From: Desulfurococcaceae archaeon
GTDB lineage: Archaea; Thermoproteota; Thermoprotei_A; Sulfolobales; Desulfurococcaceae
Direction: 5' to 3'
DNA length: 64,000 nt
Assembly: GCA_038845865.1 (NCBI GenBank)
Contig: JAWBQJ010000001.1
Coordinates: 434,001-498,000, forward strand
Shown here in pieces: positions 1 to 64,000 of the stretch (positions are counted from its first letter, which is position 1; each line of letters begins with the position of its first letter). The notes under the pieces are model-generated. The model saw only the letters and a program-made list of their open reading frames with translations. It searched no databases and was not told where the DNA came from. A program made the translations under genes and the position numbers.

Positions 1-155
1 ATGTAGGGTTCCAGGAACATTCTCACAAAGTCCCTTAACTGGGGGTACGCAGGCGCGTTAACACCCGATTCTACATAGCCCTTTACTACGAGCTCTACAG
101 ACTGCGCTTCGGGCTTAAATGGAAAACTACCCACATGGCTTACCCTCACGTGCAC
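1..155 (-). CDS. MetE-core (UROD/MetE-like) methyltransferase, N-terminal fragment
   Basis: Only the first about 51 codons are inside the window; the gene runs off the left edge. The start is taken as GTG at 155 (GTG at 149 is an alternative), with a TATA-like box at 173-181 the right distance away for a leaderless transcript. The fragment contains HVGSFPFKPE near the N-terminus and AYPQLRDFVRMFLEPY, which match the first strand and following helix of cobalamin-independent methionine synthase (MetE) core domains and related UROD-fold methyltransferases. Archaeal core-MetE proteins lack the folate-binding N-terminal domain and are thought to take the methyl group from a corrinoid protein. The divergent neighbour is such a protein, so methionine synthesis is the inferred role. 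The zinc ligands lie outside the window. Confidence 0.72.
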   Translation of the reverse strand, partial: MHVRVSHVGSFPFKPEAQSVELVVKGYVESGVNAPAYPQLRDFVRMFLEPY

Positions 156-169
156 GGGTGGCCCCCAGC

Positions 170-212
170 ACCCTTTTATACTCCCCTATATCTACTCTGG
201 AGTTTTAAGCCT
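170..212. promoter_or_regulatory. Divergent promoter between the MetE-core gene and the corrinoid protein gene
   Basis: On the minus strand TATAAAAG lies at about 173-180, about 25 bases before the GTG start at 155. On the plus strand TTTTAAGC lies at about 203-210, which would start transcription near 232, just before the Shine-Dalgarno GAGGTAA at 238-244. Back-to-back placement suggests the two genes are expressed together. Confidence 0.5.
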
Positions 213-249
213 TCGAGGCCATTATGTCTAACAATGCGAGGTAACCGCC

Positions 250-915
250 ATGAACGCGCTAGAGGTAATTAAGCAGTGCCTGGTAAACCTTGATAGGGAG
301 TGCGTGAAGCTACACGTAAAAATGGCACTGGACTCTGGCATCACCGCATCGACCATAGTCTTATCATCCATGTCAAAGGCCATGGAGGAGGTTGGAAAGC
401 TGTATGAAACGGGGGAGTACTTCATCGCAGAGCTCTTGGAGGCAGCTTCTATATTTAAGGAAATAATGGGCATTTTAAGACCCCGCATAGCCGAGGAAGT
501 ATCAGCCCTCAAGCACGCGAGGAGGGCTCGAATAGTAATTGGGACGGTAAAAGACGATATACATGACGTGGGTAAATCCCTGGTGTCAGTCATGCTAGAA
601 GCAGCCGGCCACGAAGTCGTCGATCTCGGCGTGGATGTCCCGGTAGAGAGGTTTGTCGAAGCATGCGAAAAGTACAAGCCCGACGTCCTCGCCATGAGCG
701 CATTGCTAACTACTACTGCAAAGTACATGAAGGCCGTAATAGATGAGTTGAAAAAACGAGGCATTAGAGACAAGGTGAAGATAGTCGTCGGTGGAGCAGC
801 CGTGACGGAAGATTTCGCCAGGGAAATCGGCGCGGATGGCTGGGCCCCGAACGCCGTTGAGGCCGTTAAACTAGTCAACAGGCTTATTGGTCAAGTGCCG
901 GGTAATACGGGCTGA
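250..915 (+). CDS. Corrinoid protein (MtaC/MtbC/MetH-like B12-binding protein)
   Basis: A 221-residue methyl carrier. Residues 1-85 form the four-helix cap domain and about 92-215 the Rossmann-like cobalamin domain. The B12 signature DxHxxG is D103-x-H105-x-x-G108, giving the lower axial histidine, followed by the usual SALL stretch near 150 and VVGGAAV near 179-185. Length matches stand-alone methanogen and acetogen corrinoid proteins. The ATG start has a Shine-Dalgarno (gaggtaa) six bases upstream. It is divergent from the MetE-core gene and overlaps the convergent MtrH-like gene by 25 bases. No methanol or methylamine methyltransferase is visible, so it probably ferries methyl from the MtrH-like enzyme to the MetE-core enzyme; that role is inferred. 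Confidence 0.92.
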   Translation: MNALEVIKQCLVNLDRECVKLHVKMALDSGITASTIVLSSMSKAMEEVGKLYETGEYFIAELLEAASIFKEIMGILRPRIAEEVSALKHARRARIVIGTVKDDIHDVGKSLVSVMLEAAGHEVVDLGVDVPVERFVEACEKYKPDVLAMSALLTTTAKYMKAVIDELKKRGIRDKVKIVVGGAAVTEDFAREIGADGWAPNAVEAVKLVNRLIGQVPGNTG

Positions 916-1814
916 GCGAAGAGCCTCTGTACCTTTTTGAGTAGCCCTTTAATCGGGTGCTCTTCCGGTAACCTGATACCCTGCCTTCTAAGCGCATATC
1001 CGAGTAGGCCATCTACCATCGCTAAAACCGGTGTAACGTACTTTACCCTACCAAGCGGACCGATCATTACGAAATCCGCCCCCATCATTCTCAAGTACGC
1101 GGCAGAGCCTCCGTGGATGCCGTAGAGCTCATCCACGGATACCGTGCTCTTGGATACTGAGCCCAGCGCATTGGCTGGAGCACATCCAGCTGGTTCACCA
1201 TACTTCGACTTGAAAAGCCTTAGCGTCTCTCCGCATATAGCGATGCTACCCGGATCTAGCACCACGAAATCCGCGAAGAACAGTTCTACGCCTGCATTCC
1301 TCGCAAGCGGGATGAGTCTCTCTTCTAGTAGCGCTATTCGGCTTTCAGGCTGTATGTACTTGTAGGGGTCTCTGGGATCAAATGCTATGATCACGGCCTT
1401 TTTGAGCTTACTTTCTCGGAGAGCATCAAGCTCTTCGGGAGGGCTATTAACGTACAGCCCATTCGCGATTGCGTATTCTCCAAGGCCCAGCTCGCCCGCT
1501 GCCAGGTAGCTCTTTGCCCGTACTTCCGGGCTCGGAGAGTCGATGAACACGGGTATGTTGAACTCCCCTAAGAAGGAGAGGATCTGGGAAGCTGCTTCTA
1601 CTGAAGGAATCACGGCATCTACGCCTAAGACAAGCTTATACTCGGAGGTGATCGACAAGGCCTCTTGCAGCTTCGTAGACAACGCGTTTCTATCGAAGTC
1701 TCCTTTAGGGCTTAGCAAGCACTTATCTCCGTGGTAGAGTATCGTTGCAATTACCCACGTGGGGCCCTCTCCCACTAGCCCGCCGATCTTGTACTTGCCT
1801 ACTGCGTAAAGCAT
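891..1814 (-). CDS. MtrH-like tetrahydropterin methyltransferase
   Basis: About 307 residues, the normal length of MtrH, the methanogen subunit that moves methyl between tetrahydromethanopterin and a corrinoid. Sequence features fit: YKIGGLVGEGPTWVIATILY at the N-terminus, a TIM-barrel pattern, SSVEA-like and IDSPSPEVR strands, and CAPANALG near the middle. No other Mtr subunit (A-G) is present, so this is not the membrane-bound sodium pump but a soluble MtrH homologue, as found in non-methanogens beside corrinoid proteins. ATG 1814 is preferred over GTG 1823. A TATA-like box at about 1856-1866 fits that start. Its tail overlaps the corrinoid gene tail. Confidence 0.88.
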   Translation of the reverse strand: MLYAVGKYKIGGLVGEGPTWVIATILYHGDKCLLSPKGDFDRNALSTKLQEALSITSEYKLVLGVDAVIPSVEAASQILSFLGEFNIPVFIDSPSPEVRAKSYLAAGELGLGEYAIANGLYVNSPPEELDALRESKLKKAVIIAFDPRDPYKYIQPESRIALLEERLIPLARNAGVELFFADFVVLDPGSIAICGETLRLFKSKYGEPAGCAPANALGSVSKSTVSVDELYGIHGGSAAYLRMMGADFVMIGPLGRVKYVTPVLAMVDGLLGYALRRQGIRLPEEHPIKGLLKKVQRLFAQPVLPGT

Positions 1815-1823
1815 GCTACCCAC

Positions 1824-1912
1824 TCGTTAAATAGGCTCTTACGCGGCGGCAATTTATGCTTTATAACTCTTCTACAAGTATTTTTAAGTTAACGCCAGCG
1901 GGGGTCATAGAG
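1824..1912. promoter_or_regulatory. Divergent promoter between the MtrH-like and MetF-like genes
   Basis: For the minus gene GTTATAAAGC lies at about 1857-1866. For the plus gene TTTTTAAGTT lies at 1881-1890, about 25-30 bases before the preferred TTG start at 1913, with a GGGGG run at 1900-1904 as a possible ribosome-binding site. The two cores face each other within 40 bases, so shared control is likely. Confidence 0.45.
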
Positions 1913-2629
1913 TTGGAGATCTTGCTGGAACTGCCACCATATAGCAGAAACCGGGTTGAAAAGACTGTAAGCGCCACGAACAGCCTACTCGATGGGTACT
2001 TCATTCCCTGCGCACCCGCTGGAGTGCCCATGATGGACTGCTTTGCTACTGGGGTATACGTAACTACGAAATACGGTTCCGAGGTTTACTGTAGTCTGAG
2101 AACGCGTGATTACACTCTAAACCACATACTCGAGAAAGTAAAAGTAGCTAGCGAATTCGGGTTGAGCGGGGTCCTGGTCACCAGAGGGGATCCCCCGAGA
2201 CACGGTTCTGACTGCAATGATTACACCACAGAGTTTGTTGTAAGTTATATCCGTAAACACGGACTACGAGCTGACCTGGGAATAGTGCTCAGCACGAAGT
2301 TCACGGTCGAAGAGATGGTTAAACGAGTAGAGTGCGTAAAACCGGACTTTGTGACGATTATAAGGTTTAGTGGAAGTTACGTGGAGTGCCTCAGAGCCCT
2401 TGCACGGGCTTTCAGCGGTATAAAGAAGACCTTCGCGTTTATACTACTAGGGCTAGGCAGCAACGTTGAACTATTCGAAAGGCTCGGACAGCCCTACGTG
2501 CTCCCAGGAGAGCTAGAAGCGGTGATTGAAAGGCTTCGGGGACTGGTAACCGGTATCATCCTGTCATCGCCCCTTGAACTTTACGGTGTTGTTGAAACGG
2601 TGAAGCGCGTTAAACGTCTCGCCCTGTAG
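1913..2629 (+). CDS. Methylenetetrahydrofolate reductase-like protein (short MetF family)
   Basis: About 238 residues from the preferred TTG start (the reading frame is open back to ATG 1856, but a TATA-like box at 1881-1890 lies inside that extension). Features of the MTHFR TIM barrel are visible: ILLELPPYSRN at the start, a central CSLRTRDYT-like strand, and VLVTRGDPPRHGSD, which matches the LRGDPP flavin/substrate loop. It is shorter than bacterial MetF (about 290). Predicted reaction: methylene-tetrahydropterin to methyl-tetrahydropterin. Placed beside MtrH-like, corrinoid and MetE-core genes it would supply the methyl group for methionine. Electron donor unknown. Confidence 0.82.
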   Translation: MEILLELPPYSRNRVEKTVSATNSLLDGYFIPCAPAGVPMMDCFATGVYVTTKYGSEVYCSLRTRDYTLNHILEKVKVASEFGLSGVLVTRGDPPRHGSDCNDYTTEFVVSYIRKHGLRADLGIVLSTKFTVEEMVKRVECVKPDFVTIIRFSGSYVECLRALARAFSGIKKTFAFILLGLGSNVELFERLGQPYVLPGELEAVIERLRGLVTGIILSSPLELYGVVETVKRVKRLAL

Positions 2630-2632
2630 ATT

Positions 2633-3667
2633 TCACTTTTCAACTATTTTGCCCCTGACTGGAATCACTTCGTTACATCTTTTACACCTATACCTGCCCC
2701 CGCTATGATCGAGGCTATGGTATAGTACCCTGTAGTTGTGCCTGTAGATAACGGTTTTACCGCACCTGGGGCAACGCGTTGACTCCAATTCAGGATCCCT
2801 GACGTTGCCTATGTACACGTACTTTAAACCCTGCTTAACGGCATAGTCCCTTATAGCCCTTAGTCTCTCTAAGGGTGTTGGCGGCTCTTTCCACCTGTGT
2901 GCTGGGTAGTATCTGTTGATGTGCATAGGCACGTCGGGGCCCAGGTACTCTAGGTGGTTATCAATGATCCACTCGTAGCAATCCTCGAAATCATTGGTAT
3001 TCGTCACAACCAAGTACACCATTTCTACGTGAGCGTTCATGTCCAGCGCCTTTGCTGCGTTCCTGAATACCACGTTATGATCTATTCCCACGAGCGCGCG
3101 TTTCATTTGCGGACACCCCTTTATATCGGCCGAGAAGCCGTCTACGCCGGCCTCGATTACAGCTTTCAGCGATCTTTGAGTGAAGTACATGTTTGTAACC
3201 ACCATTGAGTAAAGCCCGTGCTTGGTGGCTAGCTCGGTGACGTCGATCACGTAGTCCAGTTGAGTTAATGGTTCGTTGAAACTGGCCGATAGGCCTTCAT
3301 CCCCGCTTAGAACGGTCATTTCCACGAGCTTTTCGGGCGGAATCACTTCCTCCTCGCCGCTAGGTTTACGGTAACTTAGATGATCGTTCTGGCACCACGG
3401 ACAGTAAAAGTTACACCCGTAATTACTGTACGTTAACGCAGTTGAACCGGGCCAGTAGTGGAAAAGGGGCTTTACCTCTATAGGCCTACTTTCAATCGCG
3501 CTGAGCCTTCCATACCCAATACTGTATACCACTCCGTCTAAGTTTATGTAGTTGCCGCAGGCGCCTCTACGACCCTTAACGAGGATGCACCTCCTCTCAC
3601 ACACATTACACACCACCGCATTATTCACTACCTCGTAAAGCCTTGCCCTAACCCCCATATTGGACAT
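2633..3667 (-). CDS. amrS: AmmeMemoRadiSam-system radical SAM enzyme (PFL-activase-like)
   Basis: 344 residues. The radical SAM cluster motif is C85-x3-C89-x2-C92 (GCNFYCPWCQN), with the CPWCQN form typical of the AmrS family. An extra N-terminal cysteine set (C20, C23, C27, C37) and a C-terminal zinc-ribbon (CPRCGK ... CKRCNE) are also seen. The family travels with Memo and AMMECR1 proteins in an uncharacterised three-part system; a Memo homologue is encoded at 51.4-52.3 kb here, but no AMMECR1 is in the window. A GGAGGG Shine-Dalgarno precedes ATG 3667. The substrate is unknown. Confidence 0.9.
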   Translation of the reverse strand: MSNMGVRARLYEVVNNAVVCNVCERRCILVKGRRGACGNYINLDGVVYSIGYGRLSAIESRPIEVKPLFHYWPGSTALTYSNYGCNFYCPWCQNDHLSYRKPSGEEEVIPPEKLVEMTVLSGDEGLSASFNEPLTQLDYVIDVTELATKHGLYSMVVTNMYFTQRSLKAVIEAGVDGFSADIKGCPQMKRALVGIDHNVVFRNAAKALDMNAHVEMVYLVVTNTNDFEDCYEWIIDNHLEYLGPDVPMHINRYYPAHRWKEPPTPLERLRAIRDYAVKQGLKYVYIGNVRDPELESTRCPRCGKTVIYRHNYRVLYHSLDHSGGRYRCKRCNEVIPVRGKIVEK

Positions 3668-3848
3668 GCTCGGCCCTCCACGCTACTTAGCCTGCTATTC
3701 CAAATTATGCCTATTGGTAACGGTAAGGTTTATTTTTGTTCAACGGCGAGCAAGCCAGTGCCTTCTAGGCAGAGAGGCCGCCTTTACCGCGTGTTATCAA
3801 CGTGGCTAAGCACAGTTGCTATTGAAGAGTGTAAGCGCTTCAGGTTAC

Positions 3849-3958
3849 TGGCGCCGGGGGCGGGATTCGAACCCGCGCACCCCTGCAAGGGGCAGTGGGT
3901 CTCCCAGAGATACGCTGGAACTCGAGCCCACCCCCTTAGGCCGCTCGGGCACCCCGGC
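3849..3958 (-). tRNA. tRNA-Ser(CGA) with a 20-base intron
   Basis: Type II tRNA with acceptor GCCGGGG/CCCCGGC, discriminator G, long variable arm and T-loop UUCGAAU. The anticodon stem GUGGG/CCCAC closes on loop C-U-CGA-G-A with an intron between 37 and 38 at 3901-3920, which can form the usual bulge-helix-bulge (CCAG/CUGG). The 3' CCA is encoded (TGG at 3849-3851 on the plus strand), unlike the other tRNAs here. Confidence 0.93.
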
Positions 3959-4020
3959 ACCAAGACATTATACGCACTACCTCTTTAATAGTTTTGACCT
4001 TTAATTACACAGTAGTTAGT

Positions 4021-4080
4021 GTCGTGATGAGCTTTCAGCGGACAGATGGGCTTCGTGAAGATAAAGGCCGCGGCTGACAG
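4021..4080 (+). ncRNA. Candidate C/D-box guide sRNA
   Basis: Box C GTGATGA at 4024-4030, a 12-base spacer, possible D' CAGA at 4043-4046, C' GTGAAGA at 4055-4061, another 12-base spacer, and D box CTGA at 4074-4077. The two 12-base guide spacers are the archaeal norm, but the D' box is imperfect and the D'-C' gap is long (8 bases). A TATA-like stretch (TTTAATA) lies near 3984-3990. No target was identified. Confidence 0.4.
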
Positions 4081-4084
4081 CAAT

Positions 4085-4205
4085 TTGGGCTTTCTTCGAG
4101 ACGTTAGTGCTAGCAGGGAGTGCGCCCTCTAAGCCAGGGGATTCTTCATCTATCTGTGGGTAGTCTCCCGACGGGGCCTCATCGGGCCGGTTAAAAAATA
4201 TTCGT
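4085..4205 (-). other. Possible IS200/IS605-type right-end / TnpB guide-RNA relic
   Basis: On the minus strand CCCGA ... TCGGG forms a hairpin at about 4170-4190, followed by a block ending GAAGAATCCCCTGGCTT (about 4129-4146). Hairpins followed by GAAGAATCCCC resemble, from memory, the 3' ends of archaeal tnpB (IS605 OrfB) elements. No tnpB or tnpA coding sequence is next to it, so if real it is a remnant. Weak call. Confidence 0.22.
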
Positions 4206-4222
4206 TAAAGGCCTTATATTGA

Positions 4223-4948
4223 TTAAGGCTTAACTGTAAAGTAAACTCTCCTCTTGTTCTTGCCTTTGTTTTCAGCCTTCAGGAACACTATTTCGCCGAT
4301 TTCACCTGTTCTCCTAACGTGCGGGCCCCCGTCAGCTTGAACGTCGATACCCGGTATCTCTACTATTCTAAGTTCCCTGATGTCGGGAGGGGTTCTGTAA
4401 GCTAGCTTGGTAATACCCGGTATTCGCAACGCTTCTTCTCGTGGAAGCCAGTAGGTTTTCACTTCTAAGTCTTTCTTAACTACCATGTTCGCCTTCTCGA
4501 TCGCCTCTACGAATAATTCCTTATCGAATCTTTCAAGGGTGTAGTCGTCGTAACCGTAGTCGGGAGTGATGTTTCCGCCGGAAATTAACGCCCCGTAATC
4601 GTTGTACATTATGGCCGAGAGGATGTGCGCGGTTGTGTGGAGCCTCATTAACCTGTATCTCCTCTCCCAGTCCAAGATCATCTTAACCCGCGTGCCTGGA
4701 GATGCCTCGATGGGCTTAGCTACCCTGTGTGCTACCTCGCCACTCTCCTTCTCGATGAAGACTTCTACGACCTCTACTTTATTGCCATTGATGATCAGAG
4801 TGCCCTTGTCGTGGTCCACGCCACCACTTCTTGGGTGGAATATCGTGCTATCGAAGAAGAGTATACCGGGTTCGCAACGCGTAATTATAGCTTCATACTC
4901 TTTTAAGTACGAATCGTGCTGGTAAATGAGCTTGGTTAAAGATTTCAT
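4223..4948 (-). CDS. alaX: AlaX-type alanyl-tRNA editing protein
   Basis: About 241 residues from ATG 4948, chosen because a TTTAAGA box at 4970-4979 sits about 26 bases upstream (leaderless). It is a free-standing homologue of the AlaRS editing domain that hydrolyses Ser- or Gly-tRNA(Ala). Visible marks are the FDSTIFHPRSGG glycine motif, the zinc-binding HTTAH, and QADGGPHVRRTGEIG. In the last motif the usual cysteine of CGGTH is Asp, a substitution I believe occurs in other archaeal AlaX-M proteins. There is no C-terminal AlaRS oligomerisation domain. Confidence 0.9.
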   Translation of the reverse strand: MKSLTKLIYQHDSYLKEYEAIITRCEPGILFFDSTIFHPRSGGVDHDKGTLIINGNKVEVVEVFIEKESGEVAHRVAKPIEASPGTRVKMILDWERRYRLMRLHTTAHILSAIMYNDYGALISGGNITPDYGYDDYTLERFDKELFVEAIEKANMVVKKDLEVKTYWLPREEALRIPGITKLAYRTPPDIRELRIVEIPGIDVQADGGPHVRRTGEIGEIVFLKAENKGKNKRRVYFTVKP

Positions 4949-5090
4949 GGCTAGCCCCAAAACTAAAAACTCTTAAACCATAATTAACCTTCAGGTCTTA
5001 ATCACATTACAAACTACATACGTTTAAGTTGGGCTACCATTATCTCCACGAGCTGGTGGAATTTGATGGTAAAGAAGAACGACATGTAAG

Positions 5091-5179
5091 TAGCCGGGCG
5101 GGGATTCGAACCCCGGTCACGGGGGTTCCCCCATACTCGGGCCAGAGCCCCGCATCCTTGGCCGCTAGACGACCCGGCT
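5091..5179 (-). tRNA. tRNA-Gln(CUG) with a 16-base intron
   Basis: Acceptor AGCCGGG/CCCGGCU with discriminator A, D-stem GUCU, T-arm CGGGG-UUCGAAU-CCCCG. The anticodon stem CGGGG/CCCCG encloses C-U-CUG-G, with an intron at 5126-5141 between 37 and 38. CCA is not encoded. Confidence 0.9.
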
Positions 5180-5236
5180 ACTTCTCAGTAAAATATCAGT
5201 TACTATGGGCTTTTAAGCTTCCCTGCAATTAACCAG

Positions 5237-5246
5237 TCTTTTTAAG
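5237..5246 (+). promoter_or_regulatory. TATA-like box of tRNA-Lys
   Basis: TCTTTTTAAG lies about 28 bases before the first base of the tRNA at 5270, the spacing expected of an archaeal TATA element. Confidence 0.5.
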
Positions 5247-5269
5247 CCCCTTCAATTTATCTCTATGTA

Positions 5270-5343
<74 letters not shown>

Positions 5344-5367
5344 CAGCGACTCTGAGTTCGCTCTCCA

Positions 5368-6717
5368 CTACTCTGTTCTCCACGCTGTCATGTACTCAAC
5401 TACAGTGTCTGGTACCTTGCCTGCTAGTACGTCTTTTATTGCTTCTTCCAGGATTTCAACACCCCGTTCGAGGTCCTCTCTAGGTATCGTTAGAGGTGGC
5501 GCTATTCTGAGGACATTACCATATTTGCCGTAAGTCATCACTATGAGCCCTTTCTCCCAAGATCTCCAGATTATCTTTAGCGCGCTGATCCTGTCGGGGG
5601 TTTTGGATTTCCTGTCCTTCACTACATCTACACCCAACATTAGGCCGAGTCCACGCACGTCTCCCACGATTTCGTGCTTATCCTTCAGCTCGTTCAGCAT
5701 CTTCATCGCGTAGTCGCCGAGTGAACGAGCCCGCTCCACGAGGTTGTTGCTCAGCATGTACTCTATGCCCTTAATGGCCGCTACGCATGAAAGTGCGTGC
5801 GCTGCCAGTGCGGCGAAGAATGTTTGAGGCGGGGCTGCCTCTACGATTTCAGCACGACCTACTACGGCTGAGACCGGCATTCCAGCGCCTAGAGCCTTGC
5901 CGAGTACCAGTAGGTCTGGTTCTACGTCGAAGTGCTCAATCGCGAACATCCTCCCCGTACGGCCCATCCCGGTCTGTACTTCGTCGTCTATTAACACTAT
6001 TCCGTACTCTTCCGTGAGCTTTCTAACCCCTTTAACGTAATTTCTCGGTGGTACGAGCACCCCACCATCGCCTTGCACGGGCTCTATGATCAAGGCCGCT
6101 ACGCCTGCCCTGGCGTCAAGTCTCCTCACAGTGCTTTCAAGCTCCGATAAGTAGTGCTCACCGCACAGGTCGGGGTCATCAACACCGTACTTGCACCTAT
6201 AGGTATCCGGGTAGTCTACGAAGTAGACGTTTTTGAACTGCATGCACGACCTGACCTCGCTACTAAACGAGCCCCCCACGGCTACTCCGAGAGCTGTCGT
6301 GCCGTGATACGAGTAAGTGTAACTAATTATCCCCGGCTTCCTCGCGTATATGAGCGCGGATTTCAGCGCGGAGTCGCACGCGTCGCTACCGCTGAGCCCG
6401 TAAATTACCTTTTTACGGAAACTACCTGGAGCCATTTTTACGAGCAATTCAGCCAAGGTAATTGCCGGCTCGTGGTACAGGTAGAGGCAATAGTGCGTAA
6501 ACTTGTCGACATGTTCTTTGATGGCGTTGACTACATAATCGTTGGTGTGGCCAACATTATATGATGCAGCGCTCGACAGGAAGTCTATGTACTCCCGCCC
6601 CTCCACATCCCATACCTTAGCGTTCTTAGCTCTTTGCACAACTAAGGGGAAGTACTTGAATGCCTGACTCGATGAAATGTATGTCCTGTACTTTTCGATC
6701 AGCTCGCGCGTTCTCAA
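5368..6717 (-). CDS. Class III PLP-dependent aminotransferase (4-aminobutyrate/ornithine type)
   Basis: 449 residues from TTG 6717, which has a TGGGGGTC Shine-Dalgarno five bases upstream; an open extension to 6774 crosses the TATA-like TACTTAAAT (about 6755-6765) and is unlikely. Fold-type I class III features: the YHGTTALG-like strand, the IIEPVQGDGG motif, IDDEVQTGMGRTG (PLP-binding Asp), and the Schiff-base Lys in VLGKALGAGMPV. Likely moves an omega-amino group from 4-aminobutyrate, ornithine or a similar diamine to 2-oxoglutarate; the substrate cannot be settled from sequence. Monocistronic, between tRNA-Lys and the Tes gene. Confidence 0.92.
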   Translation of the reverse strand: MRTRELIEKYRTYISSSQAFKYFPLVVQRAKNAKVWDVEGREYIDFLSSAASYNVGHTNDYVVNAIKEHVDKFTHYCLYLYHEPAITLAELLVKMAPGSFRKKVIYGLSGSDACDSALKSALIYARKPGIISYTYSYHGTTALGVAVGGSFSSEVRSCMQFKNVYFVDYPDTYRCKYGVDDPDLCGEHYLSELESTVRRLDARAGVAALIIEPVQGDGGVLVPPRNYVKGVRKLTEEYGIVLIDDEVQTGMGRTGRMFAIEHFDVEPDLLVLGKALGAGMPVSAVVGRAEIVEAAPPQTFFAALAAHALSCVAAIKGIEYMLSNNLVERARSLGDYAMKMLNELKDKHEIVGDVRGLGLMLGVDVVKDRKSKTPDRISALKIIWRSWEKGLIVMTYGKYGNVLRIAPPLTIPREDLERGVEILEEAIKDVLAGKVPDTVVEYMTAWRTE

Positions 6718-6917
6718 AGGAAGACCCCCATCAATCGTACATTGAAGTAGAAAATTTAAGTATTTAGCTACCAAGCCCCTGTAGCACCGTGGACAGATAA
6801 TAACGACAACCTAGAGAGACCAATGTTACTAATGTTGCTATTAAAGGCCTCACGCACGTCGATGTCTATATTCCACTAACGCCTACACGGTAGAGAGCGA
6901 GTTAGTCGCTACCTCCC

Positions 6918-8552
6918 TTACATTATTCCTTCATACGCGTGTTTATACGTTTCTGAGGACTCCAGTACTTTCCTATTCCTGGTGTACTTCCTGTATGGTT
7001 GTGTTAGTGCAAAACCGTGCTCCCTCATGATCCTGTCTCTGTAGATGTCTTCGAAGATGTTGTAAGCGCAGAACGGTATAACCCTCCCATCAGGTACCAC
7101 GTAGTGGACATTGCACCTCTGGACTCTCTGTATGTCGTAGTTGTAAAGGTCCATGAAGTGCATCTGGCCGATGAAGAGTAGCTTGTAGTGTAGCTCTCCA
7201 AGGGCTTCATAACTTCTCTTCACGATTATGTTAATTAAGATCTTGTATATGTCGAACTCCCTGGGCGCCTTGTCCTGGTCTATGAACTTTCTAATAGCAT
7301 AGAGCAGCTTCATTCCCGTTAAGATCCTACTAGAGCCGCTTATTAGGTCGCCCCACTTCTCACGGAGGTACTCTAGTAGACCGTCTATGTCAATGAACTT
7401 CGTCACTGGTATTAGCCGGGTCTTAGTACCCTCCTTCTCGACATACACATATGTACCGACACCGCATACTGGGTGGTTTGACATCTCGAACTTGTACTCC
7501 CCGCTAAACGACTCAATGAATCTCGAGAAAACCACGCTAGCGTTTACCGGGAACCAGGCATCTCTAGGTATTTCGCCGTCCGTCTGCTCTTCGATGAGCT
7601 TCGCTATTTCGGGTATGGTGATCCTGTACTTCTCCCTTTCTTGCTTCTTCATGTAGCCGGTTAAGCTGACTGGCTGGAAGTTAACTGACCTCACGACGTC
7701 TACGTGCTTGGCCGCGAACTTTATGATTGCGCCCAGCTCGTGGGTGTTCACGCCTTTAATTACCGTTGGTACGAGGACGATGCTTGTAATTCCCGCCTTT
7801 CTGAAAACTTCAAGTATGTATGGCACCTCCCAGTGGTTTTTCCAGTTAGTTCTCGGCGTCACGCCGTCAAAGCTCAGGTACACGGTGTTGAGGCCCGATG
7901 TCCTGAGGCCCTTAGCGTACTCCACTGCCTTAACTGGGTCCTCCAAGTACAGCTGGGCAATTTTTAAACCGTTGGTATTGAGCTGTATATGCCTAATGCC
8001 CTCTTCTCTGAGTAATCTCACTATGTCTACTAAGTCATCTCTGAGGAGGGGCTCTCCCCCAGTAATCTGCACGGCTATCGTTGCACCCTGCTTCTTGACG
8101 CTCCTGATCATCGCCTTTATCTGCTCTAGTGTTGGCTCGTAGACGTAACCGGCTGCCTCGGAATAGAAGAAGCAGTACCAGCAACTGAGGTCACATCTAT
8201 TAGTTACCACTAGGTTTATGAGGGCACTGTGTTGCTTGTGCATTGCACAGAGCCCGCAGTTGAAGGGACACACGGTCTGAACGCGCGTGTACACGTGCTT
8301 TGTTCCCCGACCCTCATCTACGAACTTTAACACCCTCTTGTAGAACTCTACATCACCGTAGTAAAGTTCTTCTACCTCGCCGTGGTCCGGGCACGTTCTA
8401 CGGATGAAGACACTGCCACCTCTCTCGACAATAACGGCTGGAAGCACCCGGTAGCAGTATGGACAGACACTAAGCGTAAGCGAGAGAACTTCCTCGCCCT
8501 CTCTTAGTTTAGGAATTACGTACGCGATTTCCCCGGGATGCTTAGTACTCAT
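6918..8552 (-). CDS. tes: Radical SAM tetraether lipid synthase homologue (Tes-like)
   Basis: About 544 residues from ATG 8552; CTTATATC at 8571-8578 gives leaderless spacing. Domains: N-terminal zinc-ribbon-like segment (CPYCYR ... RTCPDHGEVEE), a second cysteine group (TVCPFNCGLCAMHK), the radical SAM motif CDLSCWYCFFYSEAAG (Cx3Cx2C), ITGGEPLLRDD, and a C-terminal SPASM-like cysteine region (CNVHYVVPDGRVIPFC). This architecture matches the MJ0619/Tes family, which joins two archaeol chains into tetraether lipids at the membrane. Tetraether membranes fit a hyperthermophilic crenarchaeon. Function by family similarity. Confidence 0.85.
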   Translation of the reverse strand: MSTKHPGEIAYVIPKLREGEEVLSLTLSVCPYCYRVLPAVIVERGGSVFIRRTCPDHGEVEELYYGDVEFYKRVLKFVDEGRGTKHVYTRVQTVCPFNCGLCAMHKQHSALINLVVTNRCDLSCWYCFFYSEAAGYVYEPTLEQIKAMIRSVKKQGATIAVQITGGEPLLRDDLVDIVRLLREEGIRHIQLNTNGLKIAQLYLEDPVKAVEYAKGLRTSGLNTVYLSFDGVTPRTNWKNHWEVPYILEVFRKAGITSIVLVPTVIKGVNTHELGAIIKFAAKHVDVVRSVNFQPVSLTGYMKKQEREKYRITIPEIAKLIEEQTDGEIPRDAWFPVNASVVFSRFIESFSGEYKFEMSNHPVCGVGTYVYVEKEGTKTRLIPVTKFIDIDGLLEYLREKWGDLISGSSRILTGMKLLYAIRKFIDQDKAPREFDIYKILINIIVKRSYEALGELHYKLLFIGQMHFMDLYNYDIQRVQRCNVHYVVPDGRVIPFCAYNIFEDIYRDRIMREHGFALTQPYRKYTRNRKVLESSETYKHAYEGIM

Positions 8553-8570
8553 AAACACCACTATAAACTT

Positions 8571-8600
8571 GATATAAGAGCATTAGGGTATAAAAAGTTC
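8571..8600. promoter_or_regulatory. Divergent leaderless promoters for tes and the AK6-like gene
   Basis: Minus-strand CTTATATC (8571-8578) sits about 25 bases before ATG 8552. Plus-strand GTATAAAAAG (8588-8597) sits about 30 bases before GTG 8624. Confidence 0.5.
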
Positions 8601-8623
8601 GAAAGGTGGTGCTTCTGGGCAAA

Positions 8624-9205
8624 GTGGTGATCATTGCTGGAACGCCCGGTACCGGTAAATCGGTTATTTGCGGTAAGCTTGCCGAAACGTGTGGAGCAGT
8701 AGTTGTCGACTTGAGCCGAGTCGCCTTGGAAAAGGGCTTTATAACCATGTACGACGAGTTAAGGAGCACCTACGTAGTCGATGAGGAGAGGCTGGTAACG
8801 CATGTTCGCGAGCTGGTGAAGTCGTTAGAGGGCATTGTCATTTTGCAAACCCACTACCCGGAGATCCTTCCAAGAGATCTAGTAGACATGGTCGTGGTGC
8901 TGAGAACCCACCCCCTAATACTCGAGAAAAGGCTACTTGAACGTGGTTGGAGCAGGAGAAAGGTGAACGAAAACGTCATGGCCGAAATACTTGGAGTTAT
9001 AGCCGTAAACGCCCTTAACACGTTCGGCGAGGACAAAGTCTTCGAAGTCGATACGACAAACATAAGGCCTGAACTCGTAGACCTCCTGTGCTCGGCTATT
9101 AAGGGGCTCACCAGGCTTGAACCCGGCGTTAAAGTTGACTGGTTAAGCGTACTCAGCCCTGAAGAGGTGGCTAGGTTTGAAGACTACGTGGGGGGAGAAG
9201 ACTAG
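8624..9205 (+). CDS. AK6/Fap7-like nucleotide kinase
   Basis: 193 residues from GTG 8624; an upstream in-frame GTG at 8606 lies too close to the TATA box (8588-8597) to be in the transcript. A P-loop AGTPGTGKS opens the protein, followed by a VVDLSRVALEKG strand and the lid LLERGWSRRKVNENVMAE, characteristic of the archaeal/eukaryotic AK6 (Fap7, hCINAP) group. These are adenylate kinase/ATPases linked to small ribosomal subunit maturation (Fap7 binds S14/uS11). Overlaps the next GTPase gene by 29 bases, so the two are probably translated together. Confidence 0.88.
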   Translation: MVIIAGTPGTGKSVICGKLAETCGAVVVDLSRVALEKGFITMYDELRSTYVVDEERLVTHVRELVKSLEGIVILQTHYPEILPRDLVDMVVVLRTHPLILEKRLLERGWSRRKVNENVMAEILGVIAVNALNTFGEDKVFEVDTTNIRPELVDLLCSAIKGLTRLEPGVKVDWLSVLSPEEVARFEDYVGGED

Positions 9206-10046
9206 TGGAGGGGGTATAATACTCGCCTCGTGGAATCAAGTACGTAAACTGGTATCTAGATCCGATATCGTGCTCCTGGTGCTAGACGCCAGGGACCCGA
9301 TAAGCACTTTTAGCGAGAAGCTCGCTGAGATCGTCAAGAAGCACGGGAAGAAGCTACTACTCGTCCTGAACAAATGCGACTTAGTACCTAGGAGCGTTAC
9401 CGAGGAGTGGAAGGGGTACTTCGAGAGGCGTGGATATCACGCAGTGTACATGTCGGCCGCTAAGCGCATGGGCACCTTTAAACTAAAATCCGCAATTAAG
9501 CGCGCGGCCCCTGCTTTACCAGCAGTAGTAGCCGTTGTCGGCTACCCAAAAGTGGGGAAGTCTTCAGTAGTAAATGCCCTCAAGGGCAGGCACTCGGCTA
9601 CTACAAGCCCCTACCCCGGGAGCCCGGGATATACCCGCCACTTCCAGCTTTACAGGGTTGACGATAACATACTAGTGATAGACTCCCCGGGCATACTGCC
9701 GGTGGAAGGGGACCCGCTAGAGAGGATCCTCCGTGGATACCCGCCGGAAAAGCTGGAAGACCCGGTACCCTACGCGATAATGCTCATAGAGCGCATCTTG
9801 AAGTTTAATCCCAAAGCGTTCACGTATACGTACAGGGTTGAGTCGAAGACGCCGATTGAAATCCTAGAACAGCTTGCAGCCCGCAGGGGCTGGTTTTACA
9901 AGTCGACAAAAGAACCACTAATAGAAGAGGCGGCAAGGACCATCATCAGGGATTACCACGACGGTAAACTAGTTTACTACATAAAAGCGTCGCAATTAGA
10001 AAATAAACTTGGTGTGAGCAGCATTGATAAGAGTAAAGGTTCTTGA
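9177..10046 (+). CDS. Circularly permuted GTPase (YlqF/MMR1-HSR1-like)
   Basis: 289 residues. GTPase motifs come in permuted order: G4 LNKCDLVP near residue 60, then G1 GYPKVGKSSVVN near 120, then G3 DSPGI near 165, the hallmark of YlqF/Nog2/Lsg1 ribosome-assembly GTPases. It begins DIVLLVLDARDP, also typical. The TTG start at 9177 is inside the preceding gene and has GAGGTG seven bases upstream; no other in-frame start lies before the conserved region. Linkage to an AK6-like kinase suggests a ribosome biogenesis pair. Confidence 0.85.
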   Translation: MKTTWGEKTSGGGIILASWNQVRKLVSRSDIVLLVLDARDPISTFSEKLAEIVKKHGKKLLLVLNKCDLVPRSVTEEWKGYFERRGYHAVYMSAAKRMGTFKLKSAIKRAAPALPAVVAVVGYPKVGKSSVVNALKGRHSATTSPYPGSPGYTRHFQLYRVDDNILVIDSPGILPVEGDPLERILRGYPPEKLEDPVPYAIMLIERILKFNPKAFTYTYRVESKTPIEILEQLAARRGWFYKSTKEPLIEEAARTIIRDYHDGKLVYYIKASQLENKLGVSSIDKSKGS

Positions 10047-10224
10047 AACGGGCAGCGTGTTCGAGCTCGAGGAAAACGAGATCAAGGTACGGGACTTACT
10101 TAGAAAGCTCGGTCTACTAGAATCAGAGCATGTAGTGCTGAAAAACAACGCCATAGTCACGGAAGACGACGTTATCGTTAGTGGGGAAGAAGTAGTAGTC
10201 TTCACCGTTAAGTCCGGGGGCTAG
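10024..10224 (+). CDS. Ubiquitin-like small modifier / ThiS-MoaD family protein
   Basis: 66 residues with a beta-grasp pattern: MIRVKVLETGSVF, a helix at VRDLLRKLGL, then VVLKNNAIVTEDDVI and the final strand EEVVVFTVKSGG. The C-terminal Gly-Gly is what an E1-like enzyme adenylates in SAMP/Urm1/ThiS/MoaD proteins. It may be a sulfur carrier (tRNA thiolation, thiamine, molybdopterin) or a protein modifier. No E1-like gene is in the window. It overlaps the GTPase tail by 23 bases, so it is in that operon. Confidence 0.82.
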   Translation: MIRVKVLETGSVFELEENEIKVRDLLRKLGLLESEHVVLKNNAIVTEDDVIVSGEEVVVFTVKSGG

Positions 10225-10269
10225 ACGCTAGGAATGCGGTACTTGTGCACATTCATCGCGGGCACTGGC

Positions 10270-10776
10270 CTACTTTGGCGGCCACACCCTGTCGAAGTAT
10301 ACGTTCTTAGACTTCACGGAAAGGGGTATACCATAAATCACATCGGCATCCACGAGCTTTAGTTCTAGCGCTGCAACGCCCGCTGAGTACATTATCCTAT
10401 TATCGACGTTTAGCGAAGAGGCAACCTTGACTGCCGAGCCCAGCGCTATTCCGAGATTTATTAGAGAGTTTACCAGGTCCGGGTCGTACTTGTACGCTTC
10501 TGGTTTTCTAAACCCGAAATTGATGATCCTGCACCCTATAAGTACGAGTACATCGCTTTTACGGATACTTTCGGCATCCCTCTTAAAAAAGTCTCCATAC
10601 CTCTCCGCCAGTTCTTCCATTTTCTGTGCAACTTTCTCCAGTTCGTCTCTCTCGGTGAGAACCACCGAGGTGATGTTGTCTACTCCGCGCGCTTTAGGCG
10701 CTGTCTTGGCAGCTGCCACCATTAGCTCGGCCACCATTAGTGCGGATCTTTTTATGGCCTCCCTTTCTTCGATCAA
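10270..10776 (-). CDS. DUF2148 protein lacking the usual cysteines
   Basis: 168 residues. The N-terminal TAPKARGVDNI and the C-terminal block with VDNRIMYSAGVAALEL and GIPLSVKSKNVYFDR match the DUF2148 'ferredoxin-domain' family. Family members normally carry a C-x2-C-G-F-x2-C-type cysteine cluster in the middle; here the corresponding stretch (about residues 95-130) has only one Cys, so the metal site seems lost. It lies 19 bases downstream of the acyl-CoA synthetase subunit, in the same transcription unit. Biochemical role unknown. Confidence 0.72.
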   Translation of the reverse strand: MIEEREAIKRSALMVAELMVAAAKTAPKARGVDNITSVVLTERDELEKVAQKMEELAERYGDFFKRDAESIRKSDVLVLIGCRIINFGFRKPEAYKYDPDLVNSLINLGIALGSAVKVASSLNVDNRIMYSAGVAALELKLVDADVIYGIPLSVKSKNVYFDRVWPPK

Positions 10777-10795
10777 TCTATCGCCCCCGCAACTA

Positions 10796-11491
10796 CTACC
10801 CCTTCGATGCGCCCACTATGAACCTGGCATCAACCACGAGCGCTCTATCCGGGTACACCACTACTGGGTTCAAGTCAGCCGATTCTATCTCGGAGTGCTC
10901 GTTCAATAGTTTACCCAGCTTAACCAGGATGTCCGCTACGCTGTAAACGTCTACGGGTGGTGTGTCCCTGAAACCCTTTAGGATTGTCGCGCTCCTGATC
11001 TCATTTACCATTTCAAGCGCCTCTTCGAGCGTAAATGGCCATATGCGGAAAGTTACGTCTTTGAAGACTTCCGTGAACACTCCTCCAAGACCAAACATTA
11101 CTGCCACTCCGAACGTGTAGTCCCTCAACCCGCCGACTATCACTTCCACTCCGCGAGGAACCATCTTTTGGACTAGTATTCCGTTCACGCGGGCACCCTG
11201 AACCCTTGACTTCACGTTTTTCATTATTTTCTCGAAACCTTCTACAACCTCCTCAACGCTACTTACTCCTAGTACAACCCCGCCGACATCCGTTTTGTGA
11301 CTTATATCCGGTGACACTACTTTCAAAACCACAGGAAACCCTATTTTGGAAGCCAGTTCAGCCGCTTCTTCGGGGGTTTTAGCTAAGCCGTACGGTGGAT
11401 ACGGGATCCCATACTCCTCTAGTAATCGAAATGCCTCGTGCTCCAGTAGCTTGTACCTACCACTCTTAAGGTCGCCTTGACCCTGGGCCAC
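10796..11491 (-). CDS. acdB: ADP-forming acyl-CoA (acetyl-CoA) synthetase beta subunit
   Basis: 231 residues, the normal length of the separate archaeal beta subunit (ATP-grasp). Visible: LLEEYGIPYPPYGLAKTPEE at the start, GFPVVLKVVSPDISHKTDVGG, a VNGILVQKMVPRGVEVIVGG strand, and the end ESADLNPVVVY. With an alpha subunit it converts acyl-CoA + ADP + phosphate to acid + ATP, the main substrate-level phosphorylation of peptide-fermenting archaea. No alpha subunit is nearby. Start GTG 11491 with TATA-like boxes between 11494 and 11530. Confidence 0.92.
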   Translation of the reverse strand: MAQGQGDLKSGRYKLLEHEAFRLLEEYGIPYPPYGLAKTPEEAAELASKIGFPVVLKVVSPDISHKTDVGGVVLGVSSVEEVVEGFEKIMKNVKSRVQGARVNGILVQKMVPRGVEVIVGGLRDYTFGVAVMFGLGGVFTEVFKDVTFRIWPFTLEEALEMVNEIRSATILKGFRDTPPVDVYSVADILVKLGKLLNEHSEIESADLNPVVVYPDRALVVDARFIVGASKG

Positions 11492-12062
11492 TTAGCCCTT
11501 TAAGTACTTTTATGGGGAGACCTTTAAAAACGCTTCACTATCCATGGCCGAGAACCGGCTTCAGGCAGGAACTCATAACGTACTTACCTTATTCCAGGAA
11601 AGCGAACTAGAGCATGCCGGCTGGTGGACTACTTCGTTAGCATGTCTACGTGCTAGGGAGTCTAGGTCGCGTACATATTGCCGGTTACGTAGTCACATGT
11701 AATTATGCGTTAAAGCTGTAAAGATGCTGCTCCCTCAATGCACTTAGTTAAGTGCGATGTGTTGGAATGTGCTCGCGCGCTTTCGCCGGTATTATCCTAA
11801 ACGGCAGATCTACTCGGCCTGGAACCGGATAACGTAGCTCTTTATACCGAACTTCGATGCGGCGATTTTACGACTTCCCGGCAGGCCCGTTAACGCGCAG
11901 GAATCCACGCACCTGAAGATCTCTTTGACGCGAAGCTACATGTAACGTTCCTACCGGGTACGTGGCGCTAAGGGTGGCAATCCAGTAAATGGGGTTTGTT
12001 TTCTTAAAAGATATAAACCCCACCCCCTATGTAGCTAAAACCGAGGTGTAGCATATGCACCA
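11492..12062. other. Gene-free spacer before the ferredoxin/AOR operon
   Basis: About 570 bases with stops in all frames and no recognisable protein fragment, tRNA or repeat. The right end holds a promoter for the ferredoxin gene: CTTAAAAGATATAAA at about 12003-12017 and a GAGGTG Shine-Dalgarno near 12043. Confidence 0.6.
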
Positions 12063-12575
12063 ATGGTAGTTCACGTAACCGTGGATCCATCTAAGTGCTC
12101 TGGTTGCAGATACTGCGAGCTCTGGTGTTCCTTCCTACACGAAAAGGTGTTCTCGACATCTCTCTCTAGGATAAGAGTCGTAAGAGACGACCTAGTGGGC
12201 ATGGATTACCCCGTTGTGTGTAGGCATTGTCCAAACGCGCCGTGCATATCGGCGTGCCCTACTGGCGCCCTTTACAAGGAAAAGGGTTTCACGAAGTTCA
12301 GTAAGGACAGGTGCAATGCGTGTGGGTCGTGTATTAGTGCATGCCCTTACGGTGCGGTGTTCCAGAACCCGCTTGATAAAACACCGCTAATTTGCGATCT
12401 ATGTAACGGAAGCCCCCTGTGCGTCGAGAAGTGCCCGACTAACGCTTTATCCCTGTACCCGCTAGCAGAGATCGCCTTTACCAACCCCGGGCAGCTTGGA
12501 AGACGGTACCTTGTCGCGTTAAGGGAGTATGAGAACCTGCTGAGAAGGTGGGGGCTTAGTGTCAGGCGGGAGTAA
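12063..12575 (+). CDS. Polyferredoxin-type electron-transfer subunit for AOR
   Basis: 170 residues with four cysteine groups of the DMSO-reductase/HycB ferredoxin type: CSGCRYCELWCSF, CRHCPNAPCISACP, CNACGSCISACP and CDLCNGSPLCVEKCP. This gives room for up to four [4Fe-4S] clusters. It overlaps the start of the AOR gene by 17 bases, so it is almost surely that enzyme's electron acceptor. Cytoplasmic, no signal peptide or membrane helix. Confidence 0.92.
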   Translation: MVVHVTVDPSKCSGCRYCELWCSFLHEKVFSTSLSRIRVVRDDLVGMDYPVVCRHCPNAPCISACPTGALYKEKGFTKFSKDRCNACGSCISACPYGAVFQNPLDKTPLICDLCNGSPLCVEKCPTNALSLYPLAEIAFTNPGQLGRRYLVALREYENLLRRWGLSVRRE

Positions 12576-14469
12576 GTTACACGGTTACGCTGGCAGGGTT
12601 CTAAGAGTAAACCTGTCCAGCGGGGAGATCGTGGTGGACGAAGTGGACAGAAGACTAGCCAGAGCGTACCTCGGTGGCAGAGGCTTCAACGCTGCCAGGC
12701 TCTACAGCGAGGTAACACCCGAAATAGACCCCATATCGCCCGGCAACAAGCTAATGATCGCCACGGGACCCGTTGTCGGGACGGGCTTTCCGCTGGGCGC
12801 CAGGCTCAATGTAACCGCTAAGTCCCCCCAAACGGGAATACTCGGAGACTCGAACGTAGGCGGGCACTTCGCGGCCGAGTTAAAGTACGCTGGCTTCGAC
12901 CAGGTAATCATAGAGGGGAAAAGCCCCCGCCCAGTATACGTGTTCATAAGCAACGGTGCAGCCGAGATCAGGGATGCCAGCGGACTGTGGGGCATGCCGA
13001 TCTCTAAAGCCTACGAAGCCCTGAGGAGGGAGGTAGGAGACCCCGACGTGCAGATTGCGCTGATCGGCCCGGCTGCCGAGAACGGCGTGAAGTTCTCTGG
13101 CATATTCTTCAACAGAATAAGACCGGCTGCGAGGACAGGGCTTGGAGTAGTGATGGCATCCAAAAACCTTAAGGCAATAGCCGTTAGGGGTGACGGCTAC
13201 GTAGAGGTGGCCAAGGCCGAGACGTTCGAAAAGATGGTCGAGGAAATGGAGCTAGAGGTGTACACTCACGAACAGTACTGGCCTAGGAGGATTATGGGCA
13301 CGTCAAGGATACTGCTAGCAGCTAACAGGATCGGGGTGCTCCCGGGGAAACACTTTACTGAGCCCACCGTGCCATACGCGTTTGAGGTTAGCGGGGAAAA
13401 GCTAGCATTGAAGTACAACGTGAAAAACAGGGCCTGTTTCTCCTGCATAGTTCCGTGTAGCAGGGTCTTCATCGTGAAAAGGATGGAGAGGACGCTCCTA
13501 AGCGAAGGCCCCGAGTATGAAGCGCTAGCCGGTATGACGGTGAGGATTGGTAATAGCGACCTAGATAGCGCGCTCAAAGCAATAGAGCTAGTAAACGACC
13601 TGGGGCTCGACGTGATCTCAACGAGCGAGGTGATATCGTGGGCCATGGAGCTTTACTCCAGGGGGCTGTTAACGGAGAACGAGGTAGGAGGGCTTAAGCT
13701 AGATTGGGGCAACATGGACGCGGTGATGAAGCTAATATGGGATATAGCGCACAGAAGGGGGTTCGGTGCAATCCTAGCTGAGGGGGTAGTGGCTGCCGCG
13801 GAGAAGCTGGGAAGGGGGCATGAAGTGGCTTTCCACGTAAAGAAGCTCGAGATGATTCAAGCCGATCCAAGGGGGCTAAAGGGGTACGGACTGGGCTTCG
13901 CCGTATCCACGAGAGGTGCAGATCACCTGAGGTCAGAGCCGTTCGTAGAACTGAGCGACGACCCGAAAATAGGCGCTAGAATGTTCAACGAACCAGAAGC
14001 CACGTTAAGGCTCGGTGTTAGAGGTAAAGGCAGGCTCGTAGCTTACTACGAGAACATATGCGCGCTGGTAGACTCGCTGGGCGTTTGCAAGAACCTAGCC
14101 GAGAACATGGACATTCTCAACTACGAGCGAATAGCCAGGCTCGTAGAGGCCGTTACGGGCATGAAGCTGTCGCCTTTAGAGGTCATGGCCGTGGGCGAGA
14201 GGGTGATCAACGTTGAGAGGGCTTACATAGTCCGAGAAGGGGTCAGGAGAATACACGACACCCTTCCTTCGAGGTTCCTTAAAGAGCCGCTGGAAAAGGG
14301 GCCATCTGCCGGTCACGTAGTCGAGCTAGACGCCATGCTGAAGGAGTACTATAGTGTCCGCGGGTGGGATGAGAGGACCGGGCTACCCACCCCAGAGAAG
14401 CTCAGTGAGCTGGGACTTCACGACGTCCTCGAAGACTTACGCTCGAGGGGCATAGTGCCCGGTTCCTAA
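12559..14469 (+). CDS. aor: Aldehyde:ferredoxin oxidoreductase (tungsten enzyme)
   Basis: 636 residues, typical AOR length (about 605-640). Signatures: YAGRVLRVNLSSGEI at the N-terminus, YLGGRGFNAARL, GPVVGTGFPLGARLN, the cluster motif CFSCIVPCSR near residue 290 with its fourth ligand at CALVDSLGVC near 510, and the ADHLRSEP substrate-domain motif. It oxidises aldehydes to acids and reduces ferredoxin at a bis-pterin tungsten site. Downstream lie an amino-acid-type transporter and a TIGR04076 protein, so this copy may handle aldehydes from 2-keto acids of imported amino acids. Start GTG 12559. Confidence 0.95.
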   Translation: MSGGSKLHGYAGRVLRVNLSSGEIVVDEVDRRLARAYLGGRGFNAARLYSEVTPEIDPISPGNKLMIATGPVVGTGFPLGARLNVTAKSPQTGILGDSNVGGHFAAELKYAGFDQVIIEGKSPRPVYVFISNGAAEIRDASGLWGMPISKAYEALRREVGDPDVQIALIGPAAENGVKFSGIFFNRIRPAARTGLGVVMASKNLKAIAVRGDGYVEVAKAETFEKMVEEMELEVYTHEQYWPRRIMGTSRILLAANRIGVLPGKHFTEPTVPYAFEVSGEKLALKYNVKNRACFSCIVPCSRVFIVKRMERTLLSEGPEYEALAGMTVRIGNSDLDSALKAIELVNDLGLDVISTSEVISWAMELYSRGLLTENEVGGLKLDWGNMDAVMKLIWDIAHRRGFGAILAEGVVAAAEKLGRGHEVAFHVKKLEMIQADPRGLKGYGLGFAVSTRGADHLRSEPFVELSDDPKIGARMFNEPEATLRLGVRGKGRLVAYYENICALVDSLGVCKNLAENMDILNYERIARLVEAVTGMKLSPLEVMAVGERVINVERAYIVREGVRRIHDTLPSRFLKEPLEKGPSAGHVVELDAMLKEYYSVRGWDERTGLPTPEKLSELGLHDVLEDLRSRGIVPGS

Positions 14470-14481
14470 GGGGTGACCCGC

Positions 14482-15789
14482 ATGAGTTCGCTTCGAAGGG
14501 AAACCTGGACCAGTGGCGTGGGCTTAGCCTTATCCCTCATCGGGGTAGCAGTGGGGTTAGGGAATGTTTGGAGGTTTCCCTACATGCTAGGCAGATTCGG
14601 AGGTGCCGGCTTCTTAGTAGTGTACGTGCTCCTAGTCATAGGGGTGGGAATACCCGGGTTAATAGTGGAACTCGCCATTGCCAGGTACGCGGGGAGAGGC
14701 CCCTTCAGCGCGTTTACGAAAATAGGCTACCCGGGAGGTAGGATAGTAGGTTACACCCTGCTGGTAACGGTCATCGCAGCGGTTGCCTACTACATTGTCG
14801 TCATAGGCTGGGTGCTCTGGTACCTGATACTATCGGTGACCGGCGCGATCTTCGTTGAACGGGTAGACTTCTCGGCGGCGTTCTCGGAGTTGACGAGTTC
14901 ATTGCACATACAGCTGGCCATGCACGTAGCCATCGTGGCGCTCTGCATACTAGTAGTTTCCAGTGGCGTTAGAAGAGGTGTAGAGCTTGCCAGCAAGTTA
15001 TTGATGCCCGTGGTATACGCCATCCTGGTTGGCATAGCTGTCTACGTTCTCGGGATGCCTAAAGCACTTGAGGGGCTGGTCTTCTACCTCAAGCCAGCTT
15101 GGGAGAAGGTGACCGGGTTCACCGTACTGGCGGCGATGGGTCAGGTATTCTTCTCGCTGGGGCTGGGCTCCACCTGGATCTTCATATACGGTTCCTACAT
15201 GTCAAAGGATCAGAAGGTCGTGAGGAGCGCCCTCTACGCTGCTACGGGCGATACGGTAGCCTCCTTCATAGCCGGCTTAGCCGTATTACCACTGGTATTC
15301 ATCTTCGGAGTAGACCCTCAGAGCGGGCCCCCATTAATGTTCATAACATTGCCCGAGATCTTCAGACACCTGCCAGGCGGTGCAGTCCTATTCACGCTAT
15401 TCTTCGCGGCACTGCTATTCGCCGCCTTACTGTCCGCTGTGCCAGGTTTCGAGATATTCGTTGACGCGATGAGCGAGTTCGGGTTATCGAGAGGGAGGGC
15501 CGTGCTGATCATGGGCTTAGTAGAGGTGTTGCTGGGCGTACCCTCAATGCTCAGCGTGGATATACTGCTATACAACGACCTCTTCTGGGGTACCACGATG
15601 CTACCCGTAGCATCGTTATTTTCCATAACGGCGTTCGGCTGGCTGATCGATAGGAAAACGCTAATAGGTGAGCTGGAGCTACGCAGGGAAACGCTTCCCT
15701 GGAAAGCCTTATATTACTGGGTCAAGGTAGTTATGCCAGTACTAGTAGTGGCCGTGCTGGTTTACGGGTGGATATCGTGGTTCAGCTAA
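14482..15789 (+). CDS. Sodium-dependent NSS-family (SNF) transporter
   Basis: About 435 residues from ATG 14482, preceded by AAGGGGTGA as ribosome-binding site. The first helix motif GVAVGLGNVWRFPYMLGRFGG is the sodium-binding unwound helix of LeuT/NSS carriers. About eleven to twelve membrane helices follow, including the FFSLGLGSTWIFIYGSYM block of TM6. It likely imports an amino acid with sodium. Lying four codons after aor and before the TIGR04076 gene, it is part of the same operon. Confidence 0.92.
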   Translation: MSSLRRETWTSGVGLALSLIGVAVGLGNVWRFPYMLGRFGGAGFLVVYVLLVIGVGIPGLIVELAIARYAGRGPFSAFTKIGYPGGRIVGYTLLVTVIAAVAYYIVVIGWVLWYLILSVTGAIFVERVDFSAAFSELTSSLHIQLAMHVAIVALCILVVSSGVRRGVELASKLLMPVVYAILVGIAVYVLGMPKALEGLVFYLKPAWEKVTGFTVLAAMGQVFFSLGLGSTWIFIYGSYMSKDQKVVRSALYAATGDTVASFIAGLAVLPLVFIFGVDPQSGPPLMFITLPEIFRHLPGGAVLFTLFFAALLFAALLSAVPGFEIFVDAMSEFGLSRGRAVLIMGLVEVLLGVPSMLSVDILLYNDLFWGTTMLPVASLFSITAFGWLIDRKTLIGELELRRETLPWKALYYWVKVVMPVLVVAVLVYGWISWFS

Positions 15790-15801
15790 CGGTGGTGCTC
15801 T

Positions 15802-16107
15802 ATGAAGTCCTTGTTGGTTAGGGTTAAAGAGATCAGGGGCACGTGTACGAACCACGCTGTAGGGGATTGCTTTAGAGTAGATGGTGGTAAACTGAGCTTT
15901 CCAGGAAGGAATAGACACGTATGCATATACGCGCTGTCAAGCCTGCTCCCCCTAATACCAGCTAAGCAGAGAAACATCGTAGAAGAGAACGACTGGTTAC
16001 CGAGAACAAGGCTAGTCCAATGTCCAGACCCCAACGGGGTAGTCGTGTGGGAAATAGTAGAACTAGAGGAGTCGTCTCCAAGAGAGCAGGGCGCGCTAAG
16101 CTCGTAG
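15802..16107 (+). CDS. TIGR04076-family small protein
   Basis: 101 residues. The pattern VKEIRGTCTNHAVGDCFRV, HVCIYALSSLLPLIPA and a late VQCPDPNGVVVWEI agrees with the TIGR04076 family, small conserved proteins with several cysteines and no known function. Last gene of the ferredoxin-AOR-transporter set, 12 bases after the transporter, with GGTGGTG as Shine-Dalgarno. Confidence 0.7.
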   Translation: MKSLLVRVKEIRGTCTNHAVGDCFRVDGGKLSFPGRNRHVCIYALSSLLPLIPAKQRNIVEENDWLPRTRLVQCPDPNGVVVWEIVELEESSPREQGALSS

Positions 16108-16824
16108 TAGTACACGGTAGATACCCGGTTTTTAACCAATCATTTTATAATCACTGCAGCTTCTTAGCTGGAACGGTCCGTAGAATCAAAAGCCGATTTA
16201 TCTCCGTACCATGTGAACGGTACCGTGCACGAAGCTACGGAGAGGTACATAGGCTAAAGGAGTATTCGAAGATCTCGGTGGACCTCGTGTTGTCGGTAGA
16301 GTTTAATGTAGTGTAGAGCTACGAAACTCGCACGGCGTTGAGAGTTCGTGAATCGTGTAGTGCACGCTGAGAGCAGTGCATTAACACTGAATTATAGTAA
16401 GCTTGCTGTGCAATATAGTGCTAACCACTAGACGAGTCAACTACCGGGAGTACGGGAAACAGTCATTTGTAATTACTGATTAATGGTACTACCCTTTGAA
16501 ACCGATCAAGGCAGGTGACATGTTGAATGTGTTAGATTAATGAGGGTGCCGGGTCTTGGGTCTCGGCTTAATGCATATTACCGACTTATACCAGTTGGAC
16601 TGTTACAACTCATTGTTATCGTATACTTTCCACGTGCACGAATGTATTTGTATAATGTAGAGGCGCTTCCGCGGCCCACCCGCTACAGGCTTCGCCCGGC
16701 TTCATTAGATCGGGGGGCCACGGTGGGGTTCCGTGTTAACTGTACCAGCGTGAAGTTAATCGCGAATTAACTCAACCACCTGTCCAGCTGAAGCCGTTTA
16801 GGTGCTTGTTTTTAATTACATGGC
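16108..16824. other. Gene-poor spacer
   Basis: About 700 bases with only short open frames whose translations show no family likeness; the longest plausible one is 16540-16770 (+, 76 codons) with no supported start. A GC-rich block at about 16665-16735 interrupts AT-richer sequence. A TATA-like TTTTTAATTAC at about 16808-16818 precedes the next gene. Confidence 0.5.
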
Positions 16825-17361
16825 ATGTTCACGATTGATTACCCATTGGCGGCTTGCGGAGAGGCCTCCGCGGCCGGGCATGCTCCGTGTTTATTAACTT
16901 GGCAGGCTGTAGTGAACCATGGGGCAACCGGCTTGGGCAATGCAAGGTACGTCTTTACAACGGGGCTTATACTGTGGTGCTTGGTGTTCGCTACCAGCTT
17001 CAACCTGCTGGTGATGTACGAGACCTTGAAGTACATCTGGACGATAGGCGCTCTGACCTCTCTCTGCTCTATCCTAATAGTGAGCGTGCTGGTTCTATCT
17101 ACCCTGCTACTAGTGAAGGCTAGGTCGAGGCCACTCCTAGTGCTTTCGTGGTTTACGCTAGGGCTGTGTTGCGCGATCACGTGGTTGCTCGCAGTGAAGT
17201 GGAACGTAGTGAACTACGACTCGTTGACGAAGATGATTGCTTTCACACTAGTGCTTGCAACAGTTTTCGTACTCGTGTCCATACCAGTTTCAACACTCAT
17301 ACACCGCAAGCTGAGAAAAACAGCTGAGGACTACATTCAGGAAGCGCTGAAAGGCCGGTGA
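16825..17361 (+). CDS. Hypothetical multi-pass membrane protein
   Basis: 178 residues; not recognised. After a polar first 40 residues there are four strong hydrophobic segments, at about 42-66, 70-98, 102-124 and 136-160, ending in a basic tail (HRKLRKTAEDY), suggesting a four-helix membrane protein with the C-terminus inside. The TATA-like box near 16808-16818 is close to ATG 16825, so a leaderless start at TTG 16846 is possible. No operon partner. Confidence 0.5.
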   Translation: MFTIDYPLAACGEASAAGHAPCLLTWQAVVNHGATGLGNARYVFTTGLILWCLVFATSFNLLVMYETLKYIWTIGALTSLCSILIVSVLVLSTLLLVKARSRPLLVLSWFTLGLCCAITWLLAVKWNVVNYDSLTKMIAFTLVLATVFVLVSIPVSTLIHRKLRKTAEDYIQEALKGR

Positions 17362-17429
17362 CCGCCGGATTGCGCGCGATCCAGGCGATCACGCCAATCT
17401 ACCCGCACCGTTAAGTCAGGTACCACATC

Positions 17430-17597
17430 CTACTCGTAGTAGGCCGCTACGGACTCTATGACCGCTAAAACGCCCACGAGCGCGAGGATCCACGGCCATA
17501 GGGCACCAAAATGAAATAGAACCGCTAAACCCACTAAGAACACCCCGCCAGCTAACCCGTGTAGTAACCGCTTCCTCCTATGTTTAGTACTGCACAA
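17430..17597 (-). CDS. Small two-helix membrane protein, unannotated size class
   Basis: 55 residues from TTG 17597. A basic start (CSTKHRRKRLL) is followed by two hydrophobic segments, GLAGGVFLVGLAVLFHFGA and LWPWILALVGVLAVIE, and the end AAYYE. The charge and hydrophobicity pattern is convincing for a membrane hairpin, and AGGAGG occurs just inside the frame rather than before it. Unknown function; it could belong with the next membrane-protein gene only by proximity. Confidence 0.4.
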   Translation of the reverse strand: MCSTKHRRKRLLHGLAGGVFLVGLAVLFHFGALWPWILALVGVLAVIESVAAYYE

Positions 17598-17677
17598 GCC
17601 TCACACCTGCTTTACTCGAATTAACGGTGTCGCTAATATGCTTTTAGAGCACTATTAAGTATCAAGAAATCAGGGCA

Positions 17678-17992
17678 CTAGGAAGTGCCTGGAGCCGTGT
17701 CCCTCAGTCGCAGCACAGCCTTTTTAACTATTTCTATTAAGTAGCCCTCTTCGCCCGGAACCCCTAAGCACACTGGCACCCCGTTTACCAGTATCTCTGG
17801 GTCTTCGTTGTTGCCCTCCTCGACGCTCACTTCTACGGGCTCGCCGAGCTCGTACTCTAGGATCTCCCTTACTTCAAGGGCCCAGCTGTGAACGGTAAAC
17901 CTCCAGTAGTTGTTCCGCCCCCTCACAACGACCTTAACCAAGCAGAACACCGGTTCTCTCGGTAACTCCGTATTAGTACCTCGGTACGGCAC
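17678..17992 (-). CDS. Hypothetical acidic small protein
   Basis: 104 residues in the longest form; not recognised. A TATA-like CTTATATG at about 17991-18000 lies too close to ATG 17992, so the true start is probably GTG 17950 (about 90 residues, starting VFCLVKVVVRG). Alternating strands and helices with VEVSVEEGNNEDPEILVNGVPV suggest a small alpha/beta domain; thioredoxin-like or ferredoxin-like folds cannot be separated by eye. Divergent from the saccharopine-dehydrogenase-like gene. Confidence 0.5.
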   Translation of the reverse strand: MPYRGTNTELPREPVFCLVKVVVRGRNNYWRFTVHSWALEVREILEYELGEPVEVSVEEGNNEDPEILVNGVPVCLGVPGEEGYLIEIVKKAVLRLRDTAPGTS

Positions 17993-18106
17993 TTATATGT
18001 CTATCCACCGCTCAACTACCATGCAGGTAGAGTGTTGCTGGAAGTGAGAAGAGGGTTATTAGGCTACTACTTATAGTGCTCTATGTGAGTACACGGGGTT
18101 CGCGCA

Positions 18107-19222
18107 TTGAAGGAGGTTCTCTTCGTGGGGCTTGGCCGCGTCGGATCCAGGTCCTTGGTGTACCTCAAGGAGCTGGTGAAAGACGTCTACATCTACGCCG
18201 TTGACGTGGACGCTTCGAAGCTGAGCGGGCTTAGAAAAGCGGAAAACGTTGAGACGCACCTCTATGAACCGGGCATACTTAGAAGGCTCGGAGAGAAAGT
18301 AGAACTGGCTGTCACCGCCCTACCTTCAACCACGGCATTTAGAGCCATACTGGAACTTGCGGGCGCGTGCGTGAACGTCGTCGATGTCTCCTTCTTCCTT
18401 GAAGATCCATACGTCCTCAGCAAAGTGGTCGAGGACTGCGGGAGCACCCTCGTCGTGGATGCCGGCTTCGCGCCGGGTTACAGTAACGTGGTCGTGGGCT
18501 ACGCTTACCACAAACTAGGGCTTGGAGAGGACGTTGAAATAGCTACCGGCGGCATACCGGATAGGCCTGTACCACCCATAGGCTACGCTGTTACCTGGAA
18601 CCCCCGAGACCTACTAGAAGAGTACGTCAGGCCAGCTAGGTTTGTTGAAAACGGGGAAATCAAAGCTGTCAAGCCCGTTGAAGCCGTCAAAACGGTGGAG
18701 GTCGAGAACGTGGGTACCTTTGAAGCATTTATTAGTGATGGATTGAGAACGATGTTGAGGAACATTAAGGCGAGAAACCTCAAGGAACTGACGCTCAGGT
18801 GGCCAGGACACATGAGTGCCGTCAGGCTCCTCTACGAGCTCGGCTTCCTAGACGGCGAAGAGGTGGAAGTCAACGGTACTAGAATTAAGCCCGTAGACTT
18901 CACTGCGAGGATCCTGGAGAAAAGGCTTTCAATAGAGGTGAACGACATCGCGGTACTACGAGTAAAAGCAATTGGCGACGGCGGGGAATACCGCGAAATA
19001 GCGGTACTCCAGGGAACCCCGGAAAACCCGGCCACACCAGTATTTACGGCACTAGTACACGCGTACACTGCGAAACTAGTACTAGAGAGTAAAGTAAAAC
19101 GGGGAGTAGTAGCGCCGGAAGAGCTATACGAGCACAAAGAAGGGTACGAAGAGTACTTGAAGAAGCACGGAGTAGTGGTATTAAAGGAGCTGGTGAAAAC
19201 GAGGAGCTTCCACGAGCGTTAA
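18107..19222 (+). CDS. Saccharopine dehydrogenase-like reductase
   Basis: 371 residues. N-terminal Rossmann fold with VLFVGLGRVGSRSLVYL as dinucleotide loop, ALPSTTAF, the VVDVSFFLEDP strand, DAGFAPGYSNVVVGYA, and the TLRWPGHMSAVRLL motif of the saccharopine dehydrogenase/carboxynorspermidine synthase family. Reactions in the family join or split amino acids by NAD(P)H-linked imine reduction; archaeal members may act in lysine breakdown or polyamine metabolism, and the substrate is not settled here. The TTG start is followed immediately by AAGGAGG, so a slightly different start cannot be excluded. Confidence 0.82.
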   Translation: MKEVLFVGLGRVGSRSLVYLKELVKDVYIYAVDVDASKLSGLRKAENVETHLYEPGILRRLGEKVELAVTALPSTTAFRAILELAGACVNVVDVSFFLEDPYVLSKVVEDCGSTLVVDAGFAPGYSNVVVGYAYHKLGLGEDVEIATGGIPDRPVPPIGYAVTWNPRDLLEEYVRPARFVENGEIKAVKPVEAVKTVEVENVGTFEAFISDGLRTMLRNIKARNLKELTLRWPGHMSAVRLLYELGFLDGEEVEVNGTRIKPVDFTARILEKRLSIEVNDIAVLRVKAIGDGGEYREIAVLQGTPENPATPVFTALVHAYTAKLVLESKVKRGVVAPEELYEHKEGYEEYLKKHGVVVLKELVKTRSFHER

Positions 19223-19700
19223 CTTGACCGAGTAGTAGGTGCAGACGCCCTGCCCCCGGGAAAGTGTAATCCGTATTGGGGAAATTCACCGAGAGGGTCG
19301 AATTAAACGCCGAGCCTGTCTGTAGCGTTAACCGGCTCGTCGACCACGAGCTAAAGATCCCATTCACCATCATGATGCTCGGAGCTGTAACCCACACACA
19401 GCTCGCCGAGCTAATGTTAGCCGTCAAGTTGTCAGTACTCAGCGGGCTGAGTAGCAGGCGCGCGTAGTACGGCTTGTTGTCCGCGTTCACGCCCCTGGTG
19501 AACGCGGTTGTCGTGGTCGTGTAGGCATTACCCGAAACCCTGGCCGATACCGTAGCCCAGTTCAGTCCTGCATTGCGGTTTAAAGGCTGCGTTACGAGGG
19601 AATGCGAGTCTTTGCCTAGAATGGCGCCTAGCGAGAGAGAGAAAAATAAGAACACAAAACAGGAATGCGGCCTAGAACCTAGGATATAGTCTAGGATCAC
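19223..19700 (-). pseudogene. Decayed pilin/archaellin-like surface protein
   Basis: Translation on the minus strand shows one hydrophobic segment (FVFLFFSLSLGAILG) and then a Ser/Thr/Asn-rich domain with SIMMVNG, RLTLQTGSAFNSTLSVNF and a late LGQVNARGSSSF. This resembles the C-terminal pattern of crenarchaeal pilin-like proteins (Vng, a pG-rich turn, strand, then 'l.s.rGn.f'). There is no proper class III signal sequence, and no stop where the domain should end: the frame runs on antisense through the saccharopine-dehydrogenase-like gene. A true start near GTG 19700 is a guess. Read as a pseudogene. Confidence 0.4.
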
Positions 19701-19718
19701 GTAAGCGGGAAGGTGTAG

Positions 19719-20860
19719 ATGGCGGGCCCGCGTTCTCAACCGGTAACAAGGAGCTGGATTCGTCAATGAGCCCCATCTACTCTCAGTACATGCTACTCGT
19801 CATCGGCTACCCCGGTAACGGTAAAACGACACTCGCTAGTAGTATATGCTACGAAAACGCACTGGAGGGGTACAGGTACCTGTACGTATCGTTTTACGGG
19901 GATGAACTCTACAAGAGCAGGGCTAAGCGTAGACCTGGCTAGCGCCGAGTCCGAGGATCTCGTAACCTACGTTAAATTGCCCGTACTACTGAAATTCTTC
20001 TACAACCTAGTAGGTGTAATAGACGGCCTACTCGTGGCGATAGCTGAAATCCCATGGGGTAAGGGAACACTCAACCTCAGCTCAGTAGAGTTTGTTGCAG
20101 ACGCTAGAATTACCTATAAAAGCGGTAGGATAGCCCGGGGAATTGCTGGCGAGGGTACTGAAGCCGAGGAAAATGCGGGGAACGCGGCTAGATACCGTTA
20201 AAATACAATTGACATAGCGAGGAGGGAGCAACGCTGTCTACGCGCCCAGGAGGCCCGAGAAGTTGAAGACATGCACACCATTAGAGGAAGCATTCAGACC
20301 AGTGTACAAGGGCGATGTGGTTGGCTGTAAGCTACCTCCGAACAGGAGGCACACCATCGCCATAGTCCCCTTCATCGACATCGTTGCAGGGGACAACCCA
20401 AAAGTGCTCGGAGTTTCGTAGAGGTGTTTTGAAGCCGGTGGAAGGCGTCTACAAGCTCAGCTCTGACTGAGTGTCTGTGCTTAAGCAGGGGGGAAGTCGA
20501 GTGGATCGTGGAAGAGCGCGTGCGCACAGAGTCCATAAACCCGGCGGCCCATTGATTCCACGACTCGTTAACTTCGAGATGAGGCTGGTTGAGGGGGGCC
20601 CTGATGTGGTGATCTTCCACGCCTGTGAAATCCCGTGGAAGCTGGTGCGGGTGCAGATGAACGACAGGTGCTGGTCATTCCTTGTAAACCAGTTAACGTA
20701 GCTCGAGATCCAGGGGTAGTGACTATGAGGTTGTTCAGCGGGGTAGACCCTTCACTTCGTGAGTGCGCAGAGGCTCAGGGAGGTCATTTACGAGAAAATG
20801 CACTCAAGCACGTTATCGACAAAATAGCAGACGCCAATTAAGCGCCGCATTTGGCGCCGA
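19719..20860 (+). pseudogene. Decayed KaiC/RadA-superfamily ATPase with several frameshifts
   Basis: Fragments in different frames line up as one ATPase: STGNKELD (near 19737), Walker A VIGYPGNGKTT (19793-19826), YLYVSFYGDELYKS, then in another frame LSVDLASAESEDLVTYVKLPVL (from 19923) and VEFVADARITYKSGRIARGI (near 20090), and later EWIVEERVRTESINPAA, RLVEGGPDVVIFHACEIPW and a DPGVVTMRLF tail. Each change of frame introduces stops. ATG 19719 with GGAAGGTG before it may be the original start. KaiC-like ATPases of this kind include ArlH of the archaellum, but the identity is unsettled. More than one gene copy may be mixed in. Confidence 0.6.
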
Positions 20861-20932
20861 GAATAGGGTGCTCTTGCGTACTCCCTGATCCTTATTGAAG
20901 GCATATCGAGGTCCTAGGGCACCAGCTTAGCG

Positions 20933-22771
20933 CTATTCTACTGTGACTGTTTTTGCTAGGTTTCTCGGTTTATCGGGGTCGTATCCCCGCTTAACGGCTA
21001 GGTAGTACGCTAGTAGCTGTAGCGGTGGTGTGTGCGTTATCGGCGCCATGATCCAGTGCGCGCCCGGAACCTCTATTGCGACGTCCACGTAGTCCTTCAA
21101 GTACGAGTTCTCGTGAAGGACACCTATGGTCAGGGCCCCCCTGGCCTTCATCTCCTCCACGTTACCATGTACCTTGCGCTCGATTAAGGCATCATCGGGG
21201 ACAACGAATACCACGGGAAACCCGGGTTCAATTAACGCTATTGGTCCGTGCTTGGATTCGCCGGCCGGGTAGGCCTCGGCGTGAACGTACGCGATCTCCT
21301 TTATTTTCAGCGCTCCCTCCCTGGCTACTGGGATGCCGATACCTCTACTCAGGTAGTACATGTTCGTAGAGCCCGCGATCCGATCGGACAACTTCCGCAC
21401 CGCGTCCTCAGTCTTCATTATGGATGCTTCAGCGAGCTGGCCGGCATGCTCGAGGTCCTTCCTCGCCTTGGAGTACTCGCTATAGTCTACTGCGCCGAGC
21501 GATAGCGCGTACTCTAAGCCGATCCACGAGAGGACCAGGGCCTGTGCCAGGAACGTCTTAGTCGCCGCGACCCCTATCTCGGGCCCCGCTCTCATGTACA
21601 CGGTTAGATCGCTCTCCCTCGGTATGGCCGACTCCACCACGTTCGAGACCGCGATCACCTTCACGCCAGCCCTCCTAAAAGCGCGCACTGCCTTGAGGAC
21701 GTCAATGGTCTCACCGCTCTGGCTAATTGCCAGCAGTACATCCCCCTCCTCCGCGCTCTTCTCATAGGCTTCATACTCGCTTGCAATGAAGGGCAGTACC
21801 GGCTTGCGTGCAAGCCTCGTTGACATTAGCGCGAAGAACTCCGAGGCGTGGTAGCTCGTTCCTGCACCGGTCACGTATATGGTATCCGCGCTCAGTAGCA
21901 AGGAAACAGCCTTCTTAACCGCCTCATCACCACGAATACCGCTGAGGGTCTGCAAAAGCGCCCGCGGCTGCTCGTGTATTTCCTTCAACATGAAGTGAGG
22001 GTATCCTTCCTTAGACGCGTCTTCGACGTTCCACTCCACCAGCCTGGTGTACTTCTCGTAGTCGACCCTACTACCGCTTGCCAAGTCCTCTACATAGATG
22101 TCTCTGTGGGATATGTACCCCACCCAGAGATCCCGTAACACTACGGCTTTTCTCGTGTGGTCTAGTAGTGCTGGTATATCACTTGCAGCGAGGTTGTAGT
22201 GGTCTCCGATACCGAGTATCAGCGGGCTGTCCTTCTTCGCGAAAAAGATCTTGTCCGGCTCGAGCGGGGTTATCATTAGTAGCGCGTAGGCGCCCTTCAG
22301 TAGCTTAACGGCCCGTTTAAACGCTTCGAACACGTTGCCTACCTCGCCGTAGAACTCCTCGACTAGGTGTACAACAACTTCCGTGTCCGTCTCGCTACGA
22401 AATACGTGACCTCGCTCTAAGAGTGCCTTTTTAAGCTCGTAGTAGTTCTCGATTATCCCGTTATGAACGACTGCAAACAGGTATTTACAGTCTACGTGGG
22501 GGTGCGCATTGGTATCTGAAGGCGGTCCGTGAGTAGCCCATCTTGTATGCCCGATGCCTGTAACCCCTTTGAGCTTCGTAAATCCATACTTAGCTTCAAG
22601 CTCCTTTAGCTTGCCTTTACCTTTAGTAATTACGAGTCTGCCGCCATCTATTACGGCCACTCCTGCGGAGTCGTAGCCCCTGTACTCTAGCCTGAGAAGG
22701 CCCCGATACAGCGCTTCTCCCAGGTGCAGTACGTCCTCACCGCGTAGGCATATGCCAATAATTCCGCACAC
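20933..22771 (-). CDS. glmS: Glutamine:fructose-6-phosphate aminotransferase
   Basis: 612 residues, full length. N-terminal glutaminase begins MCGIIGICLRG with the catalytic Cys2 and has GHTRWATHGPPSD and VHNGIIENY; two SIS isomerase domains follow, with TGAGTSYHASEFFAL and ISQSGETIDVLKAVR, ending in PRNLAKTVTVE with the catalytic lysine and conserved tail. It makes glucosamine-6-phosphate, the first step to UDP-GlcNAc for glycans; a GlmU-like enzyme is encoded at 34.4 kb. Stand-alone gene, divergent from UMP kinase. Confidence 0.97.
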   Translation of the reverse strand: MCGIIGICLRGEDVLHLGEALYRGLLRLEYRGYDSAGVAVIDGGRLVITKGKGKLKELEAKYGFTKLKGVTGIGHTRWATHGPPSDTNAHPHVDCKYLFAVVHNGIIENYYELKKALLERGHVFRSETDTEVVVHLVEEFYGEVGNVFEAFKRAVKLLKGAYALLMITPLEPDKIFFAKKDSPLILGIGDHYNLAASDIPALLDHTRKAVVLRDLWVGYISHRDIYVEDLASGSRVDYEKYTRLVEWNVEDASKEGYPHFMLKEIHEQPRALLQTLSGIRGDEAVKKAVSLLLSADTIYVTGAGTSYHASEFFALMSTRLARKPVLPFIASEYEAYEKSAEEGDVLLAISQSGETIDVLKAVRAFRRAGVKVIAVSNVVESAIPRESDLTVYMRAGPEIGVAATKTFLAQALVLSWIGLEYALSLGAVDYSEYSKARKDLEHAGQLAEASIMKTEDAVRKLSDRIAGSTNMYYLSRGIGIPVAREGALKIKEIAYVHAEAYPAGESKHGPIALIEPGFPVVFVVPDDALIERKVHGNVEEMKARGALTIGVLHENSYLKDYVDVAIEVPGAHWIMAPITHTPPLQLLAYYLAVKRGYDPDKPRNLAKTVTVE

Positions 22772-22923
22772 TTACCACACCACTAGTAGGTGCTACGTAG
22801 CCCGTTAACACAGCCTACTCTTCCTCCTCAGATATCTGAAGGGATATTTATGATTTCGCATAATAAGCGCGTTTTTTAGTGGTAAATCAAATAGCCTCTA
22901 GTCGAGGCCGGAGGTGTATTTAC

Positions 22924-23598
22924 TTGAATTACCTGGTTTTGAAGATTACCGGTAGGGCGTTTAACGCGGATCCACACCTCTTGAGGAGGTACGTTAACGT
23001 GGTGAAGAGCTTGCTAGACGCGCGCAAGCTTGTAGTCGTCACGGGCGGTGGAGCGTATGCACGCAAATACATAGAAGTCGCGAGGGATGTAGGCGTGGAA
23101 TCAAATTACTGGCTCGACTTGATAGGCATACTTGCCTCGAGGCTTAATAGCCTCCTACTGATCTCCGCGCTGAGCAACCACGCCTATCCACATCCGCCGG
23201 AAAGCATCGAAGAAGCGGTCAAGGCGGTGGGATGCTACAAGTTAGTGGTAATGGGGGGCTTAATACCCGGCCAGTCGACGGCATCCGTGCTACTGCAAGT
23301 AGCCGAGGCCCTTGGCGTCAAGAAGGTCTACTACTACTCCGCCGTGGGCAGGGTCTACGATAGGGACCCCGCGAGGTACCCCGGTGCGAGGCCCCTATCC
23401 GTGATCACGGCCAGCGAGCTCAAGTCAATACTCGAGCAGAGGACCCTTCCGGGCGAGTACGCCTTAATAGATGCAAATGCGCTGGAGATATCGGTGAGAA
23501 GTGGTATTGAAATACAGCTCCTAGATTACAGAGAACCCGAACAGATATACAATGCGCTGGAAGGGGAAAACCCGGGGACAATCGTTATCCCGAGATGA
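22924..23598 (+). CDS. pyrH: UMP kinase (archaeal PyrH)
   Basis: 224 residues from TTG 22924, chosen because GGAGGTG (22910-22916) sits seven bases upstream and the translation then begins NYLVLKITGRAF as in archaeal UMP kinases; an earlier start would add an unrelated leader. Amino-acid-kinase motifs: VVVTGGGAYARKYI, the VVMGGLIPGQST substrate loop, VYYYSAVGRVYDRDPAR for nucleotide binding. It phosphorylates UMP to UDP for pyrimidine supply. Confidence 0.9.
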   Translation: MNYLVLKITGRAFNADPHLLRRYVNVVKSLLDARKLVVVTGGGAYARKYIEVARDVGVESNYWLDLIGILASRLNSLLLISALSNHAYPHPPESIEEAVKAVGCYKLVVMGGLIPGQSTASVLLQVAEALGVKKVYYYSAVGRVYDRDPARYPGARPLSVITASELKSILEQRTLPGEYALIDANALEISVRSGIEIQLLDYREPEQIYNALEGENPGTIVIPR

Positions 23599-23612
23599 GG
23601 GGTGGGGCTGGG

Positions 23613-23829
23613 ATGGCGCCAATACGTATAAGACCCGTTAAGGATTTGGTGCTGGACTAGTCACTAGCATGCTTAGCTGTGCCCGTTTACGTTCCATAGA
23701 GGTTTCTCCAAATACCTGCTAATACGTGCCTTCTCGCAGAACTGGTACCTGGAACAGGTATAGGGGTTTCTAAGTCGCACCTACTACATGAATTGCTAAC
23801 GAGCGCGGTTAGAAGTATCAAGGAGACCT
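23613..23829 (+). pseudogene. Possible remnant of a GNAT (RimI-like) acetyltransferase
   Basis: ATGGCGCCAATACG at 23613 opens a short frame reading MAPIRIRPVKDLVL then a stop, which resembles the start of RimI-type acetyltransferases; further on, in a different frame, VSKSHLLHELLTSAVRSIKE before 23829 resembles the family's acetyl-CoA-binding helix. The middle is not recognisable. It could be chance; low confidence. Confidence 0.2.
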
Positions 23830-24543
23830 GAATCCTGGCCCTCTAAGTTTACGTAGCACTCTACGAGCCCAATAAAGCAGTACGCGGGCTTCATAAACTG
23901 ATGGTACCGACCTGAGCAGCAATCGCCTCCACACGAGTTCGCACCGCTTCCTCCTATCCTCCAAGGGTGCAACGAGCGCGGTTATTCCGTTAATAGTGTC
24001 AAGGACTTTTTCCAGCTCCTCTCTAGTAGCCCTTGGAGGAATGTTCACGGGCCTCGCCCCAACCCGTTTCCACAGCTCCCATAGGAATATGGCAACCGCC
24101 TGGCTTACATTTAGAACGGGGTATTCAGGGCTAGCTGGGATTGTTACGAGGAAATCCGCTTTTGAGAGCTCCTCCCTAGTTAGCCCAGTACTTTCCCTAC
24201 CAAACACTATGGCGACCTTCCTCGCCCTCGGGATCACCCTGTCCACGAAGTCCTCTAGCGATATCGCCTGTCTTAGGGCATCGCCCTCTGAATACCCAAT
24301 TGCACTGGTAGCCGCTACCAGGTCTACACCTTCAAAGGCTTTTTCAAGTCTATCCACGATCACGCTTCGAGATAGGAGGTCGCTCCCGCGCGCGGAGTAC
24401 TTCAACGCCTCCTCCAGGCTGGCCACGGGGCTCACCAAGTACAGTTCCTTTACATTGAAGTTCATGCACGTCCTCGCGATGATCCCCAAGTTGACCGCCC
24501 CTTCAATCCCTACAAGCACGATCCTGACCTCGATCTCCTTCAC
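23818..24543 (-). CDS. trmJ: TrmJ-like SPOUT tRNA 2'-O-methyltransferase
   Basis: 241 residues. SPOUT motifs: EGAVNLGIIARTCMNF (motif 1), VAIVFGRESTGLTREEL (motif 2) and IPASPEYPVLNVSQAVAIFL (motif 3), with an AATSAIGYSEGDALRQAI loop as in TrmJ. These enzymes methylate the ribose of position 32 in tRNA; archaeal TrmJ acts mainly on Cm32. Overlaps the upstream methyltransferase gene by four bases (ATGA), showing translational coupling. Confidence 0.88.
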   Translation of the reverse strand: MKEIEVRIVLVGIEGAVNLGIIARTCMNFNVKELYLVSPVASLEEALKYSARGSDLLSRSVIVDRLEKAFEGVDLVAATSAIGYSEGDALRQAISLEDFVDRVIPRARKVAIVFGRESTGLTREELSKADFLVTIPASPEYPVLNVSQAVAIFLWELWKRVGARPVNIPPRATREELEKVLDTINGITALVAPLEDRRKRCELVWRRLLLRSVPSVYEARVLLYWARRVLRKLRGPGFRSP

Positions 24544-25136
24544 AGCTTAACACACTCCACCGCGTATATTGTCTCGTAAAAGAAGTGTTTTCTTTCTACG
24601 TAATTAACTTTGAAGCCATGAAGTCCGAGGACCCCCTCTATGATCTCCGGCTTTGAGAGAGACGAGTATGCTAGGTACAGCCTTCCACCGCGCTTTAACA
24701 CTTTACTCGCGAAATCTACGAAGTACACCGCTGTTTCATAGCCCCCGGGACCCCCTTCTGTGGCCACGTCTACATTGTGATGATCGTGTACCGGCAGGTA
24801 TGGGGGGTTCGCAAAACAAATATCGATAGTGGCTTCCCCTATTACGGGGGCGTCTGAGAGCACAACTATTGAGCGGTGATGAACGCCGTTGATCTCGGTG
24901 TTCATCTTCGTTGATTCTACAGCATCCTCCATCACATCCAAGAATACTACCCGTTCGCAGGTACCGTTTAGGAGAGCATATATTCCAAGTATCCCTGACC
25001 CGGCACCGATATCTAAGCACAGCTTTCCCTGGAAGGCCCCCCTCTCGATTACTCCGAGAAGAAGCCACGTGTCGTCGCTAGGCCTGTAAACGTCTCCTAC
25101 GTACTCTAATCTGGGCAATCTAGTGCTGCCCCTCAA
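24540..25136 (-). CDS. HemK/Mtq2-like protein glutamine methyltransferase
   Basis: 198 residues. Class I SAM fold with VYRPSDDTWLLL, LDIGAGSGILGIYAL (motif I), FLDVMEDAV and the N6/amide methyltransferase signature NPPYLP. The short stand-alone form with YxPSDDT matches Mtq2, which methylates the GGQ glutamine of class I release factor. In one tightly packed set with trmJ and ksgA. Confidence 0.88.
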   Translation of the reverse strand: MRGSTRLPRLEYVGDVYRPSDDTWLLLGVIERGAFQGKLCLDIGAGSGILGIYALLNGTCERVVFLDVMEDAVESTKMNTEINGVHHRSIVVLSDAPVIGEATIDICFANPPYLPVHDHHNVDVATEGGPGGYETAVYFVDFASKVLKRGGRLYLAYSSLSKPEIIEGVLGLHGFKVNYVERKHFFYETIYAVECVKL

Positions 25137-25970
25137 CTACAATACACCCCTCTCCGCGAGGGTGCGCGAGAGCTCAAACCACAGTTCGGGGTCGATCGTA
25201 GAGACCCGCTTACCGGCTATTCTGTACTTCAAGTGCCCCAGCTCCTCGGCCCTGACGCCGAGGGCCTCTGCGAGGATCTTTTCCACTAACCTCCTACGCT
25301 GGGAGAAGAAAATCCGTGTCAACTTCTCCAACGCGCCTACTTCGCTTGTGTAATTACTTCTCCTGGTTAGTACGACTACTTGATGATACACCTGGGGGCG
25401 CGGGTAAAAGCTACGAGGCGGGTAAGTCCCGCCCTTCTCGACCCTGAATAGTGTACCCACGAGAACAGTCAGCCTACCATAGCTTTTTGAACCCGGTCGC
25501 GCCAAGAGCCTCTCGGCTACTTCCTTTTGAACAGTTAACACGGCCTTCGTCACGCTGTTTTCTTTCGATATCTTCACCAGTATGTCTGAGGTTACATGGT
25601 ACGGTAAGTTGGAAACAACCGTTCTCTGCGCGTAGGGTAGTTCTCGCGCGTCTCCGTTCACGATTACAAAGCGATGTTCGTCTACTACCTCTTCAGCCAC
25701 CTCGCAAAGCCTGTGATCGAGCTCGATGCAGAGAAGGGTATGTGCCTTCTCGAGTATGGCTTTAGACAATGTCCCGATACCGCACCCCACCTCTAAAACC
25801 CGCTCTCCAGGGTCTACGTGGGATAGGATCTCTCGTATTAGTGACGGGTCTACTACGAAGTTCTGACTTAGCCTTTTACGGGGCTTTATACCGTGTTCGC
25901 GGAGGACCCTTATAGTCCATGCGAGTAAACTCCGGCCGTCAACCTCTGCCGGGTTAAAATGATTCACCAT
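25137..25970 (-). CDS. ksgA: Dim1/KsgA rRNA adenine dimethyltransferase
   Basis: 277 residues, family-typical. Motifs: KRLSQNFVVDPSLIREIL, VLEVGCGIGTLSKAIL for SAM, VVSNLPYHVTSDIL (NLPY catalytic), and a C-terminal helical domain with FFSQRRRLVEKIL. It dimethylates the two adjacent adenines of 16S helix 45, a late step of small-subunit maturation. Overlaps the DUF655 gene by 17 bases and abuts the Mtq2-like gene. Confidence 0.95.
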   Translation of the reverse strand: MVNHFNPAEVDGRSLLAWTIRVLREHGIKPRKRLSQNFVVDPSLIREILSHVDPGERVLEVGCGIGTLSKAILEKAHTLLCIELDHRLCEVAEEVVDEHRFVIVNGDARELPYAQRTVVSNLPYHVTSDILVKISKENSVTKAVLTVQKEVAERLLARPGSKSYGRLTVLVGTLFRVEKGGTYPPRSFYPRPQVYHQVVVLTRRSNYTSEVGALEKLTRIFFSQRRRLVEKILAEALGVRAEELGHLKYRIAGKRVSTIDPELWFELSRTLAERGVL

Positions 25971-26589
25971 AAAGTCTCTCCAAGTATCCGAGGTACAGCC
26001 CCTCCCTATTTTTGGGCTTAACGAAGAGGTAGTACTTCTCGCCGCCCGCCAGCTCCCTCACCATCCTCTCTACGAGGATGTTTACGGGATCGATGCCTAC
26101 ACGCTTCTTCAGGTCGTTAAAGCCTGTAAACCTTGACTGCCTACGTGCATCTAGTATGGCGTTCATCGTTTTCTTACCTATATCGGGAAGTAGCTCTAAC
26201 GAGTGTAATCTTATGTTTATAGGTTCTGCTATGTTAAAGAACTCTACAAACACCTTTTCGTTTTCAGCAATTATCCTCCTAACGGCTTCGCGTAGGTTTG
26301 CCCTTGCAACAGAGGTTAGCTCGCCATACGCTATGTGAATTATCCTCTTGAGTTTGCTCGGATAGCTTAAATCCACCTTTTCGAGTATTTCTACCTTTAT
26401 ACCGATGAGGGGCGTCGCTTCCAGTAGAGAGAAGTATTTTGTGCCCAAGCACTGCACGTACGGCTGATTCCTGTGCTCGTAGTGTACGTCAGAAGGGTTG
26501 CCCATTTCGAGGTAATCAAGTATGTACGCGGAAGGCTCATACCTAGAACTCGGTACGTGTTTTGACCTATGTGGTGGGTACCTATACAA
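25954..26589 (-). CDS. DUF655 RNA/DNA-binding protein with helix-hairpin-helix
   Basis: 211 residues. N-terminal OB-like part (YILDYLEMGNPSDVH ... YVQCLGTKYFSLLEA) and a C-terminal helix-hairpin-helix region HSLELLPDIGKKTMNAIL followed by LKKRVGI, which matches archaeal DUF655. The family is nearly always next to ksgA and Rpb4 or L21e, as here, implying a role in ribosome maturation or RNA metabolism, but it is not characterised to my knowledge. Confidence 0.85.
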   Translation of the reverse strand: MYRYPPHRSKHVPSSRYEPSAYILDYLEMGNPSDVHYEHRNQPYVQCLGTKYFSLLEATPLIGIKVEILEKVDLSYPSKLKRIIHIAYGELTSVARANLREAVRRIIAENEKVFVEFFNIAEPINIRLHSLELLPDIGKKTMNAILDARRQSRFTGFNDLKKRVGIDPVNILVERMVRELAGGEKYYLFVKPKNREGLYLGYLERLYGESF

Positions 26590-26631
26590 AACTAAAACCC
26601 TCGGAACTATATGGTTAGAAGCCCTTATGTC

Positions 26632-27009
26632 TTACTCCGTGCAGTATTCTTTGAGCAGGTTAGCAATCCTATCTAGTTGCTCTGCTTCAAGAACTTTCTC
26701 CTCGAGAACAAGGAGAGGCCTTATCTCGTCGTGGGATTGAGGACAAATATTCATTAACATAACAATGGTTTCTTCCTTTAAATTGAGGGAACTCAGCTTT
26801 TCACGTAGCTCCTCCGCCTTCTCCGGCGGGATCTTCACGAACTTGTACAGGTACTCTATAACGCGCTGAACCAGTAGGGGGACAGTACCGGTTTTGCTCC
26901 GTTCCCTCTCGCTGTATTCCTTCAGGTACTTTAATGCCTCACTATTCGAAATCAAACGTACCTCGTATACTTTAACTTTTAGAGGAGTGGTCAAAAGATC
27001 ACCATTCAC
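26632..27009 (-). CDS. rpoF: RNA polymerase subunit F (Rpb4)
   Basis: 125 residues. Mostly helical, with LISNSEALKYLKEYSER at the N-terminus and the C-terminal HRDC-like helices INICPQSHDEIRPLLVLEE-type pattern found in archaeal Rpb4. Forms the polymerase stalk with RpoE, encoded at 42.0-42.6 kb. Follows L21e by 19 bases, the standard archaeal arrangement L21e-rpoF-DUF655-ksgA. Confidence 0.92.
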   Translation of the reverse strand: MNGDLLTTPLKVKVYEVRLISNSEALKYLKEYSERERSKTGTVPLLVQRVIEYLYKFVKIPPEKAEELREKLSSLNLKEETIVMLMNICPQSHDEIRPLLVLEEKVLEAEQLDRIANLLKEYCTE

Positions 27010-27028
27010 TTTTTTAGGGGAAAACTAT

Positions 27029-27373
27029 TTACTGGGTTTGCGTGTTTGTATTGGGAGCTTTAACCGGTGTTGTTTGAAGGGATGCAGGCCTAAGGTGCTC
27101 GGGCCTTATGAACAGCACTTTCTCCTTGCCACCTAGTGAAACTTTAACAACGTAGCACCTGCCCCGTTTACCTACAATCTCGCCGGTCTTTCCGTGAAAC
27201 CTTCTGTGAGGCATGCCCTTATGTATGGATGGGTTTGCCACTATATGGACTCTGTCCCCCACACTGTACTGGACCATTAAGAGGCTTAAACTGGGTATTG
27301 CTCCCCGCTCCCTCACCCTTTTCCTCAACAAGCACCGCGTTCCATGCCGATAACCCCTAGGTGCCTTGACCAA
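27029..27373 (-). CDS. rpl21e: Ribosomal protein L21e
   Basis: 114 residues. VKAPRGYRHGTRCLLRKRVRERG at the N-terminus, YSVGDRVHIVANPSIHKGMPHRRFHG and GKTGEIVGKRGRCYVV are highly conserved in L21e. The start is TTG. A tail of about 17 residues (TTPVKAPNTNTQTQ) extends beyond the usual end. First gene of the L21e-rpoF-DUF655-ksgA-mtq2-trmJ unit. Confidence 0.95.
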   Translation of the reverse strand: MVKAPRGYRHGTRCLLRKRVRERGAIPSLSLLMVQYSVGDRVHIVANPSIHKGMPHRRFHGKTGEIVGKRGRCYVVKVSLGGKEKVLFIRPEHLRPASLQTTPVKAPNTNTQTQ

Positions 27374-27441
27374 TCACTATCACCATTCCAAAAGCAAACC
27401 AGATTCCAGCACTTGAAGTAGTATAGAAGAGCCTTTTATTT

Positions 27442-28785
27442 TTATTCCTCCACGTAGATAACATCCAGCTCTATTGGAATAAGAGCCTTTCCGAGAATGC
27501 CCGCGAAACACGGTGTAGTTCTCCCGTCGTCACAATGTACGAGCTCCTTCACGTAGAGTCCACCTTCGCAGAGTACCAGCGCCTCGAAGACCTTGTCGGA
27601 GACCTGCAGTGTTTTCACAGTATAGACCTTTCTCGCACGGACCCTGTCTTTCTTACACCTGAGTATCCTTAGAGGCGTCCTCTGGCGCACTTCCCGGTTC
27701 TCGAAGAATTCCTCGAGCCTCTTCAACTCGCTTACTTCAATGCCTTCTTGGGAGTAGATAACCACCCTATACGTCTTCCTCTTACGCTTGGAGTGCTCCT
27801 TAATCAGCGTAACCAGCCCTCTAGAAGCAGTAGAGGTTATTCGTAGCTCTACCGGTACGTTTAACGATCTGAGCTCCCCTTCAACGAGCAGCCTTAACGC
27901 ATCCACGTCTACGCCTCTTCTCCTAGGTGACTTCACCTCCACGATCACTGGACGCCCGCTCCCGACCATCCGGGTGTCCACATCTTCGCGCCCTGCCGCG
28001 TGGATGACGACTTCTTCTGCTTCAAAGATCTTCTTGAACACCCTTTCAACGGCTTCTTGAACACTTAGCGGATACTTTTTCACGCCTGTCTCCGTATACC
28101 AGGGTATATGCGAAATCCTCCTACCCAGCTTCCGGTAGCGCCCGGCGTAAAATAGTGGGTTGGATTGAACAGATATTTCGTAGTTGAATGTTGAGTCTAA
28201 GTTTACGATCAAGACCACTTCGGGGCTTGAAAACTGGGGGGTCGCATTACATAGCGCCATCACGGCCTTCCCCACCTCTCTCTTGATCTCCCGCTTAATG
28301 GACTCCGAGCTTTCTACGCCATGCTTTATGATCAACTCCAGCTCCTTGCCTAGAACCTCGTTACTAATGGTGACTCCTATGAGGAATTTTGATGCTCCAT
28401 ACTCCTTCAACTTCACGCATACATCGCCGGCAATCCTCTCTACTAGCTCCCTCCCTAGCTTCCCTCCGCAGAGGTAGCAACTGTCAACTGCCACGTCCTC
28501 GCTGAACAGCTTTCTGTACATTGACGCAATGCCGTCTCCCGCGTGAGCGGCAAGTACCTTTAAGCTATCCCTGTCGGCCACGCCTTTAGCGTAGTCGTTG
28601 TGGAGCTTCATCGCTAGTAGGGTCTTTACCATTAACCCCCTTTCGTAGTTACCTAATCCGACACCGTGCCTTGCGAATAGCCTCCCCAAACAACTATTAC
28701 ATAGAGGATATTCCTTGAGTATTTTCTCCGCCTTTTCGAGCAGCCTTACGACCAGTACCGCGAAGTTTTCCTGCATAGTGCACAC
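27442..28785 (-). CDS. pus10: tRNA pseudouridine synthase Pus10
   Basis: 447 residues. N-terminal zinc/THUMP part with CNSCLGRLFARHG and CYLCGG, then the catalytic domain with YAGRYRKLGRRISHIPW, the catalytic Asp in AAGREDVDTRMVGSGRP, and VEVKSPRRRGVD. Archaeal Pus10 makes pseudouridine 54 and 55 in the T-loop of tRNAs. Lies 18 bases downstream of SRP54, as in many archaea. Confidence 0.95.
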   Translation of the reverse strand: MCTMQENFAVLVVRLLEKAEKILKEYPLCNSCLGRLFARHGVGLGNYERGLMVKTLLAMKLHNDYAKGVADRDSLKVLAAHAGDGIASMYRKLFSEDVAVDSCYLCGGKLGRELVERIAGDVCVKLKEYGASKFLIGVTISNEVLGKELELIIKHGVESSESIKREIKREVGKAVMALCNATPQFSSPEVVLIVNLDSTFNYEISVQSNPLFYAGRYRKLGRRISHIPWYTETGVKKYPLSVQEAVERVFKKIFEAEEVVIHAAGREDVDTRMVGSGRPVIVEVKSPRRRGVDVDALRLLVEGELRSLNVPVELRITSTASRGLVTLIKEHSKRKRKTYRVVIYSQEGIEVSELKRLEEFFENREVRQRTPLRILRCKKDRVRARKVYTVKTLQVSDKVFEALVLCEGGLYVKELVHCDDGRTTPCFAGILGKALIPIELDVIYVEE

Positions 28786-28803
28786 TCCGCAGAGAAGGCC
28801 CCG

Positions 28804-30150
28804 TCATACCTCCAGGTCCAGGCCTTCTACCGCTTCTGGGATCTTTATGCCCAGTTTCTTTAAGACGTCTTTTCTCCTTATGGTCTTGAGGATCTTCTTG
28901 ACTGCCTCGTACTGTTTAAGTAGCTCCTTAACGTCTTCGGTACTCACTCCCGCCCCGTAAGCTATTCTCTTAATCCTCGACCTATCCACGATCTCGGGGT
29001 TATCCAGTTCTTCGTAAGTCATGGAGTTTATTATTGCGATCCACTTATTGAGCTTTTTCTCGAGCTCCTTGGAGTCTACTTCAAGTGGCAGTTTAAGCTC
29101 GAATCCTGGAATCATTTGTAGCAGCTTTTTGAGAGGCCCCAGCCTCCTCAAGTTGATTAGCTGCTTGTATATCAGCCTCATGTTTATCCTGCCCTCGAAG
29201 AGCTGCTTAACGTCTTCTTCCGTGAATTCCAACCGGGCTCTCCTCACGGACTCCACGAGGCTTTCCACGTCACCTAGTCCGAGCATTCTCGAAATAAATC
29301 TCGAAGGCCTGAACACCTCGAGGTCCTCAACCCCCTCCCCAATTCCAACAAACTTTACCGAGGCCCCGGTAGCAATAACGGCGGAGAGCGCTCCACCACC
29401 TTTTGCCGTGCCATCAAGCTTCGAAATCACTATCGAGCCTATGGGTGTTGCCTCGTGGAACTTCTTGGCTATGGTGTATGCCTGCTGGCCTGTTGAGGCG
29501 TCTATCACTAGCATTATCTCGTCGGGTTTTACGGCCTCGTAGATCTCTTTCATCTCTTCGAGAAGCGATTCTTCCTTGTGGTGCCTTCCAGCCGTATCTA
29601 TAATGGCTACGTCAAAGCCCCGTTGAACGAAGTACTCAACACCTCTCTTCGCTATGCTGACAGCGTCTTTTTCTCCGGGCTCGCCGTATACTGGTACGCC
29701 TATTTGGTCCCCCAGCTGCTTTAACTGATCGTAAGCAGCCGGCCTGTAGGTATCAGCTGCTATGAGCCCTACCTTGTATCCTTCTAGCTTGTAGAAGTAT
29801 GCTATTTTCGCCGCAGTAGTTGTCTTACCACTACCCTGCAAGCCTACTAGGAGCATGACCCAGGGCTTTTTAGACGGCCTTACCGGAGGCTTCTTGTCGC
29901 CTCCCAGGAGCTTTAGTAGCTCCTCGTACACTATGGTGATGAACCAGTTCTTCCTGGAAATACCTGGCGGGGGCTTCTCGCCAATTGCTCTTTGTCTAAT
30001 TCTACTCGCAATTTCCGAGACGAGCTTTAAGTTTACGTCTGATTTTATCAGCTCCTTTTGCAGGTCTTTTATAAACTCGTTCACAGCATCCTCGTACTTA
30101 TCCTGCCGTAGAAACTTCCTCAAAGCATCCTTTACTCCATCAAACACCAA
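28804..30150 (-). CDS. srp54: Signal recognition particle GTPase SRP54
   Basis: 448 residues: N domain (1-95), GTPase G domain with G1 VGLQGSGKTTTAAKIA near 105-120, G3 DTAGRHHKEE, G4 SKLDGTAKGGG, and a helical M domain from about 300 with LKKLLQMIPG for 7S RNA and signal-peptide binding. Targets nascent membrane and secreted proteins. First gene of a unit with pus10. Confidence 0.97.
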   Translation of the reverse strand: MVFDGVKDALRKFLRQDKYEDAVNEFIKDLQKELIKSDVNLKLVSEIASRIRQRAIGEKPPPGISRKNWFITIVYEELLKLLGGDKKPPVRPSKKPWVMLLVGLQGSGKTTTAAKIAYFYKLEGYKVGLIAADTYRPAAYDQLKQLGDQIGVPVYGEPGEKDAVSIAKRGVEYFVQRGFDVAIIDTAGRHHKEESLLEEMKEIYEAVKPDEIMLVIDASTGQQAYTIAKKFHEATPIGSIVISKLDGTAKGGGALSAVIATGASVKFVGIGEGVEDLEVFRPSRFISRMLGLGDVESLVESVRRARLEFTEEDVKQLFEGRINMRLIYKQLINLRRLGPLKKLLQMIPGFELKLPLEVDSKELEKKLNKWIAIINSMTYEELDNPEIVDRSRIKRIAYGAGVSTEDVKELLKQYEAVKKILKTIRRKDVLKKLGIKIPEAVEGLDLEV

Positions 30151-30266
30151 TTACCATACCCCACAAGCACCAGTATCGTGTCCTCAAATACATGAACCCG
30201 CTATTATGTCTTTAGCCGGCGCGCTTCGATCGTAGCATTATCCCAGTGCAAGGAGGACTAGAGTAA

Positions 30267-30351
30267 TGCGGGGGGTGGGATTCGAACCCACGCAGGCCTA
30301 CGCCAGCGGATCTTAAGTCCGCCCCCTTTGACCTGGCTCGGGCACCCCCGC
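30267..30351 (-). tRNA. tRNA-Leu(UAA)
   Basis: 85-base type II tRNA, acceptor GCGGGGG/CCCCCGC, discriminator A, anticodon stem GCGGA/UCCGC on loop CUUAAGA, long variable arm, T-loop UUCGAAU. No intron; CCA not encoded. A TTTTAAAG box near 30380-30387 fits its promoter. Confidence 0.95.
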
Positions 30352-30386
30352 ACCACTATAATTCAATTTAATTATGGGCTTTAAAA

Positions 30387-30445
30387 GTAATCAGCTCGTC
30401 GCGAATTAATCACTGTTCATTCTGGAGCGGCATCATCATCTAGTT
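30387..30445 (-). ncRNA. C/D-box guide sRNA with near-ideal geometry
   Basis: On the minus strand: box C ATGATGA (30439-30433), 12-base guide, D' ATGA (30420-30417), three bases, C' GTGATTA (30413-30407), 12-base guide, D box CTGA (30394-30391). Both spacers are exactly 12 bases, as expected for archaeal L7Ae/Nop5/fibrillarin-bound sRNAs. A TATA-like box at about 30464-30472 would start transcription near 30442. The two guides would pair with TCTGGAGCGGCA and CTCGTCGCGAAT; I did not recognise the target positions. Confidence 0.62.
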
Positions 30446-30487
30446 TATAGTTAGTATAGACCACTTATTAAGGGGTTACCTCGAAAG

Positions 30488-30949
30488 CTACACTTTTGCT
30501 CTGTCAATGTATTCTCGCGCTTTTTTGAGCGTGCCCGTCGTTCTTATTGGTATTACGATGCACTTTCTCCCCTCGATGTTCTTTACAAGGCCCATCGCGG
30601 CGACTACATAGTCCACATACGTGTGTAAAACCCTCACAACGCCGCGCCCTACCTTCTCATCGAAAAGCACCACGTGGGGAGAGGCCTTGTGAAGCGTGCC
30701 TTGCCCATAGTACTCGGTGATTTTTTCTTTGATGGACTTCTCGACTTCGACTTGCGAAACACTGCCTTCGCACAGGGTCGTAAACACGATGTATCGCTTT
30801 CTAGGCTTCTTGGAGGTCGTAGTCTTAGCTTCGAGCATGCTTTTAACCGCCTTGTAGTACCTGGCGGTCTTCCTTAGCAACACGATCAAGGCGATGCTCA
30901 TGGCGATTGATAGTACAAGCAATATTAAGGTGACGTATTCAAGCATCAT
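30488..30949 (-). CDS. rnp2: RNase P protein Pop5 with an N-terminal membrane helix
   Basis: 153 residues. Residues about 48-150 form the Pop5 (Rpp14 family) domain: KRYIVFTTL, VEKSIKEKITEYYGQGTL, GRGVVRVLHTYVDYVVAAMGLV. Residues 4-26 (EYVTLILLVLSIAMSIALIVLL) are a clear transmembrane helix followed by a basic linker, an unusual extension. ATG 30949 overlaps the stop of the Rpp30 gene (ATGA), supporting this start; an internal ATG at codon 38 would give the ordinary form. Pairs with Rpp30 in 5' tRNA processing. Confidence 0.85.
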   Translation of the reverse strand: MMLEYVTLILLVLSIAMSIALIVLLRKTARYYKAVKSMLEAKTTTSKKPRKRYIVFTTLCEGSVSQVEVEKSIKEKITEYYGQGTLHKASPHVVLFDEKVGRGVVRVLHTYVDYVVAAMGLVKNIEGRKCIVIPIRTTGTLKKAREYIDRAKV

Positions 30950-31539
30950 TGTACCCCTTTACTAGACAGGATCTGCCTGGGAACGTCGGTCAGCGATAGT
31001 AACGCTGTCTTTTCCGGTATGTCATATTGCGTTGACAGGAGCTTAATTAGCGATATAGGTGGGACAAGGTCAACCCATTCCCTTGCAGACGAGCCCACAA
31101 CAAATGCAATATTGCTTCTAACAAACATGTTTAACCTCCTGTAGAGCATGCCCCGCAACTCGCTACTGGTGTAAAGGAGGTGTGGTAGGTGAACTTCAAG
31201 GGCCTTCGCGTAGTACTTCATCACGCTTGCCTGCCTTTTATCGAAGATCTTCATGTTTTCCGGGGTCATTAGTATGCTGTCCACTCTACTGTCGTGTGCA
31301 GCCCACCTGGCAGTTTCTACCGTGACCGGGTACACAGTTACAAACACCTTTTTGTAATTGACATCCCGCAACGCGCTTCTCAGGTCCGAGAGCCTTTCAG
31401 CCGTAATTATTGCCTTTTCAAAGACCCTGACGTAGAAGCCTTTAGGGGTATCGGCGTGCACTTCACTACACGCTAAGGTAAAGTAGCCGAGTCTTAACGC
31501 AACTTCCAGTAACCGCGAATCACACCGCTGAACGTGCAC
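30946..31539 (-). CDS. rnp3: RNase P protein Rpp30
   Basis: 197 residues, PHP/TIM-barrel-like. Recognised by VDSILMTPENMKIFDKRQASVMKYYAKALEV (central stretch, conserved D...FD..qa..a...), HLPHLLYTS and the end SLTDVPRQILSS. It forms the Pop5-Rpp30 pair that activates the catalytic domain of RNase P RNA. Transcribed after L15e and the DUF54 gene, an arrangement common to archaea. Confidence 0.9.
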   Translation of the reverse strand: MHVQRCDSRLLEVALRLGYFTLACSEVHADTPKGFYVRVFEKAIITAERLSDLRSALRDVNYKKVFVTVYPVTVETARWAAHDSRVDSILMTPENMKIFDKRQASVMKYYAKALEVHLPHLLYTSSELRGMLYRRLNMFVRSNIAFVVGSSAREWVDLVPPISLIKLLSTQYDIPEKTALLSLTDVPRQILSSKGVQ

Positions 31540-31585
31540 GTCAACGAATATCCTTGTAAGCAGAATTACACCTCCATTGCCCTGC

Positions 31586-32068
31586 CTAGGCTATTAAACC
31601 AGTGTTCCTAAAGAAGTTTAGGGCGTCAGAGCGTTTTTTAGCGCTTTTCAGGTGAAAAACAACCTTTACTACGTCATCTGAGTCGGTTATTCTGAGACGC
31701 CCTAAAAGTAAATCCTGCTTAGAGAACCTCACCACAAATCTCCCTGTTTTGGGGTCGTATCTAAGATCGAACGTAGATTTCAACACAGCCTTCTCAAGTG
31801 GACCTAGAGATACTGCGAGGTGTTTCGTGATCAGTTCAGCGTACCGCTCATCCGAGATTCTAGCAGTAATGATGCTTATTGGATTGCCGTAGTATCCCTC
31901 CTTCTCCACGCGGTTTATTCTAATAAGCTTCCTGAGCTCCTGTGGAAAGACGTTTCTTACCGATTCCTCGACACGAAAACAGTCTTCCGTTGCATGGCAG
32001 AAAGCCGCTACTTCAATATGCGAGATTTCTACTCCTCGCCTTCTCTTAGTTTCTCTACTGCTTGCCAT
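31586..32068 (-). CDS. DUF54 (COG1325) RNA-binding protein
   Basis: 160 residues. [59 protein letters not shown] match the archaeal DUF54 family, once proposed as an exosome-associated RNA-binding protein. ATG 32068 lies 40 bases inside the L15e gene; no other start precedes the conserved region. Its place between L15e and the RNase P genes is standard. Confidence 0.85.
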
Positions 32069-32697
32069 GGTTCACGAGCTCCCCTACTAGCTTCGTGCCG
32101 TTTCTTTAGTTCACGTTCCTTCTGCTTCCTTTTCCACTTGTAGTATACTGTCCCGCGCAAGCCTCTACTCCTCCTCAATCCCCTAACCTTCTTACCCGCG
32201 CTAGTGAGCCCCCTGAAGGCCCTTCCTCTATGTTGTGGTTCGCAGATCCACTTGATGTCAGGGTCACTACATATAGCTGGATGATTCCTGTCAACTAAGA
32301 TTACTTCATACCACTTGTACTTGCCGTCCTCCCCAACGTAGTAGCTGTTTAGAACTTCTAGGTTACGGTATTTTCTTGCAGCCCTTTCCTCGGCGATAAG
32401 CCTCAAGCTTTTCGCTGGGGCGTACCCGTATACCCCCATTCTCTTAGGTCTTCTACCGCTCCGCGGTCTCGGCCTTCTCTGCCCTCCTTTTCTTACCCTT
32501 ACTCTAACAACTACGAATCCCACTTTTGCCTTGTAGCCCAGAGCCTTCGCCCTGTCTAGGCGCGTTGGTTTATCTACTCTTAGCACTGTTGGTTGCCTCC
32601 TCCACTCTATGAGCCGCCTCGCTAGTAGCTCTCTGAGCTCGCCCCTGTATATCCTATGCCACGTTTCAGCAATGTAGTGGTACATGCCCTTAGCCAT
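32029..32697 (-). CDS. rpl15e: Ribosomal protein L15e
   Basis: 222 residues, with [60 protein letters not shown] and [15 protein letters not shown], all characteristic of L15e. The tail beyond about 200 is charged and longer than in many archaea. First gene of the L15e-DUF54-Rpp30-Pop5 unit; divergent from the Obg-like GTPase. Confidence 0.96.
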
Positions 32698-32761
32698 CCG
32701 TAATCACCACGCCAGGTGTACTTAAATTACTAAGAGGGTTTTTATAAAGTGGGCCACTAAG

Positions 32762-33991
32762 ATGCCTCCCCCGGAGAAGCTAATCGGCATAGTCGGTAAG
32801 ACTAACGTGGGCAAGTCAACACTATTTGCGGCCATGACAATGATCCCGGTGAAAATAGCTGATCATCCGTTTACCACAATAGAACCTAATGTAGGGGTAG
32901 CCTACGCGAGGAAAAAGTGCATTCACGTCGAGCTAGGCCTTGCAAAGTGCAATCCGAGAAGCGGCTTCTGTCAGCGGGGATTCAGGTTCATACCGGTCAA
33001 GGTGGTTGACGTAGCGGGGCTCATCCCGGGAGCTAGTAAGGGGAGGGGACTGGGTAACAGGTTTATGGATGACTTGAGGCAGGCAGATATGCTCATACAT
33101 GTGGTAGACGCGTCTGGCTCCACGGATCCCGAGGGCAATAGGTGTAAGCCAGGTACCCACGACCCCGTAGAAGACGCGGTGCTGATTCTCTCGGAAATCA
33201 ATGAGTGGTTTAAGAGCGTTGTTTTGAGGATATGGAGTAGTAAGATATCGAGAGCTATTATAACGGCGCAGAACCCCGTAGAACTCATATACCAGAATCT
33301 CTCTGGCATAAGCGTTAGGAGGAAGCACGTAGTAGACGCAATTAAACTTGCAGAGCTAGAGAGTAAGCCTCCTAGGAACTGGTCTCAATCAGATGTAGAG
33401 GAGTTTGCAGTGAAGCTCAGGGAGGTATCAAAACCCATCATAATTGCGGCCAATAAGGCAGACTACCCAGAAGCCGTTGATAACGTTAAAAGGCTTGTGA
33501 AGGCGTTCGGCGAGGATAACGTCGTGCCCGTGAGCGCGCTTGCAGAACTAATTCTTAGAAAAGCCTACGGGTCGGGAATTATCGACTACTTGCCAGGAGA
33601 CCCTGAGTTCAAGTTTAAAGTACCCAGAGAGGCTGTTCCGGCCGATCATGCCAAAGTGCTTGATCTGATTCAGCGCAACGTGTTGAAAACGTACGGGTCA
33701 ACGGGAGTCCAAGAGCTGCTCAGGAAAGCCGTATTTAATAAGCTCGGGTTAATAGCCGTCTACCCCGTGGAGGACGAAAACAAATACACCGACCACCACG
33801 GCAATATCCTTCCAGATGCATACCTAGTCGAACGCGGCACCACCGCGAGGGAGCTCGCATATATGGTTCACACGGAGCTTGGTGAAAGCTTTATTTACGC
33901 GATCGACGCGAAGCGGGGAAGACGCGTAGGAGAGTCGTACATCCTCGAAGACGATGATGTAGTAAAGATCGTGGCCGCGAGGGCTAGGTAG
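32762..33991 (+). CDS. Obg/Drg-related GTPase with TGS domain (YchF/COG0012-like)
   Basis: 409 residues. P-loop GIVGKTNVGKSTLFAAMTM, switch IADHPFTTIEPNVGVAYAR, G3 VDVAGLIPGASKGRGLGNRF, G4 AANKADYPEA, and a C-terminal TGS domain with YLVERGTTARELAYMVHTELG. An insertion with several cysteines (about 56-80) is typical of the archaeal subgroup. Thought to act in translation or ribosome biogenesis. Tail overlaps the convergent DUF2095 gene by eight bases. Confidence 0.93.
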   Translation: MPPPEKLIGIVGKTNVGKSTLFAAMTMIPVKIADHPFTTIEPNVGVAYARKKCIHVELGLAKCNPRSGFCQRGFRFIPVKVVDVAGLIPGASKGRGLGNRFMDDLRQADMLIHVVDASGSTDPEGNRCKPGTHDPVEDAVLILSEINEWFKSVVLRIWSSKISRAIITAQNPVELIYQNLSGISVRRKHVVDAIKLAELESKPPRNWSQSDVEEFAVKLREVSKPIIIAANKADYPEAVDNVKRLVKAFGEDNVVPVSALAELILRKAYGSGIIDYLPGDPEFKFKVPREAVPADHAKVLDLIQRNVLKTYGSTGVQELLRKAVFNKLGLIAVYPVEDENKYTDHHGNILPDAYLVERGTTARELAYMVHTELGESFIYAIDAKRGRRVGESYILEDDDVVKIVAARAR

Positions 33992-34394
33992 ACTCCTCGA
34001 GTACCTCTTCACCCTCAGTTTCTCTAGCCGGCTTAGTCTCCCGCGTTCTTGCCACGCCCCAGTAGCGCATGGCCTGTTTGTAGTAATAGTCGTCCTCTTT
34101 CCTCCCACCGAAGGCATCTATACCCCCCTCTCTAAGCTTGGCTCTGAGCCTTTCAGCCTCCTCGAAAGACAGCTCGTTGCGCTTCACGAGGTAGTCTATG
34201 ACCTCGAAGGCTTCTTCAACCGTCCGGCACCTTCTAATATAGTCAACAGCCGTCGGGATGTAACCTCTCCATGGGTCGAGGATGCTGACCCTCAAGGCCA
34301 GCTTCACGGCTTTCCCTCCGAACACCTCGTCTGCTAACCTAGGGTAGCGCCTCTTGAACTCCTCTACGTTGTACTCTGGGCACATCTTCTTCAC
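33984..34394 (-). CDS. DUF2095 family protein
   Basis: 136 residues: EEFKRRYPRLADEVF, WRGYIPTAVDYIRRCRTVEEAFEVIDYL, LRAKLREGGIDAFGGRKEDDYYYKQA. The end with GG.K..gyYYk is typical of a small archaeal helical family (DUF2095). Function unknown. Acidic, disordered tail. Nine bases downstream of the GlmU-like gene. Confidence 0.75.
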   Translation of the reverse strand: MKKMCPEYNVEEFKRRYPRLADEVFGGKAVKLALRVSILDPWRGYIPTAVDYIRRCRTVEEAFEVIDYLVKRNELSFEEAERLRAKLREGGIDAFGGRKEDDYYYKQAMRYWGVARTRETKPARETEGEEVLEEST

Positions 34395-34401
34395 TCATCT
34401 T

Positions 34402-35640
34402 TTAATGTGGGCTTCGGGGGTATATAACGTTGCTCGGTACATCTCTGTAAACAACGGTTCCAGGTAGAATCCAGCTACCAGAACCTATCTTTACGCCAGG
34501 CATTACCGATACGTTTACGCCCGTTTTCACGTTAGCACCTATGATTGCGCCTAGCTTCCTTCTACCTGTATCCACGAGAACGCCCTTCACGCTCATCTTA
34601 ACGGTCTTTTCGTCGAACCGGAGATTGGCCAGCACTGTTCCGGCACCCAGGTTTACGTCCTCGCATATGACGCTATCACCAATGTATGATAGGTGGTGAG
34701 AGTGCACGTTTTCGAATAAAACGCTTTCTTTTACTTCTACCGAGAAGCCTATTTTCGAGTTATCACATATAACACTCCACGGCCTTATGTAGGCATTTGG
34801 GCCGATCTCGGCTTTTCTTCCAATGTATACGGGACCTTCAATAGTGGTGTAAGGGTAAATTGTCGAGTCCTCATCTATGAAAACCCTGCCCACCACGCGG
34901 ACGGGCTCGATAATTCTGCCTTTAAGGGAGGTTTCTATTCCCCTGAGCGCGATTTTGTTTGCTTCAATGATGTGCCACGGTTTACCGACATCGATCCACT
35001 CCGTGCTAGATAGCAACACCGTTATGGGCTTCCGCGACGCTATTCTGTTAACTATATCCGTTAACTCTATCTCGCCGCGTGGACTTGGAGTTAGGTTAGC
35101 GTTTTCAAGTATGTCGCTCGTATTAAGCTTGTATATACCGGCGTTAACTATGTCGGTTTCCGGGGCTTCGGGTTTTTCAACGACTTTCTCCAGGAAAGAC
35201 CCTTTCATATAGAGTATCCCGTATTCCCTTGGGTTACTAGACTTGACTCCTACAATGACGTTGCCGTTTCTCGAAGCCACCTCTGGCACGGTGTTCCAGT
35301 CGCTCAAGAAAATGTCTGAGTACACAACTAGAACATCCTCACCGTGCCCGACGGCTTCACTCGCCTTTATGACTGCATCGCCGGTGCCCCTGGGCTCTCC
35401 CTGATCGATCAGCTTGACCCTGCTACCTAGTAGTCCCCGGGCTTCAAGGTACCTGCCAATGTAATCTTTCATGTAGCTTACAACAACGTAGATCGTTTCC
35501 ACGCCACTACGGAGTAGCGCTTTTAGATGCCACTCCAAGAGGGGCTTACAAAGAACCGGGATCATGGATTTAGGCCTAGTTTCCGTGACAGGCCTTAAGC
35601 GAGTGCCCTCACCCGCTGCGAGGAGTATTGCCTTTGTCAA
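34402..35640 (-). CDS. glmU: GlmU-like bifunctional sugar-1-phosphate nucleotidylyltransferase / acetyltransferase
   Basis: 412 residues. Nucleotidylyltransferase domain (1-about 225) with AILLAAGEGTRLRPVTETRPKSM, GTGDAVIKA, GNVIVGVKSSNPREYG, and a left-handed beta-helix C-terminal domain from about 250 with hexapeptide repeats such as VYIGRKAEIGPNAYIRPWSV, SYIGDSVICEDVNLGAGTVL and KLGAIIGANVKTGVNVSV. This is the layout of the archaeal ST0452-type enzyme, which makes UDP-GlcNAc from glucosamine-1-phosphate; dTDP-glucose activity is also known in that family. Works downstream of GlmS. Start TTG 35640. Confidence 0.9.
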   Translation of the reverse strand: MTKAILLAAGEGTRLRPVTETRPKSMIPVLCKPLLEWHLKALLRSGVETIYVVVSYMKDYIGRYLEARGLLGSRVKLIDQGEPRGTGDAVIKASEAVGHGEDVLVVYSDIFLSDWNTVPEVASRNGNVIVGVKSSNPREYGILYMKGSFLEKVVEKPEAPETDIVNAGIYKLNTSDILENANLTPSPRGEIELTDIVNRIASRKPITVLLSSTEWIDVGKPWHIIEANKIALRGIETSLKGRIIEPVRVVGRVFIDEDSTIYPYTTIEGPVYIGRKAEIGPNAYIRPWSVICDNSKIGFSVEVKESVLFENVHSHHLSYIGDSVICEDVNLGAGTVLANLRFDEKTVKMSVKGVLVDTGRRKLGAIIGANVKTGVNVSVMPGVKIGSGSWILPGTVVYRDVPSNVIYPRSPH

Positions 35641-35768
35641 GCCCCTCTCACACTCTTCAACAACTACTAACTGGCATTCCCTATTTAAAACCGAGAAGAG
35701 GGGAGACCAGTCTACGGGTGCGCGGGTTAACGCGATTACGCTACACGTAAAAGTGAAAACGAGGTCGC

Positions 35769-36413
35769 TTATGAAGGGGTCGCGCGCTTAAGCTGTATGG
35801 GTGAAACTACGACGGCGGGTCTAGGTCCTTCAGGTGTCGGTATCATCAATAACTTGGTCTTGTACACCTCGACTCTCCTAACAGGGTATACCTTTCTAGC
35901 TCGCTCGGCTATGTCGTTCGAGATCGAACCTTTCAAGACTTCTTGAATAAGCTCTGATAGCGTGAGTTCGGCTGCCTTCTGTAAAATGTAGTCCCCTACA
36001 ACCCTTCTGATCGCCCTCTTCTGGCTCGTTTTACACCTATAACTCGTTAAAGACACTATTGTTATTCTAAGTACGTAGCCGTCTCTCGTCTGAACGTCGA
36101 AAATGCCCTGCACCTTACTACTTTTCCTTCTGACCAGGCTCTTCATGTAGTCTCTCGCTAGCTCGTGTCCCTTAAACCTCGTGTAAGCCCTATCGCCTTC
36201 GACTTTAACGATCTGGAAGTACAACTTGACGTGTACCTGTGTAATGTCACCGGTAAGGTCGTAAAGAGTGGTCTCCATTACCCTTCCAATAAGCTTATCG
36301 GGATCGTCCGATGGTATGGTACCCAGGCTAATGCCTCCGAAGATTTCCGGTGCTACCACCTCGTACCATCTCTTCGCCTTCCACTTATCTTTTATTACGG
36401 GTCTCGTGGACAA
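35769..36413 (-). CDS. rps3ae: Ribosomal protein S3Ae (eS1)
   Basis: 214 residues with KDKWKAKRWYEVVAPEIFGG, GTIPSDDPDKLIGRVMETTLYDLTGD and DGYVLRITIVSLTSYR, diagnostic for S1e/S3Ae. In the 30S body near the exit channel. Downstream of KEOPS Pcc1, with a 56-base gap. Confidence 0.96.
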   Translation of the reverse strand: MSTRPVIKDKWKAKRWYEVVAPEIFGGISLGTIPSDDPDKLIGRVMETTLYDLTGDITQVHVKLYFQIVKVEGDRAYTRFKGHELARDYMKSLVRRKSSKVQGIFDVQTRDGYVLRITIVSLTSYRCKTSQKRAIRRVVGDYILQKAAELTLSELIQEVLKGSISNDIAERARKVYPVRRVEVYKTKLLMIPTPEGPRPAVVVSPIQLKRATPS

Positions 36414-36469
36414 GCTTTTTAAGCACCTCGCGTCCTCTACTGAAAACCCCTTTAAATCTTAAAGGCTTA

Positions 36470-36775
36470 TTAAGCGTTTCCACCAACACGCTTCTCTCTC
36501 ATCGCGAGCTCGAATGCTTTACCTAGGGTTTTTACGATCGCGAGAACCTCGTTGACGGTAGACCGGGCTCTCTTCAAAGACCTCTCTGTACCCCCTTTCA
36601 CCTTTATTTTAATTCTGTAAATGCACTCGCCTGTAGATGTCCATTCCATCGCCTCCTCTATTTTCATGTCTGATGGGGCCCTAACGTTATCCGGTTCCAG
36701 CGCCTTCCTTATCGCAGTTACAAGTTCACACTTTTCCGAGGAGACCTGTATGGCTACTTCTACTTCGCCGGGCAT
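36470..36775 (-). CDS. pcc1: KEOPS subunit Pcc1
   Basis: 101 residues. A small alpha/beta protein: EVAIQVSSEKCELVTAIRKAL, PDN...SDMKIEEAM, CIYRIKIKVKGGTERSLKRARSTVNEVLAIV match Pcc1/CTAG. It dimerises and scaffolds Kae1-Bud32 in threonylcarbamoylation of tRNA A37. Overlaps the RecJ-like gene by 16 bases; Bud32 and Kae1 are encoded 2.3-4 kb upstream in the same direction. Confidence 0.85.
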   Translation of the reverse strand: MPGEVEVAIQVSSEKCELVTAIRKALEPDNVRAPSDMKIEEAMEWTSTGECIYRIKIKVKGGTERSLKRARSTVNEVLAIVKTLGKAFELAMREKRVGGNA

Positions 36776-37908
36776 AACTGGTCGTCTCTACACGTAGCGT
36801 AAGCTTCTTCGGGTTTAACGCCTACCCTTAAGAGCTCCCTGAGAACGGTCACCTGCTCTCCTTCAAATAACAGCTTTACGGGCTTGCTCCTAGGTAATGC
36901 GTTAATGTACGATAATGTGTCTACCACGATATCGGGGCGCTTGATCGTTTCATCGCCGCTAACGGGTTCACCGGTTTTTGCCCTATCTATTTGATGCGCG
37001 AGGTAGGCCGCAACCCTATCAACGTAAACCTCGTATACGTGTATTATTTGTGAGAAGAAGCTTTTTTCAAGGGAGCTAAGAGCTATGTCTACGGGGCATA
37101 GCCTGCACAAGCTTTCGTAGACAACAAAACCACCTATTAACTCGTGTGCCTCGATCTCGCCCGCGCTTTCGAGTTCTGGTAATGAAATGTAGAAGTCCCC
37201 GAGTAGCTTAAAAGCCAACTGAGGGTCCTTCGCCCCCTCTGTGAGCACTTTTATGAGGGAAAGAATGTAGTCTTTACTTTCATCCGCGCGGAGCTCTTTT
37301 TGCTTCACGCTGAAGGGGTCCGATACCTTGAAGACATCTGCAACCAGCTTCTGTGCCTTATCGATGTTGCCCGTTACCCCGGGTATGAACGGCATGAACG
37401 TCCTGGCCATTACCTGTACGAGGCTTTTTCTCTTTGCGCCCCAAAACCTTAACCCGGTAACTTCGTATAGTACCTTTTCGCTTGCAAGCTCCTTTGCGAA
37501 GGTATTTTCGATTCCCCTAAACGCCCCCGACCTGAAATCGTAGAGTCCCCTGTAGAGGCCTGCCAGCACCGCTAGCAGTTTATCCCACTTGTCAACTCCC
37601 ACGAGCTTGTCCAACATGGATACTACTGTCGCGGTTATCGAGCTATTTTCAGCGGCTGTTAGTTGCAAGTGGTTTTGCCTATTTACTGGAGATATGCTGA
37701 CAACTATTGCGGGATCTGTAGGGTAGTCCACTAGGAGCTTCGTATCTAGTGAGAGCCTGACGTCAAGGCCGTGGTCTACGAATTTCCTTAGTAGAAGGCC
37801 CGCGGCTAGTAGTGAATCAGGCGACGTGTCCGGTATAACTACGAAGCTCTTATAAGCCTCGATGAATTCTGTTAGGCTCTTTTCACCTTTACTCAAAAAA
37901 CCACCCAT
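36760..37908 (-). CDS. Degenerate DHH/RecJ-like protein (possible Cdc45-related)
   Basis: 382 residues. N-terminus FVVIPDTSPDSLLAAGLLLRKFVDHG resembles the DHH phosphoesterase start, but the catalytic DHD/DHH residues are replaced (DTSPDS), and VVSISPVNR takes the place of the second motif. Crenarchaea carry inactive RecJ-like proteins next to S15 and Pcc1; the family is linked to the Cdc45/GINS replication complex or RNA exonucleases. Placement after S15 supports this assignment. Nuclease activity seems unlikely from the motifs. Confidence 0.65.
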   Translation of the reverse strand: MGGFLSKGEKSLTEFIEAYKSFVVIPDTSPDSLLAAGLLLRKFVDHGLDVRLSLDTKLLVDYPTDPAIVVSISPVNRQNHLQLTAAENSSITATVVSMLDKLVGVDKWDKLLAVLAGLYRGLYDFRSGAFRGIENTFAKELASEKVLYEVTGLRFWGAKRKSLVQVMARTFMPFIPGVTGNIDKAQKLVADVFKVSDPFSVKQKELRADESKDYILSLIKVLTEGAKDPQLAFKLLGDFYISLPELESAGEIEAHELIGGFVVYESLCRLCPVDIALSSLEKSFFSQIIHVYEVYVDRVAAYLAHQIDRAKTGEPVSGDETIKRPDIVVDTLSYINALPRSKPVKLLFEGEQVTVLRELLRVGVKPEEAYATCRDDQLCPAK

Positions 37909-37940
37909 TGTAAGAGGGTGAAGAAGCGCTCGATAAAATG

Positions 37941-38438
37941 CTAACTACTTGATTCCGGGAACCTGTAAATGCCTGTCGAGATGACCAGCTTGGCCGCTTC
38001 GGGGTCGTATTTCCAGTCGAGGGGGAGTTTTCCTGCGCGCTTGTAGTACTTAACAAGCCTGTGAATCTTCGACTCTATTTCTGTTAACCCCCTTTCACTG
38101 TGGTAATCTTTGGGATGCTCTTCGAGGTGTCTTCTTAGGTTCACGGCTCTTTTCATTAAGTTGAAGAGGTCTTCGGGCACTACGAGCTTTATACCGTGTT
38201 TTTCCAGGATCTCCTCGACTTTCTTACCGATTACCTGTTTAACGAGCGGTATACCGAACTGATCCCTTAGAATAATCCCTATCATTGACGGCGTGTATCC
38301 CTTCTTAGCAAGCTCTAAAACCAGTAGCTCTATGTCACTTGGACTCATGTCTAGTTTCAACCACCTTGGTGGACCGGCTCTTGCAGGCCTTGTGGAGTGC
38401 GATTGTCCCCTATCCCGTCTCTTGTTCATCATAAGCAC
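37941..38438 (-). CDS. rps15: Ribosomal protein S15 (uS15)
   Basis: 165 residues, the longer archaeal form with N-terminal [23 protein letters not shown] and the conserved core [20 protein letters not shown]...GL. Binds the 16S central domain. It leads directly into the RecJ-like and Pcc1 genes. Confidence 0.95.
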
Positions 38439-38469
38439 CTAATCATCTCACTAGATTTCATTTTGTGGC

Positions 38470-39045
38470 TTATAAATGTACAGCATTAGCAAGAACCTTA
38501 ATGAGCGATTCAAAGACCCTTCTAACGGCCTTCGCACGGTGGCTGTAGAGGTTCTTTTCACGAATGCTCATTTCCGCGAATGTCCTCGTTTCACCGCTTG
38601 GCACGAATATGGGGTCAAACCCGAAACCTCCAGACCCGCGGGGAGTGCTGGGGATGACTCCGCAGACCTCTCCGGTAGAGGTGAAAACTCCCTTGTCATG
38701 TACCAATGTAACAGCGGACTTAAAGCACGCTTTACGGTTTTCGACGCCATTTAATAACTTTAAGATCCCGTCTATCCCTATCGTTCTATAAACGTAGCTA
38801 CTGTAAGGCCCAGGAAACCCGTTGAGCGCTTCTATGAAGAGGCCAGCATCTTCCACGAGTACTGGCCTATTTAGGAGGATGTGTGCCAGCATTGCGGATT
38901 TTAAAACAACATCTTCGATGTTGTCGGCTTGGAACTCGAGCTTAAAGCCCTCACACATCTCGAGTTCGACACTATACTCCTTCGCGACTTCTAGGATCTC
39001 CTCGAACTTGTGTTTATTGCTTGTTACAACGCATATCCTATTCAA
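38470..39045 (-). CDS. XTP/dITP pyrophosphatase (HAM1/RdgB)
   Basis: 191 residues. VVTSNKHKFEEILEVAKEY, LVEDAGLFIEALNGFPGPYS, GSGGFGFDPIFVPSG and REKNLYSHRAKAVR are the canonical RdgB/ITPase motifs. Removes deaminated purine nucleotides from the pool. Overlaps the bud32 gene by eight bases. Confidence 0.95.
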   Translation of the reverse strand: MNRICVVTSNKHKFEEILEVAKEYSVELEMCEGFKLEFQADNIEDVVLKSAMLAHILLNRPVLVEDAGLFIEALNGFPGPYSSYVYRTIGIDGILKLLNGVENRKACFKSAVTLVHDKGVFTSTGEVCGVIPSTPRGSGGFGFDPIFVPSGETRTFAEMSIREKNLYSHRAKAVRRVFESLIKVLANAVHL

Positions 39046-39721
39046 TGTACCTTTCCCTCATCACGGTCTTTCTCAGCTCCCTGTCCACGTAGCGCCCCCT
39101 TATACTTATTTCCCTCATTCTCTTAATCACCTCTTCGGCGTTTCCCTTGTAGCTACCACTGTAAGCTTCCAGCACGTGCTCGGTGAAGCTTTTAGCTTTC
39201 TCGGGGTCTGCGACGTAGGCGCTCCTGCTCATCAGGTGCAAATCTATGGCGTACTCCTCTATGTCAGTACTGTAGCCGGCGAGCCCGAAATCTATGACTA
39301 CTACACCGTGGTCGCTCAGCAGTAGGTTTGCCAGGGTGAAGTCCCCATGGTAAATCTTCATGTTGTGCATTTGAGCGGCAAACCTGCCCACTTCCCCGGC
39401 GATAGATACCAGGGCGTTGCCGTCTAGACTGTCGAATACCTGGGATGCCCGTATACCCTTAATATATTCCATTACTATCACTCCGTTCTCGTCATCGACA
39501 AGTAGCACTGCAGGGACCCTAAGACCCGCGTTATAAAGCTCAGAGAGGACTCTAGCTTCTACTCTGGTCCTGGACTGTATGAACACCTTGTCGAAAAGCG
39601 GGTTTCTATAGGGCTTGCTTACGCGCTTTTTAACTACTGCTCTCACCCCGAAGAAGTCTACTAGGTAGATCTCCGCCTCTGCTCCCCGAGAAACGGGTAC
39701 AGGCCTGGTCAAGGCAACCAT
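39038..39721 (-). CDS. bud32: KEOPS kinase/ATPase Bud32
   Basis: 227 residues. Minimal protein-kinase fold: AEIYLVDFFGVRAVVKKRVSKPYR at the start, DENGVIVMEYIKGIRASQVF hinge, catalytic loop IYHGDFTLANLLL, and VVIDFGLAGYS in place of DFG, as in Bud32/PRPK. Acts as an ATPase on Kae1 during t6A formation. Overlaps kae1 by 13 bases, so Kae1 and Bud32 are separate here, not fused as in some archaea. Confidence 0.93.
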   Translation of the reverse strand: MVALTRPVPVSRGAEAEIYLVDFFGVRAVVKKRVSKPYRNPLFDKVFIQSRTRVEARVLSELYNAGLRVPAVLLVDDENGVIVMEYIKGIRASQVFDSLDGNALVSIAGEVGRFAAQMHNMKIYHGDFTLANLLLSDHGVVVIDFGLAGYSTDIEEYAIDLHLMSRSAYVADPEKAKSFTEHVLEAYSGSYKGNAEEVIKRMREISIRGRYVDRELRKTVMRERYIE

Positions 39722-40725
39722 GGGTATGCGTCCTCATCAAGCCTAAATCTCTGCCTTACCACAATGTTTTCAGGCGTGGTGCGCACGCCGTACAGGTACT
39801 GGAGTAGCCCCACATACGCGATCATCAGCCCGTTGTCGCCTGCTATTTCGGGAGATGTGCCATAGTACTTTACGCCATAGTAGTTCGCAACGGACTCCAG
39901 CTTCTCGCGGAGAACCTTATTGGCGGCCACGCCCCCAACGAGGAGTATGCCCTCCTTGTTCGTGAGCATTAGCGTTCTTTCAGTAACTTCGACCAGCATG
40001 TTAAATGCCGTTTCCCTTAGACTTCTACATACGTCTCCAAGCCTTCTTTTATCGGGTAAAGCGCTTTTAGCAGCGCGCAGTGCTGCTGTGAGGAGCCCCG
40101 AGAAACTTAAATCGCAGCCTTTAACCGTGTAAGGGAGTGGTAAGTACTCGCTACCCCACTCGGAGCAGACATCCACGGCGTGGTTTCCATCTATCGTGTA
40201 AGGCGGCGCTATGCCGGTTTCTCTTGCGAACGTATCTAGTAGGTTACCAAGCGGTATGTCAAGCGTTTCACCGATGACTCTATATCGGTGGGTTTTCTGA
40301 ACGACGACCATCGTGTTGCCACCAGATACGTAGACGATTACCGGATCGTGGATGCCGCTCACGAGTTTGCCTATTTCAATGTGGGCTACAGCATGGTTAA
40401 CCGGTATGACTGGTTTATTGAAGTATGCAGACAGGAATCGGGCTAAGCTGGCACCGACCCTTATGCAGGGTCCGAGGCCGGGTCCTACGGCTACCGCGAA
40501 CGCGTCTACATCCCTGAGTTTAAGCCCGCTCCTGTTCAAGGCTTCGTTCAAGACCTTGTACGCGTTGTTAACGTGGTGTTCGAATGACTCACGGGGGTGT
40601 ATACCTCCGCGTGAGGGCTTGTACTGACTGGAAACGTTAGCTAAGAACCTCACTACGTCATCGTAGTGCTCTAGTACGCCGACACCGAACGTGTGGCTCG
40701 TAGACTCTATCCCTAAAATCCTCAC
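39709..40725 (-). CDS. kae1: KEOPS tRNA threonylcarbamoyltransferase Kae1
   Basis: 338 residues from GTG 40725, where the protein begins RILGIESTSHTFGVG as in other Kae1 proteins. TTTTAAAC at about 40754-40762 gives leaderless spacing; the open frame upstream to 40785 would lie across that box. Metal-binding HAVAHIEIG and the ATP-binding VYVSGGNTMV and DGNHAVDVCSEWG blocks are present. Transfers threonylcarbamoyl to A37 of ANN-reading tRNAs. Confidence 0.95.
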   Translation of the reverse strand: MRILGIESTSHTFGVGVLEHYDDVVRFLANVSSQYKPSRGGIHPRESFEHHVNNAYKVLNEALNRSGLKLRDVDAFAVAVGPGLGPCIRVGASLARFLSAYFNKPVIPVNHAVAHIEIGKLVSGIHDPVIVYVSGGNTMVVVQKTHRYRVIGETLDIPLGNLLDTFARETGIAPPYTIDGNHAVDVCSEWGSEYLPLPYTVKGCDLSFSGLLTAALRAAKSALPDKRRLGDVCRSLRETAFNMLVEVTERTLMLTNKEGILLVGGVAANKVLREKLESVANYYGVKYYGTSPEIAGDNGLMIAYVGLLQYLYGVRTTPENIVVRQRFRLDEDAYPWLP

Positions 40726-40812
40726 CGTCCCGTCTGCTCGAGGGACTAACACGTTTAAAACATGTTCTCGTTGAAAAGCCGCCATGCCTTTGCGCCGTAT
40801 TCTTCGAGATGG

Positions 40813-40974
40813 CTATTTCACGTACTCTACGTAACTGCATTTACCGCAGTGCCAGCGGGGTACTGGCTGTTTATGAAATGCCATGAACGAGCCGCAACGA
40901 GGGCACTTTTTGTTCTTTCTCTTCACGGTCCACTTACTGTAATCAACTTCGTAGAGCTTGTGTATGTAGGGCAC
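40813..40974 (-). CDS. rps27ae: Ribosomal protein S27ae
   Basis: 53 residues. GTG start at 40974 with GGAGGTG eight bases upstream. A zinc ribbon C-P-R-C-G and C-G-K-C is visible ([11 protein letters not shown] ... [13 protein letters not shown]), as is [17 protein letters not shown]. Unlike the eukaryotic form there is no ubiquitin fusion. Directly follows S24e, the usual archaeal pairing. Confidence 0.95.
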
Positions 40975-40991
40975 GTATAAGCACCTCCAAG

Positions 40992-41324
40992 CTACTGCAA
41001 AGACATCTTTTTAAGCGATTCCTCATCCCTCTCAACAATGTATTTTGGTTCAAATTTCCTTGCACGCTCAGCGTCATCATACACGTGGGCCTCGATCAGC
41101 GTTTCGCAGAAGCCGTATTTGGACTCAGCTTTTCTTATATAGACTAGGCTAGGATCTCTATTGTAGAGTTTAGCAATACCGGTTTTGAGTGCCCCCCTAC
41201 TGGGCGTGCCTTCACCCACGTGTATAACTCTTAGAACAACCTCTAATCTCCTAATTAGTGGATTGTACCTTTCCTCGACTACTTCTGCGTCGTACCTATC
41301 TAGTATCCTCACGTGTTTGCTCAT
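40992..41324 (-). CDS. rps24e: Ribosomal protein S24e
   Basis: 110 residues with [35 protein letters not shown] and [15 protein letters not shown]-type ending ([15 protein letters not shown]), diagnostic for S24e. Overlaps the upstream DUF359 gene by 29 bases. Confidence 0.95.
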
Positions 41325-41844
41325 TATTTAACACCACTGGCGATGTTTCATAACTATACTGTACTATAGCTGGTTTAAGTATCTTTAAAACCTTTAAAGC
41401 CATTTCAACGCGCGACCCAACCAGGACTATGCCGGTGCCCGGCTGCCCGTAGATGATCAACCTGCACTCCCGCGACAAGAACGGTACTACCAGTAGGTCC
41501 TCCTCGCCCATGACGCATAGAGAGCCCTCTTCCATCGAGGTGATCAATGATATGCTGTTTAAACTTAGATATCCCGGTGGGTTTATAACACGCACATCGC
41601 ATTCGTGGGGTTTAGTGGCGTTTGAAAGACTGACGCGTTTCGTCCTGTAATCAAGCACTCTAACCTTCGCATCGTGCCTCTGCGACACGATGTCTCCCAC
41701 AGCCACGTCTACGCGGAGCTTTTTCACGACCCCTTTCTCCGGGTGCACTACTAGCACTCCTTGCGGTAAGGAGAAGTCCTGCCTAAACTGATGTGGTAGC
41801 TCGAGGGCAGGTACCCTGAGAGGTTTACTCGATTTTAACAACAA
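41296..41844 (-). CDS. GTP-dependent dephospho-CoA kinase (DUF359)
   Basis: 182 residues. VDVAVGDIVSQRHDAKVRVLDYRTKR and VINPPGYLS are signatures of the DUF359 family, shown in Thermococcus to phosphorylate dephospho-CoA with GTP, the last step of archaeal CoA synthesis. Later EEDLLVVP and YGQPGTGIVLV also fit. Always near Spt4/RpoE/S24e in archaea, as here. Confidence 0.88.
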   Translation of the reverse strand: MLLKSSKPLRVPALELPHQFRQDFSLPQGVLVVHPEKGVVKKLRVDVAVGDIVSQRHDAKVRVLDYRTKRVSLSNATKPHECDVRVINPPGYLSLNSISLITSMEEGSLCVMGEEDLLVVPFLSRECRLIIYGQPGTGIVLVGSRVEMALKVLKILKPAIVQYSYETSPVVLNNEQTREDTR

Positions 41845-42037
41845 ACCTACCTTTACTCTTTATTTCAACCGTCTTCGCTACCTCGGAGATCCCGGGATCT
41901 ATGACTATGACCACGCCGTCCCACTCGTCTGCAAAGTCCTTTGAACCGCAGAAGGGGCATGCTTCCACTTCACGTTCTACCAGCGCCCTACAGGATCTAC
42001 ACGCCTTAAACGGCCTGCTTTTAGACCGGCTACTCAT
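41825..42037 (-). CDS. spt4: Transcription elongation factor Spt4
   Basis: 70 residues with a four-Cys zinc ribbon (CRSCRALV ... CPFCGSKDF) and the core DEWDGVVIVIDPGISEVAK typical of archaeal Spt4 (formerly RpoE''). Works with Spt5 to keep the polymerase clamp closed. Eight bases after rpoE. Confidence 0.95.
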   Translation of the reverse strand: MSSRSKSRPFKACRSCRALVEREVEACPFCGSKDFADEWDGVVIVIDPGISEVAKTVEIKSKGRFVVKIE

Positions 42038-42045
42038 CTATTGCG

Positions 42046-42606
42046 TCACCGCTCCTGCTTTCTAAGCCACTCTAATTTGCCTAATCCAGGCTGCCTCATG
42101 GTCATGTGTATTCTTAAACCCTTACCGGGTAATATGCCCGTAACGTACACTCTCGCGCGAACCACATCACCCTTATCTACGTACCTCCTACTTTCTTCGA
42201 GTAGTAAAGAGCCGCGTGCCGTATCGAATACTACCCGTTCATCTGCCACCTGGTTTATGTGTACAAACCCGTCGAGAACACTAAGGTTTACGTAGAGTCC
42301 TGCACGAGTTACAGAGACGACGTCTCCTTCAACAACCTCCCTTTCGAAGGGTGTAAATACCAGTGCCTCGAGCGAGACTTTATGATATGACGCACCGTCT
42401 CCTGGTATTATTAGGCCCACCGGATCGACCTCGGCATTTAAAATGGCCGTCACAATGCCCATTAGAACCCGCCCATCGAGCTCCATGCTCACTAAAGCCC
42501 CTTCGTATTTTTCTTTAAGCTCCTCCAATACTGCCTCTTCTAGCGACTTGTTGAATTTGGTGGGTGGCACCCTCACGTGGTCTCTCGTCCTCATGATCGC
42601 GAACAC
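42046..42606 (-). CDS. rpoE: RNA polymerase subunit E' (Rpb7)
   Basis: 186 residues. N-terminal RNP-like tip domain (DHVRVPPTKFNKSLEEAVLEELKEKYEG) and C-terminal S1/OB domain (EREVVEGDVVSVTRAGLYVNLSVLDGFVHINQV). With RpoF it makes the polymerase stalk that binds nascent RNA. Confidence 0.95.
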   Translation of the reverse strand: MFAIMRTRDHVRVPPTKFNKSLEEAVLEELKEKYEGALVSMELDGRVLMGIVTAILNAEVDPVGLIIPGDGASYHKVSLEALVFTPFEREVVEGDVVSVTRAGLYVNLSVLDGFVHINQVADERVVFDTARGSLLLEESRRYVDKGDVVRARVYVTGILPGKGLRIHMTMRQPGLGKLEWLRKQER

Positions 42607-42655
42607 CGCTAAGCACCTCCTCGCGATGACTGGATATTACTATAGGGAGTTAGAG

Positions 42656-43096
42656 TTATTTATAGTATCCCTCAACTTTAACCCTTCTTCCCTCTTCCCT
42701 GAAGTAAGCTTCCGGCACTCCGAGCTCTCGGAGTTTTCTCCTCAGTATCCGATCGTTCGTGGCGACTATTGCGCCGGTTTCCAGTGCGTATCTCACGATG
42801 GCATCGTCCACGTCCTCGCCACTTAGTAACTCGTAGTCCACTACTTCGCAGAATTTGTTGACGAGTTCGAGCGCGAAGAGTGCCTGTTTTCTCGCAGTAC
42901 CGGTAACACTGTTTGCTATCTTGACGAGCTCCTCGTAGACGGGCCTTATGACCACGAACCTGGGTCTCGCCTCGAGTTCTTCTTCTATGTGGTCTAGAAC
43001 GGGTACTCCACTCGCCATAAGCATGGCCATGTTCGTATCGAGGACTACTATTGGGCTTTTATCAGTAGACGTCTTGGACAATACCCCAACCCGCAA
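42656..43096 (-). CDS. PIN-domain protein (Fcf1/VapC9-like)
   Basis: 146 residues. PIN acidic residues: VVLDTNMAMLMAS, YEELVKIAN, DVDDAIVRYALETGAIVATNDRILRRKL. The family next to aIF2-gamma (UPF0129 type) is thought to act on RNA rather than as a toxin; no antitoxin is adjacent. The first 15 residues overlap the aIF2-gamma end by 35 bases; TTG 43081 is another start. Confidence 0.82.
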   Translation of the reverse strand: MRVGVLSKTSTDKSPIVVLDTNMAMLMASGVPVLDHIEEELEARPRFVVIRPVYEELVKIANSVTGTARKQALFALELVNKFCEVVDYELLSGEDVDDAIVRYALETGAIVATNDRILRRKLRELGVPEAYFREEGRRVKVEGYYK

Positions 43097-44336
43097 GTCT
43101 CCATCGGGCCATTACACGCCTACCGAGAGCTATTCGCGAACCCCTCCACGCGGCGACGGGCTCATCTAGTTTGATTTCAACGTAGTCCTTTCTAGTTGAT
43201 TTAATGGACGCGACGCGGATAGCCGAGCCAATGGCTACGATTACCTTCTCCCCTGCTTGTAGTGGTGAGAGCTTGATTGGCTGCCCCCTAATGCCTACAA
43301 CTCTTTCGAGTTCGTGGTACAATATTCCAATAGCCGTTGTGACTGGTACGTCGTTACCGGGCTTAGTGACGACTGATCCTACAAGCTGGTCGGCTTTTGT
43401 AAGTGACGGATCTAACGTAGTTCTTATAGCCACTAATCCGCTGGGTAAGGCTTCTTCTACTTGTAGATCGCCATACCTTATTTCTTCGATAACCGTCGTC
43501 ACGGGCTCATATGTATAGGTTCTAGCCTTACCAGTCTCCTTCGGCGTCTTTACGCCCGGGAGTATTACTATTTCATCGCCAACCCGGAGTTTCCCTTGAA
43601 GTAGGGACCCGCCGATGACGCCTCCCTGGATCATGTTGTAGGGTGTTCCAGGCCTATTGATGTCGAAACTCCTCACAACATACATTATTGGTGGCTTGGC
43701 GGGGTCTCTTTGAGGTGCAGGCACAGTTTCCTGTATAGCCTGTAGTAGCACGTCAATATTGATCCTGTGCAACGCGCTCACCGGTATTATCGGCGCACTT
43801 TCAGCTACTGTGCCTCTAACGAAGTTGCGTATTTCCTCGTAATTTTTAAGTGCATGTTCCCTACTCACTACGTCAATTTTGTTCTGAACTATGACTACGT
43901 GGTTAACGCCGAGAACCTCTAATGCCATCAAGTGCTCTACTGTTTGGGGTTGCGGGCAAGGCTCGTTAGCCGCTATAACGAGTATAGCTCCATCCATTAC
44001 CATGGCCCCGCTGAGCATGGTCGTCATGTAGGCTTCGTGCCCGGGGGCATCAACGTAGCTAACTCTTCTTAGCAGTACTGCCTCGGAGCCGCCTGGACAT
44101 GTTAACTCAATCGTATAGGCATCGGGCGGCTCCACGTCCGCACAGTACGCGATATTGCCGTCAGCATAGCCAAGAAATATCGTCATGCCGCGCTCTATTT
44201 CCTTGCTGTGTCTCGCCGTCCATATTCCTGTAAGCGCCTGAACGAGCGTTGTCTTCCCATGATCGACGTGCCCCACGACGCCTACGTTGATTTCCGGCGG
44301 TCTGAATTTAGCTGTGCTCAAATGACCACCCGGCAT
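43062..44336 (-). CDS. Translation initiation factor aIF2 subunit gamma
   Basis: 424 residues. GTPase domain with VGVVGHVDHGKTTLVQALTG, DAPGHEAYMTTMLSGAMVMDGA, VQNKIDVV; a zinc knuckle is present but reduced (AYCADVEPPDAY ... TCPGG with only two cysteines in the usual place). Domains II and III follow. Delivers initiator Met-tRNA to the small subunit. Six bases after S6e. Confidence 0.97.
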   Translation of the reverse strand: MPGGHLSTAKFRPPEINVGVVGHVDHGKTTLVQALTGIWTARHSKEIERGMTIFLGYADGNIAYCADVEPPDAYTIELTCPGGSEAVLLRRVSYVDAPGHEAYMTTMLSGAMVMDGAILVIAANEPCPQPQTVEHLMALEVLGVNHVVIVQNKIDVVSREHALKNYEEIRNFVRGTVAESAPIIPVSALHRINIDVLLQAIQETVPAPQRDPAKPPIMYVVRSFDINRPGTPYNMIQGGVIGGSLLQGKLRVGDEIVILPGVKTPKETGKARTYTYEPVTTVIEEIRYGDLQVEEALPSGLVAIRTTLDPSLTKADQLVGSVVTKPGNDVPVTTAIGILYHELERVVGIRGQPIKLSPLQAGEKVIVAIGSAIRVASIKSTRKDYVEIKLDEPVAAWRGSRIALGRRVMARWRLAGWGIVQDVY

Positions 44337-44341
44337 GGTTA

Positions 44342-44992
44342 CTACTCGTACTTGATCTTCGTATTTATTTGAACAATATCGGAGGCTATGGTGTTCCCTC
44401 TCGTAGTTTTTCTACGCCGTTCACCTTCCTCCTTCGGGTGAAACCCGGGAGGCCTTGAAACCAGTGCTCGCTTCTTCACCGGTCCCGGTATGTCCGGCCT
44501 CATGGGGAAGCCGCTGATATCGCTACCTCCCGTTATTACGAGCTTTACGTTTTTAAGCCCCAATACCTCGCCCGATACTTCGTCGCCTATCTTAAGCCCT
44601 AGAAATGAGTTCGTCCTGTCATCGTTTACTCTAATCTGCCAAGCTGGCGCTCTAAAAACCTCGCCATCCAGCTCTTGCGTCCCAGTTAAGTCTATCAACT
44701 TGGCTAGGCTAACCTTTACGGTGCCTTCCGGCACACCGTCATCAATCACCACCTTACCAACCATTTTAACCTTATCGCCTGTATCGGGCCTCCTCATTCT
44801 TACAACCACGATTCCGTGCTGTGCTTCTAGTTCTCCAAGTAGCTTCGAGTTCAACTTTATGACGGGTAGCTCGAGCTGCTCTTTCATTTTATCCGTGAAC
44901 GGTATATCGGGGTCTCCTTGAACCTTCACCTTCACCGTTTTCAACTTCTTCGGGGCTTCCGGGTCGCTTATGACTATTTTGAAATCCGGCAT
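44342..44992 (-). CDS. rps6e: Ribosomal protein S6e
   Basis: 216 residues, longer than many archaeal S6e (about 125-150) because of a C-terminal extension after residue 125. Core motifs: FKIVISDPEAPK, LLGELEAQHGIVVVRMRRPDTGD, LGLKIGDEVSG, ITGGSDISGFPMRPDIPG. The extension has PPGFHPKEEGERRRKTTRGNT, which is typical of crenarchaeal S6e. Start of the S6e-aIF2-gamma-PIN-rpoE-spt4 run. Confidence 0.95.
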   Translation of the reverse strand: MPDFKIVISDPEAPKKLKTVKVKVQGDPDIPFTDKMKEQLELPVIKLNSKLLGELEAQHGIVVVRMRRPDTGDKVKMVGKVVIDDGVPEGTVKVSLAKLIDLTGTQELDGEVFRAPAWQIRVNDDRTNSFLGLKIGDEVSGEVLGLKNVKLVITGGSDISGFPMRPDIPGPVKKRALVSRPPGFHPKEEGERRRKTTRGNTIASDIVQINTKIKYE

Positions 44993-45056
44993 AGGTCACG
45001 CCACCAGTTACCCGGTGGCATGTATTCCCAATTAATTAAGGCGTTTATATATTCTA

Positions 45057-46892
45057 TTGCTGGGTGCATTTGTGGTGACGGCGGCGGAAGCGCGGATTAG
45101 ACAACCAATTATAACAGTGCTCGGGCACGTAGACCATGGAAAGACAACACTACTCGATAAAATTAGAGGTACAGCTGTGGCTAGGAAGGAACCAGGCGAG
45201 ATCACACAGCACATCGGTGCAAGCATCGTACCGGCTAGCGTGCTAGAGAAGCTCTCAGAGCCGCTTAAGAAGCTGTTTCCAAAATTGAGAATAGAAATAC
45301 CCGGATTACTGTTTATCGACACGCCGGGACACGAGCTCTTCGCCAGCTTACGTAGACGTGGAGGTAGTGTAGCCGATATGGCAATACTAGTAATAGACAT
45401 CATGGAGGGCATTAAGCCCCAAACACGCGAAGCGCTCTTACTACTCAAAGAGAGAAAGGTTCCCTTCATCGTCGCGGCGAACAAGATCGACAGAATTGAG
45501 GGGTGGATCTCACACCCCGACTCCTCGTTCTTAGAGTCGATTAAAAAGCAAAGCCCTAGGACGATTAACAAGCTTGAGGAAAGGATCTACAGCATAATTG
45601 GGCAACTCTACGAATTCACCTACGAGGCAGAGAGGTTTGACAGGGTTAAGGACTTCAGGAAAACGGTCGCGATAGTGCCCGTATCGGCTAAGACTGGTGA
45701 AGGTATACCAGAACTCTTAGCCTTAATTGCCGGGTTGTCACAGCAGTTTATGAAGAAGAGGCTTATTACAAGCAACGAGCCAGCCAAGGGAATAGTGCTC
45801 GAAGTGAAAGAAGAAGAAGGGCTGGGAATAACGCTAGACGTGATAATATACGATGGCGTGGTGAGGAAAAACGACATGTTTGTCGTCGCAACGAGACACG
45901 GGTATACGGTATCCCACGTGAGGGCGTTACTGCTTCCGAGACCATTACAGGACATGAGGATGCACGAGGGTAAGTTCATTCAAGTTGAAGAGGTAACGGC
46001 TGCTGCCGGCGTGAAAATTGCCGCTCCTAACCTCGAAGACGTGATAGCCGGGACACCACTGTACGTAATACCGTCGCAAACGAGTGCCGAGGATTACACA
46101 AAGCTTGTTTTAGAGGAGGTTAAGTACATAAGGTTTAAAACTGAGAGCGATGGCGTAGTTGTGAAGGCTGATACCCTCGGATCTCTCGAGGCCTTAATTG
46201 AGGCCCTTCGAAGGGAGAACATCCCCATAAGGCTAGCAGACGTGGGGCCCGTAACGAAGAACGATACCATAGAAGCTGCTGTCGTTGGGAAATCAAAACC
46301 CGAATACGGAGTAATCCTCGTATTCAACACCAAGGTACTTAAAGAGGCGGAGGAGATTATCGAGAGAGAGGGGATCCCGGTATTCGTCAATAACGTGATA
46401 TACCAGTTACTGGACGACTACTTGAAGTGGTTAAGAGAATCTAAGGAGCGAGCAAAGCTGAGAGAGCTTGAAAGCCTCGTAAGGCCGGGCAAGGTGAGGA
46501 TTCTTCCTGGTTATGTGTTTAGAAGAAGCGAGCCCGTGATTGTCGGCGTAGAGGTACTCGGCGGGACGATAAGACCAGGTTACCCGCTCATGAGGGACGA
46601 CGGTGTGGAGGTCGGTGTAATAATGCAGATAAGGGACCGAGATAACGTGTTAAAACAAGCGATAGTAGGGCAGAGAGTCGCCATTAGCATTAAGGGCAAG
46701 GTAATGGTAGGCAGGCACATAGACGAAGGAGATGTGCTGTATACCGATATTCCCAAAGAACACGCGGTCTCGTGGTTAACGAAATTCAGTAACGAGCTGA
46801 GAGAAGACGAGAAGGTGGTACTCGAGGAGGTCATTAAAGTAAAGAGAAAAACCGACCCGCTCTACGGTGTTATCTTTCAGGTTCCTCGGTAG
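45057..46892 (+). CDS. infB: Translation initiation factor aIF5B (IF2 homologue)
   Basis: 611 residues. ITVLGHVDHGKTTLLDKIRG, switch ITQHIGASIVP, DTPGHELFASLRRRGG, AANKIDRI, then domains II-IV. It promotes subunit joining. Unlike some archaeal homologues there is no intein. The ORF begins TTG at 45057; a start at GTG a few codons on is also possible. Divergent from S6e. Confidence 0.96.
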   Translation: MLGAFVVTAAEARIRQPIITVLGHVDHGKTTLLDKIRGTAVARKEPGEITQHIGASIVPASVLEKLSEPLKKLFPKLRIEIPGLLFIDTPGHELFASLRRRGGSVADMAILVIDIMEGIKPQTREALLLLKERKVPFIVAANKIDRIEGWISHPDSSFLESIKKQSPRTINKLEERIYSIIGQLYEFTYEAERFDRVKDFRKTVAIVPVSAKTGEGIPELLALIAGLSQQFMKKRLITSNEPAKGIVLEVKEEEGLGITLDVIIYDGVVRKNDMFVVATRHGYTVSHVRALLLPRPLQDMRMHEGKFIQVEEVTAAAGVKIAAPNLEDVIAGTPLYVIPSQTSAEDYTKLVLEEVKYIRFKTESDGVVVKADTLGSLEALIEALRRENIPIRLADVGPVTKNDTIEAAVVGKSKPEYGVILVFNTKVLKEAEEIIEREGIPVFVNNVIYQLLDDYLKWLRESKERAKLRELESLVRPGKVRILPGYVFRRSEPVIVGVEVLGGTIRPGYPLMRDDGVEVGVIMQIRDRDNVLKQAIVGQRVAISIKGKVMVGRHIDEGDVLYTDIPKEHAVSWLTKFSNELREDEKVVLEEVIKVKRKTDPLYGVIFQVPR

Positions 46893-46909
46893 TAACGCTG
46901 AGACGGTTG

Positions 46910-47101
46910 TTACCTAGTTTGCTGTTTGTACTTCTTAGTCCACTTCAACCTCCTCGGATCTCTACCTACTCGGTAGCTCTTAAAGCACTTCCTACTACAA
47001 AACCACAGTATAGTTCCATCGTTTAGCACGTACATTAATCCCGTACCAGGCTCTACCGGGTTTCCGCAGAATGAGCAGTTGGACTGCCGTGGCATAATCA
47101 C
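46910..47101 (-). CDS. rpl24e: Ribosomal protein L24e
   Basis: 63 residues, with the zinc-ribbon pattern [21 protein letters not shown] ... [11 protein letters not shown] and [12 protein letters not shown]. Convergent with infB (17-base gap). Confidence 0.95.
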
Positions 47102-47170
47102 TTCTCCTCTAAGGCTTAGTAATAGATTTTTAAAAGGCTTTAAAAGTATTATTCCTCAACGGCTTTACGA

Positions 47171-47455
47171 GTGGTGAACGGCTTGTCGGAGAACGATGGG
47201 CACGCCGCAAAGATCGTATTCGAACCCCCCAAGGTAAATATAGTAGAGGAGATAGGTTTTCCGGCCGAGGTCATACAAATACTGGGCCGTACAGGTGTAA
47301 CAGGCGAAATAACGCAAGTTAGGGTCAGAATACTCGAAGGTAGGGATAAGGGAAGGGTTATTACTAGAAACGTAAAAGGCCCTGTAAGAATTGGGGACAT
47401 AATTGTTCTCAGAGAGACTGAGAGAGAAGCAAGGAAATTAACAACAAGGAGATGA
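47171..47455 (+). CDS. rps28e: Ribosomal protein S28e
   Basis: 94 residues; the conserved core is [46 protein letters not shown]. The first 25 residues are extra and may be partly untranslated. On the plus strand, whereas L24e and L7Ae on each side are on the minus strand; in many archaea L7Ae-S28e-L24e is a single operon. Confidence 0.95.
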
Positions 47456-47549
47456 GTGGTTAAAAATCGTGGCGCTGAATGGGGTTTAAGAATATAAGAA
47501 TACAAAAATATCCTAACTGTTATATTGTTGTGTACTAGTTACGTATTAC

Positions 47550-47936
47550 CTACACACCGCGCTGCGCCCTAATTTCCTGGACTTTCTTGACGATCTCGTC
47601 AACTAGGTCTTTCGCGCCTCCCGCCTCGATGATCGCGACCGACGCTGCTGCGACTTCTATGCCTGTGACCTCGCCAAGCCTTTTTTTACTCGGTACGTAA
47701 GTGTATGGTATTTTCTTCTCATCGCAGAGTATTGGTAAATGCGCGACTATTTCGGGGGGGTCTACGTCCATTGCTATGATGACGAGTTTTGCCAAGCCTC
47801 TTTCAACCGCTTTAGTTGTCTCGTTAGTGCCCTTCTTTATCTTCCCGCCTGTTTCACGGACCTTCTTCACGGCCTCGTACGTCTTCTCGGCTAGCTCCGG
47901 TGGTACGTCGAACCTTATGTAAAACGGTTTTGACAT
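47550..47936 (-). CDS. rpl7ae: Ribosomal protein L7Ae
   Basis: 128 residues from ATG 47936 ([15 protein letters not shown]), which has GAGGAGG eight bases upstream; a reading frame open to 48008 is not needed. [45 protein letters not shown] is the kink-turn-binding core. L7Ae is also part of C/D and H/ACA RNPs and RNase P, linking it to the sRNA and RNase P genes at 30 kb. Confidence 0.96.
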
Positions 47937-48012
47937 GGTCATCCTCCTCCTCAAGTCGTCCCGTATAGTGTGTTTAATAGCGAAACAAGTCTTATAAACT
48001 TGAATCATCTAC

Positions 48013-49770
48013 CTACTCGTGCGCGAAGATCAGCGTTATGGCGTTTTCGTGGACGCTATCTACCCTGGCAAAACCAATCCTGTATAGCTGAACGATTGAG
48101 TCGACTTTTTCGTTTAGTACACGACGCTCGATGTAAAGAGTCCTTTCCTCTAATTCCAATCCCACGGGTTTTAGCATCACCGACTTTACGTGCTCGGTCT
48201 CAGGAACCCACTGTATAATCGGTGCATTGTACTTTTTAGCGACATCGTGCTCAACACTGTGTAGTTCAGCTACGTACACTAGCATCCCTTCGGATTCCCA
48301 GGTCCCTTTAACGACGAAGTTCGCAAGGCCCATCAACCTAAATAGACCACTCCGTACGCTATGAAAATCGCTTTTAGAAACCATGACCTTCGCGCCATCT
48401 GCAATTACATAGGTATGGTGCTCTTTTCTCGAGGGGTGGATGGGTATGAGGGCTTTCAACTCGTCTTTTATATTACGCAACACCAAGTACACCGGTTCTT
48501 CAACGGCCATATACCTATTGGCAGCAGGATCCACGATTGCCCTGTTGATCGCGTACAAGTTCACAAGAGTTATCCTGGCGTCGATGCCCTTTACGCCGAC
48601 ACTTTTTATTAATTCCCACACAGTCTCCTTCACTATACCGCGTCTACGAAGGCCCTGGATCGTTCCTAGCCTCGGATCAGAGTAGGAAATTATGCCTTTT
48701 TCAGCTATCAACTTTTTTGTCTTGGACTTGCTGAGTATGACTCCTTCGAGTGAAAGTCTTCCGAAGTGTATTGTTTCCGGGTATTTCCAGCCCATGTGAT
48801 CATAGAGGTACTTCTGTTTAACAGTGTTAGTGATGTGTTCCTTCGCGCGGAGAATGTGCGTTACACCCATTAAATGATCATCTACGGCCGCTGCGAAGTT
48901 GTAAGTAGGCCATACGATGTACTTCTCACCCGTTATCGGGTGCGGGGTCTTCGTCGTATCTATGACCCTGAAAGCGACCCAGTCACGGACACTTATGTCT
49001 ACGTGGTGTAAGTCGGTTTTAATGCGTAAAACGGCCTCTCCCTCCCCGTAGGATCCTCCTAGCATTTTTTCAAACTCGTTCAGTTGATTCTCCACCGGCT
49101 TGTCCCTATGAGGGCACGCCTTGCCCTGGTTCCTGTAGACTTTAAAAGTTTTATTGTCACAAAGATCCACGTATGCGCCCCCGCGCTTGATCAGCTCCTT
49201 GGCCACTTCGTAAAATATGGGAAGCCTGATACTCTGAACGTACTCCTCATCCCAAGAGATGCCAAGCCATTTCAAGTCCATCTTGATGGACTCGTAAGTA
49301 TCAGGATACGGCGCTTTAATCCTGGGATCGGTGTCTTCGAACCTCAAGATCATTTTGCCCTTGTACATCTTCGCGTACCAGTAGTTTAGAAGAGCCGGTC
49401 TTGCATTACCTAGGTGAAGTGAAAAGTCCGGGTTCGGCGCTAGCCTCGTTACGACCTTGCCTTCTATTGCGTTGGGTAGGGGTGGGAGCTCCCTCTTAAA
49501 CTCCTGTACCTTTTCTTCGAGTAGCTCTGGCCAGTTGCTCTTCACTATTCTAAGCTGCTCATCGAGAGTTAGCCTATTTACTTCCTCCACGATGCTCTTC
49601 ACGAGTTCAATAACTGCCTTCATATTTTTGCGTACTTCGGGAAGCTCGGCAGCCACTTTTGAGGTAACGGCCTTTAAATCGGCCTTTCCCTCGTGCTTAA
49701 CCGCATTTAAAAGTGCATGCTTGTATGCGGTTTCACGTACCTTTTCTAGCAGTGACTGGTCTATAGACAT
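48013..49770 (-). CDS. gltX: Glutamyl-tRNA synthetase (archaeal type)
   Basis: 585 residues. Class I: HIGH as HLGN (FSLHLGNARPALLN), KMSKS as ILSKSKTKK. The C-terminal half is the beta-barrel anticodon-binding domain of archaeal/eukaryotic GluRS. Such enzymes are usually non-discriminating and charge tRNA-Gln with glutamate for transamidation by GatDE; the tRNA-Gln at 5.1 kb would be a substrate. Overlaps the upstream gene by 38 bases. Confidence 0.95.
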   Translation of the reverse strand: MSIDQSLLEKVRETAYKHALLNAVKHEGKADLKAVTSKVAAELPEVRKNMKAVIELVKSIVEEVNRLTLDEQLRIVKSNWPELLEEKVQEFKRELPPLPNAIEGKVVTRLAPNPDFSLHLGNARPALLNYWYAKMYKGKMILRFEDTDPRIKAPYPDTYESIKMDLKWLGISWDEEYVQSIRLPIFYEVAKELIKRGGAYVDLCDNKTFKVYRNQGKACPHRDKPVENQLNEFEKMLGGSYGEGEAVLRIKTDLHHVDISVRDWVAFRVIDTTKTPHPITGEKYIVWPTYNFAAAVDDHLMGVTHILRAKEHITNTVKQKYLYDHMGWKYPETIHFGRLSLEGVILSKSKTKKLIAEKGIISYSDPRLGTIQGLRRRGIVKETVWELIKSVGVKGIDARITLVNLYAINRAIVDPAANRYMAVEEPVYLVLRNIKDELKALIPIHPSRKEHHTYVIADGAKVMVSKSDFHSVRSGLFRLMGLANFVVKGTWESEGMLVYVAELHSVEHDVAKKYNAPIIQWVPETEHVKSVMLKPVGLELEERTLYIERRVLNEKVDSIVQLYRIGFARVDSVHENAITLIFAHE

Positions 49771-50239
49771 TCGTAACCACCACTACTGCTTTCCTAGGCT
49801 CCTCCCAGGGCATATCCACTACGAGGGCAACTAACCCTTCACACGTAGACCTGATACTTCTTATCTCTAACTTGCCCGTTATAACGTGCGCGATGGTATG
49901 TTCTCTCTCAATACTCATGCCCTCCTTCACGTAGAGGTACATGTGGTTTCCCAATATCTCCTGGAGGCACACATTTACACCCCTTTCCAATAGGAAGCCT
50001 TCATACACTGCTTCTCCGGGCTTACCCTGTAAAATAGCCATCGATACGCGTACCCTTGCTTCCAGTAGGTCGATATAGTTTAACGCCTGTTCGTAGGGAA
50101 TGCTACCGTAAACTTTAACGCAAAAGCCTAGATCACCTGCGCAGGGCACGACAACATACTTCCCGTTCTCATCGCAAAGGCACTTTTTACCTTGAACGCC
50201 GGCGACGTATACTTCGGGAAACGAGTATTGCTCGCTCAC
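49733..50239 (-). CDS. Hypothetical protein between IDI-2 and GluRS
   Basis: 168 residues; not recognised. It has an early hydrophilic stretch KKCLCDENGKYVVVPCAGDLGFCVKVYG with four cysteines, then YEQALNYIDLLEARVRVSMAIL and several beta-strand-like segments. No membrane helix. Overlaps idi by four bases and gltX by 38, so it is almost certainly expressed. A conserved crenarchaeal protein of unknown role is likely. Confidence 0.7.
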   Translation of the reverse strand: MSEQYSFPEVYVAGVQGKKCLCDENGKYVVVPCAGDLGFCVKVYGSIPYEQALNYIDLLEARVRVSMAILQGKPGEAVYEGFLLERGVNVCLQEILGNHMYLYVKEGMSIEREHTIAHVITGKLEIRSIRSTCEGLVALVVDMPWEEPRKAVVVVTNVYRPVTARKGT

Positions 50240-51378
50240 CCAATTGCGCCTCGTCTCGTTTTCTTGATATAGTCCTCGACATTTATACCTCGGGCACTCA
50301 TGTAGCCGACCAGCCGGGGTCCCAGCACTATGGGCTTTGCCCGTAGCTCTCTGACATTTTCAGCACCGGCTAGGAATACTACGGCTCTTAACTCAGCAAT
50401 GTACCTTTCTAGGTATTTCCTAGCCCCTTCATAGCCGTGCTCCACGAGCGCCTTAAGTATTGGACGCGCAAAGCCGGCAAGATCCGCGCCAAGCGCGAAC
50501 ATTTTCGCCGCATAAATACCGTTCCAGACACCTCCGCTAGCTATAATCGTTGAATCGGGACTCGCCGCCCTCGACTCAACAAGGGAAAGGGGGGTAGGTA
50601 TGCCCCATTTATGGTTGGACAGCGATAGCCCAACTTCGCGTAAAAGAGACTTCTCGGGGTTCCTATATGCCTCTACCTTAACCCAGTTCGTCCCGCAAGC
50701 TCCCGCAACGTCAAATATCCTGACCCCCATTTCTCGGAAGCTCTTAATAGTCTCCATGGATAGCCCATTACCGACTTCCTTTACCATTATGGGGATTCCC
50801 AGCTCCTTGACGAGGTCAGCTATTCTAAGTAATATGTCTTTTTTAAAGTTTCTATCACCTTCTGGCTGGACGAGCTCCTGGGCGGGGTTCAAGTGTATAG
50901 CTAGTGCATCGGCTTGTATACTGTCTACAAGTCTTTTTACGTCCTCAACGCTGAGGAGGCGGATTTGTGTAATGCCTATATTGCCTATTACGGGCACGTC
51001 CCGAGCCCTTTCCCGTACAACCCTATACGTTTCGACCACTTCATCGCTGAAATTAGACGTCAGGATCGGCCTCTGGCTACCGGTCCCTATGGAAATGCCA
51101 TATTCGTTCGCGATCATCGCCAACTTCTCGTTGACTGCCTTTACCTGGACATGGCCTCCAGTGATCGCCTCTATTACCAGAGGGGCTTTTAACTCGTAAC
51201 CTAGAAATTCCGTTGATAGATCTACCTCGTTGTAGTCGACACCAGGCAGTGCCTGGTGTATGAGTATAATCTCGTCGAAGAGCTCTTTACAGTTGTTCTC
51301 GAACGTTGTGTCTTCTTTCAAGCATATACCTATGTGCTCTAGTTTTCGCCGGATGTGGACCTCGTCCACGCCGAGCAC
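50236..51378 (-). CDS. idi: Type 2 isopentenyl-diphosphate isomerase
   Basis: 380 residues. RRKLEHIGICLKE at the N-terminus, APLVIEAITGGH, GISIGTGSQRP, HLNPAQELVQPEGDRNF, and GGVWNGIYAAKMFALGADL are the FMN-binding type 2 isomerase motifs (Fni). Converts IPP to DMAPP for archaeal isoprenoid lipids; its product ultimately feeds the tetraether synthesis enzyme at 7-8.5 kb. Confidence 0.95.
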   Translation of the reverse strand: MLGVDEVHIRRKLEHIGICLKEDTTFENNCKELFDEIILIHQALPGVDYNEVDLSTEFLGYELKAPLVIEAITGGHVQVKAVNEKLAMIANEYGISIGTGSQRPILTSNFSDEVVETYRVVRERARDVPVIGNIGITQIRLLSVEDVKRLVDSIQADALAIHLNPAQELVQPEGDRNFKKDILLRIADLVKELGIPIMVKEVGNGLSMETIKSFREMGVRIFDVAGACGTNWVKVEAYRNPEKSLLREVGLSLSNHKWGIPTPLSLVESRAASPDSTIIASGGVWNGIYAAKMFALGADLAGFARPILKALVEHGYEGARKYLERYIAELRAVVFLAGAENVRELRAKPIVLGPRLVGYMSARGINVEDYIKKTRRGAIG

Positions 51379-51413
51379 CAGTAGGCGTGCTGGACACAGC
51401 CTCTATTCTGCTT

Positions 51414-52277
51414 TTATAGGTAGAACTTTACGCTGACGTAGCCCACAACGGCTGATTTATCCCCCCCGACATCGCCACTCGTAGCGTGCATTAAAAGAGT
51501 TCCCCGCGCATTAAGGGACTTGGCTATTTCCATTAAAGTCATTATACCTCCTGGGCCACATATGCTTATGTCTCTTTCAACTATAGTTCTGTAGAACTCT
51601 TCGGTATTTAACTCAAGAACCTTGTTTATAGCTGACATGTCCTTCTCGACCGTTACTTCGTGCGGCTCGTAGTGGTTAAAGTCGCTACTGGCTAAGACCA
51701 CTACGTCGCGATTAAGCTCTCTGGTAGCCTTGAGTATTGCCGATGCCAGGTCTTTAGACGCTTCAGGGGTGTGTATGCCCACGACTATCGGTAGAATCTT
51801 TACCTTATCACCGTATATGTACTGTAGGAATGGCAGTTGAACTTCGATGGAGTGCTCTTCCAAATGCGCGTACACATCAAAGTCCGCGAGCTCGCTGTAC
51901 TTAGTCACTAGTGTGCCCAATTCTGAGTCGACCTGTAGTTGACCCAGAGGGGTTTCCCACAGTCCCTCCGGGTATATGGATATGGGTTTACCGTATCCCG
52001 TGTGATTAGTGCCCAGAATGATCGCGGTTTCTGGGATGCCCTCTCCTGCCATGTCATAGTACGCGTGTGCTACAATAGGGCCGCTGTACATGTAGCCCGC
52101 GTGAGGTACGACGTATCCGATAGTGTTTCTTCTCCTCTCAGTAGAGAGCTTGGGCAGGTCTCCAGGACCGAGCTTATGTTTAAAACACCACTCAATGCTC
52201 TCTATAAGTCTGCCTCTATCACTAGGGTAAAAATACCCTGCAACCGCAGGACGCCTAACTTTCCTCAAACGGCCCAC
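51414..52277 (-). CDS. amrB: Memo family protein (AmmeMemoRadiSam system)
   Basis: 287 residues. VRRPAVAGYFYPSDRGRLIESI, YVVPHAGYMYSGPIVAHAYY, ILGTNHTG, EEHSIEVQLPFLQYIY, SSDFNHYEPH and the end MHATSGDVGGDKSAVVGYVSV are the conserved features, including the metal-binding histidines seen in Memo. Related to class III extradiol dioxygenases; function unsettled. It forms a known trio with AMMECR1 and the radical SAM enzyme at 2.6-3.7 kb, far apart here. Confidence 0.93.
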   Translation of the reverse strand: MGRLRKVRRPAVAGYFYPSDRGRLIESIEWCFKHKLGPGDLPKLSTERRRNTIGYVVPHAGYMYSGPIVAHAYYDMAGEGIPETAIILGTNHTGYGKPISIYPEGLWETPLGQLQVDSELGTLVTKYSELADFDVYAHLEEHSIEVQLPFLQYIYGDKVKILPIVVGIHTPEASKDLASAILKATRELNRDVVVLASSDFNHYEPHEVTVEKDMSAINKVLELNTEEFYRTIVERDISICGPGGIMTLMEIAKSLNARGTLLMHATSGDVGGDKSAVVGYVSVKFYL

Positions 52278-52314
52278 CTTGCTATATCAATACTTTTATA
52301 TGTTACGCGGGCTT

Positions 52315-52560
52315 ATTTACTAGCTGATCCCCTCCACCTTGGAATGCGGGACTCGTGTCCGGTCGGCATCTAACCGGAATGCCCATCAATAGGCATGAAG
52401 GTGGACCACCAATGAAAACCGGTAATCCTGGAAACGGTGAGAAAGCGTAAAGTAAAGAACGGATAACGGACCCCCCAGTTTCCCAGATTCGTGACGAACC
52501 ATGGAGGAAAGCCTGGGAGAACCGGCAGTAAGCCGCTTTAGACTAGGCTATAAAACCGGG
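52315..52560 (+). ncRNA. Unidentified hairpin-rich intergenic element (putative structured RNA)
   Basis: No protein reading frame fits. A long closing stem CCACCTT/AAGGTGG (about 52337-52343 and 52399-52405) encloses two consecutive hairpins, TCCGGT-loop-ACCGGA and ATGCC-loop-GGCAT. Beyond it come TTCG-TGA-CGAA nested in CCCAG/CTGGG, then GCCGG... pairs. A TATA-like TTTTATAT at about 52290-52297 on the plus strand would start a transcript near 52318. The strand is uncertain, as stems read in both directions. It lacks RNase P (GAGGAAAGUC in the right context) and SRP (GGAAGG-AGCAGC) landmarks. Confidence 0.35.
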
Positions 52561-52570
52561 AAGGGGGCGG

Positions 52571-53197
52571 TTAGACGGATGTTTCAAACTCTGTTGGTTG
52601 TTCAGGCAGGTCCGCGTTAGGGGGTATTATGCCCCGCTCCCTCAGCACCTGCCTTGTCAGGATCCAGTAGAGAAGGGCGAGGCTTTTTCTCCCCTTGTTG
52701 TTACCGGGTATTACTAGGTCGATATATTCCGTCTTGTTATCCGTGTCTACGAAGGCAACGACGGGTATTCCTATTTCAGCTGCCTCCTTTAACGCCTGAG
52801 AATCCGCCCTGGGATCGGCTAAAACAATCGCATCTGGTTCAAAGTACCATTTAAGCGTCGGATTAGTGAACGTTCCTGGTAAGAATCTGCCTGTGAACGG
52901 CTTGCACTGTAAATACTGGCACATCTTTTCAACGGGTTTCCTACCGTACAATCTAACTGACACCACGGCTATTTTCGTGGGGTCAAATCCTGCCAGGAAC
53001 CTACCCGCTATTCTAAGCCTCTCGTCTATTTTCTTGATGTCAAGAATGTAAACGCCGTCTGAGCGCACCCTGTATACAAAGGGTTCTGCGAACTTTGTAC
53101 AAATATGTGTTCCGATGTGGACTCCCGCAGAGAGGTACTTATCTATTGGTACGAGGAGCTCGATCGTGATCTGCTGCCTTGCCTCATCCGACATCAT
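52571..53197 (-). CDS. rps2: Ribosomal protein S2
   Basis: 208 residues from ATG 53197, where GGTGATC precedes and the rpoN stop is just upstream; an open frame to 53242 overlaps rpo[55 protein letters not shown] and [11 protein letters not shown].. with [27 protein letters not shown] are S2 (uS2) motifs. Confidence 0.95.
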
Positions 53198-53204
53198 GAT
53201 CACC

Positions 53205-53405
53205 TTAAGAGATCTTGGGGAAATGAAGTATTTCGTCGGCAACGTCTACGTGTGAGAGAAAGATTCTTCTACAGCAATACCTTTTAATGCCCAGGTCATC
53301 TAGAACCTTACTCGGATGCTCTCCGCGCTTAATTCTCTTAATGTACTCTTCCCAGAGATGGCCGATTGTTGCACCACATGTAAAACACCTTACAGGGAAT
53401 AGCAT
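53205..53405 (-). CDS. rpoN: RNA polymerase subunit N (Rpb10)
   Basis: 66 residues with the zinc motif [18 protein letters not shown] and the paired cysteines in [13 protein letters not shown]. Polymerase assembly platform subunit with RpoD. Six bases after S9. Confidence 0.97.
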
Positions 53406-53411
53406 AGCCGG

Positions 53412-53843
53412 TCACCTGTAGCTCTTCTGCCACCTCCTTCTAGCACTATACCTACCCCATTTTTCAGGCTCTGTTTGCCGCGGGTCACCGCTTAGCATGT
53501 GTCTATCATATTCCCTAAATATCTTCTTGAGTTCTTCTTGATGCCCACTGAAGTACTCCAGTAGGCCTCTCGCAATGGCCATGCGACACGCATCGGCCTG
53601 GCTCATGACCCCGCCTCCCCTGACACTGATCCTTATATCGACCAGCTTAGCCAGGTTTCCTGCAAGGGTTAGGGGTTCTGCGATCTTCTCACGGGCCATC
53701 TCAACCGGGTGCATTTCGAGCGGCACATCGTTGATCCAGACTCTGCCCTCACCTGGTTTTATAATTGCTCGTGCAATGCTGGTCTTTCTCTTCCCCGTCG
53801 CCACCACGATTTTATAAGTTGTCTCCGCCTCGCCCTGGCTCAT
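53412..53843 (-). CDS. rps9: Ribosomal protein S9
   Basis: 143 residues: VVATGKRKTSIARAIIKPGEGRVWIN, DIRISVRGGGVMSQADACRMAIARGL and the end YSARRRWQKSYR whose terminal Lys-x-Arg tail contacts P-site tRNA. Overlaps L13 by four bases. Confidence 0.97.
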   Translation of the reverse strand: MSQGEAETTYKIVVATGKRKTSIARAIIKPGEGRVWINDVPLEMHPVEMAREKIAEPLTLAGNLAKLVDIRISVRGGGVMSQADACRMAIARGLLEYFSGHQEELKKIFREYDRHMLSGDPRQTEPEKWGRYSARRRWQKSYR

Positions 53844-54298
53844 TTTCTTGCACCCCTCCAGCCCATCGCGAACGCGAGCTCCTCAATTGTTATGTACTCT
53901 CCACGTAGCCTAGTGCACATCGCCTCCGGGAACCTCGTAAGATCTACTTTAGAGTATTCTGGTGGAACCCCTATATACGCTTTTAACCTCTTAAAGGCCT
54001 CCTTGCCGTGAGGCTTGTCCATTGGTAGCATTCCCCTCACAGCGCGCTTGAATATGTTAACGGGGCTTCTAGGCCTTCTAATACCGTACTTGTCGGGATT
54101 TAGATGGGTTTTTACCCTGAAGAGTAGCTTGTAACTTTCTATAACTCTTCGTTTCTCTCCACTTAGTACGGCTTTTTCGACGTTAAAAACGTAGACTCTA
54201 TGCCCTTCAAGTAGCTTCTTGGCTACAATGCTTGCCAGTCTACCTAGCACGTGCCCACTGGCATCTACGTAGAGTATGGGCTGTGCTGCTTCTTGCAC
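53840..54298 (-). CDS. rpl13: Ribosomal protein L13
   Basis: 152 residues; LYVDASGHVLGRLASIVAKKLLEG and YGIRRPRSPVNIFKRAVRGMLPMDKPHGKEAFKRL are archaeal L13 signatures. Within the L18e-L13-S9-rpoN-S2 block. Confidence 0.97.
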   Translation of the reverse strand: MQEAAQPILYVDASGHVLGRLASIVAKKLLEGHRVYVFNVEKAVLSGEKRRVIESYKLLFRVKTHLNPDKYGIRRPRSPVNIFKRAVRGMLPMDKPHGKEAFKRLKAYIGVPPEYSKVDLTRFPEAMCTRLRGEYITIEELAFAMGWRGARK

Positions 54299-54302
54299 GT
54301 CA

Positions 54303-54668
54303 TCACCCTATAATCTTCACATTAGATCCGTTCGGCCTCTCCCGCAGAAGCTCAAATATGCTTACCGCGCGGCCCCCCGCTCTTTGTATTTTCACGATTG
54401 CCGTTTTCGAAAAACTAAATGCTGCAACTACTACGGGGTGGTCTAGCTCGCCCGCGCCGAGAACCTTTCCAGGTACGACCACGCAGTCCCCGTGCTCAGT
54501 GTACCTGTTAATTCTGCTTATGTTTACGGCTCTCCTCATTCTGGAGGGCTTATTCAGCTCCTCCGCCACAGCCCTCCAGACCTTGGCGTTGTACTTGCTG
54601 GAGTACTTCAGTAAGATCTCAATGAGCTCTCTTAACACTAAATTAGTCTTTTTACCGGGTGGATTCAT
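54303..54668 (-). CDS. rpl18e: Ribosomal protein L18e
   Basis: 121 residues: LRELIEILLKYSSKYNAKVWRAVAEELNKPSRMRRAVNISRINR and VVVPGKVLGAGELDHPVVVAAFSFS. Archaea/eukaryote-specific relative of L15. Overlaps rpoD by four bases. Confidence 0.96.
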   Translation of the reverse strand: MNPPGKKTNLVLRELIEILLKYSSKYNAKVWRAVAEELNKPSRMRRAVNISRINRYTEHGDCVVVPGKVLGAGELDHPVVVAAFSFSKTAIVKIQRAGGRAVSIFELLRERPNGSNVKIIG

Positions 54669-55507
54669 CTAATGACACCTAGGTTTTTCAATTTTTCTTC
54701 TAACTCACCGAGCTTCTTTATGAGAATGTTAGATGCCTCGAGAAGAACACTACGTGCACTCAAAGCACCCGTGAGCTCTAGGTAGAGTATGTACTCGTTC
54801 TCGCGGTGAGAAACGCTAATGGCGTGTACATCGCACACCTCTTCACAGAGTCTACAAAAACTGCAGGATAAGGCTTGCAGTTCATTTACAGCGACTTTGG
54901 AGCCCTCTACTCGTAAAATGCCACGCGGGCATGCATCAACGCATTTACCGCACGCCGTGCACGTTTCCTTAACGGTGATTACCGGTACGTATTTGTGCAC
55001 AGCTACCGTGACGGGGCTCCACTTGATGTGCTCTTTACCGCGTCCAAGCCTCGCGAACGCCTCGAGCTTCACTCTCTGGCCCTTGATCAGCTTAACTATG
55101 GGGATGTTCTCGTGAACGGGAGTCACATAGGGGTCGCTTGTTACAAAGTCCTTGCTGTAAACGGTAATCACACCCGTTTCAGGGCCTTCTACCTCTAAGT
55201 CCAGCTTCGCGAAGCAGTCCATTGAAAACACCCGTTTCTCACCAGCCTCAGCGCATTCTTCGGGTGGCTTATACCTATCGTAGGCTTCTTCGCTTCTTAG
55301 TGGTATTAAGCCGAGCCTGTGAGCAATGTATTCATCGTAGAACACGCTCGAGTTTTCAACGAATATGACGTAGTCTATCGCCATAGTGGGCACCTCGCTC
55401 ATGGAGGCCCTTCTAATCGAGTTCAAGAGGTGCAAAGGCACATCCTTAACGCGTAGTTTTACCGAGAATGGCGTCTTTTCGAGTATTTCCATTTTCAAGA
55501 AAAACAC
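54665..55507 (-). CDS. rpoD: RNA polymerase subunit D (Rpb3) with two Fe-S cluster motifs
   Basis: 280 residues. Dimerisation domain VPLHLLNSIRRASMSEVPTMAIDYV is like Rpb3/AC40. Inserted near 180-235 is a ferredoxin-like domain with two complete sets, CTACGKCVDACP and CSFCRLCEEVC, able to hold two [4Fe-4S] clusters; many archaea keep only one or none. RpoD-RpoL starts polymerase assembly. Confidence 0.97.
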   Translation of the reverse strand: MFFLKMEILEKTPFSVKLRVKDVPLHLLNSIRRASMSEVPTMAIDYVIFVENSSVFYDEYIAHRLGLIPLRSEEAYDRYKPPEECAEAGEKRVFSMDCFAKLDLEVEGPETGVITVYSKDFVTSDPYVTPVHENIPIVKLIKGQRVKLEAFARLGRGKEHIKWSPVTVAVHKYVPVITVKETCTACGKCVDACPRGILRVEGSKVAVNELQALSCSFCRLCEEVCDVHAISVSHRENEYILYLELTGALSARSVLLEASNILIKKLGELEEKLKNLGVIR

Positions 55508-55510
55508 CTG

Positions 55511-55912
55511 CTAGAGCCTCTTACCTCTCCTACCACCCGGCCTCCTAGTGGTATCGTGAGGTATTGGAGTGACGTCTTCTATTCTGCCGATTATGAATCC
55601 CGAGCGTGCAAGGGCTCTAATAGCAGCTTGAGTGCCCGGTCCCGGAGTCTTAGGGCCGTGCCCTCCAGGTGCTCTTACTTTGATGTGTAATGCAGTTACA
55701 CCCTTATCCATGGTCTCGGTAGCAGCTCTCGACGCCGCCAACATAGCCGCGTAAGGACTCGGCTTTTCCCTGTCAGCTTTAACTACTCTTCCCCCACTCC
55801 ACATGCTAACAGTCTCGGCACCCGAGAGGTCTGTGATGTGTATTATGGTGTTATTAGAGCTACTGTATATGTGTGCGATCCCCCATCTAAGTTCCCGAAA
55901 TGCGAACGCCAT
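55511..55912 (-). CDS. rps11: Ribosomal protein S11
   Basis: 133 residues: [50 protein letters not shown] core is typical (here quoted in part: [16 protein letters not shown]). End [18 protein letters not shown]-like. Contact partner of AK6/Fap7 in other systems, an analogous enzyme being encoded at 8.6 kb. Confidence 0.97.
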
Positions 55913-55936
55913 CCTAGCTCACCCCGTGCACGAGGA

Positions 55937-56446
55937 CTACGAAGCGGCCTGTGCCTGGACTCCTGCAAGTGGGCTTTTGTGGTAATAGCCTATCAGCTGC
56001 TCTTCGTCTCTTGATACTATATAGCCGGGGGACCTCACCCTCCTTCCACCAACGGCGATGTGCCCATGAACGATGAGTTGTCTTGCTTCGTATATGCTCT
56101 TCGCGAGCCCCTTCCTGTAAACCAGTGTCTGCAACCTCCTTTCAAGCAGGTCTTCTACGTGGAGGTTCATTACGTCGTCTAGCTTAGCCCCCTCGTTAAG
56201 CAACCCCAACTTAATTAGCTTCTCCACGAGCACTTTTTCCTCCCTTTCACGCACTTCGGGCGGAGCGACGAGTAGGGCTCTTGCACGGTGCCTAAAGTAT
56301 CTTACCAGGGTCGTTGTTTTCCACAGCTCTCTTTTATTTCGAAGCCCGTAAATGCCCACTAACCTGGATTCTTCGAGCAGCCTTTCTTTGCGCCACGGAT
56401 GTCTAGGACCCATCCACATCCTTCGGGATTTCCTAGGATCGCCCAT
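55937..56446 (-). CDS. rps4: Ribosomal protein S4
   Basis: 169 residues: [32 protein letters not shown]4 domain [34 protein letters not shown]. Early 16S binder. Downstream of S13. Confidence 0.97.
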
Positions 56447-56460
56447 GCTGATCGCACCTG

Positions 56461-56928
56461 CTACTTCTTTTGTTGCTGGGTGGTCTTCTTCCTCTTCACG
56501 CCGACCGTTATGCCGGTTCTACCGGTAGTCCTAGTTCTTTGACCGCGTACTTTCAAGCCTAGTGCATGCCTAATTCCGCGCCAGCTCCTCATCCTCTTCT
56601 CGCGTTCTATGTCCTCCTTGACGTAAAATAGCAGGTTAGCACCGGTTAAGTGTATGTTTTCGCCGGTAGCGCGGTCTCTTCTTCTATTGCAAAACCACGT
56701 AGGCAAACCGTATTTACCCGGCTCCCTCACCACGGCTTCAATATTCTTGATCTCGTCATCTGTCAAATAGCCTGTTCTCATGGAGGAGTCTAGACCTAGC
56801 GTCTTACAGACCGCTAACGCGAAGTTGTGCCCGATGCCCTTGACTACTGAAAGGCCATATATTAGTGGAAGCTCCCCGTCCACGTCCGTTTCCAATATTC
56901 TGATAATCCTCCTGAATTCCCTCTTCAA
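56461..56928 (-). CDS. rps13: Ribosomal protein S13
   Basis: 155 residues: [37 protein letters not shown] (helix-two-turn-helix region) and the tail [26 protein letters not shown]. First gene of the S13-S4-S11-rpoD-L18e-L13-S9-rpoN-S2 operon. Confidence 0.97.
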
Positions 56929-57034
56929 ACATTCTTCACCGTAAGCACTGTAGATACGTAAACCCTAGTTCATCCTTAAAGACCTTATAGGGCTTTTAAA
57001 CTCTATTCTAAAAAAGCCTTAAAAACTCGAAATA

Positions 57035-57132
57035 CGCCGGGGGCGGGATTCGAACCCGCGCGGGGGTCAAACCCCCACTGGCTTTCCAATCGTTCTCCAG
57101 GCCAGCCCCTTAGGCCGCTCGGGCACCCCGGC
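57035..57132 (-). tRNA. tRNA-Ser(GGA) with an 11-base intron
   Basis: Type II tRNA, acceptor GCCGGGG/CCCCGGC, discriminator G, anticodon stem CUGGC/GCCAG on C-U-GGA-G-A. The intron (57084-57094) after position 37 is only 11 bases, very short. Long variable arm GGGGGU/GACCCCC. CCA is not encoded. Confidence 0.93.
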
Positions 57133-57174
57133 TTCCCACTTAGAAATATAAAAACTCGGAGGGTTAAATTCCCT

Positions 57175-57486
57175 TCAAAGCTCGATCTCGATCCACACCT
57201 CCGGTGGCACTCTAACCCTTATTAGTTGCTTCATTACCCGCTCGTCTTCGGCCACGTAGAGCAGCCTTTTATGTATTCTCATTTCCCATTTTTCATACTT
57301 TTTCTTGCCTTCTCCGTGAGGTAGTTTAAGTGTTCTTATCGTGAGTTTTTTCGTGGGTAGGGGTACAGGTCCACTAACCTTAACACCGCTTTTCTTCGCT
57401 ATGTCAACTAGTTTTGATACAAAGTCTTCGAGTACCTTCACGTTAGTGCTCCACATCCTGATCTTAACCATTCTCTGCGAAGACAA
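57175..57486 (-). CDS. rps10: Ribosomal protein S10
   Basis: 103 residues: KIRMWSTNVKVLEDFVSKLVDIAKKSGVKVSGPVPLPTKKLTIRTLKLPHGEGKKKYEKWEMRIHKRL is the uS10 pattern (conserved GPvPLPTK and HGEG). Follows EF-1A by 70 bases, the usual archaeal order. Confidence 0.97.
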   Translation of the reverse strand: MSSQRMVKIRMWSTNVKVLEDFVSKLVDIAKKSGVKVSGPVPLPTKKLTIRTLKLPHGEGKKKYEKWEMRIHKRLLYVAEDERVMKQLIRVRVPPEVWIEIEL

Positions 57487-57556
57487 CCACGATCCCTTCT
57501 ACTTATTATGTCGAAAAAGCAAATTTCTACTTTACGCTAAAAAGTACTCTTGTTGT

Positions 57557-58873
57557 TTACTTCTTAATAGCTATTTGAGTAGGCTTTACCTCAATTACTT
57601 GCCCTATCCCTACTGTTTTACCCATGTCTCTCATTGCGAACCTTCCGAGTCCTGGGAACTCCGCGTATTTTTCTGCTACCAGCGGCTTTATGGGCTTGAA
57701 CTTCACGATCGCGATATCTCCCTGCTTAATGAACTGGGGATTCTTCTCCAGTTCCTTACCAGTTCTCGGATCGATCTTGGCCACGATTTCCGTGATTCTG
57801 CACGCGATGCTAGCGGTGTGGATGTGAATTACCGGCGTGTATCCAACTGCTATGGCCGTGGGATGCCACACGACCATTACTCTGGCTGTGAATTCGTCAA
57901 CAACCGTTGGCGGGTTCTCAAGGTGCCCGACTACATCACCGCGCTTGAGATCCTTCTTTTCTACGCCCTTTAGGTTAAAACCAATGTTGTCTCCGGGCTC
58001 CGCCTTCTCTATCTTAACGTGGTGAGTCTCGATAGACTTGACCTCGGCCGCGAGCGCTGGTGGCATTACTACTACTCTATCGCCCGTTTTCAAAACACCC
58101 GATTCTACCCTACCGACTGCGACTGTGCCTACACCTGATATCAAGTAGACGTCTTGAATTGGCAGTCTAAGGGGCTTATCTACGGGCTTTGGCGGGATTT
58201 GCAACGTGTCGAGGACTTCGACGAGGGTTGGCCCCGTGTACCACGGCATATTAGGTGATCTCTCTATCAGGTTCTCGCCAGTCCAGGCGGATATCGGTAT
58301 GAAAGGTATCTTGCCCGGATCGTAGCCGATGCTCTTTAGGAACTTGCTCACGATCTCTACGATCTCCTTGTACCTCTTCTCACTGTAGGGTGGTTCCGTA
58401 GCGTCCATTTTATTAATTATCACTATTAGCTGGTTTATACCCATCGTCCTCGCTAAGATGGCGTGTTCTCTCGTCTGTCCCTCCGCGCTCATGCCAGCCT
58501 CAAACTCGCCTTTTCTTGCGCTTATGACGAGTATTGCGGCGTCAGCCTGGCTTGCACCGGTAATCATGTTCTTAACGAAGTCTCTGTGTCCCGGCGCGTC
58601 AATAATAGTGAAGAAGTACTTCTTGGTCTCGAACCTCATGTAGGATAGAGATATTGTTAAGCCTCTCTCCCTCTCTTCTTTGAGCCTGTCAAGCAACCAG
58701 GCGAACTTGAAGCTCTCTTTACCCATCTTCTTGGCCTGCTCTTCCAGCTCCCTTAGAGTCTTCTCGTCGAAGTACCCTAGACGGTACAGCAAGTTACCTA
58801 CCATTGTACTTTTGCCGTGGTCTACGTGCCCTATTATTACCAGGTTCAAGTGGGGTTTCTGTACAAAGCTCAT
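57557..58873 (-). CDS. tuf: Translation elongation factor EF-1A
   Basis: 438 residues. GHVDHGKSTMVGNLLYRLG, switch I ERERGLTISLSYMRF, DAPGHRDFVKNMITGASQ, NKMDAT, SAWTGENL, and domains II/III ending KPTQIAIKK. Brings aminoacyl-tRNA to the ribosome. A TATA box (TTTATAAGC region) near 58917-58928 precedes the gene. Confidence 0.98.
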   Translation of the reverse strand: MSFVQKPHLNLVIIGHVDHGKSTMVGNLLYRLGYFDEKTLRELEEQAKKMGKESFKFAWLLDRLKEERERGLTISLSYMRFETKKYFFTIIDAPGHRDFVKNMITGASQADAAILVISARKGEFEAGMSAEGQTREHAILARTMGINQLIVIINKMDATEPPYSEKRYKEIVEIVSKFLKSIGYDPGKIPFIPISAWTGENLIERSPNMPWYTGPTLVEVLDTLQIPPKPVDKPLRLPIQDVYLISGVGTVAVGRVESGVLKTGDRVVVMPPALAAEVKSIETHHVKIEKAEPGDNIGFNLKGVEKKDLKRGDVVGHLENPPTVVDEFTARVMVVWHPTAIAVGYTPVIHIHTASIACRITEIVAKIDPRTGKELEKNPQFIKQGDIAIVKFKPIKPLVAEKYAEFPGLGRFAMRDMGKTVGIGQVIEVKPTQIAIKK

Positions 58874-59160
58874 ATCTTAATCCCCTGTACCTTTTTCTCG
58901 GTAGATTGTAAATTATGCTTATAAAGTTTACCCTCCAGGCAAGACTCTACATGCACAAGTAGCTTTAACCATTAACGGCACCGATGCTATGAGGTCGTTT
59001 TGGCTTTTACTGGCTTATCCCAGTTGGTTGAGGTTGAACTTAGAGCGCTATTTCGCTGTACTGCTCGGGGAACGCATTCATGTAGAGGTGTTCGCAATCG
59101 TTCTAGGCGTCTTCGAGAGCAGTGCGCACGGGGACTCTTGCGGGACGATCGAAAATAAAG
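58874..59160. other. Spacer between EF-1A and S7
   Basis: About 290 bases separating two parts of an operon that is often continuous in archaea (S12-S7-EF-1A-S10). It holds the EF-1A promoter near 58917-58928. A plus-strand frame from 58989 runs into S7 antisense and is not convincing. No RNA or repeat seen. Confidence 0.6.
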
Positions 59161-59760
59161 CTACCTGCTACTTAAGGCTATCCTCTCTATCTCGTCCTTC
59201 CTTTGAACGGCATAGCTCTTTGGATCGTTATTCGCCGCTAGTATTATCTCCTCGGCGAGCACCTCTTCTATGGGTAGTGGATTATTAAACGCCTTTAACC
59301 TGGCACCCTCCGTGATGTGCTTTAGTGCTACATCGATGCGCCTTAACGGTGATACGTCCACCGATACGTGGTAGACTATACCACCGTACATTATCCTCGT
59401 AGTGTCCTCCCTAGGCGCTGAGTTTTCTATCGCGCGCACTAAGACCTGAAGGGGGTTTTCCCCTGTCCTGAGGTATATTATCTCGAATGCCTTTTTCACG
59501 ATGTTATAGGCTAGGTGCTTCTTCCCCGTGTTCCTACCAGGCATCATGAGCTTGTTTATTAGCCTCTCCACCACGGGCACTTCTGCCTTACCGAACTTTC
59601 TGTGCTCGTGCCTACCGCCACTGTGCGGTAGACGTACTGGCTTAAAGCACAAGTATTTCTTCAAGCTGGGATCTCTAACGTCAACCCAGTTGTAGCTCCA
59701 CTTCCCAAACAGCTTCACTTCTTCTATTTCCAGTTGAATGCCTGCAGCTTGCTCGCTCAA
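59161..59760 (-). CDS. rps7: Ribosomal protein S7
   Basis: 199 residues: [75 protein letters not shown]; quoted motifs [18 protein letters not shown] and [12 protein letters not shown] are signature. Nucleates the 30S head. Directly follows S12. Confidence 0.97.
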
Positions 59761-59774
59761 CTAAGTGCACCTGC

Positions 59775-60221
59775 TCATCTAACGGGTTTTTGCTTTTTAC
59801 CTAACCATAGGGCTTTAAGCGAAACGCCATTAACCATTACTACTTTGTACTTCACTCCCGGAATGTCACCCATAGCCCCGCCGAGCGTTCCACCAATGCC
59901 TTCTATGACGACCTCGTCGTGCTCGTCTATCATGTTTATACCGCCATCCCACGGCACGAAGGCCGTAACAACCTTACCGTTTTTTACTAATTGAACCCTA
60001 ACGCATTTTCTAAGAGCAGAGTTGGGTTTACGTGACTCTACACCTACTTTCTCTAATACAATGCCGCGCGCCATGGGCGCCCCTTCTAGCGGGTCCTTGG
60101 TTAGCCCGGCCTTTCTAAGCGCTCTCCACTTGTATTCTCGTTGATACCACCTGAACTTTTTCCTCTTCTCTTTAAGCTTTCTCGCCGCGTAAAGCCCGTT
60201 GGGACCCTTCTTTCCAGGCAT
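59775..60221 (-). CDS. rps12: Ribosomal protein S12
   Basis: 148 residues: [62 protein letters not shown]; decoding-centre PNSALRKCV and [12 protein letters not shown] at the end. Follows the NusA-like gene. Confidence 0.98.
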
Positions 60222-60284
60222 TTATAAGCACCTCGAACGCTTGGAGCCCGTTATTCACTATTCTAAACTATCTTAAAAACACAT

Positions 60285-60731
60285 TTAAGCAACTATTACG
60301 GAGTCCACGCCAAAGTGTCTTTTAAGTATTAACCTTAGTTTCTGTATGTTCTTACCCCCCTTACCAATAGCTATCGCCTTGTCTGAAGGGTGCACTGCTA
60401 CGTAGAGTATTCTTGTACCGTCGGGTCTCGTTACGAGCTTCATATCCGTGACTCTAGCCGGCGTGAGGGCGAGTTTCACCTGATCCTCTAACTTGTCGCT
60501 GTAACCGACTATTTCAATGTTCTTATTGAGTATCTTCCTGAGTTGCTGCACGTAAAATCCGCGCGGACCTATCGCTTTACCCACTTCGTCGGGATTTACT
60601 AGGAATATTATACGGTTGCTTTCCTCGTCAATTATGCAATCCCTTACCGTCGTGTTAGTGAACTCGCTTAGTAGGGCCATGTACCGGAACTCCTCCGGTG
60701 TAATCCTCACTTGTACTTTGTTATTATTCAA
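60285..60731 (-). CDS. nusA: NusA-like transcription factor (KH domains only)
   Basis: 148 residues, two KH domains: NPDEVGKAIGPRGFYVQQL (GxxG near 60) and HPSDKAIAIGKGGKNIQKLRL (GKGG near 122). Archaeal NusA lacks the bacterial N-terminal and S1 domains. Lies between L30e and S12 in the conserved polymerase operon. Confidence 0.95.
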   Translation of the reverse strand: MNNNKVQVRITPEEFRYMALLSEFTNTTVRDCIIDEESNRIIFLVNPDEVGKAIGPRGFYVQQLRKILNKNIEIVGYSDKLEDQVKLALTPARVTDMKLVTRPDGTRILYVAVHPSDKAIAIGKGGKNIQKLRLILKRHFGVDSVIVA

Positions 60732-61067
60732 TTACCGTTCACCTTTAACCATCTCTAAAATACCCGACTGACCGGGATCCACTACCGCGAGAACGGCGAC
60801 GCTGTGCGGTCTTCCAATAACGCCTCCAAGCTCTACATTGGTGCCATCGAAGAATATCACTGGTATGTTACTCAACTTGGCGTAGTGCGTAACGTCGTTC
60901 TTGACCTCGGGAGGGGCGTTTACCGCGATTATAATGAGCTTTGCTTTTCCATGTAGAGCAAGCTTAGTTACCTCTCTAGAACCGTACACTACGTGACCGG
61001 TTCTCGCGGCTGTTTGAATTGCTTTGATTAGTTCCGGCTTTGATACACTTGTAGACACATCACTCAC
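60732..61067 (-). CDS. rpl30e: Ribosomal protein L30e
   Basis: 111 residues: [48 protein letters not shown] is the L30e/L7Ae-superfamily core. Overlaps rpoA2 by eight bases and abuts the NusA-like gene. Confidence 0.96.
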
Positions 61068-62286
61068 CTCCTTGCTGTTCCCTTTCTCTGAACACGTTGG
61101 GGTTCATGTAGACCTGTACAAGCCCCGTACCTACAGGAATGACCTGGCCTATTATAATATTTTCCGTCACACTAGGCAATAGGTCCTCTTCACCCATTAC
61201 AGCTGCTTCTACAAGCTTTTGTACCGTTGTCTCAAAAGTGGCTCTTGCGAGAACACTCGGCTTCTCCCCAGCAATGCCCATCCTACCCACTTGCCTTACG
61301 TGACCAGTCCACGTCATCATATCGGCTAGTAACATGATGTGCCTTATGTCAACGTCTAATCCCTGATCATCGAGTGTGTTCTTGATTTCCTTGATTATAG
61401 CCGTTCTAGCAGCCTCAATGCCGAGGACTCGTTCAACCTCGTGAATACTGTTCGTGTAGACCTTTCTCCAGTTCACGCCGGGAACACGCATTACCTCCTC
61501 CAAGTTGCTTCCCTCGGCAATTATGATGTACTCGTCTCCTCTTCGCTGGATGATCGTCTTCTTTATGCCTTTAATCCCTTTAACCCTCGCTTGGAGAATC
61601 CTCGTTCTCAGCTTTTCGATCTTCACGGGATCTAAGTACTCCTCGGATAGAGCTATTTGCACCTCGAAGGGGTTTTCGTCCGATACTTTAACCTCGCCTA
61701 TGTCGAGTTCGCTTAATACCCTTGTAACCTGCTCGACTGTTACACCTTTATCGGCCAGCATTTCCCTGTCCAATCTTAGTATTACAACGCCCTCTGTGTA
61801 ATCTATGCTGAGCTCTTCCGTAACGTTTTCAATGAAGGTTAACTCGATTTGTCTAGCTATCTCCTTGACTTTGTCTAGGTCGTACTTCACGTGATCGTTT
61901 AAGTATATTTCCATTATCGGTGTTTCCGGGTACTTTCTAGCATCAACGATCTCTATTAAACGGGGGAGGCCTAGCGTGACGTTGTATTCCCTCACACCGG
62001 CGTAGTGGAAGACCCTTAGGGTCATCTGAGTGGAGGGCTCTCCGATGCTCTGTGCTGTTATCGTACCTACAGCTTCGCCGGGGTCTATTAAGGATTCGTG
62101 GTATTTCCTTACAACCTCCTCAATAATGCCGGCTACTACCTCGGCTGTTAATTTCCGCTTTCTCACGAGGTCTTTGAGTTTCTTGGAGAGTTCCTCGTAA
62201 AGCTGGGGTGCGAGCTCATTCTTGGCTTTTTCCAGTAAAACGTCAACATCTTCTTCTCTAAGATAAGCGGCCGCCACGGTTACCAC
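61060..62286 (-). CDS. rpoA2: RNA polymerase subunit A'' (C-terminal part of largest subunit)
   Basis: 408 residues: [40 protein letters not shown] (trigger/bridge-related region, quoted in part [20 protein letters not shown]), then NPFEV..., [23 protein letters not shown] and [15 protein letters not shown]. Split from RpoA1, as in all archaea; overlaps its gene by seven bases. Confidence 0.98.
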
Positions 62287-64000
62287 GCCGTGTATTTTTC
62301 TAGTATTCTATCCACGTTAACAGCCTTTCCATGGTCGCTTTTCATCGGGTCGACTCCATCCTCACCGTATAGCAATTGCACAACTTCCCCAGACGCCGTT
62401 CTGACCGTTCCATCATAGAACACCTTCAAATCTTGTAGTGCATTGATTAGCCTCCTCTGCATGTAACCTGATTGACTCGTCCTAACTGCTGTATCTATTA
62501 AGCCTTCTCTGCCGGCGGCCGCGTGGAAGAATAGTTCGAGCGGGTTGAGGCCATTAACGAATCCTGATTTGATGAAGCCTCTCGCTTCCGCGCTAATATC
62601 GCCTGGTTTAAAGTGTGGTAGCATTCTGCCGCCGAACCCTCTCGTTAACCTCCTACCCCTTACCGTTTGCTGGCCGAGTAAGCCGGACATTTGTGTTAAG
62701 TTTATCGGGTTTCCACGAGCACCTGTACGGGCCATGATGACTACGGGGTTGTTCAGTAGGAAATGCTGGGTGATCACGTCTGCCACCTTATCTAGTAGCT
62801 TCTTCGAGAGCGTATCGATTATCTCGTCTTCTAAACTTTCCTCGAGCGTTTTACCCGGCCTCGGCGTTAACTTCCCCTCTCTATACTGCTTAATCAGCTC
62901 GTCTACATCTTCGAGGCCGTCCTTAATTATCAATTCGACGGACTTCCTCGCGACTTCGTTTAGCACTAGGTGGTCATAACTCATAGTGAAACCGTGCATC
63001 TCGCATACCCTAATGAACATCTTATACGTCTTGTCCATGAAGAACCGGCCAAAGTCTTCGCCGTACTCCTTAATGAGCCAGTGTACTATGCTTTCAGGTT
63101 CCTCTCTACCTATACTCGCCTTATCCAGGACCCCTTCCAGCAAGATGCCGTTTTTCACTATTACTAGAGTATCGTGCGGGCAGTCTTCATCAATGCAACG
63201 GTAGGCCGACGCACTACCTAGTTTAGAGTTCCTCCTATAATTGAAGTCCTTCGGGAGGAACAAGGATATGAGCTGCTTACCGGTCCAATACTCCCTAGGC
63301 TTTAGTATAGCTGGTTCAGGTAACGGCCCGAAGTACCCGGCAGCGGATAAAATTGTAGCTACCTTATCCTTCGTGAGGATAGTCGATTTAACCGTTAAGA
63401 GGTAAGCCCCGCTAATAAAGTCTTGTAAACCCCCTATAATCGGGCCGCCATATCTAGGCGTCAATACGTGCTTTTCTACGAGCATGAGTATCCTTGCCTC
63501 GGCTCTCGCCTCCTCGCCTTGCGGTACATGCAAGTTCATCTCATCTCCATCGAAATCAGCATTATACGGTGGGCAGACCAGCGGGTTTAATCTGAGAGTC
63601 TTGTAGGGCAGTACCCTGACCACGTGAGCCATTACCGAGATCCTGTGAAGTGATGGTTGCCTGTTAAACAGCACTATGTCTCCATCCAGTAGGTGCCTTT
63701 CAACGATAAATCCAGGCTCAAGGGATTCAGCTGCTGTCTTCCTGTCAACGTACTTGAGGCTGATCTTCCTCCCATCAGGCCTTATTACGTAGTTTGCCCC
63801 GGGCCACCTGTCAGGCCCGTTTAGTACGAATTTTCTCAAGAACTCAATGTTCCACGGGGTGACCCTCTCGGGTATTGTCAGCATCTTGGCTATTTCCTCG
63901 GGTACACCAACCTCGTTAATGCTGAGGCTCGGATCGGGGCTTATCACCGTCCTCGCTGAGAAGTCAACGCGCTTGCCTCTAAGATCTCCGCGAAACCTGC
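62280..64000 (-). CDS. rpoA1: RNA polymerase subunit A' (largest subunit N-terminal part), partial
   Basis: The 5' part lies beyond the window. The catalytic [15 protein letters not shown] is present, upstream of it [21 protein letters not shown]-like ([19 protein letters not shown]), and near the right edge [20 protein letters not shown]. About 573 codons of about 880 expected are included, ending QPWLY-type (ILEKYTAW). No intein in the part seen. Confidence 0.98.

Follow-up and report, generated by a model that had tools for sequence, protein, structure and literature searches.

A predicted N-terminal transmembrane helix on Pop5, found across an archaeal order, probably ties normally soluble RNase P to the cell membrane

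Results

The pop5 locus

The window, the 64,000-nucleotide stretch of DNA analysed here, encodes the RNase P protein Pop5 on its minus strand, in a cluster whose gene order is L15e, PF01877 RNA-binding protein, Rpp30, Pop5. The genes at the locus are the following.

32029–32697, minus strand: ribosomal protein L15e, upstream gene of the cluster (PF00827, 3.8e-80)
31586–32068, minus strand: PF01877 RNA-binding protein of the same operon (Pfam), an internal control lacking a hydrophobic segment
30946–31563, minus strand: Rpp30 (RNase P protein component 3), the partner of Pop5 (PF01876, 1.1e-4; the GTG-start ORF is 30946–31539)
30488–30949, minus strand: Pop5 (RNase P protein component 2) with an N-terminal membrane-anchor extension, 153 aa (ORF, PF01900, fold match to 2av5, 2czv and 3wz0)
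30266–30352, minus strand: tRNA-Leu(TAA), downstream of pop5
28804–30150, minus strand: SRP54, downstream of pop5 (named from its sequence)

The start codon of pop5 (ATG, 30949–30947) overlaps the Rpp30 stop as ATGA, an overlap already noted in the original prediction and the usual sign of translational coupling within an operon. The spacing is similarly tight elsewhere, with the Pop5 start at most 60 nt from the Rpp30 stop in 99 of 101 loci that contain Rpp30. The true start of rpp30 is probably the CTG at 31563–31561 and not the GTG at 31539: the N-terminus conserved in the genus continues in frame upstream of this GTG, contains no ATG, GTG or TTG, and has a CTG preceded by GGAGGTG. A CTG occurs at about the same place in relatives L002, L003, L004 and L005, and a TTG in L006, a sequence pattern that suggests that rpp30 translation starts at a conserved CUG in the genus. 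The adjacency of SRP54 and pop5, tried as a meaningful pairing with membrane insertion, was rejected; it occurs at only 6 of 131 loci and is therefore local.

The remaining parts of the enzyme are also present in the genome to which the window belongs, including an RNase P RNA gene (RF00373, 151 bits, G000:C3:123788–124109), Rpp29 (PF01868, 1.2e-21) and Rpp21 (PF04032, 3.4e-18), which points to an ordinary ribonucleoprotein (RNP) enzyme with an added anchor. Reading the ORF sequences of Rpp29 and Rpp21 from this genome by eye revealed no hydrophobic segment comparable to that of Pop5. The relatives examined have one pop5 gene per genome, and the second copy seen in one of them (G009) sits on a short contig, and the assembly concerned has 7% contamination.

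A canonical Pop5 core behind a hydrophobic helix

The Pop5 protein divides into the following parts, all on the minus strand.

30869–30934, minus strand: predicted transmembrane helix, residues ~6–27 (VTLILLVLSIAMSIALIVLLRK), with the small-xxx-small motif S14xxxS18 (19-residue Kyte-Doolittle mean, Wimley-White)
30821–30946, minus strand: single continuous helix, residues 2–43 (AlphaFold2 and post-transmembrane hydrophobic moment)
30836–30838, minus strand: internal ATG (Met38), candidate alternative start, rejected
30800–30820, minus strand: linker, residues 44–50 (TTSKKPR), coil in AlphaFold2 with a pLDDT of about 78
30500–30799, minus strand: canonical Pop5 core, residues 51–150 (PF01900, conserved residues, AlphaFold2, fold match)

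The PF01900 match covers residues 52–147 (1.3e-17, 64.2 bits against a cut-off of 23; profile positions 1–102 of 104), and the top PDB sequence matches are Pop5 from M. jannaschii, P. furiosus, P. horikoshii and T. kodakarensis. Of the conserved Pop5 residues (RY, R and an SGT-type motif) listed in a survey of archaeal RNase P proteins (PMC4919917), the core keeps the invariant R52-Y53, R106, and an xGT motif at T138-G139-T140, where TGT replaces SGT and G139 is nearly invariant. A Foldseek search with the predicted structure returned Pop5 for all top matches, at 1.2–2.3 Å rmsd to crystal structures; the predicted core lies 1.4 Å from P. furiosus Pop5 and 1.2–1.4 Å from 2av5 and 3wz0. The matching part of the archaeal Pop5 relatives in the PDB begins at their residue 11–13, and the first ~50 residues of the protein encoded here have no counterpart in them.

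These additional residues carry the hydrophobic stretch that the original prediction had placed at residues 4–26 and read as a transmembrane helix added to Pop5. The best 19-residue Kyte-Doolittle mean is 2.98 (from residue 6) and the Wimley-White octanol sum is –12.7 kcal/mol. AlphaFold2, run with a 63-sequence alignment, gave a mean pLDDT of 95.7 (94–98 in ten-residue blocks for residues 1–40) and a layout of helix 2–43, short linker and Pop5 core. The helix consists of the predicted membrane part and a basic, amphipathic, predicted cytosolic part of ~16 residues (28–43), whose hydrophobic moment exceeds that of shuffles. The transmembrane calls made here come from hydropathy scales and AlphaFold2 rather than from a trained topology predictor.

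Distribution of the helix across archaea

The original prediction concerned a single gene; the anchor marks the entire order, a group of heat-loving archaea, and is not confined to this genome. The stretch of the Pop5 frame between the preceding stop and the core was compared among relatives of the window genome, then in the order, class and phylum, and a hydrophobic segment was scored at a 19-residue Kyte-Doolittle mean of at least 1.6. Every same-genus relative examined has the extension. The order and its sister families together contribute 130 genomes from 14 families, and the segment is present in 127 of them (median 2.56), counts that are phylogenetically dependent because the genomes are related. 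Within the GTDB order of the window the helix is found in 124 of 127 genomes, from 11 families; three further genomes, all with the helix, belong to sister families. Another 21 genomes gave the same picture, except for one borderline value of 1.31 (G454) and one frame truncated where its contig ends. Among the loci from the profile scan, 18 are named, including Desulfurococcales, Pyrodictiaceae and Thermoprotei archaea. As a control, the neighbouring proteins were scored in the same way: none of 101 Rpp30 loci reached 2.0, and none of 71 loci of the upstream PF01877 protein reached 1.6.

One genus of family f5 is plainly helix-less (G040, locus L049, and G066, locus L164). Its Pop5 is 115 aa long, directly follows Rpp30 and has no extension, and no replacement membrane protein was seen beside pop5. 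We read this genus as having lost the anchor and as a natural helix-less control; the anchor is thus not essential everywhere. The remaining exception, G109, is borderline, with a hydrophobic mean of 1.44.

In sister families f12, f13 and f14 (loci L087, L089, L116/L213, L224 and L225/L211), Pop5 has two hydrophobic helices. AlphaFold2 models this version as a helical hairpin (residues 2–27 and 33–81) followed by the same core, with a pLDDT of 95; with two helices, the N-terminus would be cytosolic.

Outside the class, no translated hydrophobic segment was found in 49 genomes of the phylum, where a median of only 13 codons of open frame precedes the core. The sole hydrophobic frame there (G206) was rejected, as it lacks a start codon and its Pop5 begins at an ATG beside the core. 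The helix is also absent from the one examined member (G064) of the remaining family of the class, from the short Pop5 of the f18 relatives, and from five loci of other archaeal groups. Neither the Pfam nor the A1 profile found Pop5 in complete genomes of families f17 and f23, where it is either very divergent or missing.

Translation of the extension

Pooled over 29 pairs of related genomes, pN/pS is 0.37 for the extension and 0.20 for the core, indicating purifying selection. A Shine-Dalgarno match of at least 4 nt lies before the starts immediately N-terminal to the helix in 80% of genomes, compared with 41% for matched random codons; starts between the helix and the core show no such enrichment (40% vs. 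45% for the control). In 32 genomes, including the same-genus relatives L004 and L006, there is no ATG, GTG or TTG between helix and core at all, and the hydrophobicity of the helix is retained despite low identity of the segment. Judged by these four sequence-level signals together, the extension is translated and maintained by selection, in agreement with the original prediction, which had considered translation probable.

It is scarcely credible that annotation has mistaken untranslated DNA for coding sequence here, or that the extension is the neutral by-product of a drifting start codon. Low sequence identity alone would speak for it, and it has to contend with a pN/pS well below 1, the Shine-Dalgarno matches at the N-terminal starts, the hydrophobicity seen in nearly all genomes and the sharp boundary at the level of the class. 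The selection data and the neighbour-protein controls likewise led us to reject a chance hydrophobic frame ahead of the core.

It is very improbable that the gene makes two isoforms, an anchored Pop5 from the N-terminal start and a soluble one from an internal start, leaving RNase P only partly tethered. An in-frame ATG does follow the helix here (30838), and 92 of 124 in-order genomes have some ATG, GTG or TTG between helix and core. However, internal starts have no more ribosome-binding-site signal than random codons, L004 and L006 have no internal start, and with ordinary start codons a short form is impossible in 32 genomes. On the same grounds we rejected initiation at ATG 30838. This had been named at the outset as an outcome that would overturn the idea of an added helix, as had absence of the extension from all relatives, which instead have it throughout the genus.

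Predicted orientation and packing of the helix

The number of charged residues in the 19-residue window is 0 in 88 of the 127 segments, 1 in 38, and at least 2 in a single case. Mean net charge is –0.4 before the helix and +3.1 after it, with a positive-inside bias in 119 of 127; this bias of the flanks indicates an N-out/C-in orientation. Small-xxx-small motifs and small residues spaced by seven are enriched in the helices, with z of about 5 relative to shuffles when one genome per genus is used (54 genera; z = 5.0 for small-xxx-small), values that shared ancestry inflates. This enrichment suggests packing of the helix on a partner; the second Pop5 in a (Pop5-Rpp30)2 heterotetramer is a plausible one.

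In principle, a hydrophobic stretch of ~22 residues could instead be buried in another protein. The helix would then lie outside the membrane, packed inside the RNP or on a soluble protein, for example in Pop5-Pop5 dimerisation. The enrichment of small residues on one helix face and the two copies of Pop5 in the archaeal holoenzyme (PMC6565675) are what this arrangement would lead one to expect. It is nevertheless unlikely, given that charged residues number no more than one per 19 positions in 126 of 127 segments, at a median hydropathy of 2.56, that a basic C-flank and a short N-tail are typical of a signal anchor, that the sister families have a two-helix hairpin, and that segment length and identity drift while hydrophobicity stays.

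In family f11 (e.g. loci L038, L047, L121, L131 and L161), the helices contain a WLxx[LI][TS] motif in nine of the ten genera looked at. A motif this specific, lying within a membrane helix, hints at a fixed partner.

Discussion

Nearly all organisms have an RNase P, and the enzyme is regarded as soluble (or as nuclear or organellar). We think it likely that the gene studied here encodes a Pop5 that carries a single-pass N-out/C-in membrane anchor and belongs to an archaeal RNase P ordinary in all other respects. The domain match, predicted structure, selection, start-site and phylogenetic evidence all bear out the original proposal of a Pop5 with an added, translated transmembrane helix. Viewed over the order, the Pop5 helix probably ties a normally soluble RNase P to the cell membrane, a reading drawn from sequence comparison in which tethering of the holoenzyme is the best inference. 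With a single pop5 gene, preserved core residues and the rest of the enzyme encoded, the simplest account has the RNase P of the cell as the thing tethered.

The anchor might alternatively serve an RNase P-independent job of Pop5, such as recruitment of ribosomes or of the exosome, with most of the enzyme assembling without it. In archaea, pop5 lies together with genes for the exosome and the proteasome (PMC4919917), and a membrane location has been reported for the exosome of Sulfolobus (Roppelt et al. 2010, FEBS Lett 584:2791), as such a role would have it. We regard it as quite improbable, as the single pop5 per genome retains the conserved core residues, leaving no other Pop5 for RNase P.

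If RNase P itself is tethered, the helix would be inserted co-translationally with its short N-tail outside the cell, and the stiff basic continuation of the helix (residues 28–43), together with the short flexible linker, would hold the Pop5 core at the cytosolic face. RNase P of M. jannaschii is dimeric, with two RNAs and a (Pop5-Rpp30)2 heterotetramer (PMC6565675). A holoenzyme built around such a heterotetramer would have two anchors, which could pair by small-xxx-small packing. In the same structure, the N-terminal tail of Pop5 contacts and helps to hold CR-IV of the RNA (PMC6565675); the basic linker between membrane and RNA would thus need to do two jobs here. Tethering would bring tRNA 5′ maturation together at the membrane, the reported site of the Sulfolobus exosome, and would keep RNase P away from other structured RNAs in the nucleoid; co-location with the exosome or exclusion from the nucleoid as its purpose is suggested by analogy.

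We give an even chance to a broader proposal for the order of Sulfolobus, Aeropyrum, Ignicoccus and Desulfurococcus. Here the whole cellular RNase P would be an integral-membrane RNP. Each dimeric holoenzyme would carry two anchors and belong, with the exosome, to a membrane-bound RNA-maturation hub. The anchor would have a single origin near the base of the class, with one- and two-helix versions according to family.

If tethering is true, a selected anchor across an archaeal order would mean that tRNA 5′ maturation is spatially confined there, and the principle of membrane tethering known from bacterial RNases E and Y would extend to archaea. The helix may also cause recombinant crenarchaeal RNase P to aggregate or fail when it is prepared with full-length Pop5. 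Sulfolobus acidocaldarius is genetically tractable, and the idea is directly testable there. Sulfolobus RNase P was reportedly described decades ago as unusually light and nuclease-resistant, which we do not use as evidence.

A full-text search of 5.4 million openly licensed papers returned no description of a membrane-anchored archaeal RNase P, consistent with the original prediction, which knew of none; an older or subscription paper may exist. The survey of archaeal RNase P proteins (PMC4919917) contains neither the word membrane nor the word extension, and an additional N-terminal helix is not described in its Pop5 section. Membranes go unmentioned in the M. jannaschii cryo-EM paper (PMC6565675) and in a later subunit review. 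No proteomics paper placing Pop5 in membranes was found in the open-literature search.

Comparison with known systems

The closest known proteins are the archaeal Pop5s of P. horikoshii (ph1481p), P. furiosus and M. jannaschii, which have in common with the present protein the core sequence, the fold, the adjoining Rpp30, and the RNA and other subunits. They differ at the N-terminus, where the solved proteins have ~10–12 residues before the core match and the present one has ~40–50 added residues with a predicted transmembrane helix.

In the Sulfolobus exosome, the same order offers an RNA-processing complex reported at the membrane (Roppelt et al. 2010), whose genes share an ancestral operon with pop5 (PMC4919917). 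The exosome is, however, a different enzyme from RNase P.

In bacteria, the RNase E degradosome of E. coli resembles the proposed arrangement in being an RNA-processing complex attached to the membrane. RNase E is held there by an internal membrane-targeting helix, not by an N-terminal transmembrane helix, and its anchor is not an RNase P subunit. One argument for membrane attachment of the degradosome is that it protects rRNA precursors in the nucleoid (PMC9848016).

The likeness to bacterial RNase Y lies in the architecture, a single N-terminal membrane helix that extends into a cytosolic helix and holds an RNA-processing enzyme. RNase Y has an N-terminal transmembrane helix followed by a coiled coil and KH and HD domains; Pop5 likewise has a translated, predicted N-terminal transmembrane helix with a positive-inside C-flank. 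The proteins and their chemistry are unrelated, RNase P being a ribozyme RNP that matures tRNA, and the significant sequence and fold matches of the present protein are to the Pop5 family only, with no homology to RNase Y or RNase E. Pop5 is therefore not a member of either family and by analogy would share with them, at most, the same way of working.
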